DNA of 64,000 nucleotides, taken from assembly GCF_013760955.1 (NCBI RefSeq), contig NZ_JACDUL010000003.1:179303-243302 (forward strand). Direction: 5' to 3'. This DNA is from Methanococcus maripaludis (GTDB taxonomy: Archaea > AGJL01 > Methanococci > Methanococcales > Methanococcaceae). Both the position numbers and the translations under genes were made by a program. Within the stretch, counting starts at the first letter, position 1. Each line of letters opens with the position of its first letter. The notes below the pieces were generated by a model. That model saw only the letters and a program-made list of their open reading frames with translations. It was not told the DNA's origin and did no database searches. Shown here piece by piece: positions 1 to 64,000 of this stretch.

Positions 1-2162
1 TCTGTAGTGTCTTCAGTTCCCGTACCTGTCGAAGTATTATTTTTAGAGGTTGAGGTATTTTGAGTAGTATCTGTTGTTACATGTTTTGTGTAAGTATAAT
101 CCGGATATTCTATTTCGAATTCTAAAACTTCATAGGAATTAATATTTTCTTCGACATCTTCTGCATATATTCTTATCGTGTGTGTTCCATAGCTAATATC
201 ATCTATTGTTCCAGTATAATATCCTGAATTTTTAGTTAAAGTAAAACTAATTGTTCCATCAAGCATTGCCCTTACAGAATCAATTTCAGAATCATCATCT
301 GTAACCTGAACTTTTATAAATATGCTCGAATCTTCTTTGAAAGAATCTCCGTTTTCAGGCTCTATTATTTCAACCTCTGGAGGCGTTATATCCCCTTCAT
401 TTATTTCAAAGGTAACTTTTTCATTATAGTTTGAGTTTCCTGCAATATCTGTTGCAATTATCCATAATGTGTGGGCCCCCCAGTCCAAATTATCCAAAAT
501 ATTTATATAATAACCGTTGTTTTCAATTAAATCCAGTGTGTAGTCATCAAGTCTTGCAGAAACGGAATATATTTCAGATTCATCAGTAATTTGGACTTTT
601 ATTGATACTTCAGAATCTTCTGCATAGGATTTTGCAGTTGGAGAAATAATTTTAATCTCTGGAGGTGTTGTGTCGGGTGTTGATATTGAAAATATTCTCG
701 ATACTAAAGAATTCGTGTTTCCCACGTTATCTTCAGCATATATTCTTATCGTGTGTTTTCCGTAATCTAAATTATTCAAAAGTTTGATATATGTTGTTCC
801 ATTTTGAATTGGTATTTCTTTATAATTATCATCTATTTCAAGCATTAGAGAGTGAATTCCAGAATTATCCGTTGCTGAAACGTTGATTAAAACTGTTTCG
901 TTTTTATCGAAGAATGTATTTTCTTTTGGAAAAATAAAGCTTACAACAGGGGGCGTTGTGTCTGGTGCTAAAGGAGAATAATCAATATTTTCAAAATTAA
1001 GTTCATAGCACGTTTCACTGATAATATCCCCGTTAGAATCCTGATTTATTGATTCCTGACTGAATCCAGTATTTTCTGGAGTATACCAAACATTTCCTGC
1101 AGTAAAGTCCCCATTAAGTACGTTTGTTTCATTTATAACTGGGGCATTCCAATAATTTTCACCAGAATCTTTGAAATGAACATTTATTGAATTATTAAAC
1201 AAATTATCATAAATAGTGTTATATTCTGTACCAAATTCAATCGAAATTCCAGATTTTCCATTAGTTAAGAATTTATTTTTGAAAAGTACATTCAAATCTG
1301 AATTCCAAAATATAACTCCATTTGAATTTTCAGAAATTCTATTTTTTGATAAGGTATTTTCAAAAGCTTTCCAGAAATATATTCCAGAATCTCCGTTTTC
1401 AAAGATATTATTGCTTTCGATAGTGTTAAATTCAGAATCCCTTGTTAAAATACCGTTATTTTCATTTTGATATACTTCATTGAATGATATTGAATTACTT
1501 TGTGAATCCCATATGAAAATTCCATTATCCTCATTTTCAAAAAACTTATTTCCCGAAATAAGGTTATTTTTTGAATTTAATAGCTCAATTCCGTTATAAA
1601 TGTTGTTATTCACAGTATTTCTAGTTATATTGTTGAATTCCGATCCATCAAGATATATTCCCGAAGTCACTATCCCAATAACCCCGTTTTCATATACTAA
1701 ATTTTCAGAAATATCGTTATTTTTCGAATTTAATATGTAAATTCCATTGTAATTATTCCCGTATACTTCGTTATTTAAAATTTTACAGTTTTCGGTATTT
1801 TTAAGAACTATTCCATAATCAAAATTTGAAATTACCCCATTTTTTAAAACTACATTGTTTCCAGAAATCGTAATTCCCATTCCCCCATAATTTCCAGAAA
1901 CAACATTTCCTTTCAAATCAATTGTAATATTGTTTCTAGTAACTTCTATACCATTAGGTGCATTTAAATCATCGTCTAGTTCAATTATTCCATTTTCCTG
2001 CACATGCTCTATTGCATCCTGAATAGAATTATTTGATTCCACAAATAAACCGCTTTGATACCAGTAATGAGTATTATTTACATATATTGTGGTATCTTCT
2101 GCATAAATTCCAGAAATGGCGCCCAAAATTACCATTAAAAGAATCAGCCTGAAAATTTTCAT
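1..2162 (-). CDS. Secreted parallel beta-helix (NosD-like) surface protein with Ig-like repeats, 3' end outside window
   Basis: The frame is open for 720 codons and runs off the left edge, so the C-terminus is missing. The start ATG at 2162 follows a strong AGAGGGGG ribosome site. Residues 1-21 form a signal peptide (MKIFRLILL...GIYA). Residues about 75-330 are rich in short N-I-I-x-N-N-x-G repeats, typical of right-handed parallel beta-helix (PbH1/NosD-like) folds. Three Ig-like modules follow, spaced about 95 residues apart, each opening with D-T/I-T-P-P (near residues 402, 498 and 592), and then a Thr/Ser/Asn-rich stretch that looks like a glycosylated linker. A cell-surface adhesin or S-layer-associated role is inferred. 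Copper-site NosD function is not implied by the repeats alone. Confidence 0.8.
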   Translation of the reverse strand, partial: MKIFRLILLMVILGAISGIYAEDTTIYVNNTHYWYQSGLFVESNNSIQDAIEHVQENGIIELDDDLNAPNGIEVTRNNITIDLKGNVVSGNYGGMGITISGNNVVLKNGVISNFDYGIVLKNTENCKILNNEVYGNNYNGIYILNSKNNDISENLVYENGVIGIVTSGIYLDGSEFNNITRNTVNNNIYNGIELLNSKNNLISGNKFFENEDNGIFIWDSQSNSISFNEVYQNENNGILTRDSEFNTIESNNIFENGDSGIYFWKAFENTLSKNRISENSNGVIFWNSDLNVLFKNKFLTNGKSGISIEFGTEYNTIYDNLFNNSINVHFKDSGENYWNAPVINETNVLNGDFTAGNVWYTPENTGFSQESINQDSNGDIISETCYELNFENIDYSPLAPDTTPPVVSFIFPKENTFFDKNETVLINVSATDNSGIHSLMLEIDDNYKEIPIQNGTTYIKLLNNLDYGKHTIRIYAEDNVGNTNSLVSRIFSISTPDTTPPEIKIISPTAKSYAEDSEVSIKVQITDESEIYSVSARLDDYTLDLIENNGYYINILDNLDWGAHTLWIIATDIAGNSNYNEKVTFEINEGDITPPEVEIIEPENGDSFKEDSSIFIKVQVTDDDSEIDSVRAMLDGTISFTLTKNSGYYTGTIDDISYGTHTIRIYAEDVEENINSYEVLEFEIEYPDYTYTKHVTTDTTQNTSTSKNNTSTGTGTEDTT

Positions 2163-2402
2163 TCTAACCCCCTCTTCAAATCGTATATTGAATAACCCCT
2201 AAATTCAATACAACTCTTACAATTATACTTTTCTAAAAGGCTGTTATTATAACTTATTGTTAAAATAAAGAATTAATTTACCCCATAAAATAGATTAAAC
2301 CAAAAATATAGAATTAATTGGGAAGTAAAAGAATAATCGTTTAGATGTTTGAAAAAAGCCGAATTTTAAAATATAAAAAATAAAGTAATTGTTTCAAAAA
2401 AT

Positions 2403-3407
2403 TTAACAAACTCTAGGTATCGGGTCACCCATTGGGGTGTCAACAATTCTTTTTCCAACAATTGTTTCCATTAAAACTCCTTTGTGTTCAGATGTTACGT
2501 TTCCAATTATTTTTGCGTTTTTTCCAAGAGGATGCGCCCTTAAAATTTCAAGTATTTTTTCTGAATCTTCTGCCTTTACTGACATTACAACTTTTCCTTC
2601 GTTTGCAACCGTTAATGGGTCGATTCCAAGAGCTTCACCAATAGCCTGAACTTCGTCACTTATTGGGATTTGATCTTCGTAAATCAATATTCCTAAATCG
2701 CTTTTTTCAGCCATTTCATTTAATGAGTCTGCAAGACCGCCTCTTGTCGGGTCTTTCATTGCATTGATCTCATATCCTGCACTTAAAACACTCTGAACAA
2801 TTCCATTTACTGGTGCAACATCTGACTTTAAATCTGATTCAAACTCGAATCCTTCTCTTGTAAGGAGAATTGTAAGACCATGCTCCCCAATATTTCCTGT
2901 AACGATTATTACATCCCCTTCTTTCATTCCACAGTCCCTTACAGCTTTTCCCGAATCAACAAGGCCAATACCTGCAGATGAAATGATTATATCGTCAACA
3001 TTTGAAACTTTTGTGTCACCCGTAATTATGGCAACTCCTGCTTCCTTACAAGCTTCATTTATTGATTTCATTATTTTATCGAGTTTTTCAATATCGAAGC
3101 CTTCTGGAAGAACTATTGAAAGAGAAAGTGCAACAGGTTTTGCACCCATTACTGAAAGGTCATTTACAGTCCCACATACTGAAATTCTACCAATATCTCC
3201 GCCTGGGAAAAATATTGGCTGCACCGTGTGCCCATCAACAGTAAAAACTATTTCTTTATCCCCGAGAGGTATTGTTGATGCGTCATCTAATGACTCAAGA
3301 CCGATTCCGCCTTCGATCTTTGTATTTTCTAAGTTACCAAGTATTGTTTCCTTGATTAACTTTTGCATTACGGTTCCGCCAGCACCGTGCATCCGTGTAA
3401 TATTCAT
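2403..3407 (-). CDS. hypE: Hydrogenase maturation carbamoyl dehydratase HypE
   Basis: 334 aa, normal length for HypE. HypE takes the carbamoyl group from HypF onto its C-terminal cysteine and dehydrates it to the thiocyanate that becomes the CN ligand of the NiFe hydrogenase active site. The protein ends in P-R-V-C, the required C-terminal Cys. It has the PurM/AIR-synthase-like fold signatures: an acidic L-D-D-A-S segment near residue 42, a G-G-D-I-G-R motif near 69, and G-D-T-K near 128. It is transcribed alone, divergently from comA, with a roughly 210 bp promoter gap. A methanogen needs it for F420-reducing, F420-nonreducing and energy-converting hydrogenases. Confidence 0.95.
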   Translation of the reverse strand: MNITRMHGAGGTVMQKLIKETILGNLENTKIEGGIGLESLDDASTIPLGDKEIVFTVDGHTVQPIFFPGGDIGRISVCGTVNDLSVMGAKPVALSLSIVLPEGFDIEKLDKIMKSINEACKEAGVAIITGDTKVSNVDDIIISSAGIGLVDSGKAVRDCGMKEGDVIIVTGNIGEHGLTILLTREGFEFESDLKSDVAPVNGIVQSVLSAGYEINAMKDPTRGGLADSLNEMAEKSDLGILIYEDQIPISDEVQAIGEALGIDPLTVANEGKVVMSVKAEDSEKILEILRAHPLGKNAKIIGNVTSEHKGVLMETIVGKRIVDTPMGDPIPRVC

Positions 3408-3618
3408 ACGATCAACTCCAAATTTAAACTACACATAATAGGTCATGTTATTTTTTATTGGTTGCGATATGGTTTTAATGCCCAATATTTCTTATTGTAA
3501 ATGAAATTCCTGTTACAAATAAAAAATTATATAATTGATAATTCACATAATACATTAAAATGATATTATAATAAAAATTTCACCAATTCTATTTCTTATA
3601 AGATATGGTTGTGTAATT

Positions 3619-4374
3619 ATGAACGCATTTTCTTTTTTAAACTTGGAAAAAGGTACTGAAAATACCATGGTAATTGATAAAGGGCTATCCCCCGACTTTA
3701 TCAACGATTATTTAAAAGTATGTGGAAAATATATCACTTTTGCAAAATTTGGATGGGGTACAAGCGCTGTTCAGCCCAGAGATGTCGTTAAGGAAAAAAT
3801 TGAAAATTACAAAAAATACGGCATTAAAACATATCCTGGAGGAACGCTCTTTGAAGTATGTTTTTCAAAAGATGTCTTTGATGAATTCTTAAAAGAATGT
3901 AAAGACCTCGGATTTGAATGTGTTGAAATATCAGACGGTTCAATGGAATTAAAACCAGAAGATAAAGATTACGCAATAAAGCAGGCAAAAAAAGCAGGTT
4001 TCATTGTTCTTTCAGAAGTTGGAAAAAAAAGTATCGTTTTGGATGGCGAACTTGAAATCCATGAAAGAATAGAACTTGTAAAAAAAGACCTTGAATCCGG
4101 TGCAGACTTTGTAATAATCGAAGGCAGAGAAAGCGGAAAATCAATCGGCCTTTTTGATGAAAAAGGGAACGTAAAAAAGGAAGAACTTGAAATACTTGCT
4201 GAAAATGTTGATATGTCTAAAATAATGCTTGAAGCACCTCAAAAAAATCAGCAGGTTGAATTTATATTACGTTTTGGGAATGACGTAAATCTTGGAAATA
4301 TTTCATTTGAAGAAGTAATTTCACTGGAAACTCTAAGAAGAGGATTAAGAGGGGACACTTTCGGAAAAATTTAA
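3619..4374 (+). CDS. comA: Phosphosulfolactate synthase ComA (coenzyme M biosynthesis)
   Basis: 251 aa, family length. ComA adds sulfite to phosphoenolpyruvate to give (R)-phosphosulfolactate, the first committed step of coenzyme M synthesis in Methanococcales. The sequence has the family pattern of a TIM-barrel enzyme: F-A-K-F-G-W-G-T near residue 40, Y-P-G-G-T-L-F-E near 74, and an E-I-S-D-G-S segment near 114. The start ATG follows an AT-rich promoter region. It is followed after 18 bp by an ABC-type ATPase gene and then a GTPase and an Fe-S protein gene on the same strand, so these four genes are probably co-transcribed. Confidence 0.93.
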   Translation: MNAFSFLNLEKGTENTMVIDKGLSPDFINDYLKVCGKYITFAKFGWGTSAVQPRDVVKEKIENYKKYGIKTYPGGTLFEVCFSKDVFDEFLKECKDLGFECVEISDGSMELKPEDKDYAIKQAKKAGFIVLSEVGKKSIVLDGELEIHERIELVKKDLESGADFVIIEGRESGKSIGLFDEKGNVKKEELEILAENVDMSKIMLEAPQKNQQVEFILRFGNDVNLGNISFEEVISLETLRRGLRGDTFGKI

Positions 4375-4392
4375 GTTAAAAAGGTGTGACTC

Positions 4393-5184
4393 ATGAATAT
4401 CGAAGAAATTAAAATTATCGGCGGATTCAACAAGTGTGGAGAATCTGAAAAAGTAAATGAATTAGTTGTAAAACGAGGAGAGATTTTCGGAGTAGTTGGG
4501 CCAACTGGAAGTGGAAAATCTAACTTAATAAGCGATATTGAACAGCTTGCTCAAGGAGATACCCCATCTTCAAGAAAAATACTTGTAAATGGAAATGTTC
4601 CAGATGTTGAAATGAGAAGGGATCCAAGAAAAAGAAGAATTGCCCAACTTTCACAGAACATGAACTTTTTAGCAGATATGTCTGTTGAAGAATTTTTAAT
4701 CATGCATGCAAAAAGCAGGGGCATGAATTCTGAAGGAATTGTCGATAAAGTGGTCGATTTGGCAAACCAGCTTACTGGAGAACCGATTAAAAAAGATTAC
4801 AACTTAACAATACTCAGTGGAGGACAGTCAAGAAGCTTGATGGTTGCAGATGTTGCAGTTATCAGTGATTCACCGATTGTTTTAATTGATGAGATTGAAA
4901 ATGCAGGAATTAAAAAACATGAAGCACTCGAACTCCTTGCAGGATGCGGAAAAATCGTTATGGTAATTACACACGACCCGGTTCTTGCTTTGATGACTAC
5001 AAGACGCGTTGTTATGAGAAATGGTGGAATGACTGAAATCATTGAAACCACCGAGGAAGAAAAAGAAGTATCACAGCGATTAAGTGAAATTGACAGCTGG
5101 ATGCTTTCAATGAGAGAAAAAGTAAGGCATGGCGAAAAATTAAATTTAAAAGACATTGAAACTCCGGTAGTTTCGGGTAATTAA
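4393..5184 (+). CDS. ABC-type ATPase without a cognate permease, in the comA cluster
   Basis: 263 aa. Clear ATP-binding cassette: Walker A GPTGSGKS (36-43), signature LSGGQ (141-145), Walker B I-V-L-I-D-E (162-167) and the switch His in I-T-H-D-P near residue 194. The C-terminal 50 residues after the cassette are charged and have no membrane segment. No permease or binding protein lies nearby, so it is probably a soluble ATPase rather than a transporter subunit. The nearest functional analogy is the soluble ABC ATPase AtwA (component A2) of methyl-CoM reductase activation, but AtwA is a larger twin-cassette protein, so this is not AtwA. It starts at ATG 4393 after GGTGTGA. Its role is inferred only from its neighbours. 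Confidence 0.8.
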
Positions 5185-5203
5185 CTAAATTGGATGTGAA
5201 ATA

Positions 5204-5908
5204 TTGAAAATGATAATTGTTGCTGGAACTCCGGGTGCAGGGAAGACTTCTGTAATGACCCATACAATAAAACAACTTGTAAGCAAAGGAAATAAACCAG
5301 CAGTCGTTAAAATTGACTGTTTATATACTGATGACGATACTAGATACGGAAAACTTGGAATTCCGACACTTGTTGGATTAAGTAAGGATATGTGCCCTGA
5401 TCATTTTGCAATTTACAATTTAGAAGAAATGGCAGAATGGGCAGAAAAAGAAGGTGTTGATACATTAATTATTGAAACTGCAGGGCTATGCCACAGGTGT
5501 GCGCCATACACCGAAAACAGCCTTGGAATCTGTGTAATTGATGCAACATCTGGTCCAAATACCCCTAGAAAAGTCGGACCTTTTTTAACAAGCGCTGATG
5601 TTGTTGCAATAACCAAAGGAGACATTATTTCACAGGCTGAAAGGGAAGTATTCAGGGAACGAGTACTTGAAATGAACCCAAAATGTACGATATATGATGT
5701 AAATGGACTTAGCGGACAAGGTTGTGCAGAAATTTCTGAAGAAATAATGGAAGCAAAAGATATAATGGATCTTGAAAATGAAGAATTACGACACAACGCC
5801 CCACTTTGTGTTTGTACTTTGTGTGTTGGAGAAACAAAAGTTGCTAAAAAACACCACAGGGGAGTTTTAAGAAGAATCGACGGGTTTACCAAATATGTTG
5901 GTGAATAA
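5204..5908 (+). CDS. SIMIBI/G3E-type nucleotide-binding protein with cysteine clusters (HypB/UreG-like)
   Basis: 234 aa. Walker A G-T-P-G-A-G-K-T lies at residues 8-15 and T-K-G-D at 137-140 is a variant of the guanine-specificity N-K-x-D motif, as in the G3E metal-chaperone GTPases. Two Cys groups stand out: C-H-R-C at 96-99, directly after the I-I-E-T-A-G switch segment, and C-V-C-T-L-C at 202-207. Both could bind a metal or an Fe-S cluster. It could use TTG 5204 (about 4 nt after GTGA) or ATG 5210. The gene lies 19 bp after the ATPase gene and 1 bp before the start of the Fe-S gene, so the three products probably act together. Function is not established; metal insertion is inferred. Confidence 0.78.
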
Positions 5909-5909
5909 C

Positions 5910-6569
5910 ATGGAAAATATAAAAGAAATTACCAAATTGCTTCCAGGATATAATTGCAAAGCTTGTGGATACAAAAGATGTGATCTCTTCGCAGAAAAAA
6001 TTCTTGAAGGAGAAAACCCTGAAAACTGCCCATTGTTGTTTAAAGAAGAATTTAAGGGAAATATTGAAAAAATAAAAGAAATTGTATCAACTTCAGAACC
6101 TATTGAAATTAAAAAGACATGTGAATCCAAAACAGGACTTATCGGGCTTTTGGATGGTTACGAAGCTGACTTTTTACTCGACCCGCTTCCAGAAGAACAT
6201 TCCTGCAGGGAAACATTGATAATCCTTTCAAAAAATCCAATAAAAAAGGGAGATCATATCAAATACCGGCCTCTTGGATGTCCAATCCCGCATTTCGCTG
6301 AAATAATTGATGATAGCCATGGTATGTATGTCGTACATCTTGAAGGCCCATGTAACAGGTTTAATTCAGAAAAAATAGAATACATAGAAGTTGGAATTGC
6401 ACTCGTTGCTGCATTTGAAGGAGTGTATAGGGGTAAAACTCCGGAAGTTGGGAAAACTGTTAAATTTATTCCGACTCACTGCATGATGCAAAAAGTACAC
6501 AGCGGCGTTGTCGTTGAAGTTGAAGGTAACAGGGTTTTAATTGAAGGAATTGATTTAAAAGTATGGTAA
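5910..6569 (+). CDS. Fe-S cluster protein with N-terminal four-Cys domain, unknown function
   Basis: 219 aa from ATG 5910, which has GGTGA six nt upstream; an upstream ATG at 5895 overlaps the previous gene and has no such site. The N-terminus carries C-x2-C-x4-C-x15-C (Cys 16, 19, 24, 40), the arrangement of the 4Fe-4S domain found in corrinoid Fe-S proteins and RnfB. The remaining 180 residues hold further Cys (C-P, P-C-N, T-H-C) and a C-terminal beta-rich segment and match no family I can name. It is the last gene of the comA-ATPase-GTPase-Fe-S run and converges on larC with a 12 bp gap. It is an electron-transfer or scaffold partner of the GTPase by inference. Confidence 0.75.
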   Translation: MENIKEITKLLPGYNCKACGYKRCDLFAEKILEGENPENCPLLFKEEFKGNIEKIKEIVSTSEPIEIKKTCESKTGLIGLLDGYEADFLLDPLPEEHSCRETLIILSKNPIKKGDHIKYRPLGCPIPHFAEIIDDSHGMYVVHLEGPCNRFNSEKIEYIEVGIALVAAFEGVYRGKTPEVGKTVKFIPTHCMMQKVHSGVVVEVEGNRVLIEGIDLKVW

Positions 6570-6581
6570 TCAAAACATAAT

Positions 6582-7799
6582 TTAAAAATCATAAATTTCT
6601 TTTATTTTAGAATTTGCATGTCTTAAAACATCTCTTAACGGAATATCCAAAATTCTCGCAATTTTTTTCAAATCTTCAAATTCTGGTTTTATATTTACAA
6701 TTTCACCATTTAAATCAGATATTTTCACATCAATTTCAAAATCAGCTTTATTTATTGTAATTTTTAATCTTTCCATTCTTCGTTTAGCCCTAATTTTATC
6801 GTAGTGGTTAATTCTAACTCCGAGAGTTCCGGTTTCTTCGATTAAAATTCTTGCAAATTGTTCGTGGGAATGATACGGACATATCACAGAAATCATACTT
6901 GATGGCCGATTTTTTTTGCCAAAAACTGGGGTTATGAATACATCGGGTGCTCCTTCGTTTAAAAGCCGTTCAACTGCGTATGCCAAAACTTCTGAAGAAA
7001 CATCGTCAATATTCGTTTCTAAAATTACTGTTTTTTCAATTATTTTTTCATTTGTTTTTCCTTCGACCAATCGCAATACATTTGGAATGTGTTCCATTCT
7101 TTTGGTACCGGCACCATATCCAGTTTTTAAAAGAACTATTTCTGGATAAGAGTCCGTAAATTCATCTGTAACGTTTGAAAGAATTGCAGCTCCAGTTGGA
7201 GTCAATAATTCAAAGTCAGAATATACTTTTGAACATTTAATTTCATGTTTACATAATATTTCAAGTGTTGCTGGCGCCGGACTTGAAATAATCCCGTGAT
7301 CCATAGATATTCTTCCATTTCCAAGCGCAGGCGGTGTTGAATAAATTTTTCCAGTTAAGAAGCCACTTCTTTCTAAAATTAATATCGGTAAAACTATGTC
7401 AAAAACTGTGTCTAGTGAAGATATCTCGTGCAAATGAAAATGCTCCCCGTGAAGTTTTGCTTCTGCTTCAATTAAATCATTTATAATATTTTCACAGATT
7501 CTAACTCCTTTTTCAGACAGTTTTAAATTTTTAGAAGTATTTATGATGATTTCTTTTAATTCGTCTGGATTTTTTATTTTTTCTTCGTCTATTTCAATTT
7601 TTAACTGTTTTGCAGAAATTCCGTTTACTTTTTCATCCATTACGGATACTTTAAAGAAGTTACAACTTTTTAATTTTTCTAATTCCAAAATTACTTCATC
7701 CATTAAATCGTAGGAATTTGTAAGTGCGAGTAACGATGAAACAAACATGTCTCCAGACATTCCTGCAATTTTTGGGTCAATTACTAAAACTTTTGTCAT
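6582..7799 (-). CDS. larC: LarC-family nickel-insertion protein
   Basis: 405 aa, full length for the LarC / TIGR00299 family. In lactobacilli LarC is a CTP-dependent cyclometallase that inserts Ni into the pyridinium dithiocarboxylate pincer cofactor. The N-terminal segment has the family D-P-x-I-A-G-M-S-G-D-M motif (8-18) and a metal-binding H-F-H-L-H-E (His 120, 122, 124). The C-terminal half has the conserved E-T-N-I-D-D-V segment near residue 262. ATG 7799 follows GTGATAAT. No larA, larB or larE lies in the window, so the cofactor or target in this organism is open. Lying beside hypE and a UreG-like GTPase, it suggests a nickel-handling neighbourhood. Confidence 0.88.
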   Translation of the reverse strand: MTKVLVIDPKIAGMSGDMFVSSLLALTNSYDLMDEVILELEKLKSCNFFKVSVMDEKVNGISAKQLKIEIDEEKIKNPDELKEIIINTSKNLKLSEKGVRICENIINDLIEAEAKLHGEHFHLHEISSLDTVFDIVLPILILERSGFLTGKIYSTPPALGNGRISMDHGIISSPAPATLEILCKHEIKCSKVYSDFELLTPTGAAILSNVTDEFTDSYPEIVLLKTGYGAGTKRMEHIPNVLRLVEGKTNEKIIEKTVILETNIDDVSSEVLAYAVERLLNEGAPDVFITPVFGKKNRPSSMISVICPYHSHEQFARILIEETGTLGVRINHYDKIRAKRRMERLKITINKADFEIDVKISDLNGEIVNIKPEFEDLKKIARILDIPLRDVLRHANSKIKEIYDF

Positions 7800-8048
7800 A
7801 TTATCACGAGATAAACTGTTAAAAATATAATTATATTTCTTAAAATTTAAATATTTTTAAAACATTGGACTTTTTAAAAAATGTAAATACCTTTTTTTGT
7901 AAAATTTGAATACAATAATTAAAAAAGTATCTTTGATTAATGTAGTACTGATAATTATTTTGAAATTTCGATTTTCGATAAATTAATATATTTGTAAAAT
8001 ATATCGAAAAGGACATTCCGAGAAATCCTGAATTATAATTGTGATAAA

Positions 8049-8837
8049 ATGTACATATTTAAGATTGCATACGATGGAAGATTAAGTTTTCAAACACAGC
8101 CTCACGGAGAAACCGTCTGTGACAAAATTTCAAATGCACTTTTAGACTGTGGATATTTAGATGACAAGGATAGGGTTCCGCTCTATCACGGGGGAAGAAC
8201 TGATCGAGGAGTATCTGCACTTGGAAATTACATTGTTTACGAAATGGACAAAAAACCGGTGCTCCCAAGAGTTCAGTCTAATCTTAAAAAAGACGGAATA
8301 TGGGTTTTGGGATGTAAAGAGATCGATACTTTTCCAGAAATAGAATACAGGCACTATCAGTACAACTTACCGAATAAAAATCACGATGTCGAACTAATGA
8401 AAAAGGCATCTGAAAAACTTATCGGAACACACTATTTCCAGAATTTATCAAAAAGGGATAAAACAAAGGTAAAGGATCCAGTCAGGACACTTCACGACAT
8501 TAAAATATCATCAAATGACTATTTCATTACTATTGATATTTTTGGGGAGAGTTTTCTTTGGAACATGGTTCGAAGAATCATAAGACTCCTTTCCGATGTT
8601 GGAAAACACAAATTTGAAGATCCTGAAAAATTTATCGAATTAATCCTGTCAAAAGATTACAACAAGGGTTACCCACCATCCCCTGCCGAAGGTTTAATAC
8701 TGGTCGATGTCAAAACTAATATTGACGTTGATATTGATAGTTATGTCCTTAGAATGTTGAAAAATAGCTGGGAAAAATCCCTGAATAACAGTTTGATGAG
8801 ACTTGGACTCTGTAAAACCGTTTTATCGAAAACTTAA
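8049..8837 (+). CDS. truA: tRNA pseudouridine synthase A
   Basis: 262 aa, in the range of archaeal TruA/Pus proteins. It isomerises U to pseudouridine at positions 38-40 of the anticodon arm. The catalytic Asp is Asp52 in G-G-R-T-D-R-G-V, and the RNA-binding F-L-W-N-M-V-R-R segment near residue 173 is also typical. ATG 8049 follows GTGATAAA. The next gene starts 12 bp after its stop, so the two are probably co-transcribed. A TATA-like AT tract lies about 60 bp upstream (near 7980-8005). Confidence 0.92.
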   Translation: MYIFKIAYDGRLSFQTQPHGETVCDKISNALLDCGYLDDKDRVPLYHGGRTDRGVSALGNYIVYEMDKKPVLPRVQSNLKKDGIWVLGCKEIDTFPEIEYRHYQYNLPNKNHDVELMKKASEKLIGTHYFQNLSKRDKTKVKDPVRTLHDIKISSNDYFITIDIFGESFLWNMVRRIIRLLSDVGKHKFEDPEKFIELILSKDYNKGYPPSPAEGLILVDVKTNIDVDIDSYVLRMLKNSWEKSLNNSLMRLGLCKTVLSKT

Positions 8838-8849
8838 AAGAGTGATATT

Positions 8850-9566
8850 GTGAAGTACATCTCCTCAATAAGTGTCGACATATCATCAAATGATGTCGAA
8901 ACAAACGAAGTTGTTAATGAAAAGCTAGAGCGAGAACTCCAGTTAGAAATGTCAAAACTTGGAGTAAAATCCAAAATTACAAACGTTACGGGAGACGACA
9001 TTGTAATTTCATCGTTTGTTTCTGAAGACAAAATTGAAGAAGTTAATAACATTGTGTTTAAATTACTTCACAAGCATGCTGAAGGTTTTGAAGATTTAAA
9101 TGGAGTTTCAGAAGATCCTGAAACTGCAGGTGAAGGTGTTTCATATGCACTTTCCAAAACAGCTTCGGAATATGGGGATTCGTTAATTATCGGGTTTGAT
9201 ACATACTGCGGTGAGGATTTTGTAAATGAAGCCGCTACTTTTGTTGAAGAAATCGGAAAAAAATTCGGACACGATTCGTCTTCGAGTGTTTCAGACTCCC
9301 CTAAAAAAATTCCTGGAATTGGATATTCTGGAGTTTCTACTGATGACCCTGTTGTGGTAATTACCCTTGAAAATGTAAGAGATTTGAAAAAAATTGCAGG
9401 CATGATTTATGGCGGCCTTTTGGGATTTGAAAACGTTTACTTTGTTAAACGGGGATCTCCAACAAACATCATGCCACCTGGCGTAATATACACAATGACT
9501 GCCTTCTTAAACGGAAATGCTATCGATCTATATGAAGGAATAAAACGAAAGAATAACCTGTTGTAA
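8850..9566 (+). CDS. Conserved-looking protein of unknown function, downstream of truA
   Basis: 238 aa starting with GTG 8850, eight nt after a GTGATATT ribosome site. I do not recognise the family. It is soluble, without a signal peptide. The first 75 residues are charged and alternate like an alpha/beta domain. The middle is acidic (F-E-D-L-N-G-V-S-E-D-P-E-T-A-G-E). The second half holds G-I-G-Y-S-G-V, a Gly-rich M-I-Y-G-G-L-L-G segment and a P-T-N-I-M-P-P-G turn, which look like a ligand or active-site region. It is co-oriented with truA (12 bp) and marC (30 bp). Confidence 0.7.
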   Translation: MKYISSISVDISSNDVETNEVVNEKLERELQLEMSKLGVKSKITNVTGDDIVISSFVSEDKIEEVNNIVFKLLHKHAEGFEDLNGVSEDPETAGEGVSYALSKTASEYGDSLIIGFDTYCGEDFVNEAATFVEEIGKKFGHDSSSSVSDSPKKIPGIGYSGVSTDDPVVVITLENVRDLKKIAGMIYGGLLGFENVYFVKRGSPTNIMPPGVIYTMTAFLNGNAIDLYEGIKRKNNLL

Positions 9567-9596
9567 CAGAACAATAAATGAAAAAAAGTTGAAAAT

Positions 9597-10238
9597 ATGG
9601 ACGTACAGTTTATAATACTGGCATTTACATCATTATTCTCCATATTAAACCCATTTGGAGTAATTCCAACGTACTTAGTCCTTACTAGCCAGTACTCCAA
9701 AGTTGAAAAAATCAAAATAATACGAAAATCCATGCTTGCAGCGTTTACAATCCTTATGATGTTTGCATTGCTTGGAAATCAGATTATCGGGTTTTTTGGA
9801 ATTTCAATTCCTGCAATCAAAATTACAGGTGGAGTTTTACTCTTCTTGATTGCACTTGATATGATTCAGGGGAACACGTCAAAGGTAGAAAAAAGCCCTA
9901 AGCTTGAATCCCATTTAAAAAGCCACGCTGAAGAACTTGAAGATATGAATGAGATAGCAATAGTTCCTTTAACTGTTCCTTTACTTACGGGACCAGGTTC
10001 AATCAGCGCAGTTATTGCCATGATGGCACAAACTAGTGATTTTGATGGAAAACTCTCGGTAATAATTGCAATATCACTTTGTATAATAATATCTTACTTC
10101 GTGCTCAAATTTTCAAAAGATTTGGAAAAAATGCTCGGTAAAATCGGATTTAAAGTACTTACAAAGATGATGGGTCTTGTACTTACAGCAATATCTATCC
10201 AGATGGCCCTTGATGGAGTATTAATGGTCTTTGGATAA
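9597..10238 (+). CDS. MarC-family integral membrane protein (UPF0056)
   Basis: 213 aa with six predicted membrane segments. It has the family signature L-F-S-I-L-N-P-F-G-V-I-P near residue 12 and a second amphipathic P-L-L-T-G-P-G-S-I-S-A-V near 128, typical of MarC proteins. The charged loop at residues 90-120 is cytoplasmic by the positive-inside rule. Despite the name, a role in multiple antibiotic resistance has not held up for the family, and substrates are unknown. ATG 9597 is preceded by a weak GTTGAAAAT site, 30 bp after the previous stop, suggesting operon transcription with truA. Confidence 0.88.
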   Translation: MDVQFIILAFTSLFSILNPFGVIPTYLVLTSQYSKVEKIKIIRKSMLAAFTILMMFALLGNQIIGFFGISIPAIKITGGVLLFLIALDMIQGNTSKVEKSPKLESHLKSHAEELEDMNEIAIVPLTVPLLTGPGSISAVIAMMAQTSDFDGKLSVIIAISLCIIISYFVLKFSKDLEKMLGKIGFKVLTKMMGLVLTAISIQMALDGVLMVFG

Positions 10239-10311
10239 ATTTAAAAATTATTATTTTATTCCCTACTTTTTTACGTAAAATACAATATTCTAAAAAATAA
10301 AAAAAGCTATT

Positions 10312-10938
10312 TTAATGAATTCCGAGTAATGGGCCAGAAATATTCCAAAGTCCAAATAATATAATTATTATTCCACTAATCAGCGGCATTTTGTTTATTT
10401 GTTCGTTTTTGACGTATTTTTCTAAAAAATTTTTGCTTTTTACAAATAGTATTGAAAATAATGCAATACTGATTGCAAGCCCGATACTAAATACAATTAC
10501 ATAATACAACCCATCAAAAATCGCATTGTTTGAGATGCTAAATAACAATACTGCAAGTGCAGCAGGACACGGAACTAAACCTGCTGATAATCCGATAGCC
10601 AGTGCGCCTTTATTTGTATTAATACTATGTTGATGGGGAATATAATAGCTTTTAAGAATCCATGCACCAACCAATAATAAAATAAATCCACCAAGAACTT
10701 CCATTACTGTACTTACATATTCGATATTAAAGTACCCTACAAGATATATTGAAAAAAGCCCGAGTAAAAATATAACGAATACATGGGAAAACAAAACCGT
10801 AAAACCGAGAGTAAGTGATTCTTTAAGATTTGCATCTGTTCCTACCACATATGCTGCCATTATGGATTTTCCATGACCCGGTTCGAGTGCATGCATAATT
10901 CCAAGCATAAAAGCTGAAAAACCTATAATAAACTCCAT
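10312..10938 (-). CDS. RcnA/NicO-type nickel/cobalt transporter
   Basis: 208 aa from ATG 10938, which follows AAGTGATTGTT; a longer frame to 10998 has no ribosome site. Six membrane segments are predicted. The first holds H-A-L-E-P-G-H-G-K-S (residues 17-26), the metal-site motif of RcnA/NicO efflux proteins. The loop P-H-Q-H-S near residue 107 adds more His, and an L-V-P-C-P-A-A motif near 126 is also family-like. Ni or Co export is inferred from the motif; uptake is possible. The upstream gap (10939-11199) holds several AGT-n-ACT dyads that may be operator sites. Confidence 0.82.
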   Translation of the reverse strand: MEFIIGFSAFMLGIMHALEPGHGKSIMAAYVVGTDANLKESLTLGFTVLFSHVFVIFLLGLFSIYLVGYFNIEYVSTVMEVLGGFILLLVGAWILKSYYIPHQHSINTNKGALAIGLSAGLVPCPAALAVLLFSISNNAIFDGLYYVIVFSIGLAISIALFSILFVKSKNFLEKYVKNEQINKMPLISGIIIILFGLWNISGPLLGIH

Positions 10939-11011
10939 AACAATCACTTCGATAATTTTTCCGTCAAATTTTAAGTAATACCATATTTCAAATAACAAAA
11001 TTATAGCAATA

Positions 11012-11119
11012 AGTAATATTACTATTTTACAAATTTTTGTATTAATTTAATATTTAGTATTACTTTATTTTTTATCAATATAAATAAGTGATTACTATAA
11101 AGTTTTCATAAATAGTACT
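11012..11119. promoter_or_regulatory. Cluster of AGT(n)ACT dyads upstream of the metal transporter gene
   Basis: Four inverted repeats of one type lie within about 110 bp: AGTAATATTACT (11012-11023, perfect 12-bp palindrome), AGTATTACT (11056-11064), AGTGATTACT (11087-11096) and AGTACT (11114-11119). A further half-like AAGTAATA sits near 10972. They lie just upstream of the RcnA/NicO-type gene on the minus strand and far from any other start except that of the minus-strand gene ending at 11200. A metal-responsive repressor site is inferred. The region is very AT-rich, so some dyads may be chance. Confidence 0.4.
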
Positions 11120-11199
11120 AAATAATTAGTTAGATATTGAAATATCACTAAATAATATTTTAAAAAAGTTTTTTAATATTAATTATGTTGTTTTATAAA

Positions 11200-11643
11200 T
11201 TATTTAATCAGTATTCTCATTCCAATCAATAATAAAAAAATTCCAAATAATTTAAAAAGAGTTATGGGCGATTTTTGGATCCCAAATATTCCAAAATGAT
11301 CAATTAAGGCACCACTTATCAATTGAACCCCAACAAAAATCGAAAATGCAGAAAGCGCTCCAAGTTCCGGCACTACAATTAATGAAAGCAGAACAATAAT
11401 TACACCCATAATTCCCCCAAGAAGATAAACCGGATTTATGGCCGGTACCTTTGAAAGCTGTTTAATTGAAGATGGGTCACTGATTAATATTATAAGAGCG
11501 ATTAAAAAGAGCCCAATTAAGAAATTTACAAATACTGCATTTTTAGAACCAATATGTGTCCCCAATTTTGAATTTACTATCGGTTGAAATGATGCTACAA
11601 ATCCAACAATAATTGCAAAAATCAACGCCCAAGTCTTATCCAT
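11200..11643 (-). CDS. YdcZ-like (DUF606) small drug/metabolite transporter-type membrane protein
   Basis: 147 aa with five membrane segments. The N-terminal W-A-L-I-F-A-I-I-V-G-F-V-A-S-F-Q-P segment and the P-E-L-G-A-L-S-A-F-S-I-F-V-G-V-Q-L-I-S-G pattern near residue 93 match the half-size DMT proteins of the YdcZ/DUF606 group. Such proteins act as dimers, and the substrate is unknown. ATG 11643 follows AAGGGG. It lies 33 bp after the upstream mechanosensitive channel gene on the same strand, so co-transcription is likely. Confidence 0.8.
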   Translation of the reverse strand: MDKTWALIFAIIVGFVASFQPIVNSKLGTHIGSKNAVFVNFLIGLFLIALIILISDPSSIKQLSKVPAINPVYLLGGIMGVIIVLLSLIVVPELGALSAFSIFVGVQLISGALIDHFGIFGIQKSPITLFKLFGIFLLLIGMRILIK

Positions 11644-11676
11644 AAATTTCCCCTTAAAAATAATAAAAATAGATAA

Positions 11677-12732
11677 TTATTCTTTTTTGTAGTATACTGT
11701 CTGCGTAGGGAATGCAAATTCGATATTCTCTTTCTCAAATTCTTCTTTAATTTTAATATTTACTTCATCTTTCGTATTCAAAAAGAAGTCAAATCCAAAA
11801 TCCCTTACAAAGTATTCTACCCTTAAATCAAGTGAAAAACTTCCAAATTCAACAAATGAAACCCTTATAGGATCTACAACTCCGTGATGCTCAGTTAAAA
11901 CGTTTTCTATTATTTCTTTTGCACGTTTTACTTTGTCAACAGGTGTATCGTAAGTTAAACCGATTGTTGCTTTTACCTGTCTTTTTCTACGTTCTGTGAA
12001 ATTTTCGATTTCAGTTTGAACGATGTTTGCATTTGGAACAGTAATTATGGTGTCTCCGAATGAACGAACCCGAGTACTCCGGATTCCAACTTCTTCCACA
12101 ATACCTTCTTTTCCGCCCCATTTTATCCAGTCGCCCAGTTTAAACGGCCTGTCGATGATTATAATAAATCCTGCAATTAAATTTTCGATAGTATCTTTTG
12201 CAGCAAGTGCAACTGCCAAACCACCGATACCAAGCCCTGCAAGAAGTGCTGAAATGTTATATCCGACATTTGATAAAATAAGTAGCAAACCTGCAATTAA
12301 AATCAAAAATTTTACCAGTTTTCTCATTAACGGGACAAGCTGGTCGTCGAGTTTATTTTCTGACTTTTCTACGATTGGAACAACATAATTTACAATTATG
12401 TCATCTACAATTTTAAGTAGAAATAAAACCCCTGCAAAGGTCATTGCAACTGTTAAGGATTCATTAAGCCACAAAGATAAATGTTCATTTAAAACTAAAT
12501 TGTTTAGGCCATACTTGAAAAATAGAACAAAAACCACAATTATTAACGGGATTTCTACTGCATCGAGCACTACATCGTCTAATTTAGTCTTTGTTTTTCC
12601 AGCAAGAACTCGTACATACTTATTTAAAAATATGTACATTACTTTTCCAAAAAATACTCCAAAAAATATGAATATTAAAAATATCATGTACGAATACAGG
12701 GTATTTCCAAAATATAATTGATCTAACGCCAT
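11677..12732 (-). CDS. MscS-family small-conductance mechanosensitive channel
   Basis: 351 aa from ATG 12732, which has AGTGAAATT just upstream; ATG 12750 would touch tyrS. Several membrane segments occupy residues about 10-190. The pore helix has the Gly/Ala-rich pattern A-L-L-A-G-L-G-I-G-G-L-A-V-A-L-A-A-K-D, followed by the MscS beta domain with P-F-K-L-G-D-W-I-K and G-x-V-E-E-V-G-I-R-S-T-R-V-R-S. It opens under membrane tension and releases solutes after hypo-osmotic shock. It follows tyrS closely on the same strand. Confidence 0.92.
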   Translation of the reverse strand: MALDQLYFGNTLYSYMIFLIFIFFGVFFGKVMYIFLNKYVRVLAGKTKTKLDDVVLDAVEIPLIIVVFVLFFKYGLNNLVLNEHLSLWLNESLTVAMTFAGVLFLLKIVDDIIVNYVVPIVEKSENKLDDQLVPLMRKLVKFLILIAGLLLILSNVGYNISALLAGLGIGGLAVALAAKDTIENLIAGFIIIIDRPFKLGDWIKWGGKEGIVEEVGIRSTRVRSFGDTIITVPNANIVQTEIENFTERRKRQVKATIGLTYDTPVDKVKRAKEIIENVLTEHHGVVDPIRVSFVEFGSFSLDLRVEYFVRDFGFDFFLNTKDEVNIKIKEEFEKENIEFAFPTQTVYYKKE

Positions 12733-12749
12733 AATTTCACTATTTATCA

Positions 12750-13679
12750 TTATTCATTCATTTTTTCACGGATAGGTCTTAAAATTTCAATTAATTGATC
12801 TGAAACAAGATTTTTAACATCCATTGGGTGAAGTCCTTCAACGAATGCATTTTCTAAAGCTTCGTAATTTTCTAAAACTAAATCTCCACCGAATTTTTCT
12901 GGCCTTTTCACAGTTGCAGGGTATTCTAAATAGTATTTAGCAATTTCTAAAACCGGGTTTCCTGAAACTTCTTTCATAGGACAGAATGCGTTTTTCATTT
13001 TTTTCTTAATTGTATCCTCATCATCATCTACTGCAATGAAGTTTCCTTTTGAGGAAGACATCTTACCTTCGCCATCAAGTCCAGTTAAAACCGGGTTGTG
13101 GATACATACTGGCGCTTTGTAGCCCATACTTGGCAAAATTTCCCTTGAAAGCATGTGAATTTTTCTTTGCTCCATTCCACCAACTGCAACGTCAGCATTT
13201 AAGTGTTTTATATCGTTTACCTGCATTAATGGATATACCACACTCGCAACTTTCGGGTTTTCGTCTTCTCTGGCAATTACTTCCATGCTCCTTCTTGCCC
13301 GATTTAACGTGGTTGAAAGTGCGAGTTTGTAAACATCTAGTGTATATTCGTCTTTTAGCTGGAACTCGCTTCCATAAACGTAATCTGCAACAAGACCCAT
13401 TGCTTCGAATACTTTCCTGTTTTCTTCGCCGAGAGCCCTTACTTCTTCCATTGTTCCTTTTTGGTTTAAGTATGCGTGTAAATCTGCCAATAATATTATT
13501 ATTTTAAATCCTGCCTTTTGAAGATCGATCATTTTTCTTATCTGCAAGTAATGGCCCATGTGAATTCTTCCACTTGGTTCAAAACCAATGTATGCAATTT
13601 TTTCTTCGTTCTTTAAAAGTTCAGCTAGTTCTTCGATTGATATAATTTCTGAAGTGTTTTTTAATATAGATTCTAACAT
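12750..13679 (-). CDS. tyrS: Tyrosyl-tRNA synthetase
   Basis: 309 aa, the short archaeal/eukaryotic TyrRS type. It charges tRNA-Tyr. The class I HIGH-like motif is G-R-I-H-M-G-H-Y (residues 37-44) and the KMSKS-like motif is K-M-S-S-S-K near residue 210. The tyrosine-binding Y-I-G-F-E-P-S-G segment lies at 30-37. There is no C-terminal S4-like domain, as expected for archaea. ATG 13679 follows AGGCG. The upstream 200 bp holds an 8-bp inverted pair (ACAAATA/TATTTGT near 13697-13734) but no gene I can support. Confidence 0.95.
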
Positions 13680-13877
13680 GTTTTCGCCTAATTTTTACAA
13701 ATATCAAGAATAAAAACGTTTATTTGTGATATCAAGTACTATTTTGATTCTTCTACAAAAGTAATCGTTGTATCTATACTAATGTCTAAGCTTACCGATT
13801 TATACTTTTCTGATTTTTTTAGTGGCTTGCGTAAAAAAACAGATTTAAAATAGAATAGAATAAAAAAAAGTAATAAT

Positions 13878-14075
13878 TCATTTTTTGGATTTCTTTTCCT
13901 TTTCTTCTCTTTTTTTTATTTTGTTATAAACTGTACTTTCTAAATCACGGTATTTTTCGTGTGATTTAAAAAGTCTTTCTAAATTAAAGCTTTTTTTGAT
14001 CCTGTTTCGCATACTTTTCCTAAATTTCCAGTGATCAAGCATTTCATTTACACTTGAATATGAAACATGTATCAT
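13878..14075 (-). CDS. Small basic protein of unknown function
   Basis: 65 aa, unrecognised. A strong GGAGGGAT ribosome site lies just before ATG 14075, which argues for a real gene. The protein is rich in Lys/Arg/Glu and ends in a K-K-R-E-E-K-E-K-K tail. Predicted helical throughout, with no membrane segment. A nucleic-acid-binding role is possible from charge alone. It stands alone between tyrS and a doubtful ORF. Confidence 0.55.
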   Translation of the reverse strand: MIHVSYSSVNEMLDHWKFRKSMRNRIKKSFNLERLFKSHEKYRDLESTVYNKIKKREEKEKKSKK

Positions 14076-14230
14076 ACTATCCCTCCGTTCTTAATTATAA
14101 TTTTCTTCAAAACCCGTTAAATAAATTTTTAGAGTTTTAATGGAAATAAAAACATGAATTGATATTATCCTGAATAATTAACGCTTTAAATATAAATATT
14201 ATTGATTATAATTTATAATTATACGTTTAA

Positions 14231-14515
14231 TTAAAAAAAGGACTTAATTAATCTGATAAAATTTAAAATGGGGATTGTAATAAAAGGGGCGGTGTATATA
14301 CCAAATAATAAAAACAATAAATGCAGAAAAAATACACCAACGACACAAAAAATAAACTTTTTTAAAATCGGATTACTTTCTTTTTTCAAGATTAGCAGAA
14401 TAGAATTTGAAGATAGAGGTATCCTGCAAATATTTGAGGTTTTTATCAAACCAAAATAATCAGATAGAAGTTCTGCAGGACAATTTACCCATATGGGCAA
14501 TAATATATATAACAT
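14231..14515 (-). CDS. Possible small membrane protein (doubtful)
   Basis: 94 aa open frame with two hydrophobic segments (residues about 52-72 and 75-90). No ribosome site is visible before ATG 14515, and an overlapping 63-codon frame exists on the other strand. It is listed because the hydrophobic pattern fits a small membrane protein, but the AT-rich composition could produce this by chance. Confidence 0.25.
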   Translation of the reverse strand: MLYILLPIWVNCPAELLSDYFGLIKTSNICRIPLSSNSILLILKKESNPILKKFIFCVVGVFFLHLLFLLFGIYTAPFITIPILNFIRLIKSFF

Positions 14516-14692
14516 TTTGACACGACGTTGTATATTTCCAGTTTTAAAAAAACTATTCTTATTTTGCCAACAGTTTTATATTTTTGAGACGTAAAGTATA
14601 ACTACATAGTTTTATATACGACACGGATTAACTCTTTTGAAGTTTTGTATCTATTTTTGAAGAGACTATTTCGGACCTATCTGGTGAGTATT

Positions 14693-15310
14693 ATGAAAAG
14701 AATAATATCAATTAAAGGAACTGAAGAAGAAATTATCGAAATCTGCGAAAGAATATCTAAATTAGGCATTGATTATTCATTTGATGCGAAAGCAAATTAT
14801 TCAGAGAATCGGGCATATAACAGTGCACGAATAAAGATATTTGGCGATGAAAAGTATAAACTTGCAGAAGATCATAAAAATATCCTGACTATCATCGATA
14901 CAGTTCATAATAAATACAATAAAGATGCTAAAGGACTATTTGAATACAAATTAAACGATTTAAAATACCCAGTAAACAAAGACCTCGTCTTGGATGCACT
15001 CACTGCATTAAAAATTAATTTTAAATATTTAAAAGATGAAAACGTAATCAAGTGTGAACATAAAATAGAAGAGATTAATGGTATCTTAAAAGACATTCTT
15101 GATATTTACTCTGAACTCAGCTTTTATAATATTGGATCAAAACCTGTTAAAAACGTAATAACTCTTGCGGCATACATAACAGGGCGAGATATCGATGAAT
15201 TAATCGAAGAAGGACTTGAAAAAGAACTATTTAGGGAAGAAGACGAGAAAATTGTTCTTAATAAGGATATAGATTTAACAAGAAAAGAACTTTTGAGTGT
15301 GAAAAAATGA
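14693..15310 (+). CDS. DUF2067 family protein
   Basis: 205 aa from ATG 14693, five nt after GGTGA. It matches the archaeal DUF2067 family by its N-terminal [11 protein letters not shown] segment and overall charge pattern. It is soluble, alpha/beta, with a basic middle. The biochemical role is unknown. Its TGA stop overlaps the rpoL start (ATGA, 15307-15310), so the two are translationally coupled, and a link to transcription or RNA is inferred only from that. A TATA-like GTTTTATATACG lies near 14609-14620. Confidence 0.75.
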
Positions 15311-15597
15311 ACTACGTTAACATTCTTGAAAAAAGCAAAAACTTTATCGAATTAGAATTGGTAAATGACGACCATTCTTTGAGCAACTTAATAAAAGAAG
15401 TATTGTTATCCAAAAAAGGTGTAATTCTCGCATCATACGGTGTGGAACATCCGGTTTTAGATCCAGATACTGGAAGATACATCTCAAACCCGACAATCAT
15501 GCTAAAAACCGATGAAAAAACAGATGCAGAAAAAGTTTTAAAAGAAGCTTTAAAAGACATCGTCGATCTCTGCAACAAAACACTTAAAGAATTATAA
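15307..15597 (+). CDS. rpoL: DNA-directed RNA polymerase subunit L
   Basis: 96 aa, usual length for archaeal Rpo11 (subunit L). It pairs with subunit D to form the alpha-like assembly platform of RNA polymerase. The family segment [13 protein letters not shown] (residues 21-33) and the G-V-E-H-P-V-L-D-P motif (46-54) are present. The start overlaps the DUF2067 stop. No further gene follows before the ribosomal operon promoter at about 15689. Confidence 0.95.
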
Positions 15598-15688
15598 TTA
15601 ATAATTTAATAGATATAAATTCTTTTTTAACTAAATACTGGCATTTTTAACCCGACTTTTAAAAAATTGACTTCTTTTACCTCAGAAA

Positions 15689-15700
15689 CTTATATATAAT
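15689..15700 (+). promoter_or_regulatory. TATA promoter of the L1-L10-L12 operon
   Basis: CTTATATATAAT is a near-ideal archaeal TATA box. A start about 25 nt downstream would be near 15720, giving a leader of about 53 nt before the L1 ATG. The purine-rich CAGAAA just upstream could serve as the TFB recognition element. Confidence 0.65.
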
Positions 15701-15731
15701 AGTAAGCGATAGTATGTCTGCCCCATGTTTA

Positions 15732-15749
15732 GATCGCATTGGTGCGGTT
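15732..15749 (+). promoter_or_regulatory. Hairpin in the L1 operon leader
   Basis: GATCGCA pairs with TGCGGTT (7 bp including two G-T pairs) around a TTGG loop. It lies in the predicted 5' leader, 11 nt before the GGAGG ribosome site (15761-15765). It may affect translation or mRNA stability; no function is known to me. Confidence 0.35.
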
Positions 15750-15772
15750 AAATAATTACAGGAGGCATCAAC

Positions 15773-16414
15773 ATGGACAGTGACAAAATACTGAATGCAG
15801 TGAAGGAGGCTCGAACTCTTGCTAAGCCGCGGAACTTCACGCAATCCGTTGATCTCATCGTCAACTTGAAAGAGTTGGATCTTACAAGACCTGAAAACAG
15901 GTTAAAAGAACAGATCGTTTTACCAAGTGGAAGAGGTAAAGACGTTGCGATTGCGGTTATTGCGAAAGGTGACTTGGCTGCTCAAGCAGAAGACATGGGC
16001 CTCACTGTAATAAGACAGGAAGAATTAGAAGAATTAGGTAAAAACAAAAAAACAGCTAAAAAAATTGCTAACGCACACGGCTTCTTTATCGCTCAAGCTG
16101 ATATGATGCCATTGGTGGGTAAATCATTAGGTCCTGTTTTAGGTCCTAGAGGTAAAATGCCACAACCTGTGCCTGCAAATGCAAATTTAGCGCCTTTAGT
16201 TGCTAGATTCCAAAAAACTGTTGCAATCAACACAAGGGATAAATCATTATTCCAAGTGTACATTGGACATGAATCAATGAGCGATGAAGAGCTTGCTGCA
16301 AATGCTGAAGCAATTTTAAACGTAGTGTCCAAAAAATACGAAAAAGGACTCTACCACGTTAAAAGTGCATTTACAAAACTTACAATGGGCGCAGCTGCTC
16401 CTATTGAGAAATAG
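15773..16414 (+). CDS. rpl1: Large ribosomal subunit protein L1
   Basis: 213 aa, the archaeal length. L1 binds helix 76-78 of 23S rRNA to form the mobile L1 stalk and also represses its own operon in Methanococcus vannielii. The family region K-M-P-x-P near residues 128-132 and the G-P-V-L-G-P-R-G-K segment before it are present. ATG 15773 has GGAGG seven nt upstream. It is first in the L1-L10-L12 operon, and the autoregulatory hairpin lies inside its first 23 codons (see the separate entry). Confidence 0.97.
15800..15840 (+). promoter_or_regulatory. L1-type mRNA binding hairpin inside the L1 coding region (translational autoregulation)
   Basis: GTGAAG (15800-15805) pairs with CTTCAC (15835-15840) and GGCT (15808-15811) with AGCC (15825-15828). 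The stems are separated by an asymmetric internal loop, GA on the left and GCGGAA on the right, and closed by a 13-nt loop. The structure starts 27 nt after the A of the ATG. In M. vannielii, L1 is known to repress translation by binding a site about 30 nt inside its own gene that mimics its 23S rRNA site. This hairpin fits in position and form; the binding itself is inferred. Confidence 0.78.
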
Positions 16415-16427
16415 AGGGGTTGAAAAT

Positions 16428-17435
16428 ATGATCGACGCTAAATCAGAACATAAGATTGCCCCTTGGAAAATTGAAGAAGTTAATGCATTAAAAGAATTAC
16501 TTAAAAGTACAAGCATTATTGCATTAATTGACATGATGGAAGTTCCTGCGGTACAACTCCAAGAAATCAGGGACAAAATCAGAGACCAAATGACATTAAA
16601 AATGTCAAGAAACACACTCATGAAAAGGGCAATTGAGGAAGTTGCTGAAGAAACCGGAAATCCTGAATTTGCTAAATTAGCAGATTACTTGGACAAAGGT
16701 GCTGCAATCATTGCTACCGAAATGAACCCATTCAAATTATTCAAAACACTTGACGAAAGCAAAAGCCCTGCACCTGTTAAAGGAGGCGCTACTGCACCAT
16801 GCGATATTGAAGTTAAAGCTGGTTCAACAGGAATGCCACCAGGACCATTCTTAAGTGAATTGAAAGCAGTTGGAATCCCTGCTGCTATTGATAAGGGTAA
16901 AATCGGAATCAAAGAAGACAAAGTCGTCGTTAAAGAAGGCGAAGTTGTCTCACAAAAGCTTGCTGTTGTACTCTCTGCATTAGGTATTAAACCAGTTACA
17001 GTTGGTTTAAACGTACTCGGAGTTTACGAAGATGGTGTTATATACACTGAAAGCGATTTAAAAATCGATGAAGAAGAATTCATCGGAAAAATTCAAAAAG
17101 CTTACACAAGCGCATTCAACTTGTCAGTTAACGCTGTTATCCCAACAAGCGCGACAATTGAAACAATCGTTCAAAAAGCATTCAATGATGCAAAAGCTGT
17201 ATCAGTTGAAAGTGCATTCGTAACAGATAAAACCGCTGATGCAATCCTTGGAAAAGCTTACGCTCAAATGATTGCTGTTGCAGGTCTTGCTGGCGATGAC
17301 GCTTTAGACGAAGAATTAATAGAAAAAATGTCATCAGGCGCAGCTGCACCAGTTGAAGAAGCTCCTGTTGAGGAAAAGAAAGAAGAGAAAAAAGAAGAAG
17401 CTGCACCAGCTGCAGGTCTTGGAATGCTCTTCTAA
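16428..17435 (+). CDS. rplP0: Large ribosomal subunit protein L10 (P0)
   Basis: 335 aa from ATG 16428, preceded by GAGGGG; an earlier in-frame ATG lies inside L1. The archaeal P0/L10 anchors L12 dimers and forms the stalk base with L11. The N-terminal rRNA-binding domain has K[13 protein letters not shown] near residue 60, and the protein ends in the charged [10 protein letters not shown] tail and G-L-G-M-L-F, which matches the L12 C-terminus. It lies 13 bp after L1. Confidence 0.96.
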
Positions 17436-17519
17436 AATAATTTATAATACAATACAAAAAAATATATATACAAACGGATAATTTCAAAAAAAAGTTCATG
17501 CATCTTGGAGGTGTACTTT

Positions 17520-17819
17520 ATGGAATACATATACGCAGCATTATTATTAAATTCCGCAGGTAAAGAAATCACAGAAGACGCTGTTAAAGCTATCTTAGTA
17601 GCTGGCGGCGTTGAAGCAAACGAAGCTAGAGTTAAAGCTTTGGTTGCTGCTTTAGAAGGCGTTGATATTGCAGAAGCTATCGAAAAAGCTGCAATCGCAC
17701 CAGTAGCTGCTGCTGCTCCTGCAGCTGCTGCAGCTGCACCAGTTGAAGAGAAAAAAGAAGAGAAAAAAGAAGACACAACCGCAGCTGCTGCTGCAGGTCT
17801 CGGTGCTTTATTCGGATAA
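17520..17819 (+). CDS. rpl12: Large ribosomal subunit protein L12 (P1-like)
   Basis: 99 aa from ATG 17520, with GGAGGTG seven nt upstream; an ATG would also be read at 17505 in some alternatives but it is inside the ribosome site region. L12 forms the flexible stalk that recruits elongation factors. [10 protein letters not shown] start, Ala-rich hinge and a charged E-E-K-K-E-E-K-K tail ending in G-L-G-A-L-F-G are diagnostic. It closes the L1-L10-L12 operon, 84 bp after L10. Confidence 0.96.
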
Positions 17820-17951
17820 TTACATTTTCCGAATATTCTCTTTTTATTTTTGGCAAATTAATTTATATATTTAAATATATAATTAAAGATATAAACGTTT
17901 ATATACTATATAAATAGAAATTTATACCAGATATTTAAACTGGTGAAAATG

Positions 17952-18497
17952 ATGGAACCTGAAATCAAAATCGTAAACGTAGTTGTATCAACGCAGATTG
18001 GAACAGATATTGACTTGGAATATGCCGCAGATATATTAGATAACGCAGAATATGAACCTGAACAGTTCCCCGGACTTGTTTGTAGATTGAGCGATCCAAA
18101 GGTTGCACTTTTGATATTTAGAAGCGGTAAATTAAATTGTACCGGTGCAAAGAGCAAAGACGATGCAGTAATTGCAATAAACAAAATAATTAAAGAATTA
18201 CAGGAAGCGGGAATGGACATCATCGACAATCCTGAAGTAAACGTACAAAACATGGTTGCTACAACCGAACTTGGAATGGAACCTAACTTAGACGATATAT
18301 CCACCTTAGAATGCACCGAATATGAACCCGAACAGTTCCCAGGATTAGTTTACAGATTGAGCGATCCAAAGGTTGTTGTGTTAATATTCGGTAGTGGAAA
18401 AGTTGTAATTACCGGATTAAAAAGAATAGATGATGCATACGTTGCATTTAATAAGATTTTGACCACATTAAAAGAACTTGAAGAAGAATTATACTAA
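17952..18497 (+). CDS. tbp: TATA-box binding protein (TBP)
   Basis: 181 aa from ATG 17952, five nt after GGTGA. TBP binds the TATA box and recruits TFB and RNA polymerase. The protein is two imperfect repeats of about 90 residues, each with E-Y-E-P-E-Q-F-P-G-L-V and R-L-S-D-P-K-V. Upstream is a very AT-rich promoter region (17860-17925) with several TATA-like tracts, as expected for a self-recognising gene. It ends in a short acidic E-E-E-L-Y tail. hisH follows after 11 bp. Confidence 0.97.
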   Translation: MEPEIKIVNVVVSTQIGTDIDLEYAADILDNAEYEPEQFPGLVCRLSDPKVALLIFRSGKLNCTGAKSKDDAVIAINKIIKELQEAGMDIIDNPEVNVQNMVATTELGMEPNLDDISTLECTEYEPEQFPGLVYRLSDPKVVVLIFGSGKVVITGLKRIDDAYVAFNKILTTLKELEEELY

Positions 18498-18508
18498 ACG
18501 GGATAATC

Positions 18509-19120
18509 GTGATTGCAATAATTGATTATAATGCAGGCAACTTGCGGAGTATCGAAAAGGCACTTGAACTGTACACAAAAGATATTGTTGTTACAAGTGA
18601 CCCCGAAATACTCCTAAGTGCTGACAAACTAGTTCTCCCAGGTGTTGGAAATTTTGGAGACTCCATGAAAAATATTTCTCAAAAAACTGGAGACTGTTCT
18701 TTAAATGAAATAATTAACAAATGCGTTCAAAAGGTTCCTTTTTTAGGAATTTGTCTTGGAATGCAGTTGTTACTTGAAAAAAGTGAAGAATGTCCCGAAA
18801 TTCCCGGTCTTGGAGTAATAAAAGGAGACGTTATAAAATTTAGACATTCTGAAAAAATCCCCCATATGGGCTGGAATACAGTAAACCAGGTTCAAGATAT
18901 CCCCCTTTTTGAAGGAATAGCAAATAATGAATATTTTTACTTTGTACATTCATATCACGTGAACCCTTCAGAAAAGGACGTGATTTCAGGAACTACTAAT
19001 TACGGCTACGAATTCCCCTGTGTTTTAAATAAAAAAAACGTTTATGCTACCCAGTTCCATCCTGAAAAAAGTGGTAAAAACGGTTTAAAAATGATTAAAA
19101 ACTTTGTTGAATTAATTTAA
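18509..19120 (+). CDS. hisH: Imidazole glycerol phosphate synthase glutaminase subunit HisH
   Basis: 203 aa. HisH supplies ammonia from glutamine to HisF, making IGP and AICAR in histidine synthesis. The class I amidotransferase triad is visible: Cys in F-L-G-I-C-L-G-M-Q near residue 82, and His and Glu in A-T-Q-F-H-P-E-K-S near 183. The start is GTG 18509 after GGGATAATC. No other his gene lies in the window, so the pathway genes are scattered, as is usual in Methanococcus. It may be co-transcribed with tbp. Confidence 0.95.
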   Translation: MIAIIDYNAGNLRSIEKALELYTKDIVVTSDPEILLSADKLVLPGVGNFGDSMKNISQKTGDCSLNEIINKCVQKVPFLGICLGMQLLLEKSEECPEIPGLGVIKGDVIKFRHSEKIPHMGWNTVNQVQDIPLFEGIANNEYFYFVHSYHVNPSEKDVISGTTNYGYEFPCVLNKKNVYATQFHPEKSGKNGLKMIKNFVELI

Positions 19121-19148
19121 TCATTTAAAAAATAAAAAAACTTAAAAA

Positions 19149-20048
19149 CTAAATAACTTCTTGAATTACTTCTTTTAATTTCTGTTTTGCTTTTTTCTTA
19201 AGATATATATTTCCTAAAAACCCTGCAACAAGTGGGAGTGGCGTTCCAATATACATCAACCCGCCAAATGCTGCGAGACCTTTTTTAAATTTCGAACAGT
19301 TGTAGTTTACAATATTATCTTCTTTTTTAACCATTGATTTTAAAAGCGCTTTTTCTGAAGCATAGATAACATTGTAACTCCACAGAATTATATCTGAAAG
19401 TGGGGTTGGAGTTCCTTCGTAAGTTGTTTTTCTGTGCTTTATAGCATTAAATAAATCATCTGCACAGTTTCCTTCAAATTTAGTGTTTCCATTTCCAATC
19501 ATTCTTGCTAAATGCGCATCACTATTTCCTAAAAATGCAAAAGGGGACTTGTGGTAGTTTTTCAAAACCTTATCGAGTGCAATGTTGTTTACAATTCCAT
19601 CTCTATGGTATGCATTGTAAACTTCAACACCATCAAAATCAAGTTCAAACATCTTATCTCCGATTGCCTCACAAATCGGGCTGTATGGGTGGGGACATAC
19701 TGCAAGTCCACCCTGTTCATGGATTCTTTCGATGGTTTCTTCAGCGCTCAATCTTTTTGGGATATCTTCATTTAGGTATAACCCCAAGATTTCACCGTCT
19801 TTTGACATTATCTCGCTTCCAACTACAACTTCGATTCCGAACTCTTTTTCATACTTTTTCGTTTCAAGAGCTCCTTTAATAGTATTGTGGTCAGTTACTG
19901 CAATTATGTCCATATTATTTGCTTTTGCACATTTCAATACCTTTAAAGGTTCTTCGACAGAATCTGGAAATTTTAATCCCATGTATTTCATCATTCCAGA
20001 ATATTTGGTGTGAATGTGCATGTCTGCCTTAAATACGTCATTTTCCAT
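19149..20048 (-). CDS. PHP-domain metal-dependent phosphoesterase
   Basis: 299 aa from ATG 20048, after GAGGGACC. The N-terminal PHP domain has the metal motif D-M-H-I-H-T-K-Y-S-G (residues 7-16), D-H-N near 54-56, C-P-H-P near 117-120, and N-S-D-A-H near 178-182. The C-terminal 60 residues hold a hydrophobic hairpin (G-G-L-M-Y-I-G-T-P-L-P-L) that may attach it to the membrane. Substrates of this group are nucleotides or phosphate esters; which one is unknown here. Confidence 0.82.
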   Translation of the reverse strand: MENDVFKADMHIHTKYSGMMKYMGLKFPDSVEEPLKVLKCAKANNMDIIAVTDHNTIKGALETKKYEKEFGIEVVVGSEIMSKDGEILGLYLNEDIPKRLSAEETIERIHEQGGLAVCPHPYSPICEAIGDKMFELDFDGVEVYNAYHRDGIVNNIALDKVLKNYHKSPFAFLGNSDAHLARMIGNGNTKFEGNCADDLFNAIKHRKTTYEGTPTPLSDIILWSYNVIYASEKALLKSMVKKEDNIVNYNCSKFKKGLAAFGGLMYIGTPLPLVAGFLGNIYLKKKAKQKLKEVIQEVI

Positions 20049-20072
20049 GAGGTCCCTCAATAAATTATTGCA

Positions 20073-21587
20073 TTAAATTAGTAGATCTTTAAGTGCTTTT
20101 GGCAATATTTTGATGATATCTGTTGAATTATAATAGTATCCAAACTCTTTTTCCAGCATATCTCCACAGTATCCGTTTATGTACGTTCCACAGCATGCTG
20201 AAGGAAATGCATCATTGCAAGAATAAATTGCACCGATAATTCCGCATAATATATCTCCAGTTCCCCCAACAGTCATTCCTTGGTTTCCAGTAATGTTCAT
20301 TTTGATGCTATCAGAATTAAACACGATATCAGTACTGCCTTTTAAAACTACGGTTGACTTAAATTCTGAACTTTCGATATAATTTTCGATGTATTCAAAT
20401 TCTTTTTTGTGCGGGGTAAATATAAAATTATTTCTAAATTCAAAATTTTCATAATCTATCAACTTTATTGCATCCGCATCAATAACTACTTTTCCATTTA
20501 TTTTGTTAATGTAGGAATTTACAAACTCTTTTGTATCAGAATTTAAAGAAATCCCGCTTCCTAAAACCGTGCAATCGTAATTTTTAGACAGATTTAAAAG
20601 TTCTTCTACATTTTTATAGCCGATATAATCCCCATTTAATTCGTATGGCATTAATTCAGGATAATTTTTAACTGTATTCATAACTTTTGAAACTGAAGCA
20701 ACTGTAACAATATCTGCAAATTTAGAAGCTGCAAGGGCTGAAAAAACAGGAGCACCGTGATATTCTTTTGAGCCCCCAATGATCAGCACTTTTCCATTCT
20801 GCCCCTTATGAGAATCGGGTTTTCTTTCGTTCAACAAGTGAAAATCCCCTTTTCCAATCATATTTTCAATATATCTTGGAATTCCAATACTTTTCACAAC
20901 AAAATTTTTATTTTTATTTTCAAATTTTCGTTTGTGAAGTATAACTTCCAGATCGGACTTTAAATTTCCTGTTTGAATATCTACACTGAGTATTTTCAAA
21001 TTTTCATAGTATTTGGACTTTAAAACATTTAAATAATCAACTATTATTGAATAAGGATTTTTTAAAGTTCCAATAACTCCTGTTCCAAGCATCGAATCAA
21101 TTATCAGTACATTTTCATTTTTTAATTCCTTTTCAATCTGTTTTATTAACTCCATTACATTTTCATTTTCTAAAATATTTAGGTAATCCAGAGCACCAAA
21201 AAATTCCATATATTTTATGATGTTAAAGTTAATTTGAGTTTCAGAAGTTCTTATTTTTTGTTCATTTCCAATTAATACGACAAATGTAGCAAAATTATTC
21301 GCTAAGTGTCTTGCAATAACAAAACCATCTCCACCATTATTTCCAGTACCGCACAATACATACGCTTTTGAAAAATCAAAGTTTAAATTAACAATTTCTT
21401 CATAAACTGCCGTTCCAGCGTTTTCCATTAACTTTTCTTTTGAGATTCCGTACTGTTCAGAATTTTCGTCAATTACCTTGATTTCAGAAGAAGATACGTC
21501 GTTTTTATCATTAATCTTGAGTTTTTCTCTTAGCTGTTCGAATTTTAGAATATTTCCTCTTTTCTGAACGCATTTGATGTCTTTCAT
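20073..21587 (-). CDS. nnrDE: Bifunctional NAD(P)H-hydrate epimerase / ADP-dependent dehydratase
   Basis: 504 aa from ATG 21587, eight nt after GGTG. It repairs hydrated NAD(P)H: the N-terminal half (about 20-220) is the NnrE epimerase, with C-G-T-G-N-N-G-G-D-G near residue 79; the C-terminal half is the ribokinase-like NnrD dehydratase, with K-V-L-I-I-G-G-S near residue 265 and T-V-G-G-T-G-D near 447. The fused architecture is common in archaea and bacteria. It is divergent from acd, with about 140 bp of shared promoter region. Confidence 0.92.
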   Translation of the reverse strand: MKDIKCVQKRGNILKFEQLREKLKINDKNDVSSSEIKVIDENSEQYGISKEKLMENAGTAVYEEIVNLNFDFSKAYVLCGTGNNGGDGFVIARHLANNFATFVVLIGNEQKIRTSETQINFNIIKYMEFFGALDYLNILENENVMELIKQIEKELKNENVLIIDSMLGTGVIGTLKNPYSIIVDYLNVLKSKYYENLKILSVDIQTGNLKSDLEVILHKRKFENKNKNFVVKSIGIPRYIENMIGKGDFHLLNERKPDSHKGQNGKVLIIGGSKEYHGAPVFSALAASKFADIVTVASVSKVMNTVKNYPELMPYELNGDYIGYKNVEELLNLSKNYDCTVLGSGISLNSDTKEFVNSYINKINGKVVIDADAIKLIDYENFEFRNNFIFTPHKKEFEYIENYIESSEFKSTVVLKGSTDIVFNSDSIKMNITGNQGMTVGGTGDILCGIIGAIYSCNDAFPSACCGTYINGYCGDMLEKEFGYYYNSTDIIKILPKALKDLLI

Positions 21588-21729
21588 GCCTTTCAACACC
21601 TGAAAACTGAATTTATTATTTGACTTAAATCCGAAAAATTCATATATTAAATTAAACTGTAATTAGGTATTGTTAATTATTATTAATTATAATTATATTT
21701 ATCAAAATATAACAAACCGAGGGATTTAT

Positions 21730-23841
21730 ATGAATACTATTGATGGAATATTCAACCCGAAATCAGTTGCAGTAATTGGTGCATCAGAAATTGAAGGAAA
21801 AGTCGGACAGTCAGTAATGAAAAACCTGTTAAATTTCAAACAACACGGTGGAAAAGTATACCCTATTAACAAAAAATACAATGAAGTATACGGGATTAAA
21901 TGCTACGGTTCTGTTTTAGACATTCCTGAAACTCCAGACCTTGTAATTATATCAATACCTGCTGAATATGCAGTAGATGCTATGGAAGAATGTGGAAGAA
22001 AAGGAGTAAAATCGGCAATAATTATTACCGCAGGATTTGCAGAAACCAACAACCACGTGCTAGAAGACAGGTTAAAATCAATTATTGAACAGTACGGAAT
22101 TAGAACAATCGGCCCGAACTGCCTCGGTGTGATAAATCTTCACAACCATTTAAACGCATCATTCAGTAAAGAATTTTCAAACATGGGCAATATCGCATTT
22201 ATATCACAAAGTGGAGCAATTATGACTGCACTGCTTGATATTGCAAATTATTATAACCTTGGATTTTCAAAAATCGTGAGTATGGGTAACAAAATCGATG
22301 TTCAGGAATACGAACTATTGAATTACCTTGAAAATGACCCCCACACAAAAGTTGTGGCGCTTTATATTGAAGGTTTGAAAGATGAAAAATTCATAAGTGC
22401 TGCTAAAAAAATTTCAAGGAAAAAACCTGTAATCGTTTTAAAAAGTGGAAAATCCGAAGAGGGTGCAAAAGCTGCTTCTTCACACACCGGAAGCCTTGCA
22501 GGAAACAGTGCAGTATACGATGCAGCTTTCAAAAAAAGCCGTGTATTTAATGTGGAAAGCTTTGAAGACCTCGTAAATTTATTAAAGATATTCTCAGTAC
22601 AACCCCCAATGAAATCCAAAAAGCTTGCAGTTATTACAAATGCAGGAGGATTTGGTGTGTTAGCAGCAGATTCTGTTGAAAATTTCGGATTGGAACTTGC
22701 AGAATTTTCAGGAACTACAGTTTCAGAATTGAAAAAATATTTACCAGATACATCAGGTATTTCAAATCCACTGGATTTAATCGGGGATGCCGATGTTGAG
22801 AGATACAAACACGCATTTGAATTAGTTGAAAATGATCCAAACGTAGATGGTTTACTTGCAATATTAACGCCTCAAGGAATGACTGATGCACTCGGCGTTG
22901 CAAGAGAACTTGTGAAACTTAAAAACTACATGATATGTAAAAAAGATAAAATTCCAATTGTTGCGTCATTCGTTGGAGGAACTTCCGTGTTAGAAGCAAG
23001 AAGCTACTTACAAGAAAAAGGAATTCCATCATTTATCTGCCCAGAACTTGCAGTTAAAGCACTAGCTTGTTTATACAGGCAAAGCCACCTCATGGACAAA
23101 TACGACAGTCCGGAATACTTAAATGAAATCAGAGCTGAAATCTCGGATGCTAAAACTAACAACCAAGAAAAAATTGATGAACTACTCGCAAATCCAAATG
23201 AAAGCAACTCAAAAGAATTTTTAAAATTGAATGGATTTGCAATACCTGAAAAATTCGTTGCAACGACTAAAGATGACGCTAAAAAATACGCTGAATCATT
23301 AGGAAAAGTAGTAATGAAAGTTGTTTCAGCAGACATTTTGCACAAATCAGATGCAGGTTGCGTAATAATCGATCCAAGCGATGCATCAGAAGCATTTGAA
23401 ACCATTATGAAAAATGGGGAAAAATACTTGTTGGATAGAAAAATCGATGGAATAATCGATGGTGTTTTGATCGAACAGTTTGTCACCGGAAAAGAGATCA
23501 TTATTGGTGCTAAAAGAGACCCAGTATTTGGACCTGTTGTTATGACTGGACTTGGTGGAATATTCGTAGAAGTTTTAAAAGATGTTTCTTTTGGAATTAC
23601 CCCGATAACAAAAGAATACGCTGGAGAAATACTCGAATCCTTGAAGTCGTACAAAATCCTTGAAGGAGTTAGGGGCGAAAAAAGAAGCGATATCGAATTT
23701 TTAAAAGAATTGATCGTTAGAGTTGGCGTTTTAATGGAAACCTACGATGAAATAAGTGAAATTGATATCAACCCTGCATTTATAAAAGAAGAAGGCCAAG
23801 GCGGATTCGTTGGAGATGCATTGATTATAACAAAAAAATAG
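21730..23841 (+). CDS. acd: ADP-forming acetyl-CoA synthetase, fused alpha-beta
   Basis: 703 aa from ATG 21730 (GAGGG upstream); the in-frame extension to 21670 lacks a ribosome site. It converts acyl-CoA, ADP and phosphate to acid, CoA and ATP, or the reverse. The CoA-binding domain is at residues about 1-140, the ligase domain follows with the phospho-His in S-S-H-T-G-S-L-A-G near 250, and the ATP-grasp beta part occupies about 480-703. In a hydrogenotrophic methanogen it is likely to assimilate acetate or recycle CoA esters. It converges on the HesB-like selenoprotein gene, leaving only 13 bp before that gene's SECIS. Confidence 0.9.
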   Translation: MNTIDGIFNPKSVAVIGASEIEGKVGQSVMKNLLNFKQHGGKVYPINKKYNEVYGIKCYGSVLDIPETPDLVIISIPAEYAVDAMEECGRKGVKSAIIITAGFAETNNHVLEDRLKSIIEQYGIRTIGPNCLGVINLHNHLNASFSKEFSNMGNIAFISQSGAIMTALLDIANYYNLGFSKIVSMGNKIDVQEYELLNYLENDPHTKVVALYIEGLKDEKFISAAKKISRKKPVIVLKSGKSEEGAKAASSHTGSLAGNSAVYDAAFKKSRVFNVESFEDLVNLLKIFSVQPPMKSKKLAVITNAGGFGVLAADSVENFGLELAEFSGTTVSELKKYLPDTSGISNPLDLIGDADVERYKHAFELVENDPNVDGLLAILTPQGMTDALGVARELVKLKNYMICKKDKIPIVASFVGGTSVLEARSYLQEKGIPSFICPELAVKALACLYRQSHLMDKYDSPEYLNEIRAEISDAKTNNQEKIDELLANPNESNSKEFLKLNGFAIPEKFVATTKDDAKKYAESLGKVVMKVVSADILHKSDAGCVIIDPSDASEAFETIMKNGEKYLLDRKIDGIIDGVLIEQFVTGKEIIIGAKRDPVFGPVVMTGLGGIFVEVLKDVSFGITPITKEYAGEILESLKSYKILEGVRGEKRSDIEFLKELIVRVGVLMETYDEISEIDINPAFIKEEGQGGFVGDALIITKK

Positions 23842-23854
23842 AAAAAATAGGATA

Positions 23855-23895
23855 TGCTGTTTTTAATCCCTTCCAGGGTTCTTAAATTAACAGCA
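23855..23895 (-). promoter_or_regulatory. Archaeal SECIS element
   Basis: Read on the minus strand, TGCTGTT pairs with AACAGCA (7 bp), then an AA bulge, TTTAA pairs with TTAAA (5 bp), then the asymmetric GAA / A internal loop, a CCC/GGG stem and a TGGAA apical loop. The GAA-A loop next to short G-C pairs is the defining feature of Methanococcus SECIS elements, which lie in 3' UTRs and direct Sec insertion at UGA. It overlaps the last two Cys codons and the stop of the upstream reading frame. Confidence 0.88.
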
Positions 23896-24183
23896 GCCAC
23901 CTGCTCCTTTTACTGCCAGGTATTTTCCGCTGAAAACGGATTTTTTCACGATGATATATACTTCGTTTAATACCTGTCTAGCCATTTTGTCGATAAAGAT
24001 TCTGAAATCTTCATCGTAAATTTTTTCATCCGTTTCGACGATTTTGCTTGCGATGTCGATCCCGAACTTAGGACCACCTCAACCAAAACCTTCGAAAAAC
24101 ACGATCAAGTCTTTTGAACCAGTTTCGTTTATTTTTTCGTTTATAAACTCCATTGCTTCTTCAGAAATTGTTACAGGGATCAT
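23887..24183 (-). CDS. HesB/IscA-like selenoprotein (in-frame UGA = selenocysteine at residue 35)
   Basis: 98 aa if the TGA at 24079-24081 is read as Sec. ATG 24183 has GGTGA four nt upstream. Reading through gives G-F-G-U-G-G-P-K around residue 35 and C-C at 97-98, which align with the first and the last two Cys of the A-type Fe-S carriers IscA/HesB, so U35 replaces a cluster-ligating Cys. Without readthrough only 34 residues would be made, and the downstream frame remains open and conserved in character. A HesB-like selenoprotein is known in Methanocaldococcus and Methanococcus. The SECIS is immediately 3'. A role in Fe-S or redox chemistry is inferred. Confidence 0.9.
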
Positions 24184-24204
24184 TCTCTCACCTATCTGTA
24201 CACG

Positions 24205-24229
24205 AATATATTAGATTTTCTAATATATT
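24205..24229. repeat. Perfect 10-bp inverted repeat in the selenoprotein/psmA divergent promoter
   Basis: AATATATTAG and CTAATATATT flank a 5-nt ATTTT spacer. It lies 22 bp upstream of the HesB-like selenoprotein start, so it probably contains that gene's TATA box and may be an operator. AT-rich composition makes a chance palindrome possible. Confidence 0.45.
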
Positions 24230-24268
24230 AACATATAGCGGAAGTGTGTTTCAGGTACGAAAAGATAG

Positions 24269-24280
24269 CTATATATAAAA
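24269..24280 (+). promoter_or_regulatory. TATA promoter of psmA
   Basis: CTATATATAAAA, with an upstream purine-rich CGAAAAGATAG as the likely BRE. A start near 24300 would give a leader of about 55 nt ending in GGAGG at 24344-24348. Confidence 0.6.
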
Positions 24281-24355
24281 ATTCAGTGAAAAGTAGTTAT
24301 TATAACCGTTAATTTTCAATTCATACTTATTAATTTAAATTTTGGAGGCAATTAT

Positions 24356-25135
24356 ATGCAACAAATGGTTCCGGCATCAGGATACGATAGGGCAATAACC
24401 ATATTCAGCCCAGAAGGAAGACTTTACCAGGTTGAATATGCTAGAGAAGCAGTGAGACGAGGAACCACTGCAGTTGGCATTAAGTGTAAAGACGGAGTAG
24501 TTCTCGCAGTTGATAGGAGAATTACAAGCAAATTAATCGACGTTTCTTCAATTGAAAAAATATTCCAGATTGACGACCATATTGTAGCCGCTACATCAGG
24601 TTTAGTTGCTGATGCAAGAGTTTTGATCGATAGAGCAAGACTTGAAGCACAGATGAACAGGATTTCATACGGTGAAGCAATCACAGTTGAAGCACTTGCT
24701 AAAAAAATCTGTGACATCAAACAGGCATACACCCAACACGGTGGCGCAAGACCATTTGGTTTAGCACTTTTAATTACTGGAATCGACAGACACAGTGCAA
24801 GATTGTTTGAAACTGACCCAAGTGGTGCTTTAATAGAATACAAAGCAACAGCAATCGGTTCAGGAAGACCTATTGCAATGGAAGTTCTCGAATCAAAGTA
24901 CGACGAAAATATGACTGTTAACGAAGGAATGGAATTGGCACTTTACGCATTAAGCAAAACTACTGAAGAATTAAAGCCTGAAAACATTGACATGGCAATT
25001 GTAAAAGATTCTGGAAAATTAGTTGAAAAAATAAGTGTTGATGAAATTGAAAAAATTGTAAAAGCCGTTTACAAAAAAGTTGAAGCTGAAGAAGCAGAAG
25101 CTGAAAAAAATAAAGGCGAAGAAGATATTGAATAA
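24356..25135 (+). CDS. psmA: Proteasome subunit alpha
   Basis: 259 aa, family length. The alpha subunits form the outer rings of the 20S proteasome and gate substrate entry. The N-terminal gate and signature are present: S-G-Y-D-R-A-I-T-I-F-S-P-E-G-R-L-Y-Q-V-E-Y-A (residues 8-29, with the start of the alpha signature at Y-D-R). It lacks the processed catalytic Thr of beta subunits. The C-terminus is an acidic, Glu-rich tail (E-A-E-E-A-E-A-E). GGAGG lies eight nt before ATG 24356. The operon that follows starts about 100 bp later with its own likely promoter. Confidence 0.97.
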   Translation: MQQMVPASGYDRAITIFSPEGRLYQVEYAREAVRRGTTAVGIKCKDGVVLAVDRRITSKLIDVSSIEKIFQIDDHIVAATSGLVADARVLIDRARLEAQMNRISYGEAITVEALAKKICDIKQAYTQHGGARPFGLALLITGIDRHSARLFETDPSGALIEYKATAIGSGRPIAMEVLESKYDENMTVNEGMELALYALSKTTEELKPENIDMAIVKDSGKLVEKISVDEIEKIVKAVYKKVEAEEAEAEKNKGEEDIE

Positions 25136-25233
25136 CGTAAATTAAGATAAATTCGAAATAATACCTAAAAAAACCCCTCATTATTGTTTTATTTATTGCG
25201 GGGAAAGGTATATAAATAAAAGAAGGGATAGAT

Positions 25234-25938
25234 ATGGTGTCATTGGACGATGCTGTTATAGCAAGGCTTCAATCACATGGGGAAAAATTCGAAATACTCG
25301 TGGATCCATACTTGGCAGCTAAATTTAAAGAAGGACAGCCAATAGGCATCTCAGAAGTCTTGGCCGCTGAAGCGGTTTATAAAGATTCTGGAAAAGGAGA
25401 AAAAGTTCCAGAAGATTTACTTTTGAAGATTTTTGAAACCTTGAATCCTTTGGAAATCGCAGAACAGATTCTAAAAAAAGGAACTGTTCAGTTAACGGCT
25501 AACCAGCGAAAAGAAATACAGGAACAAAAGCGAAAGCAAATCGTGTCTTTAATTTCGAAAAACACGATAAATCCTCAAACTGACACTCCCCACCCGCCGA
25601 AAAGGATTGAAAACGCTATGGAAGAAGCTAGAATCAGTGTTGATATTTATAAAAGCGCTGAAGAACAAATTCCTAAAATTATTAAGGAATTGAGGAAACT
25701 TTTACCCATTAAGTTTGAAAAAAGAGATGTTGCAGTTAAAATTCCCGGAGAATTTGCTGCAAATGCATACCATACACTTCATGAATACGGCGCAACCAAG
25801 CAGGAAGAGTGGATGGGCGATGGCTCGCTTGTTCTTGTAATCGAAATTCCAAGTGGTATTGAAAGCGAATTTTACATGCATTTGAACAAACTTACAAAAG
25901 GAACTGTTCAAACTAAAGTACTTAAAAGATATGACTAA
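25234..25938 (+). CDS. SBDS/Sdo1 ribosome maturation protein
   Basis: 234 aa, archaeal SBDS length. SBDS works with EF-2-like GTPases in late 60S/50S maturation. The start M-V-S-L-D-D-A-V-I-A-R-L and the F-E-I-L-V-D-P segment are typical, followed by three domains including the central D-x-x-N-P-x-E-I-A-E-Q-I region (residues 72-82). A TATATAAATA at 25209-25218 would place transcription start at or just past the ATG; an alternative TTTTATTTAT near 25188 would leave AAGGGAT (25223-25229) as a ribosome site, which seems more consistent. It begins a nine-gene run ending at 29310. Confidence 0.94.
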   Translation: MVSLDDAVIARLQSHGEKFEILVDPYLAAKFKEGQPIGISEVLAAEAVYKDSGKGEKVPEDLLLKIFETLNPLEIAEQILKKGTVQLTANQRKEIQEQKRKQIVSLISKNTINPQTDTPHPPKRIENAMEEARISVDIYKSAEEQIPKIIKELRKLLPIKFEKRDVAVKIPGEFAANAYHTLHEYGATKQEEWMGDGSLVLVIEIPSGIESEFYMHLNKLTKGTVQTKVLKRYD

Positions 25939-25967
25939 TCATTTTACGGATAGAAACAGGTGAAATA

Positions 25968-26258
25968 ATGGTAGAATTTAGCCACACTAAAAAAATTGGT
26001 TCAGCAGGAAGATTTGGATCAAGATACGGTAGAAAAATCAGAGTAAGATTAAGAGACGTTGAAATTAAACAGAAAAAAGAATACAAATGTCCTGTTTGTG
26101 CATTCCCTAAATTAAAAAGAGTAGGAACCTCAATCTGGGTATGTGACAAATGCGGTGCAAAAATTGCTGGTGGAGCATACACCCCAGAAACTGGTGCTGG
26201 TAAAGTTGTTACAAAAGCTATCAGAAGAGTTATCGAAAGTAAAAGTAGAGAAATCTAA
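25968..26258 (+). CDS. rpl37ae: Large ribosomal subunit protein L37Ae
   Basis: 96 aa, usual size. A zinc-binding ribosomal protein of archaea and eukaryotes: Cys 41, 44, 59 and 62 form a C-x2-C-x14-C-x2-C finger. The basic N-terminus has G-S-A-G-R-F-G-S-R-Y-G-R-K (11-23), the rRNA-binding family motif. ATG 25968 follows AGGTGA. The gene lies 29 bp after SBDS and 54 bp before rpoP. Confidence 0.96.
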   Translation: MVEFSHTKKIGSAGRFGSRYGRKIRVRLRDVEIKQKKEYKCPVCAFPKLKRVGTSIWVCDKCGAKIAGGAYTPETGAGKVVTKAIRRVIESKSREI

Positions 26259-26312
26259 TTTAATTATTTTTAAACCATTTATTTTTCATTTTAAGCTTTT
26301 TTAGGTGATATT

Positions 26313-26453
26313 ATGGCAGAGTACAGATGTTCCAACTGTGGAAAAATTGTAACTCTTGATGAAATAGGATTAAAAGCTAAATGTCCTCACTGCAGTAACA
26401 GAGTTTTGATAAAATTAAGGCCTAAAATAGTTAAAAAAGTTCAGGCAAGATAA
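26313..26453 (+). CDS. rpoP: DNA-directed RNA polymerase subunit P
   Basis: 46 aa. Subunit P (Rpo12) is a small zinc-ribbon subunit of archaeal RNA polymerase. Cys 6, 9, 24 and 27 (C-x2-C-x14-C-x2-C) form the ribbon and the C-terminus is basic (K-P-K-I-V-K-K-V-Q-A-R), as in the family. GGTGA lies seven nt before ATG 26313. Its stop TAA overlaps the next start (TAATG at 26451-26455), giving translational coupling with the Brix gene. Confidence 0.95.
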   Translation: MAEYRCSNCGKIVTLDEIGLKAKCPHCSNRVLIKLRPKIVKKVQAR

Positions 26454-26947
26454 TGATAATTACTACTTCCAGAAAACCTTCTCAAAGAACCAGAAGCCTT
26501 GTAAACGATTTAGCAAGGGTTTTTAATTTTGAAATATTAAACCGGGGAAAAATCCCTCTTTCTGAGCTAATCGAAAATAAGGCCGATATGATAATTGTAG
26601 AAGAACTAAAAGGCAACCCTGGAAGACTCAAAATATTTAATTTTGAAAATAATAAAATTCTTTCAATGAACCTATCCTTAAAACTTCAAAGAGAAGTTTC
26701 AGGAAAAGTTTTTAAAAACTCTGGAAAGTTGAGTTCGAAGTTTGATAGAAATACTGAAAATTTAAAAGAACTGTTTTTCGAATATTTATTCAAAAAATTG
26801 AGTAATTATGAAGAAGAGAGTTCTGATGTAGTGCTTACTTTTAAAACGGTTGATGAGTCCACATTCTACATTGAAGTTCACAAAGACTCAGAAAATTTAG
26901 GTCCAAGTTTAAAGATAAAGACCGTAAAGATACTCGATATTGAATAG
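26453..26947 (+). CDS. Brix-domain (Imp4-like) RNA-binding protein
   Basis: 164 aa. The archaeal single Brix-domain protein resembles the domain shared by Imp4, Rpf1, Rpf2 and Brx1, which chaperone rRNA assembly. The start I-I-T-T-S-R-K-P-S-Q-R-T-R-S-L (2-16) is the conserved N-terminal motif, and N-R-G-K near residue 35 also fits. It is coupled to rpoP by a TAATG overlap and followed by pcc1 after 7 bp. Confidence 0.9.
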   Translation: MIITTSRKPSQRTRSLVNDLARVFNFEILNRGKIPLSELIENKADMIIVEELKGNPGRLKIFNFENNKILSMNLSLKLQREVSGKVFKNSGKLSSKFDRNTENLKELFFEYLFKKLSNYEEESSDVVLTFKTVDESTFYIEVHKDSENLGPSLKIKTVKILDIE

Positions 26948-26954
26948 TGTTAAT

Positions 26955-27206
26955 ATGGCATTTCCTAAATTTACCCTAAAACTAACTTTTGAAACTCCAA
27001 AAAAAGCCAGAATTATTTACGAATCTGTTTTTCCAGAACATGTCGCATCACAAGTTCGATCAAAATGTGAAATGGATCTTTTTGAAAATTCAATTGTTAT
27101 ATCTTGTGTTTCTGACGAATTGAGTATCCTAAAAGCATCGATTTACTCGTATCTTCGTTGGATAAAAGTTGCAGAAAGTATATATAAACTAACAGAAGAT
27201 GAATAA
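26955..27206 (+). CDS. pcc1: KEOPS complex subunit Pcc1
   Basis: 83 aa from ATG 26955; a longer TTG-started frame (26940) overlaps the Brix gene. Pcc1 is the dimerisation subunit of KEOPS, which makes the t6A37 tRNA modification with Kae1 and Bud32. The beta-alpha-alpha-beta pattern with P-E-H near residue 24 and the C-terminal S-Y-L-R-W-I-K-V-A segment fit the family. Other KEOPS genes are not in the window. Confidence 0.82.
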   Translation: MAFPKFTLKLTFETPKKARIIYESVFPEHVASQVRSKCEMDLFENSIVISCVSDELSILKASIYSYLRWIKVAESIYKLTEDE

Positions 27207-27264
27207 TAATTGATATATAAAATGAGTTTAAAAAATAAATTAAAACTAAAAGAGGATTGAAATC

Positions 27265-27606
27265 ATGGAATTACCAGCAAATGTTCAAAATCAGTTAATG
27301 CAATTCCAACAACTCCAGCAACAGTTACAGATGATAATGTACCAAAAACAGCAGTTTGAAACACAATTAAAAGAAATGGAAAAAGCTATCGAAGAAATGG
27401 AAAAATCCGGATCCGACGAAGTGTTCAAAATGGCTGGAGGAATCCTCATTAAAAGAAACAAGGCCGAAGTAAAGGAAGAATTAAGCGAAAGAGTAGAAAC
27501 ACTCCAGTTAAGAGTAACTACCTTTGAAAAACAAGAAGAAAAAATGCAGAAAAGATACACTGAATTACAAGAAAACCTCCAAAAAGCAATGGGTCAAGGC
27601 CAATAA
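27265..27606 (+). CDS. pfdB: Prefoldin subunit beta
   Basis: 113 aa, family length. Prefoldin is the hexameric co-chaperone that passes unfolded proteins to the thermosome; the beta subunit supplies four of the six. Long coiled coils flank a short beta hairpin, with [10 protein letters not shown] near residue 54 as the family signature. Gln-rich first helix. GAGG lies ten nt before ATG 27265. Confidence 0.95.
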
Positions 27607-27645
27607 ATTAATCAACTTTTTTATAACTTTTTTTTAGGTCTGCTT

Positions 27646-28653
27646 ATGAAAAAAAAAATTGAAATATTAAAAGATTATCTGAAAAATGATGATATTTTAT
27701 TTCTATGTCACCATAACGCGGATCCTGATGCAGTTGGTGCTGCTATCGGTTTAAAACAGCTTGCAAATAGCTTTTCTAAGAAAAAATCAAAAGAAAAAAA
27801 TTTAAAAATATCTGCAGATTCAGTGAGCAAACTTTCAAGATCGATTTTAAATGAATTAAATGAAAATGTTGAAATCGTTGAGTATCCAAAACTGCCAAAA
27901 ACTGTTTTTTTAGTTGATACTTCTTCGATAAATCAGGTGACGGTAAACTCTGAAGAATTATCCAATTCAGATGTTATTTTAATAGACCATCACAAAAAAA
28001 CTGACCTCATAGATTTTTGCAAATTCTACATTGTTGATGAAAATTCAACTTCAACTTGCGAAATCGTTGCAAATTTGTTTAGGGAAATGAAAATCTACCC
28101 TCCAAAAAATATTCGAGTAGGACTTCTTTGCGGTATTTTATATGATACTAAACATTTGAAAATTGCAAAAGAATCGACATTCAATATAATCTCATGGTTA
28201 ATGAAAGACGTTTCTTTTCAAAAAGTTCTTTATCTTTTAAGCCAGGAAAGTGACCCGAGCAAAAGAATTGCACATTTGAAAGCGTGCAGTAGAATGGAAT
28301 TGATGGAACTTGATGGGTACACTATTGCAATATCAAATGCGAGTTCTCATGAAGCCTCTTGTGCAAAAACAATTGTTAGTATTGGGGCAGATATTGCATT
28401 CGTTGTTGCTGCAAGAAAACGGGATAGGGAAATTAGAATAAGTGTAAGATCAAGAAAATCCATTTCAAAAAAAGTCCACATGGGCGCCCTAATGGAAAGA
28501 GTTGCAAAAATTTTAGATGGGCAGGGTGGTGGACATGCTGAAGCTGCTGGCCTAAATGCTCCATGGGATAAAGAAAAAACAAAAGAAGAAGCAATTGATT
28601 CTGTTCTTTCTGTCTGTATCAAATCTCTTGAAGAAGAATTAATAGGTGTATAA
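27646..28653 (+). CDS. DHH-family phosphoesterase (nanoRNase/RecJ-like)
   Basis: 335 aa. DHH motifs: C-H-H-N-A-D-P-D-A-V-G near residue 21, V-D-T-S near 93, D-H-H-K-K near 118, and the DHHA1 G-G-G-H-A-E-A-A-G near 298. The layout is that of bacterial NrnA and archaeal DHH nucleases, which hydrolyse short oligonucleotides or pAp with Mn2+. The exact substrate is not fixed by sequence. GGTCT lies nine nt before the ATG, 39 bp after pfdB. mptD follows after 1 bp. Confidence 0.88.
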   Translation: MKKKIEILKDYLKNDDILFLCHHNADPDAVGAAIGLKQLANSFSKKKSKEKNLKISADSVSKLSRSILNELNENVEIVEYPKLPKTVFLVDTSSINQVTVNSEELSNSDVILIDHHKKTDLIDFCKFYIVDENSTSTCEIVANLFREMKIYPPKNIRVGLLCGILYDTKHLKIAKESTFNIISWLMKDVSFQKVLYLLSQESDPSKRIAHLKACSRMELMELDGYTIAISNASSHEASCAKTIVSIGADIAFVVAARKRDREIRISVRSRKSISKKVHMGALMERVAKILDGQGGGHAEAAGLNAPWDKEKTKEEAIDSVLSVCIKSLEEELIGV

Positions 28654-28654
28654 A

Positions 28655-29029
28655 ATGTCTGAAAAAAGCCTTGAAAAAAGTGAAATTTTTGATTCATACT
28701 TTAAAAATTTAAGTGATAGAGAAAGAGCTGTTTTTGAAGGTGGAATTTCTCTTGGAGCGCTTTTCCACCAGTTTGTTGGAACGCCAGTTAGTGAAAAAAC
28801 TAAAAAAAGTTTAGAACTTGCAATGTCTGAATCTTTGAAAAACCAGCCATTTATTGAAGATGTTTCTGTATCAATTGTTGGCGAAATTGAAGATGGAAAA
28901 TATGTTTCATTGACTGGTGAAATGCTCGATGTATTATTAAGTGTAAAAACAAAAGAAAATAACGCTATTTTAAGATTACAATACATTAAAGAACTCGATT
29001 ATCCACTAATGTACGTTGAAAAAATTTAA
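28655..29029 (+). CDS. mptD: Dihydroneopterin aldolase MptD (methanopterin biosynthesis)
   Basis: 124 aa from ATG 28655, about six nt after GGTG. The archaeal MptD enzymes (once DUF372; MJ1585 type) cleave 7,8-dihydroneopterin to 6-hydroxymethyl-dihydropterin and glycolaldehyde. Family motif F-E-G-G-I-S-L-G-A-L-F-H-Q-F-V-G (residues 26-41). No similarity to bacterial FolB is expected. It provides the pterin for methanopterin, the C1 carrier of methanogenesis. Confidence 0.86.
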   Translation: MSEKSLEKSEIFDSYFKNLSDRERAVFEGGISLGALFHQFVGTPVSEKTKKSLELAMSESLKNQPFIEDVSVSIVGEIEDGKYVSLTGEMLDVLLSVKTKENNAILRLQYIKELDYPLMYVEKI

Positions 29030-29040
29030 AGGTGAATATT

Positions 29041-29310
29041 ATGAAAGTTGTAGTTCCAATGGACATGGATACCATTTCAGAAGTTGAATCTGCAAAATAT
29101 TTTTTAATATTTAAAATCGAAGAAAAAGAAGTTGTTGATACAAAAACTCTTTTAACTCTTGAAGAAATGCTAAAAGAAAAACCAAGTGCAATTATTTTAA
29201 ATAAAAACGAAAAATTTAACGGAAAAATGGAAAGTTATTTCTGTGAAAAGAACGATGTTGACGTTTGCATTTTAGAATTTATCGAAGGAAATTTAGAAAA
29301 AATAGAATAA
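29041..29310 (+). CDS. Small protein of unknown function after mptD
   Basis: 89 aa from ATG 29041, six nt after GGTGA. The start M-K-V-V-V-P-M-D and alternating beta-alpha pattern recall the NifX/dinitrogenase-cofactor fold, but the similarity is weak and I do not name it. It ends the SBDS-to-mptD run and its stop abuts the stop of the convergent pilus operon (29310/29311). Confidence 0.65.
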   Translation: MKVVVPMDMDTISEVESAKYFLIFKIEEKEVVDTKTLLTLEEMLKEKPSAIILNKNEKFNGKMESYFCEKNDVDVCILEFIEGNLEKIE

Positions 29311-31092
29311 TTAATTTTCTACTAATTTTATTCCGTATCCGTCAGCCCAGTACGGCCCTTCACTAGTGCCCTTACCTGCGAGCATGTCAATTATTGAAGG
29401 TTCCGTGTTATTTTCTACAAAGTATAAATTTTCAGAGTCTCCAGTTCCATAAGCTGTTCCATACTCCCTCGGAGGGGATATGTAATAAAGTCCAGAATAT
29501 CTTATTATCTGTTCAGGTTCATCTTGAACGTATTTTCTGACCCGGAAGTTATCGAAGTATATGTTTTGAGTATAGTCGAATGTTGCGTATTCATAAGATC
29601 CTACAGAAGTACCCAATAGTAAATAGTTATCAGAGAAAATCTTTTTTAGTGTATATCTTATTTCGTTTGTAAATTCTACGCCATCTAAATAATAATCTAA
29701 ATTTATAAAACTTACACTAACGGTTGCAGCAGGTGTTTCGTTTATTTTCAATTTTAAATAGTACCAAGTATTTTCCTGAACGGGTAATGATGAATCTACC
29801 AATTCAAGACGATCAACGTCTGTACTACTGGATGCATATTCTTGCGAAATCCAGAAGTTTGATGAAAAGCCGTCAATATCAGATTCAAAACCCGACTTTG
29901 AATATACATAAACGTTTTTATTATCATCATAAATTCCCCCAAGATCTGCGGTGTAAAAACTTTCGGGGTGGTATGCATATGTAGGTTCAGCATTAGGATC
30001 TACAAAAAATCCAGTCATGACATTTGGAGAACTTTCCCCATCAGAATTATTACCTTTTGCATTGACTTCCACAATGTATTCCGATAGACCATAATGAGTC
30101 ATATCATTGTCGGATATTACTTTAGCAAATATGGGTGCATTTTCACATTTTACCATTTTTTCATTATATGCTGAATTTAATACACTATCCAAACTATCAT
30201 TTTCCCAAGTTCCTGAAACATTTGTTGTGTGAAATATCGTTTCCGAATCAAAATCACTTTCTAAATCTTCAAAACCTTCAAATAGTTCAAACACATCATC
30301 GCCATTGGAAACTCCGGTTCCTGTTGGAGTTATGTTAATATAATTAATCCCCGTTGTTAAATTTCCTTTTAACCAGATTATTGCTTTTTGATCCCTCAAA
30401 TCATCATCAGTATAACTCCAGTATTCTACCCAGTAAGGAATGGAATCACCATCTTCATCAATAAATTTAATTCCACTACCATTGTTATTTTCTGAAAAAT
30501 CAAAGTTATTATCGGTTAAAACTACTTTGAACTGGTAATCAGTTAAATCCGAAGAAGAATTTATTTCAATTAAATTTTTAGTCGTTTTTACGTAGTGGTA
30601 TGCACTAACGATAGTTTTTACCGTAATTTTCTGAGATTCTGAAACATTTTTGGAATCATATACATTTTCTTTTGCAAGGTAATATTCCAAATCATAGTCT
30701 ACTTTAAACGTAAATCCATCAATCATGGTTATATTCGTAACTTCAAAATCGTAATCCATACCATATTCCGAGGACTCGTTTTTGATGCTTTCAAGATTTC
30801 CATTTATTTCAGATTCGAGTAAATATGTTAAATTTCCTAAAACACATGATTCGTTTTTATAAAAATCACCCGACTGAATTACTTCCAATTCCATGTCATT
30901 TAAAACCTTGTTAAATGCAATTGGAATCGATGTTTCCACAACATGTTCTAAAGAAGAAGATTTCAAGTCGACTGATGTTGCAATGGTTTCTGTTATAATC
31001 TGGTCTTTTTGAAGATCTATTGTTGTATAGATCATAGTTGCGGTTAACATCATCAAAAGAACCAGCGTTACAGTGGTGTGTGAAAGATACAT
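29311..31092 (-). CDS. Membrane-anchored DUF2341-containing pilus-operon protein
   Basis: 593 aa from ATG 31092, after GGTGA. One N-terminal membrane segment (residues about 5-23, not preceded by a K-G-Q site), then a helical stretch to about 180, then a DUF2341-like domain, seen at I-E-I-N-S-S-S-D-L-T-D-Y-Q-F near 180 and continuing through beta-rich, Asp/Asn-rich sequence to about 560. DUF2341 often occurs in surface proteins and resembles carbohydrate-binding lectin folds. It is the last gene of the eppA-epd operon, with a 2 bp gap, so a pilus-tip or adhesin role is a fair guess. Confidence 0.7.
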   Translation of the reverse strand: MYLSHTTVTLVLLMMLTATMIYTTIDLQKDQIITETIATSVDLKSSSLEHVVETSIPIAFNKVLNDMELEVIQSGDFYKNESCVLGNLTYLLESEINGNLESIKNESSEYGMDYDFEVTNITMIDGFTFKVDYDLEYYLAKENVYDSKNVSESQKITVKTIVSAYHYVKTTKNLIEINSSSDLTDYQFKVVLTDNNFDFSENNNGSGIKFIDEDGDSIPYWVEYWSYTDDDLRDQKAIIWLKGNLTTGINYINITPTGTGVSNGDDVFELFEGFEDLESDFDSETIFHTTNVSGTWENDSLDSVLNSAYNEKMVKCENAPIFAKVISDNDMTHYGLSEYIVEVNAKGNNSDGESSPNVMTGFFVDPNAEPTYAYHPESFYTADLGGIYDDNKNVYVYSKSGFESDIDGFSSNFWISQEYASSSTDVDRLELVDSSLPVQENTWYYLKLKINETPAATVSVSFINLDYYLDGVEFTNEIRYTLKKIFSDNYLLLGTSVGSYEYATFDYTQNIYFDNFRVRKYVQDEPEQIIRYSGLYYISPPREYGTAYGTGDSENLYFVENNTEPSIIDMLAGKGTSEGPYWADGYGIKLVEN

Positions 31093-31094
31093 AA

Positions 31095-31628
31095 TTATTC
31101 ACCATATACTTTTAGAGAAACGTCTATTGATTCACTGTTGTTGTAATAATAAATTGTTTTGTTATATTCTGAATCGTACGTTCCAAGTGCAATGTATGCA
31201 ATATTTTCATCGATATATGGTCCAGTAGGTGTTATATTTTGACTTATTGTTTCGTTCCAGTAAAAACCATACCAGCCTTCGCTTCGATTAATAATCACAA
31301 TAGTTGAAACTAAAACAAATTCATCCGTGGGGTTAGACTCATCTATGGTCCAATTTCCAATATGGAGTTCATAATTATCCAAAATTACCTTATTTTTAAT
31401 TAGGTTCTCTGCTGCAACGGGTTCATTATTATTTTTAAGAAGTAGCGCTGTTTCAATAGTTCCGTCGGTTACCAGTTCCTTTAACTGGGAAGAAACCTTG
31501 TCGTGAAAAATATTGGTTTTGATGGTATCACTATAAACTCCCCCGTGTTCTGCGAGAGAGGATGTGTAAAATGCCATTCCCACAGTGAGAATCACTATTG
31601 CAATTGCCATGTCGCTGTCAAATATCAT
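31095..31628 (-). CDS. Pilin-like single-span protein, pilus operon
   Basis: 177 aa from ATG 31628 (GGTGG four nt upstream). The N-terminal hydrophobic segment (residues about 6-24) has F-D-S-D-M-A-I-A-I-V-I-L, which resembles the core of a class III signal segment but lacks the basic residues and a K-G cleavage site. The rest is an exported beta-rich domain with N-glycosylation sequons. Two bp before the DUF2341 gene and 8 bp after the preceding gene. Probably a minor pilin-like or pilus assembly subunit. Confidence 0.6.
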   Translation of the reverse strand: MIFDSDMAIAIVILTVGMAFYTSSLAEHGGVYSDTIKTNIFHDKVSSQLKELVTDGTIETALLLKNNNEPVAAENLIKNKVILDNYELHIGNWTIDESNPTDEFVLVSTIVIINRSEGWYGFYWNETISQNITPTGPYIDENIAYIALGTYDSEYNKTIYYYNNSESIDVSLKVYGE

Positions 31629-31638
31629 CAAACCACCA

Positions 31639-32487
31639 TTATTGTGCCATATCGACTTTTAACGTTACATTGTATGGTTTTAATTTTAAAATATAAAATG
31701 TGGATGTATCGTTGCAGTAAATATTTATAGTCACATTTCCTAAATTTTCTTGAATATCCAGAACTTTTATTTCATTTGACTTATATGAAGATTCATTATA
31801 TGTGTTCAAAACTTTTTCAAATTCTGAATTTTTTTCTGTTGAAGTTACACTTGATTTATAGGGCACGCCATTTACCAAAAAGGTTACATTTGTATCCAAA
31901 CTTGAAGACACATTTATTGAATCAATTTTTGAAGAACCGTTTATTGCAAAATACAATATTTCTCCTTCTGAAACGTTTTGGGATGTTTGATCTGCTTCAA
32001 AATAGCCCAAAAGTGTTGGAACATAAAGATTTTTTTCCTTCACATAAATATTTCGAAGGGAATATTCTGGATCCGGATTTGGAATGTCGTCAGTAACATC
32101 GCCTAGTCCAATTCCAGAACTATTATATTCTTCAACATCAATATAATAACTTAAAGTTTCTGTTTTAGTATAAACAATTAAAGGATCGTAACTTCCAGGT
32201 ATCTTTTTAAAACCATAATGGCGAACTGCGACGTCTTCTAAAAATTCATGGTAATCATGCGTGTAGTATTCAGAAGGAAAAAGATAATCTTTAAAAATCA
32301 TGTCTGAAATTAAATTTGCTTTTTCAAATCTTTCTAAATCTCGTTTTTGCTCCTGGTTAGTCAAATTTACATGCGTATACGTAAAATATCCCATGTAAAA
32401 TACGGCTACAAACAAAATTACAACTGCAACAGCTTCATATGTAAAAATATATCCTTTTTTGGAGCATAATTTTGATTTTAAGGTCAT
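31639..32487 (-). CDS. Pilin-like protein with class III-like N-terminus, pilus operon
   Basis: 282 aa from ATG 32487, after GTGATAAT. The N-terminus M-T-L-K-S-K-L-C-S-K-K-G followed by Y-I-F-T-Y-E-A and a hydrophobic segment resembles the class III prepilin pattern (K-G then Q-x-S-x-E-F), but +1 is Tyr rather than Gln and the Glu is at +6 instead of +5. It may still be an EppA substrate. The ectodomain is long for a pilin and Asn-rich. A minor pilin or pseudopilin is inferred. Confidence 0.6.
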   Translation of the reverse strand: MTLKSKLCSKKGYIFTYEAVAVVILFVAVFYMGYFTYTHVNLTNQEQKRDLERFEKANLISDMIFKDYLFPSEYYTHDYHEFLEDVAVRHYGFKKIPGSYDPLIVYTKTETLSYYIDVEEYNSSGIGLGDVTDDIPNPDPEYSLRNIYVKEKNLYVPTLLGYFEADQTSQNVSEGEILYFAINGSSKIDSINVSSSLDTNVTFLVNGVPYKSSVTSTEKNSEFEKVLNTYNESSYKSNEIKVLDIQENLGNVTINIYCNDTSTFYILKLKPYNVTLKVDMAQ

Positions 32488-32491
32488 ATTA

Positions 32492-32998
32492 TCACTTGAA
32501 CTTTTTTAAAATTACTAAAATCGCAAATATTGATAAAAAATTCATTTCTAAAGTAACTGGAAGACTCAGTAACGATTTAGACGGTGTTTCAGATATACAA
32601 ATATCTTTAAATGAGTAATATCTTGTTTCATTTAAATTAGAACGAATTTCGATTATATTTTTTCCATTTTGAAGTTTTGAAGTAATATCATAACTTGCAA
32701 CAGGCTTATTTTTTAGGCCAAACCATATACCATTTTCTTTTGAATACGTTTCAATTTGCTCATTGTTTAAATAGAATGTAATCTTGTATACTGGATTACT
32801 GCCAATATTACCATAATGGGTATATCTTAGAATATAACTGTAGTTTTCTAGTTTATCGATATCAAATGATTTTGTTACGGTATTTTTAGTTGAGCTTACG
32901 GTTAAATCCCCAACATTTGTAGCATTTACCGAAGAAAACATGAGCATCAATATAAATAACACTAAAACTTTCTTTAATATAAATTTTTTTTGAAACAT
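32492..32998 (-). CDS. Exported protein with C-terminal membrane anchor, pilus operon
   Basis: 168 aa. A signal peptide occupies residues 1-26 (K-K-V-L-V-L-F-I...V-N-A), the mature part is a beta-rich domain, and a membrane segment close to the C-terminus (about 148-164) ends in K-K-F-K. The ribosome site before ATG 32998 is weak (CGGGT). No family recognised. It lies inside the pilus operon, 4 bp before the next gene. Confidence 0.55.
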   Translation of the reverse strand: MFQKKFILKKVLVLFILMLMFSSVNATNVGDLTVSSTKNTVTKSFDIDKLENYSYILRYTHYGNIGSNPVYKITFYLNNEQIETYSKENGIWFGLKNKPVASYDITSKLQNGKNIIEIRSNLNETRYYSFKDICISETPSKSLLSLPVTLEMNFLSIFAILVILKKFK

Positions 32999-33006
32999 TT
33001 TTTACC

Positions 33007-33022
33007 CGAAAAATGTTTTTCG
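33007..33022. repeat. Inverted repeat in the epdC-32998 gap
   Basis: CGAAAAA (33007-33013) and TTTTTCG (33016-33022) around a TG spacer. With its T-rich arm it could act as a partial terminator or RNA-processing site between epdC and the downstream genes. It is in a 90 bp gap, the largest in this part of the operon other than the one after epdA. Confidence 0.35.
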
Positions 33023-33088
33023 CATATATAATTTATATTGATAAATTAAATCATAAAGCTAGTCATTTGAATTTAAAAATTAAAAAGG

Positions 33089-33541
33089 TTATTTAATAGT
33101 GACAATTAATTCTTTTGAAACGTAAAAATTCCCAAAAGACATATTCACGATATTTGAAGGAATAGTATTTACCGAATTATCCATTCCGTTACAAGTAATA
33201 TTTACAAAATCGCCGTTCGAATCTGATTCGGGCTTGAATGTAATATAAGTGGTGCTATTTACATGTATAGATTTATTTGAAAGTACTATTGTATAATTTA
33301 GGTTACCAATCGGTTCAAATGTTGCATTCACAGTAACGTCTTTTGAATATGCAGTAATTGCATAATTTTCAAAACTATCAAGTATTGCATGCCCTCTTTC
33401 AGCAGTTTCTGAATCTTTAAATGATTTTGCCATGTTTAATACATTTTGACCCATTAATGCAAAAATCAATAAAAGAAAGAGCATTGCAAGTATAAAATCA
33501 AAAGAAACCTGTCCTTTTTTAGCTGATGGTAATCTTAACAT
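33089..33541 (-). CDS. epdC: Type IV pilin-like protein EpdC
   Basis: 150 aa, starting at ATG 33541 (AAGGA ten nt upstream; ATG 33550 is too close to it). The class III signal peptide is K-K-G|Q-V-S-F-D-F, cleaved by EppA after Gly, followed by a hydrophobic stretch to about residue 32. The Glu/Asp at +5 is Asp here. The mature domain is small and Asn-rich with N-x-S/T sequons. The gene overlaps epdB by 23 bp. The name follows its order in the M. maripaludis pilus locus. Confidence 0.8.
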   Translation of the reverse strand: MLRLPSAKKGQVSFDFILAMLFLLLIFALMGQNVLNMAKSFKDSETAERGHAILDSFENYAITAYSKDVTVNATFEPIGNLNYTIVLSNKSIHVNSTTYITFKPESDSNGDFVNITCNGMDNSVNTIPSNIVNMSFGNFYVSKELIVTIK

Positions 33542-33917
33542 TGTTATCATTCCTTGTTAAATTAACACTCAGTATTTTTAATGATTCTACAGTATAAGTT
33601 CCAGTATTTAGGTCTATTGAGGTATTTGTAGAAATATTAAATCCATTTCCCGTAATTCGAATAGTTCTGTTTCCAAATTCCCAGTTTGAAGGGGGAGATT
33701 TTACATAAACCATTTTATACGACCCACTGCCAGAAACAGAAAGTAGTTCAATATTTGATTTAACTTTTGAAAGTGCAGCATGGGCCAAACTTGCCGAAGA
33801 TAACTCTACAGATTTGTTCAATCCAAAAATTCCGGGGGTCATTGTAGATACAACAATGGCCACAAGAAGTGCTAAAAATAATACGATAAATTCTACTGAA
33901 ACCTGTCCTTTTGACAT
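33519..33917 (-). CDS. epdB: Type IV pilin-like protein EpdB
   Basis: 132 aa from ATG 33917, nine nt after GAGG. M-S-K-G|Q-V-S-V-E-F is a textbook class III prepilin site (Gln +1, Glu +5), followed by a hydrophobic helix to residue 25. The mature protein is small with several N-x-T sequons, fitting the N-glycosylated pilins of the species. It overlaps epdC. Confidence 0.85.
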   Translation of the reverse strand: MSKGQVSVEFIVLFLALLVAIVVSTMTPGIFGLNKSVELSSASLAHAALSKVKSNIELLSVSGSGSYKMVYVKSPPSNWEFGNRTIRITGNGFNISTNTSIDLNTGTYTVESLKILSVNLTRNDNNVKITIS

Positions 33918-33949
33918 TTTAACATTCCTCAAAAATTAAAAATAGGTAT

Positions 33950-34831
33950 TTAAAGCATCCAGATATCTTGTGTGTCCTCTTCTTCAGCATACCAGTACAT
34001 GCTGTAAGAAAAACTCAGCTCCTGATCTGATGAAGTGGTATATACGAGAGCGGGAACATCAAATGTTTTGTAAAATCCTGGACTTAAATCAAATGCTGGA
34101 ACGAGTGTACTATCAAGTAACGTCGATCCATAACTGCTTAATTCGTTGTGGTCATTTACCCACTCAGAGTATGAATCTACCCAGGTATTTACGGAATATT
34201 TGCTGATAACTTTATCACATTTGCTGTAATCTTTTAAAACTATTGGTGCAGGTACCAATATACTCATTACACCAATATCTTTTTTTTCTACAGAACCCCT
34301 TACATAAAGCTTGAAATTATCGAGTTCTATTCCCTGTTGTTTGGATGCAGGAATTATTTCGCTTAAGTCGATAAGTTTTGTCTTCGGATATGCTGCAGGA
34401 CCTACTATTTCCATTGTTCGAACTACCCCATCATCGTCCTCATCATCATCCTCTGTTGTCGTTAATATATCAGTACTTGTAGAATACATCTTTATTTTTG
34501 CAGTTGTATAGGGCGGTAGCCAAAAACCTTCCTGGCCATTTAAGTTAGACCGTGGGGTAATCACCACAGTAACTTCGTCCGTAGATGATTCTTCATCGTC
34601 TTCCCCATTTGTTAAAGTCATGAAGTTTTTTGATGTTTTTAAATCTTTATCGATATACTCAATTTCTTCAGGGATCGTTATAAATATAGAATAAGGACGC
34701 ATGTTTGTAATTTCCCCAGTTAAACTCCAATATATGTCCATGTTAGCAACATTGGTTTCAGAATGGACATTTGGAATTATTGATATTAAAAGTAAAAAAA
34801 TAGTTAGATATTTTATATTGATTATTTTCAT
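33950..34831 (-). CDS. Secreted protein of the pilus operon, unknown function
   Basis: 293 aa. Signal peptide at 1-24 (K-Y-L-T-I-F-L-L-L...V-H-S). The mature protein is beta-rich with an acidic run (T-T-T-E-D-D-D-E-D-D-D near residue 130) that could bind Ca2+, and it ends in W-Y-A-E-E-E-D-T-Q-D. There is no second membrane segment. Its ATG overlaps the DUF515 stop by one base (TGATGA), so the two are coupled. Function unknown. Confidence 0.65.
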   Translation of the reverse strand: MKIINIKYLTIFLLLISIIPNVHSETNVANMDIYWSLTGEITNMRPYSIFITIPEEIEYIDKDLKTSKNFMTLTNGEDDEESSTDEVTVVITPRSNLNGQEGFWLPPYTTAKIKMYSTSTDILTTTEDDDEDDDGVVRTMEIVGPAAYPKTKLIDLSEIIPASKQQGIELDNFKLYVRGSVEKKDIGVMSILVPAPIVLKDYSKCDKVISKYSVNTWVDSYSEWVNDHNELSSYGSTLLDSTLVPAFDLSPGFYKTFDVPALVYTTSSDQELSFSYSMYWYAEEEDTQDIWML

Positions 34832-35979
34832 CAGTTACCACCTGCTGCTTTTACAATGAATAAGTTCTCACTGTTTACTGCAACCAAGTTTGAAACTTTT
34901 TCGGATGGAACTGCAACTATTAAAAGGTAGTTTACATTTTCATCAAATATTTGAGTATTATCTTCAATTTTATTAAGTCTTTCACCATAGCTCCCAAATT
35001 TCTCAATAACTGTTGCCATATCTAATTTATCAGCAGCAGTTGCGTGAAGAACTCCTGGCAAATTGTTAAGACTGTATGATATTGATGAAGTACTTTCAAC
35101 TGTCGATTCACTTCCTTCATCATTTACAACGTTTGATACTGATCTTTCTTCACTGTATCCTATGTCTGGAAGAACCACATAAGAAGAATCAATTACTGCA
35201 TAAGCAATTGGTGCTTCAGGCGTGTTTTTGTCGTATACCAATATTGAATCTCCAGAAAGGGGTATTTTACCACACTGTCTTGAAGATACAACAACTGTAA
35301 GTTTATTTAGGTTTGATATCGGAGTTACACTAAATTCTTTGAGTTGCATTATTCCCATCGACTCAGTGATGTCCAAAACATCCTCTTTGGTCATGAAGTA
35401 TTCTTGACCGGACATCTCAACATAGAAATAAGCATCTCCTGAAGTTATCGTTTTTTCGAGTGACTTTTCGAGAATGGCTTTTACTTCATCCTCTACATTT
35501 GCTTGCTTAAATAATCCATCGACTTCAGCAGTTGAATTTGCGCTGTTTATTTTCCTCTCGAGCTCATTTGCATTTACGCTACTTTCGTAATATTCCCCAT
35601 ACATGTCCTTAATCTGACTTATGGCCAACGTCTTATACTGCTTTATTTCCAGATAAGATTGTGCATCATCCAAAATACGCTCTATATCCTTTTCGTCCTG
35701 ACTTTGCTGTATTTTTATAACGTATGCTATCTTTTGAGGGTCGCTTGGATATTCAAAAAATAATTTATCGATTGTATCAATTGCAACCGCCCTATTATTT
35801 TCTAATTCCTCGACTTCCCTGTTTTTTGCAGTGAAATAAATATTATAAACCTCAAAAATCACAATAACCGAAACCACAATAACAAGTGCCATCCTAAGTT
35901 GTTTCGGAGGTATCCTAGAAGATTTTTTTGATTTGCTTTTCAAACTCTTCAATTTACCACTATACTCTTCAGCAGGCAT
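34831..35979 (-). CDS. DUF515 membrane protein of the pilus operon
   Basis: 382 aa from ATG 35979, preceded by GGAGGGAG. A basic, Ser/Lys-rich cytoplasmic N-terminus (1-30) is followed by one membrane helix (about 35-52) and a helical exported domain with coiled-coil character, then a more beta-rich C-terminal half. It fits the DUF515 group found beside methanogen pilus genes. The topology resembles PilN/PilO-type assembly proteins, but the role is not established. The 107 bp gap to epdA is the widest in the operon's first half. Confidence 0.7.
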   Translation of the reverse strand: MPAEEYSGKLKSLKSKSKKSSRIPPKQLRMALVIVVSVIVIFEVYNIYFTAKNREVEELENNRAVAIDTIDKLFFEYPSDPQKIAYVIKIQQSQDEKDIERILDDAQSYLEIKQYKTLAISQIKDMYGEYYESSVNANELERKINSANSTAEVDGLFKQANVEDEVKAILEKSLEKTITSGDAYFYVEMSGQEYFMTKEDVLDITESMGIMQLKEFSVTPISNLNKLTVVVSSRQCGKIPLSGDSILVYDKNTPEAPIAYAVIDSSYVVLPDIGYSEERSVSNVVNDEGSESTVESTSSISYSLNNLPGVLHATAADKLDMATVIEKFGSYGERLNKIEDNTQIFDENVNYLLIVAVPSEKVSNLVAVNSENLFIVKAAGGN

Positions 35980-36110
35980 AAACTCCCTCCTTCCAGAAAT
36001 CATAACAATGAAATTAATAAATGTGGATATTGAATATATTGTCGAGATGTTTTAAATATATTTTCTATTGTTTCTAAGATGATTTATTGTTAAAAATTTA
36101 AAAATAGTTT

Positions 36111-36506
36111 CTAATTTAAACCTGCCCAAGATATATTAAAATCATACTTTGTTGTATCGATATTTTGGGAATCCACAACATAATTTTTTATAAACGCCCC
36201 AGTACTACTTGGAACAGGCGTTGTATTTGTAATGTAAACCGTTATATTTGCATAGGTATTACCGGCCTTGTCCCAAGTCATTCCTGCATATATAATTGTT
36301 CCATCAAGTTCTGTTCCATTATATCCTGAATTTACAAGAGAAACCGCAGTTTTTGCACCCAGATCTATTTTATCGAGAGTTCTTGTTCCTTCGTCAAATG
36401 AGGACGTTAAAAAATAGGTAATTGTTATTGTAGATATCAAAAGTATCGAAAGAACGATTATTGAAAATTCAAAAGATATCTGGCCCCTTTTAGAACTTTT
36501 CAACAT
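36111..36506 (-). CDS. epdA: Type IV pilin-like protein EpdA
   Basis: 131 aa. The class III site is K-R-G|Q-I-S-F-E-F, followed by a hydrophobic segment to about residue 30; EppA cleaves after Gly. GGTGGGATAAA lies directly before ATG 36506. The stop-start gap to eppA is 1 bp (36507), so the two genes are tightly linked. Predicted N-glycosylation sequons are visible (N-I-T, N-T-T). Confidence 0.85.
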
Positions 36507-36507
36507 T

Positions 36508-37548
36508 TTATCCCACCAAATAAGTTATAAATCCCAAGTTTAGTGCAATAATTACACAGTAGGCTACAAGAACAAATGGAACAAACGGGTACGTTGTTAA
36601 AACATTTAATTCTCCAATAATTTTCCCTTCACTTTGTAATTTATGTAATAGTTCCAAATTTTCATCTGAAAGACCTTCCCCATCAGTCATTAACGATTTT
36701 CCTTCGGTTTTTCCCATTTCGCCATAAACCATGTGTTTAAATCGTTTCAAAATATTTGCATTCTCAACAGTTACTTCGCCGTTGTCTTTTATAGTTACAA
36801 TATCTCGAATTATATCTCCTTCTTTTAATTCATCGATTTGCTTTTTTGAAGAGATTTCAGCACCCGTTAAGGCATATATTACCAGCGAAATTAATGAAAG
36901 CTGTCCAATGTATACGAAAAATAAAACAAATACATTCTCAGATACAAAATACGAAGGATTAATTAAATAAAATCCAATTAAATAAATTGGCGTGAAATAT
37001 CCGAGTTTATTGGATATAACCCGATATTTTGGGATTTTTCTTGAGATAATTATCGATAAAATCACATAAATCCAGAGTATTATCTTTGTATTCCCAATAG
37101 AATATATTTCGGTAATTGAAACTATTATTCCAATAACCATTGCAAGGTATGCAGACGAAGGGATAATATCCTTCCAGTAATTTTTTAATATTTTAGTCAT
37201 TGGAAAAATTGCTGCAAATAATGCGCTTAAACCAATTAATATTAAAATATCTTTCGGAACGAAATATATAGTTTCTGCTGCGAAAATTGGGGATATTGCC
37301 GTAAACATTTTAACGTCTCCACCACCCATGCCGACTCCAAGAATTAAACATAAAATTAATGTTGCAAAAAACGAAATTATCGCATCAAACCCGAAAAAAT
37401 AATACCCGATTGGCAGATTAACAATTAACATCAAAATAATTACAAAATGAGGAATGATTCGCTCTTTAATATCTGTAAATGTTGCAGTTAGTATGAGTAA
37501 AAAATTGAGTAAATAAACTCCTAAAATTAAATTATCAAACCCAAACAT
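36508..37548 (-). CDS. eppA: Prepilin peptidase EppA
   Basis: 346 aa. An A24-type aspartic peptidase that removes the class III signal peptide from pilins, distinct from the archaellin peptidase FlaK. Catalytic pair: D27 in A-T-F-T-D-I-K and the G-x-G-D-like motif G-G-G-D-V-K-M-F near residue 77. Eight or more membrane segments, with a long cytoplasmic region at about 230-315 that is longer than in FlaK. It follows the Cys-rich gene by 14 bp and precedes epdA by 1 bp. Confidence 0.9.
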
Positions 37549-37562
37549 GATTTTTTCCGCCT

Positions 37563-37931
37563 TTAAACTGAATTATCCTTTCCAAGTTTTTCTTCGACTC
37601 TTTTTTTAATCCCCATTAAAATGTCCTGTTTGTCGATAAATTCGATTGAATCATTTATTTCTTTGTCTTTAGTAATTTCTGTAATCTCCCTTAAGACTTC
37701 TGCTGCGATTTCTGGTTTATGAATCCATTTGCAATTCATACAACTCCAGATTAAAGATCCGTCTTTTCTTTTTATAAATTCTCCCAAATCTTCATCCTCA
37801 CAAGGATAAAATGGGCAGTAACACCATAGGCATGACTGATTTTCATAGTGACAAGGATAGTACTCGCAATCCCGATTTGCCCCACAAAGTGAAAGAACTT
37901 TTTTTAAGTGGTCTTTTGCTAAATCTATCAT
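37563..37931 (-). CDS. Cysteine-rich small-domain protein, first in the pilus operon
   Basis: 122 aa. The N-terminal 70 residues hold ten Cys in pairs (C-E-Y-Y-P-C, C-L-W-C-Y-C-P-F-Y-P-C, C-M-N-C), the pattern of the archaeal Cys-rich small domain (PF04071 type), which probably binds zinc or Fe-S. The C-terminal half is charged and helical. GGTGATTAT precedes ATG 37931. It is 14 bp from eppA and may share its transcript, but such domains also occur beside cobalamin genes, so a pilus role is not certain. Confidence 0.75.
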   Translation of the reverse strand: MIDLAKDHLKKVLSLCGANRDCEYYPCHYENQSCLWCYCPFYPCEDEDLGEFIKRKDGSLIWSCMNCKWIHKPEIAAEVLREITEITKDKEINDSIEFIDKQDILMGIKKRVEEKLGKDNSV

Positions 37932-38012
37932 ATAATCACCATTTTCACTTATCGAATGAAATATATAGTAATTTAATCTATTTATTGTTTTATATGTGCC
38001 CGAGGTGAATTA

Positions 38013-38699
38013 ATGAAAGATCTGATCACTCTTGCAGAGGAAATTAAGGATGAAAAATTAAAAAAACTGGTTATCGAATTTATAAACGATCCGATCCCAA
38101 AACATCCTGAAATTAAAAGTACGGGAATTACCCTTGAAAAATCACCAGCAAGTGCCAAACGACATCACAAATACCCGGGAGGATTAATAGAACATACCGT
38201 TGCAGTTACAAAGATGGCTGTAAAAATGGCTGAAGCCTTGGAAGAAACATACGGAATTGAATTAAATAGAGATTTACTAATTTCAGGCGGAATACTTCAC
38301 GACCTCATGAAACCCCAAAATTACCAGTTAAAAGACGGAAAATTCGACCACCTTTCTGATTTTCACCTCGATCACTTAACACTTGGAATTGCGGAGCTTT
38401 ACAGAAGAGACTTTCCACTCGAAGTTATAAAGGTCGTAGCAAGCCATCACGGAGATCACGGACCGGTAAGTCCAGATTCAATCGAAGCTTGGTTAATTCA
38501 TCACGCTGACAATGTAGATGCTGCAATTAATGATATAGGAATTAGAATATGTCAAGCAAGAGCAAGAGAGTTTGGAATCGATGATTCACAAATTTATAAA
38601 ATTGTTAATCCATTAAAATTATATGAAATGCGCAAAAAATTGGGAAAAGATAAAGTAAAAGAATTTTTAAAGGAAAAATTGGAAATAAAGGATGAATAA
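38013..38699 (+). CDS. HD-domain metal-dependent phosphohydrolase
   Basis: 228 aa. HD superfamily: H-H-K-Y-P-G-G-L-I-E-H-T near residue 48, catalytic H-D in G-G-I-L-H-D-L-M-K-P near residue 95, and A-S-H-H-G-D-H-G near 148, with a final H-H-A-D-N-V-D. It is likely a nucleotide or phosphoester hydrolase; the substrate is unknown. ATG 38013 follows GAGGTGAA. It is transcribed divergently from the pilus operon, across an 81 bp gap with TATA-like tracts in both directions. Confidence 0.85.
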   Translation: MKDLITLAEEIKDEKLKKLVIEFINDPIPKHPEIKSTGITLEKSPASAKRHHKYPGGLIEHTVAVTKMAVKMAEALEETYGIELNRDLLISGGILHDLMKPQNYQLKDGKFDHLSDFHLDHLTLGIAELYRRDFPLEVIKVVASHHGDHGPVSPDSIEAWLIHHADNVDAAINDIGIRICQARAREFGIDDSQIYKIVNPLKLYEMRKKLGKDKVKEFLKEKLEIKDE

Positions 38700-38814
38700 T
38701 TAATTTATTTTATTACTGACTTTTTTAGATCGTCCGATTCAAACAAAAACAAATATATATTATTTTTTAGATATGAGTTTGGGTCATTAAAATAATGATA
38801 TGGTGGTTAACAGC

Positions 38815-39597
38815 ATGTTTGACGTTAAAAAGCTAATTTTACTCGGATTAGTAGTAAGTTTGGTTGCATTTTCAGGTTGCACCGAAGACCAAGCTTCTGC
38901 TGAAAGTTCAATGACTATGAAAGAAGGCATTTTGGTTGTTGGAACAGACCCAACATTCCCTCCATTTGAAGAAAAAAACGCTGATGGAGAACTTGTAGGT
39001 TTTGACATTGACTTGATGAAAGCCCTTGGAGAAAAAATGGGCTTAGAAATACAGTTTGTTGAACAGCCTTTTGATGGTATTATTCCTGCATTAAAAGCAG
39101 AAAAATTCGACTGTATTATCTCCGCAGTTACAATTACTGATGATAGAGCAAAAGAAGTTGCTTTTACAAATTCATACTTTGATGCGGCACAAGTTATCGC
39201 AGTTTTAGTTGATGATGAGAGTGTTCAAAGTGTAGATGATTTAGCTGGAAAAGTTGTTGCAGCACAGCTTGGAACAACTGGAGAATATGAAGCACAGCAC
39301 TACGCTGAAGAATTAGGATTTGAAATAAAATCATACGAAGTAATGGCTGATGCATTTATCGACATGGAAAATGGAAGAGTTGATGCTGTAGTTACAGATG
39401 ATGGTGTTGCTCAAAGATTCCTCGATACAAAACCAGGCTTTTACAAAGTTGTTGGAGAACCAATGACTGCTGAAAGCTACGGTCTTGCAGCAAACTTGGA
39501 TAACCAAGAATTAATCGATGCACTTAATGCTGCATTATCAGAAGTAAAAGAAGATGGCACATACGATGAAATCTACGCAGAATGGTTTGATAACTAA
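38815..39597 (+). CDS. Polar amino-acid ABC transporter, substrate-binding lipoprotein
   Basis: 260 aa from ATG 38815. Signal peptide with a lipobox-like V-A-F-S-G-C, so Cys 22 is probably lipid-anchored. Family 3 solute-binding fold: G-T-D-P-T-F-P-P-F-E (residues 46-55), G-F-D-I-D-L-M-K-A near 64, and D-A-V-V-T-D-D near 186. Close family members bind His, Arg, Gln or Glu; the ligand here is not fixed. It heads a three-gene importer operon with the permease and ATPase that follow. Confidence 0.9.
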   Translation: MFDVKKLILLGLVVSLVAFSGCTEDQASAESSMTMKEGILVVGTDPTFPPFEEKNADGELVGFDIDLMKALGEKMGLEIQFVEQPFDGIIPALKAEKFDCIISAVTITDDRAKEVAFTNSYFDAAQVIAVLVDDESVQSVDDLAGKVVAAQLGTTGEYEAQHYAEELGFEIKSYEVMADAFIDMENGRVDAVVTDDGVAQRFLDTKPGFYKVVGEPMTAESYGLAANLDNQELIDALNAALSEVKEDGTYDEIYAEWFDN

Positions 39598-39683
39598 ACC
39601 ATTTTTTCTCTTTTATTTCAGGTTAATAAAATTTAAATAAGATATAAAGTTTTTAATTTTGTATAATGTTAAGGTGAACATAT

Positions 39684-40364
39684 ATGGTTCAGTCAATTTT
39701 GTCGCAGTTTAATTTAGAGCTATTTATTAAAATAATTCCACAATTAATCGATGGATCCATATTGACCATTAAAATAACTGTTTTTTCAATAATTATCGGA
39801 TTATTTTTGGGAACGATTCTTGGAATGGGTAGAATTTCATACAATATTCTTTATAGGTATTTTTCTTCGTTTTATATCGAATTTGTAAGGGGAACTCCTC
39901 TTTTAGTGCAGATTATGATAATTTATTTCGGGCTTCCGTCCTTTGGAATAAATTTAAGCGCATATACTGCGGGTATTTTGGCCCTCGGTTTAAACAGTGG
40001 CGCTTATGTCGGAGAAATTATAAAAGCAGGGATCTTGTCCGTTCATGTTGGGCAGATGGAAGCTGCAAGAAGCCTTGGAATGAATTATGCGCAAGCCATG
40101 AGATATATAATACTACCGCAGGCATTTAGAAACGTTCTTCCAGCAATTGGAAACGAATTCATTTTACTTTTAAAAGATTCGTCACTTTTATCAGTAATTG
40201 CCATTGTGGAATTAACAAGAGTTGGGAAGCAAATATACAGCAGTACGTACAATGCTTGGACTCCGCTCTTGGGAGTTGCTTTATTCTACTTAATTATGAC
40301 ACTTCCATTAAGCAAATTAGTACAACATATCGAAAACAGGTGGAAAATTGATAGAAATGGTTAA
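39684..40364 (+). CDS. Polar amino-acid ABC transporter, permease
   Basis: 226 aa with five membrane segments. HisM/GlnP family: V-R-G-T-P-L-L-V-Q near residue 73 and the ATPase-coupling (EAA) loop [13 protein letters not shown] near 131. AAGGTGAA lies before ATG 39684. Only one permease gene is present, so it presumably acts as a homodimer. It overlaps the ATPase start by 17 bp. Confidence 0.93.
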
Positions 40365-41079
40365 TATCCACAAAAAATTCAAAGAGGCCCATGTTTTAAA
40401 AGGGGTCGATTTAAAAGTAGCTAAAGGAGAAGTCTTAGTAATTGTCGGTCCAAGTGGTAGCGGAAAATCCACACTACTTAGGTGCATTAACGGGCTTGAA
40501 AAAATTACTGACGGCCATATGTACTTTGAAGGAGAAGATATAACCGATAAAAAAGTCAATATCAATAAGATAAGACAAAAAATCGGAATGGTATTCCAGC
40601 AATTTAATTTATTTCCACATTTAACAGTTTTAGACAACATCACATTTGCTCCAAGAAAGGTTTTGAAAGTTTCAAAAACTGAAGCTGAAACCCTTGCAAG
40701 AGAGCTCTTGAAAAAAGTTGGCTTGGAAGGAAAGGAAAATCAATATCCCATACAACTTTCAGGAGGCCAACAGCAAAGAGTTGCAATTGCACGTGCTCTT
40801 GCAATGAAGCCTGATGCAATGTTGTTTGATGAACCTACTTCTGCACTTGACCCTGAACTCGTAAAAGAAGTACTTGATGTGATGAAACAGCTCGCATATG
40901 AAGGAATGACCATGGTTGTTGTAACTCACGAAATGGGTTTTGCAAAAGAAGTTGGTGACAGGCTTATTTTTATCGACAACGGTCAGATTTTAGAAGATGG
41001 AGATCCTGCAGAGATATTTAGCAATCCAAAACATGAAAGAACAAAAAACTTCTTTGGAAAAATCCTTTCACATAATTAA
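40348..41079 (+). CDS. Polar amino-acid ABC transporter, ATP-binding protein
   Basis: 243 aa with Walker [10 protein letters not shown] (31-39), Q-loop, L-S-G-G-Q-Q-Q-R signature near 133, and Walker B A-M-L-F-D-E-P-T. GlnQ/HisP type. The start is TTG 40348, four nt after AGGTGG inside the permease gene; the family normally starts M-I-E-M-x-N-I-H-K, which this gives. The overlap implies translational coupling with the permease. Confidence 0.95.
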
Positions 41080-41095
41080 AAACTTAAAAATAAAA

Positions 41096-42217
41096 TTAAT
41101 ATTTTTTTGAATGGTATTCTGATATTAAAACGACCAGATCTGAAAGTTCTGCATCTGTTTTCAAACCATAAGGATTATAGTGAACTCTTGAAACTTTAAA
41201 TCCATTTTCTTTTAAGTTTTCCATTATATCATTTACTGGAGGAACCAGTTTTTTTATAAAACTACATAGTTCGTGTATGTCGAAACATCCTACCTGTTCA
41301 ATTTTTGATTCTTTTGAAATCAGTTCTAAAATATCTATTGCTCGTTTTGAATAATTTCTGTTTTTTGCAGTTTCAAGCGAATTTTGAACTATATTTTTAT
41401 CTGAAATTTCACCCAAATAGAATGGGCCAGCATATCCTTTTTCATACCCTTCTTCAAACGTTTTAAAAGATTTCTGCTCACTATCCTGTCTGATGTATCC
41501 TAAATTTTCAATTGCAGAATCTGCTTTTCCAGCTCCGCGTTCTGTAACCATGAAAGTTCTTGCATAGTGGTCCGTAACGTGTGAAAATATCGGTTTTAGC
41601 CCGATATCATATTTTGAAGCCATCTTTACGGCATATCCAATCATTAAACGTACTGCAAGTTCCTTATCCCCTTTTAAAGGTATTGCATTATATTTTCGAA
41701 TGCACGTTTTTCGGTATGCCCCGCACAAAACAGCAGTGTCTGTTGCAGTCATACATAAAAGCCCGCCTTTTGTAAGGCTTGCCCTGATTCCACTGTCCAA
41801 ATAGGGAACTGGAGAACCAAAGGGATCAAGATCAACTACATTAAATATCTTAAAGTTTTTTGAAAGGAGTACATTTGCATCTTCGTGAAATACTTCAACA
41901 TTTTCGAGTTCATTTAATTTTAAATTTTCTTTTATCATTTTTACGGCACTTGGATTGATATCTCCAATTGAAACCTTTAATTCTCCGTTAAATTTCAATT
42001 CATTTGCGTATCTAATTCCCCTTGCACCACTACCGCCAAGAGGATCGCACATTAGAAATTCGTCTCTTTTAAAATTATCCAAAAATGATTGTACAACCGA
42101 AACAGAAATATCACGGTTGGTTTCCATCACCGGATTGTAAAATACAGTATCTTTTTTTGATAAAGTTGATTCCTCTGGAACCATTAATTTTGTCTCGCCT
42201 TCACTAATTATTTTCAT
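41096..42217 (-). CDS. trm1: tRNA (guanine(26)-N2)-dimethyltransferase
   Basis: 373 aa, archaeal Trm1 length. It uses SAM to make m2,2G26 at the junction of the D and anticodon stems. Motifs: F-Y-N-P-V-M-E-x-N-R-D-I-S (residues 27-39), D-P-L-G-G-S-G-A-R-G-I-R near 59, and D-L-D-P-F-G-S-P near 129. GGTGACGTGA precedes ATG 42217. It is convergent with the amino-acid importer (17 bp) and divergent from nrdD. Confidence 0.96.
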   Translation of the reverse strand: MKIISEGETKLMVPEESTLSKKDTVFYNPVMETNRDISVSVVQSFLDNFKRDEFLMCDPLGGSGARGIRYANELKFNGELKVSIGDINPSAVKMIKENLKLNELENVEVFHEDANVLLSKNFKIFNVVDLDPFGSPVPYLDSGIRASLTKGGLLCMTATDTAVLCGAYRKTCIRKYNAIPLKGDKELAVRLMIGYAVKMASKYDIGLKPIFSHVTDHYARTFMVTERGAGKADSAIENLGYIRQDSEQKSFKTFEEGYEKGYAGPFYLGEISDKNIVQNSLETAKNRNYSKRAIDILELISKESKIEQVGCFDIHELCSFIKKLVPPVNDIMENLKENGFKVSRVHYNPYGLKTDAELSDLVVLISEYHSKKY

Positions 42218-42362
42218 TCACGTCACCAGTAAATCTCAATAAATATCCGTTTTTAAGCTTATTTATATAATTAAAGCTCGAAATTCGTATCGATAATGAT
42301 ATATACTAATCGTACTAATCCTATGATAAAGACATAATATAAATTCTAGTTATAAATACCCT

Positions 42363-42407
42363 GTTAATATTGTGATTTGGGCGGTATTTGGGTATCGCAA
42401 TATTAAC
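42363..42407. promoter_or_regulatory. Long inverted repeat at the nrdD promoter
   Basis: Arms GTTAATATTGTGAT (42363-42376) and ATCGCAATATTAAC (42394-42407) pair over 14 positions with one G-T wobble, around a 17-nt loop rich in G (GGGCGG, TTTGGG). A TATAAATA lies at 42351-42358, which puts the transcription start at about 42380, in the middle of the dyad. An operator for a repressor of the ribonucleotide reductase gene, or a 5' leader hairpin, are the two readings; the operator fits the position best. Confidence 0.55.
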
Positions 42408-42450
42408 CATTTTATTAATTATTTGGCTTACTCTCTTTTTAGGTGGTTCA

Positions 42451-44763
42451 ATGATAGCTAATTCGAAATATGCTGATTTCAAAATAAATGTTGTCAAAAG
42501 GAGTGGCAACGAAGAAACATTCAACGTCAACAAACTTGTAAAATCCCTTTTAAATTCAGGAGTAGATTATGAAAATATAGATGCGATATTATCAGAAATC
42601 TACGGTAAAGTTTACAATGGAATGTCTACAGACGACTTAAAATCAATTCTTTACAAAACTTTGAAGGAATATGACAAAAAAACGGGTAAAAGTTACTCTA
42701 AAAAATACATGTCTGAAAACTGTTTAAAAATCAGAACTTCAGAAAAAGAATTTGAACCATTTAATAAAGAAAAGATTGTAAAAGCGCTGATTCAAGAAGC
42801 TGGCGCTGATTTAAAAACTGCTGAAAGAATAGCGGTAGAAGTAGAAGCAGAAGTTAAAAATTTAACTGTAAATTATTTAACTGCTCCAATGATTCGTGAA
42901 ATTGTAAATACGAAGCTTATTGAACATGGCCTGGAAGAATTCAGACACAAACACACGAGACTTGGTATTCCGGTTTACGATATCGTTAAATTAATCGAAA
43001 GAGGATCTAAAGACAACGCAAACCTCATGCACAACCCGGAAAGTATTCACAAATGGGTTGCTGACGAAACGATGAAGCAGTTTGCACTTTTGAACGTATT
43101 TCCAAAATATATTGCAGATTCTCACATGAAAGGAGATATCCACCTCCACGATTTAGAATATGCTGCAGTTAGAACTGTTTGCTGCCAGCACGACCTTAGA
43201 AACTTCTTCAAACACGGATTAAAAGTAGATGGTACTGGAAGACATACAAGTGTTTCAAAACCTGCAAAACACCCTGACGTTGCATTACAACATGCTGCAA
43301 AGGTTTTGAGTGCTGCTCAATGTGAAATGTCTGGGGGACAGTCTATAGATGAATTTAACATCTGGCTTGCACCATACATGAGAGGACTCGACTATGAAGA
43401 AGTAAGGCAACTCATGCAGTTATTCATTTACGAAATGAACCAGATATATGCTGCAAGAGGTGGTCAGGTCGTATTCAGTTCAATTAACCTCGAATTAGAA
43501 GTTCCGGAATTTTTAAAAGGCGAAGATGCAATAAAAGCAGGCGCTGTTGTTGGAGCTTACGAAGAATACGATTACGAAGTTAAATTGATTGCAGAGGCAC
43601 TTGTAGATGTTTTAATGGATGGTGATGCATACGGAAAACCATTTTTATTTCCTAACGTCATTTTTAAATTAAGAGAAAATGCATTTAAAGATGAAAATAA
43701 AGATTTACTCGTGAAAATACATGAATTAAGTGCTAAATGGGGATTACCCTACTTTATAAACATGCTTGCAGACTATCAATATGGAAATACCAATGCAATG
43801 GGATGCAGAACTAGATTGAGCGGTGAATGGGGCAATTCGATTGAAGAAAGTTCACTTAGAACTGGAAATATGCAGTGGTATACATTAAACCTCCCAAGAA
43901 TTGCTTATGAAGCTGATGGTGATGACGGAAGATTATTTGAGATACTTGACGAAAAATTAAGTCTCGCAAAACATGCTTTAGAGATAAAACATGATATTTC
44001 AAAAAGAAGACTCTACCACGATAACGTTTTACCATTCTTAACACAGAAGTTCGATGGAGAACAGTATTACCGATACGATAGCACAACGAAAACTTTTGGA
44101 TTCGTTGGTTTAAACGAACTGTTAAAGTACCATGTTGGAAGTGAACTTCACGAGTCACCAGAAGCACTCGCCTTTGGTATAAAAGTAATTTCACATATCA
44201 GGAAATATGCAGATGACCTGAAAAAAGAAACAGGACTTAGATGGACCGTAACCCAAACTCCTGCTGAAAGTACTGCTGGAAGATTTGCAAAATTCGACCA
44301 CAGATACTACCCTGAAGAAACAAAATCCGTAGTAAATGGCGATTTAAGCGATGTAAACAGTATCTACTACACCAATTCTTCACACGTAAGGGTAAATGCG
44401 GAAGTCACTTTGGGTGAAAAAGTAAGCATTGAAGAAAAATTCCACGAACTCTGTAACGGTGGACACATCGGACACTTCTGGAATGCTGAAGCTTACGCAA
44501 ACCCTGAAGTTTTAATGGATATAACCAGAAAAATGACAAAAACAGATATCGGATTCTGGACATACACGAAAAATTTAAGTATCTGTGAAAAATGTAGCCT
44601 TGCAATGAGTGGTTTAAAAGACAACTGTACTAACTGCGGAAGTGAAAACGTAGAAAAATTCTCAAGAATTACTGGATACCTGCAAAACGTTTCAAACTGG
44701 AACAAATCAAAACAAAGAGAATTAATCGATAGAAAAAGCACACTTCCTGGAAGAAGAGTTTAA
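42451..44763 (+). CDS. nrdD: Anaerobic (class III) ribonucleoside-triphosphate reductase
   Basis: 770 aa from ATG 42451, with GGTGGTTCA directly upstream; a 21-residue hydrophobic extension to 42388 reads through the dyad and is probably not translated. It reduces NTPs to dNTPs with a glycyl radical. An ATP-cone domain occupies residues about 10-100, the C-terminal zinc site is C-x2-C ... C-x2-C near 712-728, and the glycyl radical motif R-I-T-G-Y-L-Q-N lies near residue 738. The activase NrdG is not in the window. Confidence 0.96.
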   Translation: MIANSKYADFKINVVKRSGNEETFNVNKLVKSLLNSGVDYENIDAILSEIYGKVYNGMSTDDLKSILYKTLKEYDKKTGKSYSKKYMSENCLKIRTSEKEFEPFNKEKIVKALIQEAGADLKTAERIAVEVEAEVKNLTVNYLTAPMIREIVNTKLIEHGLEEFRHKHTRLGIPVYDIVKLIERGSKDNANLMHNPESIHKWVADETMKQFALLNVFPKYIADSHMKGDIHLHDLEYAAVRTVCCQHDLRNFFKHGLKVDGTGRHTSVSKPAKHPDVALQHAAKVLSAAQCEMSGGQSIDEFNIWLAPYMRGLDYEEVRQLMQLFIYEMNQIYAARGGQVVFSSINLELEVPEFLKGEDAIKAGAVVGAYEEYDYEVKLIAEALVDVLMDGDAYGKPFLFPNVIFKLRENAFKDENKDLLVKIHELSAKWGLPYFINMLADYQYGNTNAMGCRTRLSGEWGNSIEESSLRTGNMQWYTLNLPRIAYEADGDDGRLFEILDEKLSLAKHALEIKHDISKRRLYHDNVLPFLTQKFDGEQYYRYDSTTKTFGFVGLNELLKYHVGSELHESPEALAFGIKVISHIRKYADDLKKETGLRWTVTQTPAESTAGRFAKFDHRYYPEETKSVVNGDLSDVNSIYYTNSSHVRVNAEVTLGEKVSIEEKFHELCNGGHIGHFWNAEAYANPEVLMDITRKMTKTDIGFWTYTKNLSICEKCSLAMSGLKDNCTNCGSENVEKFSRITGYLQNVSNWNKSKQRELIDRKSTLPGRRV

Positions 44764-44888
44764 CTTTTTTTTAAATATTTTTATTTTTCAAATTTTCTAT
44801 TTTTTAGATTTCGTTTGTGGTTTTTATAAAATTTTAAATACTTTTGAAGATATATTCCAGACTAATTTAAGATAATAAAGGTGTTTTA

Positions 44889-45590
44889 ATGAGAGCTATC
44901 TGTGTACTCAGTGGAGGACTTGATTCTGCGGTAACTTCACTAGCTGCAAAATTCGAAAACTACGATATTACTACCGTTACATTTAATTACGGGCAGATGG
45001 CATTAAATCAGGAAATAAAATCTGCTAAAAAAATATCTGAGATTTTAAACGCTGATCATCATGTAATAGATATTAATTTTGTAAAAGAGTTCAGTAAAAG
45101 TGGATTAAATACTGGAGAGATCCCTGAACCTGAAAAAGAAGACCTTGACGATTTTGAAAAATCTGAAAAAACCATGAAAGCTGTCTGGGTTCCTGCAAGA
45201 AACATGATCATGTTTTCCATTGCATCGGGATTTGCAGAAGGAATTGGTGCAGAAAAGATATTTTCAGGGTTAAATAAAGAAGAAGGAGTAACTTTTCCAG
45301 ACAACACCCCGGAATTCATTGAAAGATTTAATAAAAGCCTTGAATATGGTACATTAAATAAAGTTAAGATGGTTGCACCATTATATGAATTAAATAAACC
45401 CGAAATTGCAAAATTAGGAAAAGAACTTGAAGTAAAACTTGATTTAGAAGTTTTAAAGTACAGTTATTCATGTTACAGGGATAATGGGGAAGATTATTTA
45501 CACTGTGGAACTTGTGAAAGCTGTATGAGAAGAAAAAGAGCATTTAAAGAAGCAGGAATAGTTGATCCAACAAAATATCTCGTTGAATAG
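44889..45590 (+). CDS. queC: 7-cyano-7-deazaguanine synthase QueC
   Basis: 233 aa. It makes preQ0 from 7-carboxy-7-deazaguanine with ATP and ammonia, here for archaeosine at tRNA position 15. N-type ATP pyrophosphatase P-loop L-S-G-G-L-D-S-A (residues 7-14), zinc site with C-x-x-x-x(8)-C-G-T-C-E-S-C near the C-terminus. AGGTGTTTTA precedes ATG 44889. egsA follows after 7 bp. Confidence 0.96.
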
Positions 45591-45597
45591 TGAAAAA

Positions 45598-46602
45598 ATG
45601 ATCGTAATTCCAAGATACACAATAATTAAAGAAAAAGCTTCGATTAGAATACCTGAAATCCTTGATAACCTTAATTTAAAAAATCCCCTCGTAATTACGG
45701 GTAAAAATACTCAAAAATACAATAAAGATTTCGATTTTATTTACTACGACGAGATTGAAACTTCAGATTTGGAAAATCTAAAAAATTATACGAAAGATTA
45801 TGATTCCGTCATAGGAATTGGTGGTGGACGGCCAATAGATATTGGAAAATTGATTGCACACAAATCAAAAAAACCTTTCTTGAGCGTTCCAACAACTGCA
45901 TCAAATGACGGGATTGCATCCCCTATCGTTTCATTAACCCAACCTTCTTACATGACGGAAGCACCAATTGCAATAATTGCGGATACGGAAATAATTAAAA
46001 AATCTCCAAAAAAACTCCTTTCCGCAGGTATGGGTGACATTGTATCAAATATTACCGCAGTTTTAGATTGGGAACTTGGAAAAATTGAAAAATTGGAAAA
46101 ATACAGCGATAGTTCAGGAATTTTTTCCAAAACAATTGCTATTGAACTTATGGATTATGTTTTAAATTCAGATCTGGAAGAATATCCAAAAAAACTTGTA
46201 AAGGCACTTATTGGAAGTGGAATTTCTATTGCAATTGCCCACTCATCAAGACCTGCATCAGGAAGCGAACATCTGTTTTCGCATGCTCTTGACAATATGA
46301 AAGAAAAATATGGCATAGATACGAATTCACTACATGGGGAACAGTGCGGAGTTGGAACTCTTGCAATTGCCCAAATCTACCTTGAAGAAGGAAAAATCGA
46401 AGTTGAAACGGTTGAAATGATTAAAAATTCATTGAAAGCAGTTGATGCACCAGTTACTGCAAAACAGCTTGGTTTTGATGAAGAAATTTTAAGTGAAGCG
46501 CTTTCTTCAGCTCATTCCCTTAGAAACAGGCATACAATTTTAAGAAATGGACTTTCAAAAGAAAAAGCAAGAGAAATTCTTGAAAAATCTGAAATCATTT
46601 AA
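45598..46602 (+). CDS. egsA: sn-glycerol-1-phosphate dehydrogenase EgsA
   Basis: 334 aa from ATG 45598; the frame extends to 45562 inside queC but the family starts at I-V-I-P-R. The enzyme reduces dihydroxyacetone phosphate to sn-glycerol-1-phosphate, the backbone of archaeal lipids. NAD(P) motif [10 protein letters not shown] near residue 76, P-T-T-A-S-N-D-G near 99, and zinc ligands in the S-E-H-L-F-S-H and L-H-G-E-Q segments. AGTGA from the queC stop may serve as its ribosome site. Confidence 0.95.
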
Positions 46603-46649
46603 TTTATTTTAATTATTTGATATTTTTAAAATTAAAAAAGAATAAAATT

Positions 46650-47933
46650 TTACAATTTTTTCATTGCAATATCTATTGCATTCATTGTTTTTTCTAAAAC
46701 TTCATCGTTGTGTTTTATAGATGTAAAACAGCATTCAAATTGAGATGGAGCTATAAATACACCATTTTCGAGAAGTGTGTAGAAATATCTCATGAATTTT
46801 TCTGTATCACTTGATTTTGCATCTTCATACGTTACGATTTCTTTATCGTTAAAGTATATCTGGAATATTGAAGCTACATTGTAAACTTTTGCAGGAACAT
46901 TGTATTTTTCAGCAGTTTCTCTCAAAAAACTGGACAAAATGTCTGCCTTTTTAGTTGTTTCCTTGTAAAATTTATCATCAAGATTTTTAAGCGTTTCAAT
47001 TCCTGCAGTAACTGAAACTGGGTTTCCGTTAAATGTACCTGCCTGATAAATCTGGCCGTTTGGTGAAAACTGTTCCATATATTCTTTTTTACCAGTTATT
47101 GCACCAATTGGAAATCCCCCACCGAGAATTTTACCCACTGTTGCAAGATCTGATTTTATTCCGTAGTATTCTTGAGCTCCACCTTTTGAAAGCCTGAAAC
47201 CCGTAATAACTTCATCAAATATTAAGATTATTCCGTTTTCTTCGGTAATTTCCCTTAAGAATTGTAAGTATCCGTCTTTTGGCAATATACATCCAACATT
47301 TCCCATTACAGGTTCGAGAATGATACATGCAATTTCGTCTTTATTCTCAGAAATTACTTTTTTTACTGCATCTTCATCGTTAAATGGAATTAAAAGTGTG
47401 TTTTTCGTAGTGTCTTCGGGAATTCCGGGGGAATTTGGAGCTCCGTGTGTTAAAGCACCACTACCTGTTTTTACGAGCACATAATCGTGAGCGCCGTGAA
47501 ATGCACCTTCAAATTTGATAATTTTGTTTCTTTTAGTAACGCCTCTTGCAAGCCTTATTGCGCCCATGGTAGCTTCTGTTCCGGAATTTACAAATCTAAC
47601 CATCTCTGCACAAGGGATCCTGTTTATTACTTCTTTTGCGAGAATAATTTCCTTTTCACTTGGAACTCCATAAGCAGTTCCTAAATCCATTTGAGATTTT
47701 ACGGCATTTAATATGTTTTCGTTTGCATGGCCCAAAACCATTGGCCCGTATGCTAAACAGTAGTCAATAAATTCGTTTCCGTCTTCGTCGTACAAGAAAC
47801 AGTCTTTTGCAGATTTTACAAAAAATGGAAATGGCTTAAATGACCTTACCGGGCTATTTACTCCCCCAACAAGGTATTTTCTTGATTCTTCAAATAGTTC
47901 TCTTGATCTATCCATTTTGATGTTCAATTCCAC
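46650..47933 (-). CDS. hemL: Glutamate-1-semialdehyde 2,1-aminomutase
   Basis: 427 aa from GTG 47933, four nt after AGGTGG; ATG 47915 would be 22 nt from that site. HemL turns glutamate-1-semialdehyde into 5-aminolevulinate, for haem, F430 and cobamides. PLP features: G-A-F-H-G-A-H-D near residue 144 and the Schiff-base Lys in G-K-I-L-G-G-G-F near 263. It follows two small genes with 9 bp gaps on each side and so is the last gene of a three-gene operon. Confidence 0.95.
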
Positions 47934-47942
47934 AAAACCACC

Positions 47943-48218
47943 TTAAAATACTCCATTATAAGTCATTACCCAAAATACTAACCATATAAAGAAAAATGGA
48001 ACTACTCCACTTCCCATCCATTCTTTCTGGTTCATACTTTCTCTTCCAAATATCATTGAAGCTAAATTTCCAGTAATGATTAATGTTAGTAACATGAATC
48101 CAAATGACGCAATGCCACTAAATGCCCCTAAACCATATGTGTATACGTAGTTTGTAAGGTATCCGAATGCTGCACCAAATATTGCGTGAAAAATTGAAAC
48201 TTTTGCGTCTAATTGCAT
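47943..48218 (-). CDS. Small membrane protein of unknown function
   Basis: 91 aa with three membrane segments (about 10-28, 35-58, 68-88). GGTGTAATTT precedes ATG 48218. Hydrophobic Gly/Phe-rich sequence; I cannot assign a family. It lies between an unknown 79 aa gene and hemL with 9 bp gaps, so co-expression with hemL is expected. Confidence 0.75.
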   Translation of the reverse strand: MQLDAKVSIFHAIFGAAFGYLTNYVYTYGLGAFSGIASFGFMLLTLIITGNLASMIFGRESMNQKEWMGSGVVPFFFIWLVFWVMTYNGVF

Positions 48219-48227
48219 AAATTACAC

Positions 48228-48467
48228 CTATTCTTTTGATATATCGAGTAAAACGTAAGATTTAATCGTTTCTTTTGGTCTTTTACTATCTGTATATGTA
48301 TAGTCTAAAATTACATCTACTTCATCATTTACATAAAAATTGCGGTTAGTAAGTACTCGGTCATTAATCTCAAGTAAAAACGCAAATTTTCGCTTTGTTT
48401 TTAGCGATCCTTTGTCAATTAACAACTCTTCTTCTTTGAAAACAGGTTTAATCTTCGAATAATGCAT
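48228..48467 (-). CDS. Small conserved-looking soluble protein
   Basis: 79 aa, charged, with a beta-strand pattern (R-K-F-A-F-L-L-E-I, Y-V-N-D-E-V-D-V-I-L-D-Y, K-S-Y-V-L-L-D-I). GGGG lies four nt before ATG 48467. It recalls small beta-barrel domains but no family is recognised. First gene of the hemL operon. Confidence 0.65.
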   Translation of the reverse strand: MHYSKIKPVFKEEELLIDKGSLKTKRKFAFLLEINDRVLTNRNFYVNDEVDVILDYTYTDSKRPKETIKSYVLLDISKE

Positions 48468-48534
48468 AGTACCCCAAAAATAAAAAATTATTTTAAATAT
48501 GATTGGTACTTATCATATTTATTTCTTAGTTTTT

Positions 48535-50013
48535 CTACTTCATTTCAGAGATTGCTCTGTCGAACTCTTCCTGAATTTCTAATGAAGGTTCTTTGTCAAG
48601 TAAACTTACAACTGTAATCATTATTGATGCGAGCAAAAATGCTGGAACGATTTCGTATAAATCAAATATTCCACCGCTCAAGTTTTTCCAGAGAATTACC
48701 ATGAATCCACCAGAAAGCAGACCTGCAAGAGCACCATTTCTTGTCATTCTCTTCCAGTATAATGAAAGTAAGATTACAGGCCCAAATGCACCACCAAATC
48801 CTGCCCACGCATATGAAACAAGTCCCATAACGCTACTTCCAGGAACTATTGCAAAGTAGTACGCTATTGCCGCCACAGCAATTACTGCAAACCTGCTTAT
48901 CCATAAAAGCTCTTTTTGACTTGCATTTTTGTTTAATAATGCATAAATATCTTCAGTAATTGCTGAAGCAGTAACTAAAAGCTGTGAATCTGCAGTACTC
49001 ATGATAGCTGCTAGAACCCCAGCTAAAAATACACCTGCAATAAGACTTGGGAATAATCCTTTTGCCATTGCCATGAATACGTGCTCTGGATCGTCCAGTG
49101 GAGCTCCAAGAGCCACTGCACCAACCATTCCAACAAGAACTGCCATGAAAAGGCTGATTACAACCCAAGTAGTTGCAATTTTTCTTGCTTTTGGAATTTT
49201 ATCAGCTGATTTAATTGCCATGAATCTTACAAGGATGTGAGGCATTCCAAAGTACCCTAAACCCCATGCAAGAGCTGATGCAAGCCCCATTACACCGAGA
49301 GCTTCTCCATCAAGGTCGGTAAATGGATTTATGTAATCTGGACTTATTACATTCCATGCATTCATTGTAGCATCAATTCCGCCCATGTGAACAATTCCCA
49401 TGATAGGAATTAAGAATATTGCAATAAACATAAGAGAGCCTTGTATAAAGTCTGTCCAGCTAACTGCAAGGAAACCACCAAGGAATGTATAACCAATAAT
49501 TACTAACGCCCCGATAGTAACTGCAAGAGTATAATCTACTCCAAAAACTAAGTTGAACAACTTTCCGCCTGCGACTAATCCTGAAGACGTGTACAGTAAG
49601 AAAAATAGCATAATAAAAAACGCTGAAACAATTCTTAATAATTTAGACTGATCTCTAAATCTGTTTTCCAAGTAAACAGGTATTGTAATAGAATCTTTTG
49701 CAATTTCTGTGTATCTTCTAAGCCGTTCTGCAACGAACTTCCAGTTTAGGTAAGTTCCTATTGCAAGACCTACGCCAATCCATATTTCACTCATTCCAGA
49801 AAGATATGCAACTCCTGGAAGACCCATTAAAAGCCAACCGCTCATGTCTGAGGCTTGTGCACTTAACGCTGCAACCCAGCTATTTAATTTTCTGCCACCA
49901 AGCACATAATCGCTTATCGTTTCGTTTCGCCTGTAGAAATACATACCTACGCCCATTACCACGAGCAAATAGAGCATGAATATCAAAACGATACTCAAAT
50001 TATCTGATATCAT
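48535..50013 (-). CDS. putP: Sodium/proline symporter (PutP type)
   Basis: 492 aa from ATG 50013, just after GAGGTT. Sodium:solute symporter family with 12-13 membrane segments. The first helix and loop Y-V-L-G-G-R-K-L-N-S-W-V-A-A-L-S-A-Q-A-S-D-M-S-G-W-L are split over Na+ and substrate sites; S-D-M-S-G-W-L matches PutP Ser55-57 region. The family's usual substrate is proline; this could also carry related compatible solutes. Confidence 0.87.
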   Translation of the reverse strand: MISDNLSIVLIFMLYLLVVMGVGMYFYRRNETISDYVLGGRKLNSWVAALSAQASDMSGWLLMGLPGVAYLSGMSEIWIGVGLAIGTYLNWKFVAERLRRYTEIAKDSITIPVYLENRFRDQSKLLRIVSAFFIMLFFLLYTSSGLVAGGKLFNLVFGVDYTLAVTIGALVIIGYTFLGGFLAVSWTDFIQGSLMFIAIFLIPIMGIVHMGGIDATMNAWNVISPDYINPFTDLDGEALGVMGLASALAWGLGYFGMPHILVRFMAIKSADKIPKARKIATTWVVISLFMAVLVGMVGAVALGAPLDDPEHVFMAMAKGLFPSLIAGVFLAGVLAAIMSTADSQLLVTASAITEDIYALLNKNASQKELLWISRFAVIAVAAIAYYFAIVPGSSVMGLVSYAWAGFGGAFGPVILLSLYWKRMTRNGALAGLLSGGFMVILWKNLSGGIFDLYEIVPAFLLASIMITVVSLLDKEPSLEIQEEFDRAISEMK

Positions 50014-50208
50014 AACCTCAACTCCATTGGAAAAACACACCGCAATGTGAAAATCCTATTTGGTAATACTTACCCAAATATCTCGATTATGATATATACA
50101 AATTTTGAAACGTTTTTTTAGTTGGCGACTAAAACTGATTAAAAACTTAAGAAAAATCATTCAAAAATCTCTAAAATTTGCAAAAATTATTAAAAATAGG
50201 TAAAAAAA

Positions 50209-51678
50209 TTATTTTTTATTGAATATATAATCGATATGTTCACTTTCAAACGGCTTTGTAAGAAGACTTACTGCCATTACAACAAATATCGGTGCAATCA
50301 TTGCTAAAGAACCAACTGCAGGCATATAAACGCTGTTTATTCCAAAGTAGTATGCCCCACCAAGCATGATCGCCAGTGCAGAAGTGATTCCTGCCCAAAC
50401 TCCTTGTTTTGTAGTTCTTTTCCAGTACAATCCCAAAAAGTACGGAGCTAAAAGACATCCTGATACCAAACCCCACGAAAGGGCCATTAATGAGAGAACA
50501 TAGCTGTTTGGAACTATTGCAAGTATGAATGATAATGCAACAAATACAACACACAAAATCCTCATCAATATCATTGTGTTTTTATCAGACATATTTGGCT
50601 TTAATCTACCTTTTACAAAGTCTATTGAAACTACAGAACTTGAAGCAAGCACGAGTGATGCTAAAGTAGACATTGAAGCTGAAATTACGAGTACGAGAAT
50701 TAATGCCGCAACCCAGTCGGGAAGTGCAATCTCCATTATTTTTGGAACTATCATATCTGGGCTTGTTAATCCAGCCGCAACTTTTGAAGCGCTATCTGGG
50801 TAAAATACCCTACTTACGGTTCCAATATATGCCGCACCAAATGTGATGATAAATGCAAATGCTGTTGAAACCCATTTTGCAGAAACTGCTGCTTTTTCAC
50901 TTTTTATCGTGTAAAACTTGTGTATCATCTGCGGAAGACCCCAACTACCAATACTTGTGAGCAGCGCAAGACCCATTATTGGAATAAAACTTGCTTCATT
51001 TATTGGAGTTACCAGCATTGGATCTATTGAACTTAACGTTGATAGCATTCCGGAAAACCCTCCAACTTCAGGGTTGCTACTTAAAAAGAATACCATCAAA
51101 AGTACCCCTATTACCATAATACAACCCTGAACAAAGTCTGCGAGTGTTGCCGCGATAAATCCTCCGAAATAGAGATATATTGCAGTTAGTGCCGCCATTA
51201 AGATATAAGCATTCATTGGAGATATTCCAAATCCTTCGAAGAGGAAGTTTAAACCTTTATATATCGATGCAGAATACGGAACTAAGAAGAAAAAGATGAT
51301 AAATGCAGTTAATGACTCCAAATTCTTGCTTTTATACCTTTTTTCCAAAAAACTTGGCATTGTTGAAGCACCGAGTCTCTGTGTCATTTCTCTTGTTTTT
51401 TTACCGAGAACCTGCCACGCTAAAAAACTTCCAACAATTGTATTTCCAACAACTATCCACATTGTCGGAATTCCAAAGCTCCATCCCATTTTTCCTGCAA
51501 ATCCAATAAAAATAACTGCTGAAAAGTAAGCCGTACCGTATGAAAACGCAGACATCCAAGGATTTACGTTTCTTCCCCCAAGTAAAAAGTCAGAAACCCC
51601 TTTTATCTTTTTTTTCGTTACAGTGGCTATTCCTATAATCATAGCAACATAAACCGTCAAAAACAAATAATGCCACAT
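50209..51678 (-). CDS. Sodium:solute symporter family protein
   Basis: 489 aa from ATG 51678, five nt after GAGGTT. Same superfamily as the gene before it (12-13 membrane segments) but of a different branch: F-L-L-G-G-R-N-V-N-P-W-M-S-A-F-S-Y-G-T-A-Y-F near residue 33 differs at the substrate positions. The substrate is unknown. It lies 195 bp upstream of the putP-type gene on the same strand, the two presumably arising from an old duplication. Confidence 0.85.
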   Translation of the reverse strand: MWHYLFLTVYVAMIIGIATVTKKKIKGVSDFLLGGRNVNPWMSAFSYGTAYFSAVIFIGFAGKMGWSFGIPTMWIVVGNTIVGSFLAWQVLGKKTREMTQRLGASTMPSFLEKRYKSKNLESLTAFIIFFFLVPYSASIYKGLNFLFEGFGISPMNAYILMAALTAIYLYFGGFIAATLADFVQGCIMVIGVLLMVFFLSSNPEVGGFSGMLSTLSSIDPMLVTPINEASFIPIMGLALLTSIGSWGLPQMIHKFYTIKSEKAAVSAKWVSTAFAFIITFGAAYIGTVSRVFYPDSASKVAAGLTSPDMIVPKIMEIALPDWVAALILVLVISASMSTLASLVLASSSVVSIDFVKGRLKPNMSDKNTMILMRILCVVFVALSFILAIVPNSYVLSLMALSWGLVSGCLLAPYFLGLYWKRTTKQGVWAGITSALAIMLGGAYYFGINSVYMPAVGSLAMIAPIFVVMAVSLLTKPFESEHIDYIFNKK

Positions 51679-51836
51679 AATTAACCTCAAAAACTTTGAT
51701 AACGATCGAAATTAAATCCTTAAAATTCAACAATATACATAATAATCTCAGGCATTTATAATTTATATTTATCTAATTTTTAAAAAATTTAGAAAAAAGA
51801 TTAAAAATAGTTAAATTTTTAAGATATTTAAAATAA

Positions 51837-52760
51837 TTAATTTGAATAGTATTTTTCAAGAGGGGGAACTACCTGTTTCTTTCTTGACATCATTCCATCA
51901 ATAAATACACTGTTTTCATCCAATTTAAGTTCAAATATTCTTTCAAAAGCTGATTTGTTTCCTGCAACTAAAACTTCGCTTCCTTCTCTCATTATGTCAG
52001 TTACAAGGAATAATACCATGTCGTATCCTTCTTTTTCAGCCATCTCATCGATTAAATTTTGAATTGCTTCTTTTTTTGATGCAACTTCAGATATATCGAT
52101 TACCTCAGCCTGTCCGATACCGACCTTTTTACCGTTCATGTTAAATTCCTTGTAATCGATGTTTAAAATTTCTTTTGGAGTCATTTTACCGACTGTTGAT
52201 TTTGCGGTCAGCATTTCCATTCCGTACGATTTAATATCCGAAATTTTTGCAATTTCTGCCAATTTTTCAGCAAGTTCCTTATCTAGGGTTGTTGCAGTAG
52301 GTGATTTAAAGAGTAAAGTATCTGAAAGGATTGCTGAGAGCAATACCCCTGCAATGTCTGCTTTTAATTCCTTATTTTTTCCACCGATAATATCGAGTAT
52401 TCCTCTAAAGTAAAGCTCAGAAATAACCGTTGCAGTTGATCCTACAGGTTTTGAGAGGTAGATAATAGGTTCAGATGTTGAAATACCAATTTTGTGGTGG
52501 TCGATAATTCCAATTAATTTTCCTTTATCGAAATCATCGAGGTTTTGTGATTTTTCTGCGTGGTCTACCAAAAACAATTCTTTTCCTTCTGCTGTTTTAA
52601 TTAATTCTGGTTCCATTAATCCAAATCTCTTTAAAATAAACTGCGATTCAGGATTTAATTCACCAAGTCTTGCAGGAAACGCATCTAAGAAATATGCAAG
52701 TGCTATTGCAGAACAGATGCTATCTGAATCAGGATTTTTGTGGCCTACAACGTACATCAT
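51837..52760 (-). CDS. ppaC: Manganese-dependent inorganic pyrophosphatase
   Basis: 307 aa, the size of family II pyrophosphatases without CBS domains. It hydrolyses PPi. DHH-type metal motifs: G-H-K-N-P-D-S-D-S (residues 6-14), D-H-A near residue 67, and D-H-H-K near 88, with a C-terminal S-R-K-K-Q-V substrate-binding segment. GGTGA lies five nt before ATG 52760 and eight before ATG 52757; either start is possible. Divergent from the H/ACA RNA promoter. Confidence 0.95.
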   Translation of the reverse strand: MMYVVGHKNPDSDSICSAIALAYFLDAFPARLGELNPESQFILKRFGLMEPELIKTAEGKELFLVDHAEKSQNLDDFDKGKLIGIIDHHKIGISTSEPIIYLSKPVGSTATVISELYFRGILDIIGGKNKELKADIAGVLLSAILSDTLLFKSPTATTLDKELAEKLAEIAKISDIKSYGMEMLTAKSTVGKMTPKEILNIDYKEFNMNGKKVGIGQAEVIDISEVASKKEAIQNLIDEMAEKEGYDMVLFLVTDIMREGSEVLVAGNKSAFERIFELKLDENSVFIDGMMSRKKQVVPPLEKYYSN

Positions 52761-52818
52761 CTATATCACCAAAAATTGAAAATTTAATGATTTTTATATT
52801 ATCTAAGCCGGGAAAGAC

Positions 52819-52826
52819 TATAAATA
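52819..52826 (+). promoter_or_regulatory. TATA box of the H/ACA RNA gene
   Basis: TATAAATA with an upstream purine-rich GGGAAAGAC as the likely BRE. A start about 26 nt downstream falls near 52849, two bases before the first stem of the RNA, so the promoter and the structure agree. Confidence 0.65.
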
Positions 52827-52847
52827 CATAATGATACTTATTAAAAA

Positions 52848-53085
52848 CATCTCCAATTAACCGACCTACATGGAGCTTGTGAATACTCTCGCTGTGATAG
52901 CGGGTTCGAAATTGGAGTAACAAGACTTTAATCGAATTTTTGGGCGAGTTGTAAGAGTTGGTAGGATCCTTACTGTGATCACAATACAGCAAAAATTCGT
53001 ACATTTACTCTCGACATAGGGTTATCTGACCGACATGGTATTTTCCAAGGATGAAAGTTAGTGTTAATGTCGAGGGACACTTTTT
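52848..53085 (+). ncRNA. Three-hairpin H/ACA guide RNA
   Basis: Three successive hairpins, each closed by a perfect stem and followed within 1-2 nt by ACA: H1 52851-52858/52910-52917, ACA 52920; H2 52933-52942/52990-52999, ACA 53001; H3 53010-53017/53067-53074, ACA 53077. Each can form a K-turn (paired GA dinucleotides plus a 3-nt bulge: H1 873-874/896-897, H2 955-956/977-978, H3 53032-53033/53053-53054). In all three the upper stem ends 15 nt before ACA, the rule for H/ACA guides. Proposed targets, by pairing with recalled 23S sequences, are the U1915, U2554 and (weaker) U2504 sites in E. coli numbering. H1's upper stem is poor. The region has no supported ORF. Confidence 0.8.
53081..53085 (+). 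terminator. Oligo-T terminator of the H/ACA RNA
   Basis: TTTTT directly after the last ACA box. Archaeal RNA polymerase terminates at such T-runs. It sets the RNA at about 238 nt. Confidence 0.6.
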
Positions 53086-53128
53086 CAAAAATTAAAAAAA
53101 AGAAAATAGAAATAAAAATTACGGAATA

Positions 53129-53866
53129 CTATTTTAACGATGTTTTAGCAGTTTTATCAAATGGATTTCTCCTCATTGCAAGAGAAAACAGATAAGGATA
53201 ATTGTTTTTTAAATATTTCATGTAATTTACCCATTCTATTGTTATTAATCGGTATGATCGAATCATATCTCCGTTTAAATGTTCTATGTCATTTTCTGAA
53301 CTTTCGTGCAAATTTTCACGACTTTCGAGCTCTTCTAAAAGGTGAAATACCGCCCTTAAAAGTTCCGTGAAGTGTTCGTGCTCCATCAAGTTTGGATTTT
53401 CTAAAAGTCTCATTAAAAACTCTTTGTTTTTTGATAAAAATTCATAAATTTTCAAAATATCTTCTTTTGAAGCATTTAAAGTATAATCCCTATTTTTAGC
53501 GTAAGTCAGCGCATTTTTAAAGTCTTCATCTGACCAAGTATCGGTTACTTTCAATTTGCCCCCAATAGCATTGATATCTGGATCAATTTTCGAAAAATAA
53601 TTTAGAGTTTTGGTTCCGGTTTCACTAAAAAATGTACCAATAAGAATATTTAACTTTTCAAGTCTCGCAGATTTTTCCATATCGCTTAAAATTCCAGAAA
53701 TTACGACTGTTATTAAGAATACCTGGATTGGTACAAACGCCAATTTTCCAAAAAACGAATTTATTATTCCCAAATAATCATTAAATACTGCATACTGGAC
53801 GATATACATTAATATCGATGCAACCAATGCAGAAATCCAGAAAATTTTGTGCTGTTTTGTTTTCAT
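53129..53866 (-). CDS. Membrane protein of unknown function with two N-terminal helices
   Basis: 245 aa. Two membrane segments at about residues 8-27 and 41-62, then a soluble, charged and helical domain (residues about 65-245), probably cytoplasmic. No family recognised. The ribosome site before ATG 53866 is weak (AAGCGAT). It converges on the H/ACA RNA terminator from the right. Confidence 0.65.
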   Translation of the reverse strand: MKTKQHKIFWISALVASILMYIVQYAVFNDYLGIINSFFGKLAFVPIQVFLITVVISGILSDMEKSARLEKLNILIGTFFSETGTKTLNYFSKIDPDINAIGGKLKVTDTWSDEDFKNALTYAKNRDYTLNASKEDILKIYEFLSKNKEFLMRLLENPNLMEHEHFTELLRAVFHLLEELESRENLHESSENDIEHLNGDMIRSYRLITIEWVNYMKYLKNNYPYLFSLAMRRNPFDKTAKTSLK

Positions 53867-54004
53867 AATTATCGCTTGAATTGAGTTTTATATTATATAC
53901 TAGTTGTTAATTTTCAATATACGAATATAAAAAATAATATCAACACGATTTTTAACATTTCAAAAAAGAATAACTTCATTAGAAGTTATTAAAATAAAAA
54001 AATA

Positions 54005-54415
54005 CTATTTTTTATGTTTTAGCATTTCCGAACCTTTTTCAGTTATATTATAACCATCCCCAAGTTTAGAAATATATGCTGAGTTTTCCAAGTCTTTCAG
54101 GTATTTTTCGACCTTTTTAAAGCCGATGTCTTCTAAAATCATTTCATATCTATCTATTGATTCTTTGCATGGGCTATTATATACATTATATAAAGTTTCA
54201 ACGTATTCTTTGATAACTTCGTCATTTAATTTAAAAAATCCTTTTTCCAGATCGAATATTAATTCTTTTACTGATTCCCTATCTTCCCCATAATGTTTTA
54301 ATTTGTGTTCAATGTACAACTTTTCAATTTCATCTAATGACAGCACATTCCCCTCAAATGCTGAAAGAAGGTTCAACTGAAATCTATTTAATTCCCCAGT
54401 TTCAGGTTTAACCAT
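54005..54415 (-). CDS. Small protein, possible winged-helix domain
   Basis: 136 aa from ATG 54415, five nt after GGGG. Helical with a C-terminal [15 protein letters not shown] segment that reads like a winged-helix wing. A transcription-factor-like domain is possible; function unknown. Divergent from rdgB. Confidence 0.55.
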
Positions 54416-54527
54416 CATATCCCCTCGGATAGTTTACAATAAAATTATTTTTTGTAAGGCTATAAATATGTGCAAGCCCGATTTAAAGATAGTATTAAAA
54501 TTAGGCAGTTTGCATTCTGGTGATTTT

Positions 54528-55082
54528 ATGAAAATTTATTTTGCAACAGGGAATCAGAACAAGGTTGATGAAGCAAAAATTATATTAAAAGAAGTTGATT
54601 GTGAAATAGAACAGATTGAAATTCCTTATGCTGAAGTTCAGGGAAAACTTGAAGAAGTTTCTGCATTTGGGGTTTTAGAAGTTTTTGAAAAATTCAATAG
54701 GCCTGTTATCGTTGAAGACAGTGGATTTTTCATTGAAAAATTAAACGATTTTCCAGGAACTTATTCAAAGTTCGTTCAGGAAACTCTTGGAAACGAAGGG
54801 ATATTGAAACTTTTAGAAAATGAAAGTAATAGAAATGCATATTTTAAAACAGTTATCGGCTACTATGATGGTGACAACATCAAACTCTTTACCGGAATTG
54901 TAAAAGGAGTTGTTTCAACAGAGATAAAAGACGGGGGATTTGGTTTTGCATACGATAGTATTTTTATTCCAGAAGGAAAAACTAAAACTTTCGGAGAAAT
55001 GACAACCGAAGAAAAAAGCAAAATATCACACAGAAAAAGAGCATTTTACGAACTTAAAAATTATTTAGAAAATCGGCAATAG
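54528..55082 (+). CDS. XTP/dITP diphosphatase (RdgB/HAM1)
   Basis: 184 aa from ATG 54528 (GGTGA five nt upstream); the longer frame from 54468 reads through a promoter region. It hydrolyses ITP, dITP and XTP to monophosphates, so keeping deaminated purines out of nucleic acids. Family motifs: F-A-T-G-N-Q-N-K (5-12), V-E-D-S-G-F near 63-68, and the S-H-R-K-R-A-F near residue 168. The stop overlaps or touches the next start (TAGTGA). Confidence 0.95.
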
Positions 55083-55090
55083 TGAAAAAA

Positions 55091-55972
55091 ATGAAAGCAT
55101 TTGACATTATGAAAGCTTCCCAGATCGCCTGTTGCTTTGAGGTTGGAAGCTTTAAACCTGGAAACGTTCATAAAAATAGAGACTACGACGATATAAAATA
55201 TCACCACTTTGTAAGTTCCGGAATTGCATTTGGAGATGTAATATACGAAGCCTGCCTTGAAAAAAATAATATTGGAAATTTTATTAAAAAAGGAGTAATT
55301 GAATCAAAAAAATGGTCTCCAACGAATGCAAATCTTGGAATAATAATGCTCCACATACCAATTGCGATTGCTGCATCGAATTTAGATAAATTTAGCGAAA
55401 ATGCGCTGAAAAAAGAAACAGAAAAAATCATTAAAAACACGACGGTTCAAGATGCAATTGATGTTTACGAAGCAATTGCGATTGCACTTGCTTTTGTTAA
55501 TGCTCCTGAAAATGGGCCTGATTTAAAAAGTAAAGATGCGAAAGATGAGCTTATTCAAAAAAATCTTACTCTATATGATGTTTTTAAAATTTCTTCCACC
55601 TGGGACAGTATCTCAAACGAATGGACCGAAAATTTTAAGATATCCTACAAAGGCTATAATTTAATAAATGAATATTATGAAGAATACAATAACATCAATA
55701 TTGCAGTTACAAAAACGTTTATCAATCTACTTTCAATCTATCCGGACACGTTAATTGCAAGGAAAAAAAGTATCGATGATGCAAAAATGGTTTCAGAAAA
55801 AGCCAAAGAAGTTTTAAATAACTTCAATGAGGAAACTGTTTTAGAATTCGATAAATTTTTATCAAAAGATGGCAATAAGTTAAATCCCGGAACTACGGCA
55901 GATTTGATAGCATCTTCACTGTTAATATTTTTACTCGATAGAATCAGCAACGAAAAAACGATACTTTATTAA
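55091..55972 (+). CDS. CitG-family triphosphoribosyl-dephospho-CoA synthase-like protein
   Basis: 293 aa from ATG 55091, with GTGA four to five nt upstream; GTG 55082 is an alternative. The CitG/MdcB fold is marked by F-K-P-G-N-V-H-K near residue 22, H-I-P-I-A near 90 and [10 protein letters not shown] near 265. Bacterial relatives make the citrate/malonate decarboxylase prosthetic group, but no citrate lyase or malonate decarboxylase is expected in this organism, so the true substrate is open. Tightly coupled to rdgB. Confidence 0.8.
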
Positions 55973-55983
55973 AAGGTGATTTT

Positions 55984-57708
55984 ATGGATAAATACGATAA
56001 AATAATTGATTTAACTAAAAGAAGAGGATTCTTGTGGAATTCTTTTGAAATATACGGTGGTATCGCAGGATTTTTTGACTACGGGCCACTCGGTGCAATT
56101 TTAAAAAACAACGTCATAAACACTTGGAGAAAACATTACATCGTAAATGAAGGATTTTACGAAATTGATAGCCCAACAGTAACTCCTTACGAAGTTTTAA
56201 AAGCATCTGGACACGTGGAAAACTTTACTGACCCGCTCGTTGAATGTAAAGAATGTCTTGAGTCATTTAGAGCTGACCACATCATTGAAGAAAACGTTGA
56301 TGTTGATACTGAAGGAAAAACCTTACAAGAACTTCAGGAAATGATTGAAAAAAATAACATCAAATGTCCAAAATGTGGTGGAGAATTTAAAGAAGTTAGC
56401 ACATTTAACTTGATGTTTGCAACTTCAATTGGCCCCGGTGGAAAAAGAGCTGCATTCATGAGACCTGAAACCGCTCAAGGTATATTCATACAGTTTAAAA
56501 GAATAAGCCAGTTCTTTAGAAACAAGCTTCCATTTGGTGCAGTTCAAATTGGAAAAGCTTATAGGAATGAAATCTCCCCAAGACAGGGTGTAATCAGATT
56601 AAGAGAATTTACACAGGCTGAAGGTGAATTTTTCATTGATTCACGGAAAAAAGAGAACTTTGAAAAATTTGAAAGCGTAAAAGATATGGTTTTACCATTA
56701 CTCCCCGGTAAAAATCAAGAAAACGAATCGCTAAGTGCTGAAGAAAAAATTGTCAGAATGAGTCTTTCTGATGCAGTTAAAAATGGAGTAATCGCACACG
56801 AAGCAATTGCATACTATGTTGCAGTTACAAAAAAATTCTTGATGGAAATTGGAATCGACGAATCAAAATTAAGATTCAGACAGCACCTTCCAAATGAAAT
56901 GGCACACTATGCTGCCGATTGTTGGGATGCAGAACTTTATACTGATAGATACGGCTGGATCGAATGCGTAGGAATTGCAGATAGAACCAACTACGATTTA
57001 TTGGCACACATGAAAAACAGCAGTGAAGATTTATCCGTTTTTGTAGAACTTGACGAAGATAAAGAAGTTGAAGTTTATGAAATCGAATTAAACTACAAAT
57101 TAGTTGGTAGAACATTTAAGGGCGATGCAAAAATTTTAGAAGAGTCTTTAAAAGAATTAAACGACAAAAAAATGGAAGAATTGGTAGAAGCTCTTGAAAC
57201 GGAGGGAAAATATGTTTTAAAAACTTGTAAAAGAGATTTTGAAATATTAAAAGAATATTTAACTGCTAAAAAAGTTAAAAAGATCGTTAAAGGAGAAAAA
57301 ATAATTCCACACGTGATAGAACCTTCATACGGTATCGACAGGATTACATACTGTGTTATGGAGCATGCGTTCAAAGAAGAGGAAGATAGAACCGTAATGG
57401 GCTTTTCAAATGCAGTTTCCCCGATAAAAGTCGGTGTTTTCCCGCTCGTTAACAAAGAAGGAATGCCTGAAATTGCAATGGATTTGAAAAATAAATTAAG
57501 AGAAAACGGTTTAATTGCAGAATACGATGACAGTGGTGCAATTGGTAGAAGATACATGAGAATGGATGAAGTAGGAACTCCTTTCTGTGTAACAATCGAT
57601 GGAGAAACTCTAACAGACCGTTCAGTAACAATTAGGGAAAGAGATTCGAGAGAACAGTTTAGAATCCCAATAAACGAAGTTGTATCGTACATTAAAGATA
57701 AACTCTAA
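55984..57708 (+). CDS. glyS: Glycyl-tRNA synthetase (class II, archaeal/eukaryotic type)
   Basis: 574 aa. It charges tRNA-Gly. The N-terminus R-R-G-F-L-W-N-S-F-E-I-Y-G-G (residues 13-26) is typical. Class II motif 2 is around F-R-N-K-L...R-N-E-I-S-P-R-Q-G (178-203), and motif 3 around S-Y-G-I-D-R near residue 449, with a C-terminal anticodon-binding domain. A zinc site C-x2-C ... C-x2-C lies in the insertion at about residues 88-136. It follows the CitG-like gene by 11 bp. Confidence 0.96.
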   Translation: MDKYDKIIDLTKRRGFLWNSFEIYGGIAGFFDYGPLGAILKNNVINTWRKHYIVNEGFYEIDSPTVTPYEVLKASGHVENFTDPLVECKECLESFRADHIIEENVDVDTEGKTLQELQEMIEKNNIKCPKCGGEFKEVSTFNLMFATSIGPGGKRAAFMRPETAQGIFIQFKRISQFFRNKLPFGAVQIGKAYRNEISPRQGVIRLREFTQAEGEFFIDSRKKENFEKFESVKDMVLPLLPGKNQENESLSAEEKIVRMSLSDAVKNGVIAHEAIAYYVAVTKKFLMEIGIDESKLRFRQHLPNEMAHYAADCWDAELYTDRYGWIECVGIADRTNYDLLAHMKNSSEDLSVFVELDEDKEVEVYEIELNYKLVGRTFKGDAKILEESLKELNDKKMEELVEALETEGKYVLKTCKRDFEILKEYLTAKKVKKIVKGEKIIPHVIEPSYGIDRITYCVMEHAFKEEEDRTVMGFSNAVSPIKVGVFPLVNKEGMPEIAMDLKNKLRENGLIAEYDDSGAIGRRYMRMDEVGTPFCVTIDGETLTDRSVTIRERDSREQFRIPINEVVSYIKDKL

Positions 57709-57709
57709 A

Positions 57710-58378
57710 TCAAAATTCCAATTTTCCTTTTTTGATAATATCCATGAAATTTTTAATTTCTAAAGAATAATTTTTTGAAACCATTTTTGGAAGGTCTAAA
57801 AATCCCATTACATTTTTAATTATGTGAAAATCGGACGTTGCGACAAAATCGTATTGTTTAAGCTCGAAATCGACTTTTTTTGATAATATAACTTCTCCAG
57901 AAATCGAATATTTTCCCATTAAATTCCGCGTCATTTTTGAAATTTCTCCGCTTTTACTCGTCTGTTCATCAAAATATACATCAAAACTATTTAAATTTAA
58001 ATCCAAAATACTTTTCAAAATAATTTCAATTGTTTCTTCCGATTTTTCAGTTAATTTGTATCCTTTCTGGTATTTTAAATCCCGAATTACATTATCCTCG
58101 CAAACTATTGCTACACCTTCGATTAAAGATTTTAATGTTATAAGTACATTAAAACCATCAATTGCAAAGGATTTTGATTTTGAAAATTCAGTTAAATCTG
58201 TTCTTTTTTTGTTTACGATTTCTAAATGGCTATCTGAAAATACACACCTGCCAAAAAAGTATCTTTCAAGACGATTTAACCCGTAGTGATTTGCAACAAA
58301 GTCTAGAGCAGATTTTTTTCTGTAATTTCGATTTAAAAGATACTTTAAATCTGAATAAGTTTCAAAAAATTGGTTCAT
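57710..58378 (-). CDS. DUF434 family protein
   Basis: 222 aa, soluble. It has the DUF434 pattern: an N-terminal helical segment with R-N-Y-R-K-K-S-A-L-x-F-V near residue 18, then I-D-G-F-N-V-L-I-T near 72 and V-A-T-S-D-F-H-I-I-K near 180. D-G-x-N and S-D resemble the metal site of PIN/NYN-type nucleases, but this is only a guess. There is no clear ribosome site before ATG 58378. Its stop abuts that of glyS (57708/57710). Confidence 0.72.
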   Translation of the reverse strand: MNQFFETYSDLKYLLNRNYRKKSALDFVANHYGLNRLERYFFGRCVFSDSHLEIVNKKRTDLTEFSKSKSFAIDGFNVLITLKSLIEGVAIVCEDNVIRDLKYQKGYKLTEKSEETIEIILKSILDLNLNSFDVYFDEQTSKSGEISKMTRNLMGKYSISGEVILSKKVDFELKQYDFVATSDFHIIKNVMGFLDLPKMVSKNYSLEIKNFMDIIKKGKLEF

Positions 58379-58456
58379 AAAATAATATTATAAAATTAAT
58401 GAAATAAATTTTTTTATGGAATGTATACAATATAAAAAAATTAAAAATAAAGAATA

Positions 58457-59356
58457 TCAGTCTTTTTTTATTGTTGAATTGATATATACTCCAGTCATTA
58501 TAAATAACGTGCTTATTACAGTTATTTTTGTAAACGGCTCTTTTAAAAAAATTGCAGAAAGTACAATTACAATTAATGGAACGAACTGGTAAAATAACAT
58601 CGTTTTACTTGCCCCATAATATTTTAACGATATTTGCTGTAATAATTGCGCTAAAACTGATGCAAAAACTGCCATATAGATTATTGAAAGCCAAGTTTCA
58701 AAAGATGCATTTAATATCGCATTTACAGGGTTTTTTAGAATCATGTAAGGTATTAACAGTACAACTGTTAAAATGTAACCGTATGTTAATATTACGGATG
58801 GCGAGTAATTTTGAGCGACTTTTTTACTTATTACTGCGTATAATGCCATGCAAAGTACTGCGGAAAACATTATAACATCTCCAATATTAAATGAAAGGCT
58901 TTTAAGAACTTCCAGATTCCCATTTGTAATCGTGAGCAGTACTCCAAAAAATGCGATAATTACTGCAAATATCCGTTTAATTCCAAAATATTCGCCCAAT
59001 ACAAATGCTGCAATTATTGAAGTAATCATTGGGGTTGTTGCCATTAATAGCGCCGAATTTATTGCCGTGATATATTCAAGCGACATGAAAAATAATGCGT
59101 GGTATCCAAACATTCCAAGTAACCCTGCTAAAATTACAAGATATGCGTCACTTTTATTTAATTTCAGATTTTTTCGTTCTGTTTTTAAAACTAAAGGTAA
59201 TATTATTACAGATGCTATTAAAAATCTTAAAAATGTTAATTCGTCCCAGGAAAGTTCCAAAATTCCGATTTTTCCAGTTATAAATGCCCCTGCCCCGAAA
59301 GAAACTGCCGGAATCATTAACAGAAATAATTCATATTTTTTCAAAAGTTTTTTCAT
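58457..59356 (-). CDS. EamA/DMT-family transporter
   Basis: 299 aa with ten membrane segments in two EamA repeats (residues about 10-140 and 155-295). R-F-L-I-A-S near residue 45 and the P-x-x-x-x-I-A-A-F-V-L-G-E segment near 107 are family-like. Exporter of amino acids or metabolites; the substrate is unknown. It is divergent from the XRE-cupin regulator, with palindromic sites between them, so it is the probable target. Confidence 0.88.
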   Translation of the reverse strand: MKKLLKKYELFLLMIPAVSFGAGAFITGKIGILELSWDELTFLRFLIASVIILPLVLKTERKNLKLNKSDAYLVILAGLLGMFGYHALFFMSLEYITAINSALLMATTPMITSIIAAFVLGEYFGIKRIFAVIIAFFGVLLTITNGNLEVLKSLSFNIGDVIMFSAVLCMALYAVISKKVAQNYSPSVILTYGYILTVVLLIPYMILKNPVNAILNASFETWLSIIYMAVFASVLAQLLQQISLKYYGASKTMLFYQFVPLIVIVLSAIFLKEPFTKITVISTLFIMTGVYINSTIKKD

Positions 59357-59394
59357 TCATGACACCGCTAAAATAATACATAATGGAACAACTT

Positions 59395-59475
59395 CGTATA
59401 GTATATTATACAATTTGTATGATATTATGTAGTATAAATATATTATGCTATACGATATGTATGATATACCATACA
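59395..59475. promoter_or_regulatory. Palindromic operator array between the EamA transporter and the XRE-cupin regulator
   Basis: Dyads: GTATA(n6)TATAC at 59396-59411; TACAATTTGTA at 59409-59419 (with one central base); CGTATAG at 59395-59401 and its reverse complement CTATACG at 59448-59454; TGTATG(n6)CATACA at 59458-59475. The theme GTAT...ATAC recurs, as expected for dimeric binding sites of the adjacent regulator. Both gene starts (59356 and 59493) flank the array, so it can act on both. Confidence 0.6.
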
Positions 59476-59492
59476 AAACAAAGGTAATATTT

Positions 59493-60047
59493 ATGGAAAA
59501 TCCTAGCCACATAATTTCAAAAAACTTAAAAAAAATAAGAAACGAAAACGGATTGAGCCTTGATGCGGTTTCAAAACTTACAGGGGTAAGCAAAGGAATG
59601 CTCGGACAAATTGAGCGTGAAGAAGTAAATCCAACAATAACAACCATTTTAAAAATTGCAAATGGATTAAAAATTTCATTTACATCTCTTTTGAGTGAAA
59701 AGGAAGCGGATGTGAAAATAGTAGAACTTAAAAAAGTTTCACCAATTTACGACGACAGCAAAAAATGGAGATTTTACCCGGTATTCAATTTTGAAGATAG
59801 TAGACCTTTTGAAATATCCTACGTTGAAGCCGACCCTGGAGTAGTAATGAGTTCCGAAGGGCATATCAAAAATTCGGAAGAAACAATAACTGTTTACGAA
59901 GGAGAACTGACTTTATCAATAGACGATAAGACATACACCATTTCAAAAGGAAATTCTATCCGTTTTAAAGCAGAAGTACCTCACAAATACGAAAATAGAA
60001 GTTCAGAAATGACTGTAATGCATATGACACTTTATTATCCAAAATAA
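59493..60047 (+). CDS. XRE-family transcriptional regulator with cupin sensor domain
   Basis: 184 aa from ATG 59493; the frame extends upstream into the operator array but lacks a ribosome site there. Helix-turn-helix at residues 10-65: L-K-K-I-R-N-E-N-G-L-S-L-D-A-V-S-K-L-T-G-V-S-K-G-M-L-G-Q-I-E-R-split over the reading helix, with a cupin beta-barrel at about 105-180. Such HTH-cupin regulators usually sense amino acids or polyamines and control a nearby transporter, here probably the divergent EamA gene. It may also regulate itself. Confidence 0.9.
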   Translation: MENPSHIISKNLKKIRNENGLSLDAVSKLTGVSKGMLGQIEREEVNPTITTILKIANGLKISFTSLLSEKEADVKIVELKKVSPIYDDSKKWRFYPVFNFEDSRPFEISYVEADPGVVMSSEGHIKNSEETITVYEGELTLSIDDKTYTISKGNSIRFKAEVPHKYENRSSEMTVMHMTLYYPK

Positions 60048-60062
60048 ACAAATTAAAAATAG

Positions 60063-61292
60063 TTAATTTTTCGATATTTTTTGTTTTAACGAATTAAATA
60101 AGCCATAAATTGACATTGCTATTTTAGCAAGTTTTATTTTTAAATTAAATCCTTTTCCGCCAAGTTCTCTTGAAACATCTTTTAAAAGTACAGGAATATT
60201 TAGATTTTGGGGGCATGCTTTGACACATTTACCGCAATTTGTGCAGAGCCCTGCATGAGACTCTTCACCACCCATGACTCCACCAAGTCTTGCAAGATAC
60301 AAAAATCCAGTCTTTTTGTCGTTAAAAATACTTTTTTCATTGTACATTGAAAAGCATGCCGGAATATCCACACCAAATGGGCAAGGCATGCAATAACCAC
60401 ATGCAGTGCAGTTTATTTTCATTAATTTTTTATAAACATCTTTTACTTTATCGTATATTTCCAATTCTTCGCTTGAAAGAGAATTTGGAGTAGTTTCTTC
60501 TGCAACTTTTAAATTTTCTTTTACTTGACTTTCTTCATTCATTCCAGAAAGAACGCATGTAACTTCCTCGTGATTTAAAACCCATCGCAGTGCCCAATCT
60601 GCAGGCGTTCTTTTAACTTTGTAGCCATTAAAAATTTGTTCTGCTTCTTTTGGAACTTTTTTTGAGAGATTTCCGCCCCTTAAAGGCTCCATGATAAATA
60701 CGCCAACTCCTTTTGATGCAGCATATTTAAAACCTTCAGTTCCAGCCTGATTTTGTTCATCTAAATAATTATACTGAATAAGACATGCATCCCAATCGTA
60801 AGCATCTATTATTTCCTTAAAAGTTTCCGTATTGTCGTGGTAAGAAAAACATGCATATTTTATTTTTCCGCTCTTTTTAGCTTCATCTAAAAATCGTAAA
60901 ACACCAAGATCTTTCATTTTTGTCCAGCTATCTTTTGAAAGGCTGTGAATAAAATAGTAATCGATAAAATCTGTATTCAACTTCTTAAGCTGAATATCAA
61001 GATACATTTCCATATCTTCATATTTTTTAACGGACCACTGCGGAAGTTTTGTTGAAAGCTTTATTTTATTTCGATAATTATTTGAAAGAATTTCTCCTAA
61101 AAAAGATTCACTCGCACCACCGTGATATGGAAATGCAGTATCTATAAAGTTTACGCCATTATCTATTGCATAATAAATCTGTTTTTTTGCTTTTTCTTTA
61201 TCGATAATTCCGTTTTTAGTTGGAAGCCTCATTGCACCAAAACCTAGTGCTGAAATTTTATCCCCCGTTTTCTTAATTTCACGATACTGCAT
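60063..61292 (-). CDS. Aldo/keto reductase with C-terminal ferredoxin domain
   Basis: 409 aa. The AKR barrel occupies about 1-270: L-G-F-G-A-M-R-L-P near residue 17, F-I-D-T-A near 50, and the catalytic Tyr/Lys region around Y-H-G-G near 57 and K-L-P near 83. The C-terminal part has two Fe-S motifs, [11 protein letters not shown] near 297 and [12 protein letters not shown] near 349. GGGG precedes ATG 61292. A ferredoxin-linked oxidoreductase; substrate unknown. It stands between modC and the regulator. Confidence 0.88.
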
Positions 61293-61338
61293 AATTTTCC
61301 CCGTTCTTAAAAAAGTAAAAAAAGTTAGATTAAAAAAT

Positions 61339-62481
61339 TTATGTTAAATCGATTTTTTTCACACTTTCGGTCATCAAAATCGTTATTTTTTCTTTTAAAA
61401 GTTCGATTTTACATTTTTCTCCGACAGCGTAATCTAATTTTTTGAATTTATCATTTTGGATCTTTGACATGAGTTTTAAGCCATTTTGAATTACCTCAAG
61501 ATAAACCAGACTCGAAGAACCTTCGTTAACTACATCTTTTATTACACATTCAAAAACATTTTCTGTTTTTTCACTGTTTCTATCGATTAATTTTATATTT
61601 TCAGGCCGTATTCCAAAAGAAACCTCATTCATAGAGTTATTAAACTTTTTTATTAAAATTTCCATTCCCAAATATTTCAATATTGAAAAATCAGGATTAT
61701 TTTCATTGTTATCAATTTCTGCATTTGAAAAAATATTTATGTAACCGACGAGTTCTGCAACATTTACATTTATCGGATTATAAAATATCTCTTCTGGAGT
61801 TCCAATCTGCTGAATTCTACCATTATGAAACGTTACAACTTTTTCAGCCATTACAAATGCTTCTTCAAAACTGTGTGTCACAAAAACTACCGGAATTTTT
61901 AATTCTTTTTGAATACTTCTTAATCTTTCCCTTAATCTTATTCTTGAAATCATGTCCAGCGCAGAAAACGGTTCATCGAGTAGCAATATTTTTGGACTCG
62001 GTGCAAGCGCCCTTGCAAGAGCTACACGCTGTTTTTGACCGCCCGAAATCTGATCGGGATATCTATTTTCGAGGCCTTCGATATGGGTTAATGCCAAAAG
62101 TTCAAAAACTCGCTTTTCCTTTTCTTTTTCGCTTAAATATTTAATTCCATATTCAATATTCTCTTTAACAGTTAAATGGGGAAATAATGCATAATTTTGG
62201 AACACATACCCTAAATTTCGTTCCTGTGGGGTTTTATTTATCTTTTTATCGGAATCGTAATAGATTTCATTGTTTACAACAATTTTTCCGTGATCAGGAT
62301 CTAAGAGGCCTGCGATACAGCCTAATGTGCTTGTTTTCCCAGAACCCGACCTTCCAAATAAAACTATTATCGAACCACGGTCTATACTAAATTTAGATTT
62401 TAAATTAAAGGATGGAACTTTACGTTTTTTTGACTTCTTCGATTCGTAGTAGTTTTTTTCGATATCTATCTCTAAAATCAT
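61339..62481 (-). CDS. modC: Molybdate ABC transporter ATP-binding protein ModC
   Basis: 380 aa from ATG 62481 (GTGG upstream). Walker [10 protein letters not shown] near residue 42, signature S-G-G-Q-K-Q-R near 140, Walker B L-L-L-D-E-P near 160. After the cassette the C-terminal region (about 270-380) is a TOBE/Mop-like molybdate-sensing domain. It is coupled to ModB by a 9 bp gap. Tungstate could be the substrate instead, as methanogens use either metal in formylmethanofuran dehydrogenase. Confidence 0.93.
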
Positions 62482-62490
62482 GAATACCAC

Positions 62491-63156
62491 TTAAAATTTC
62501 CATTTTTCAACAAATCTGCCCGTAAGAAATATCGTCATGAATGACATTATAATTAACAATACCACCAGAATATTTGCCAGATCGTAGTTTCCCGTTTGAA
62601 ATGCTTGGTAAATTGATAAAGACATCGTATTTGTTTTTCCAGGAATATTCCCAGCAACCATCAATGTAGCGCCAAACTCACCAACGGCTCGCGCAAAACT
62701 AAGAATTGCACCCGCAATTATCCCTTTTTTTGATAAAGGAAGGGTTATTTTATAAATTGTCTGTAATTCTGTTTTACCTAACGTATATGATACATATTCA
62801 AGTTCTTTATCGATTGAAGAGATTGCAGCAGTTGTAGTTTTAACCATTAACGGGAATGATACGATAAATGCGGCAATTACCGCAGCCTGCCAGGTAAATA
62901 AAATTCCCGATCCTGTAAATTCATATATTAAACTTCCTACAAATCCATTTTTTCCAAGTTGTAATGCAAGTAAATATCCTAAAACGGTTGGAGGAAGAAC
63001 CATTGGAAGAGTTACTAAATTTTCCAAAATATCTCGCCCGTAGAACTTTTTTCTCGCGAGAATGTATGAAATAATGACTCCAAAAATAACTACAAAAAAT
63101 GTGGATATAAAAGAAATTTTTAATGTAAGTAGTAGTGGAAATACTATTGAATCCAT
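62491..63156 (-). CDS. modB: Molybdate ABC transporter permease ModB
   Basis: 221 aa with five or six membrane segments. ModB features: L-P-M-V-L-P-P-T-V-L-G near residue 46, and the ATPase-coupling loop with G-K-T-E-L-Q-T-I-Y-K-I near 133 and R-A-V-G-E-F-G-A-T near 160. GTGATACTTC precedes ATG 63156. 9 bp after modA. Confidence 0.95.
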   Translation of the reverse strand: MDSIVFPLLLTLKISFISTFFVVIFGVIISYILARKKFYGRDILENLVTLPMVLPPTVLGYLLALQLGKNGFVGSLIYEFTGSGILFTWQAAVIAAFIVSFPLMVKTTTAAISSIDKELEYVSYTLGKTELQTIYKITLPLSKKGIIAGAILSFARAVGEFGATLMVAGNIPGKTNTMSLSIYQAFQTGNYDLANILVVLLIIMSFMTIFLTGRFVEKWKF

Positions 63157-63165
63157 GAAGTATCA

Positions 63166-63963
63166 CTAATTTTCTGCTGTAAAGCCATAATCTGTCAAAA
63201 TTTGTTTTCCTGTTTCACTTGTTAGGTATTCTACGAAAACTTTGGCTTCTTCTTTATTCTCAGAAGAATCTATGATACATACCGGATAAATAATTTCTGT
63301 AACTGTTGGTACTGTTGTTATAATCTCGATTGAATTTTCTTTTGCAATTTTTGCATCTGTCATGTAAACAAATCCTGCATCAACGTCCCCTGTTTCAAGG
63401 TATGTTAAAACCTGCCTTACATTTTCCCCGTAAACCATTTTTTCTTCGAGTTTATCCCATAAACCGGAGTCCGCGAGTGATTCTTTAGCATATTTTCCAA
63501 CAGGTGCAGTTTCAGGATTTCCAATTGAAACTTTCGTTACATCATCGTTTGTCAAATCCTCAACTGAAGTAATGTTTAATGAATTTCCAGCTGGAACGAT
63601 TAATACCAAGCTGTTTGTTGCAAAGTTCATTATTGAGCCAGCACTTGTTAAATTTTCTTCTTCAAGGATTTCTACGTGTTTTTGTGATGCTGAAGCAAAT
63701 ACATCTACTGGAGCTCCACCCTCAATCTGCTGACGGAGTGCACCCGAAGCTGCGAAATTTAATTCAACTTTAATATTTGGATTATCTTTTTCAAATTCGG
63801 TTTTTATGTCGGTGAACGCATCAGTTAAACTCGATGCTGCTGAAACAGTTATTGTGGTTGTTTGTTCTGAAGAATCGGAAACACAACCTGCAAAAAGTAA
63901 CATTACAGATAAAAAAATTACAGTTATAAGTCCGGTGATTATTCCTGAAGATTTTTTACTCAT
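63166..63963 (-). CDS. modA: Molybdate-binding protein ModA
   Basis: 265 aa from ATG 63963, eight nt after GGAG; an upstream ATG at 63969 is only 2 nt from it. A lipobox-like L-F-A-G-C ends the signal peptide near residue 27, so the protein is probably lipid-anchored. S-A-A-S-S-L-T-D-A-F and F-A-A-S-G-A-L-R-Q-Q-I-E, G-A-P-V-D-V-F-A-S-A are ModA ligand-site motifs. First gene of modABC. Ligand molybdate by family, tungstate possible. Confidence 0.94.
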   Translation of the reverse strand: MSKKSSGIITGLITVIFLSVMLLFAGCVSDSSEQTTTITVSAASSLTDAFTDIKTEFEKDNPNIKVELNFAASGALRQQIEGGAPVDVFASASQKHVEILEEENLTSAGSIMNFATNSLVLIVPAGNSLNITSVEDLTNDDVTKVSIGNPETAPVGKYAKESLADSGLWDKLEEKMVYGENVRQVLTYLETGDVDAGFVYMTDAKIAKENSIEIITTVPTVTEIIYPVCIIDSSENKEEAKVFVEYLTSETGKQILTDYGFTAEN

Positions 63964-64000
63964 ATACATCTCTCCTTTATATATCATAACCGGAAGTACT

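Follow-up and report, generated by a model that had tools for sequence, protein, structure and literature searches.

The locus studied here raises the question of whether one small RNA can serve three uridines of the ribosome, and which uridines these would be. In the window (the whole stretch of 64,000 nucleotides of Methanococcus maripaludis that was analysed), an earlier note had proposed a single RNA gene with three H/ACA guide hairpins, hereafter H1, H2, and H3. In our study, we arrived at the same main reading with a probability of roughly 0.86: the locus encodes one three-hairpin H/ACA guide RNA, assembled into RNPs, for U2504, U2554, and U1915 of the 23S rRNA (E. coli numbering). As judged from comparison, this small RNA very probably directs the change of uridine to pseudouridine at these three uridines of the ribosomal working centre. 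The locus contains the following features.

51837-52760, minus strand: divergent neighbour gene for a 307-aa protein, which we take to be ppaC (manganese-dependent inorganic pyrophosphatase)
52819-52826, plus strand: TATA box TATAAATA, read directly; function putative
52848-53085, plus strand: whole predicted H/ACA guide RNA gene, from the sub-threshold HgcG match and the homologues
52851-52922, plus strand: hairpin H1, including the ACA box at 52920-52922; predicted target U2504
52851-52858/52910-52917, plus strand: closing stem of H1, CTCCAATT/AATTGGAG, 8 bp
52859-52864/52906-52909, plus strand: pocket of H1, AACCGA / TCGA
52933-53003, plus strand: hairpin H2, including the ACA box at 53001-53003; predicted target U2554 in the A-loop
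52933-52942/52990-52999, plus strand: closing stem of H2, CGAATTTTTG/CAAAAATTCG, 10 bp
52942-52946/52987-52990, plus strand: pocket of H2, GGGCG / CAGC
53010-53079, plus strand: hairpin H3, including the ACA box at 53077-53079; predicted target U1915 in helix 69
53010-53017/53067-53074, plus strand: closing stem of H3, CTCGACAT/ATGTCGAG, 8 bp
53018-53024/53063-53066, plus strand: pocket of H3, AGGGTTA / GTTA
53081-53085, plus strand: T-run TTTTT directly 3' of the last ACA; probable U-tract terminator
53129-53866, minus strand: next gene downstream of the RNA
54468-55082, plus strand: downstream gene, presumably rdgB (XTP/dITP diphosphatase, MJ0226 type)

The three hairpins, with closing stems of 8, 10, and 8 bp each followed by ACA, were found as the earlier note had described them, and in every one of them the upper stem ended exactly 15 nt ahead of ACA. 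The TATA box and the T-run that it had placed at the RNA ends were also present. The TATA box lies about 25 nt 5' of the predicted RNA start, in a stretch also kept in the closest relatives. The window RNA was found to have the H/ACA hairpin form of lower stem, open pocket, and upper stem, the upper stem of H1 being weakly formed. A loose mechanical H/ACA descriptor, applied to both strands of the 64 kb window, matched only two places, H2 and H3; H1 escapes it because its upper stem is weak. The folding energy of the locus was unremarkable (z = -0.70) and was dropped as evidence for an RNA. It is uninformative, and the case therefore rests on comparison, i.e., on the homologues and the compensated stems.

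Among the 36 Methanococcales genomes, single-hairpin covariance models detected H1 in 34, H2 in 34, and H3 in 35; the models of H1 and H2 are stringent, and the H1 of one Methanocaldococcus genome (G025) was missed by the model and visible by eye. Outside this order the models found H3 in 18 other archaeal genomes, and H1 and H2 in none. When the full alignments of H2 and H3 were folded with RNAalifold, the lower stems were out of register between families, and for this reason strands were compared within and across species. Within species, the lower stems of H1, H2, and H3 contained 7.9, 8.0, and 7.8 pairs out of 8 positions. Matching strands from different species with each other reduced these values to 7.2, 6.6, and 6.6. 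Such mixing cost pairs in all stems but the upper stem of H1, which hardly varies. Compensated change was found in the lower stem of every hairpin and, for H2 and H3, in the upper stem as well. The closing stem of H2, for instance, varies in sequence with the pairing kept (CGAATTTTTG/CAAAAATTCG, CCAACTTTTG/CAAAAGTTAG, GGGATTTTTA/TAAAAATCCC, GCAAACCCTT/AAGGGTTTGC, and AGGAGGTC/GACCTCCT). The covariation scores of H1 (0.188, the signal sitting in the lower stem) and H3 (0.516) were higher than in any of the 500 shuffles and any of the slid versions. The pockets of all three hairpins were nearly constant across species. The ANA box (ACA or ATA) was kept, and its spacing of 15 nt from the pocket top changed by one base at most. 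The left GA and the right (A)UGA were invariant or nearly so in H1, H2, and H3, in agreement with the possible K-turn that had been noticed in each. The alignment of related genomes, which the earlier note had recommended as a check, turned out in favour of its hairpins, with compensatory stem changes, kept ANA boxes, and presence in 34–35 of 36 genomes. From this comparison, the guide RNA itself is almost certainly real.

The upper stem of H1, correctly described beforehand as weak, contains an A-C mismatch and a bulged A in the window and was without covariation in the main alignment. Despite this mismatch and bulge, the upper part (52865-52904) was almost invariant (CCYACAUGGAGC...GCRAUGAUAGCGGG), unlike the upper stems of H2 and H3, which vary freely. 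The conserved part showed no outstanding extra complementarity to rRNA. Folded alone, H1 prefers a pocket-closing structure by about 5 kcal/mol. The H1 of G031 contains a clean upper stem (CCCUAU/AUAGGG), and this normal pairing supports the hairpin model of H1. In the divergent H1 of G025, G031, and G034, the CCGA/TCGA nucleotides were retained and the surrounding stems changed. A second, partial H1-like match (G013:C2:874051-874107; model positions 9–65, 51 bits) was found apart from the main gene and is perhaps a remnant or another copy.

No Rfam family matched the window at the gathering threshold. In a lenient search, the best family by far was HgcG/Pab40 (RF00064), at 52793-53084 with 31.4 bits and an E-value of 3.6e-7, which is below the gathering cut-off of 77 bits. 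A search with archaeal H/ACA models, another check suggested earlier, thus pointed to HgcG at a score under the threshold of that family. The other weak matches (Dicty class I, Tombus IRE, snoR120, and pemK) were at chance level. A sub-threshold HgcG match was present in 29 of the 36 Methanococcales genomes and none reached the cut-off; elsewhere the scores were 299 bits in P. abyssi and 101 and 88 bits in two Archaeoglobi. The window RNA contains the same tandem arrangement of three H/ACA hairpins as HgcG and is, as far as sequence can tell, a diverged relative of HgcG/Pab40. The Rfam model therefore misses the whole order Methanococcales.

For the targets, every U of the 16S and 23S rRNA of the same genome was scanned against each pocket. 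The best site was U2504 for H1 (6+4 bp, score 25 vs. 18 for the next site), U2554 for H2 (5+4 bp, 26 vs. 23), and U1915 for H3 (7+4 bp, 26 vs. 17). Shuffled guides performed as well in 2, 5, and 0 of 1000 cases for H1, H2, and H3, respectively. The earlier note had named the same three targets, and the 23S sequence that it had used proved correct for this genome; its pairings of 4+4 bp for H1 and 4+3 bp for H2 were too short. In the 23S rRNA of other species, the same site ranked first for H2 and H3 in all those tested, and for H1 it ranked first with one tie (G029). The complementarity was bipartite in all three hairpins, in the form x-U-N-y. The 3' guide of H3 pairs just with UAAC, weaker than the 5'-duplex energy cut-off proposed for P. 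abyssi in PMC4652768. The assignment of H3 to U1915 is held with high confidence, that of H2 to U2554 is considered quite likely, and that of H1 to U2504 is likely, if slightly less so.

In H1, guide and target were found to have changed together. The Methanocaldococcus genomes G025 and G034 contain the target UCGGCU with the guide AGCCGA, and elsewhere UCGGUU is found with AACCGA. The nucleotide equivalent to 2510 is C in G025 and G034, facing a guide G, and U in the other 23S rRNA examined; the facing guide base is A wherever H1 was read, except in G031. There, a U in the target faces a G in the guide, a G-U wobble resembling an intermediate of the change. The C at this position also occurs in E. 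coli, P. abyssi, and Archaeoglobi, and the guide-target change is therefore probably a single evolutionary event; it offers a clean example of coordinated change in guide and target. No such claim is made for the guide base facing 2499, which is at the same time part of a lower-stem pair.

Three-hairpin RNAs of this type with a U1915 hairpin are already known, which the earlier note had missed; one RNA covering three functional-centre sites, unusual in its view, is in principle nothing new. HgcG/Pab40/Pf7 (RF00064) of Pyrococcus and Thermococcus carries three H/ACA hairpins in one RNA, like the window RNA (three hairpins are reported for Pf7 in PMC2584109), and so does Afu-4 of Archaeoglobus fulgidus with its Archaeoglobi homologues, whose HgcG matches lie above the cut-off. 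Both Pab40 and Afu-4 make the U1915-type pseudouridine in vitro (PMC2584109). Hairpin 3 of Pab40, with the guides GGGUUA / GUUA and the target U1915 (P. abyssi L2016, in vitro), corresponds to H3 of the window, and our target for H3 agrees with this published result. The layout and the third target are thus known, and two of the three target positions, those of H1 and H2, look new here. In PMC4652768, Pa40.1, Pa40.2, and Pa40.3 are assigned to L2588, L1932, and L2016, and Af4.2b and Af4.3 to L2601 and L1970. With U1915 set to 2016, a U was found at 12 of 12 P. abyssi positions checked from two papers, which makes L2588 the equivalent of E. coli 2496. An identity of H1 with Pab40.1 by way of L2588 being U2504 was ruled out by this mapping. 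Pab40.1 thus differs from H1, which fits U2504, and Pab40.2, assigned to L1932 in the same source, differs from H2, which fits the A-loop.

Afu-4 directs hairpin 2 to the A-loop and hairpin 3 to U1915, in the same order as the window RNA. Its hairpin 2 fits U2555 (A. fulgidus L2601), 1 nt off the U2554 predicted for H2, and the published target of its hairpin 1 is U1167 of the 16S rRNA, unlike that of H1. When the sites of the 23S rRNA only were ranked, with 16S left out, hairpin 1 of the two Archaeoglobi fitted the U2496 equivalent and hairpin 2 fitted U2555 (each the best site in one genome and the second in the other), and hairpin 3 fitted U1915 (ranked first in one genome and joint first in the other). 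The hairpin order of peptidyl transferase loop, A-loop, and helix 69 thus appears common to Archaeoglobi and Methanococcales, and the sites of hairpins 1 and 2 in Methanococcales appear displaced by 8 and 1 nt. We lean towards the view that Methanococcales have an RNA-guided pseudouridine at U2504 and the Archaeoglobi hairpin order with the sites of H1 and H2 shifted by these 8 and 1 nt, so that the RNA would be a functional-centre module rather than a guide for three fixed sites. It would then be a case of short-distance retargeting of H/ACA hairpins.

In E. coli, RluC makes the pseudouridine at U2504 and RluD that at U1915; these are sites predicted here, but they are served by stand-alone enzymes without guide RNA. 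The predicted U2504 is accordingly an enzyme site in bacteria, and it lies outside the three pseudouridines reported for a Thermococcus region: only three are reported for the 2588–2612 region of T. kodakarensis (PMC6138745), which by the P. abyssi-based mapping spans U2504, and U2504 is absent from that list. In the literature searched, U2504 was nowhere found described as a guided site in archaea, and other papers may contain such a description. The Haloferax H/ACA RNA guides U1915/U1917 with HP2 and targets U2586 with HP1 (PMC2584109), so that it shares the U1915 target with H3 and has two hairpins, not three.

With H3 guiding U1915 as proposed, it is improbable that H1 or H2, or both, act on a neighbouring uridine (U2555 for H2) or on another RNA. 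The sites published for hairpin 1 of Pab40 and hairpin 2 of Afu-4 map to the U2496 equivalent and U2555, and A52986 in H2 could pair with U2554, leaving U2555 unpaired. However, U2504 was the top H1 site in all tested 23S rRNA except for one tie, and the U2496 site was absent from the H1 matches in the scan of 16S and 23S rRNA. In H2, an invariant G pairs with C2556, whereas the base opposite U2554 is mostly A, and U in G025 and G034; since the latter is not kept complementary, U2554 fits better than U2555.

It is still less likely that stand-alone enzymes make these sites, U1915 being made by an RluD-like protein, and that the RNA is redundant or serves some other purpose. The genome of the window was found to encode a 298-aa RluA-family pseudouridine synthase of bacterial type, from the following gene, which sits between a gltX-like gene and a dihydroorotase-like gene.

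G000:C2:295914-296363 (L221:1321-2217), minus strand: RluD-like gene

The best equivalog of the protein was RluD with 175 bits, below the cut-off of 351 bits, followed by RluC with 104 bits. It could provide a possible second, independent route to U1915. The best 80 relatives listed were all bacterial, with no archaeon and 44% identity at best, and the gene was therefore likely acquired horizontally. Looking late-acquired, it cannot account for an RNA conserved throughout the order. The H3 pocket is intact in the window genome and in M. jannaschii, for which the control set showed no PF00849 match. We give hardly any credence to the locus being a structured 5' leader, a regulatory RNA, or chance hairpins instead of an H/ACA guide. 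A 91-aa ORF on the minus strand overlaps it and the folding energy is ordinary, but three ANA-boxed, compensated hairpins with constant pockets, a nearest downstream gene on the opposite strand, and the persistence of H1-H2 and H3 as separate genes in Methanocaldococcus argue against such a reading.

For the guide RNA with the targets U2504, U2554, and U1915, we infer transcription, RNP assembly, and the three pseudouridines as follows. One small RNA would be transcribed from the TATA box at 52819 and would fold into three H/ACA hairpins, each offering L7Ae a K-turn-like element and Cbf5 an ACA box. Each hairpin would assemble with Cbf5, Nop10, Gar1, and L7Ae. Its open pocket would pair with the 23S rRNA nucleotides that flank a single uridine, and Cbf5 would turn this uridine into pseudouridine. 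H1 would act on U2504 in the peptidyl transferase loop, H2 on U2554 in the A-loop, and H3 on U1915 in helix 69. On this reading, a group that has genetically tractable methanogens among its members should carry three specific ribosomal pseudouridines.

The arrangement of the gene differs between genera. In Methanococcus, the RNA adjoins ppaC; in the window, rdgB follows downstream. In G009 and G011, both genes lie within 3 kb of the intact three-hairpin RNA and flank it. Across the Methanococcus and Methanocaldococcus loci examined, ppaC mostly accompanies H1-H2. Among the checkable loci of Methanocaldococcus (L103, L170, and others), ppaC was the usual neighbour of H1-H2, and H3 was located elsewhere, beside rdgB. 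In Pyrococcus and Archaeoglobi, H3 is the last of three hairpins, so a split of the RNA gene between H2 and H3 in Methanocaldococcus is the simplest account; a guide gene with several hairpins would thus have been divided into two. For M. jannaschii, PMC4652768 notes a related motif fitting the U1915-type position L2015; it is the H3 homologue at G028:C1:216275-216353, a separate single-hairpin gene unlike the three-hairpin window RNA. The linked H1-H2 gene of M. jannaschii upstream of ppaC goes unmentioned in the sections of that paper that were consulted.

A two-hairpin variant with H1 and H3 and without H2 was found at G008:C1:619642-619802 and G010:C1:356198-356358. In G010 it is a second copy in addition to a full three-hairpin copy, and in G008 no H2 was detected anywhere in the genome. 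Another H/ACA-like hairpin was found in Methanocaldococcus at G028:C1:986079-986154 (L201) and G027:C1:1531626-1531700 (L206), directly 3' of a gene whose end resembles elongation factor 2. This hairpin shares the upper stem of H3; its pocket sequences are different, and it therefore probably has another target.
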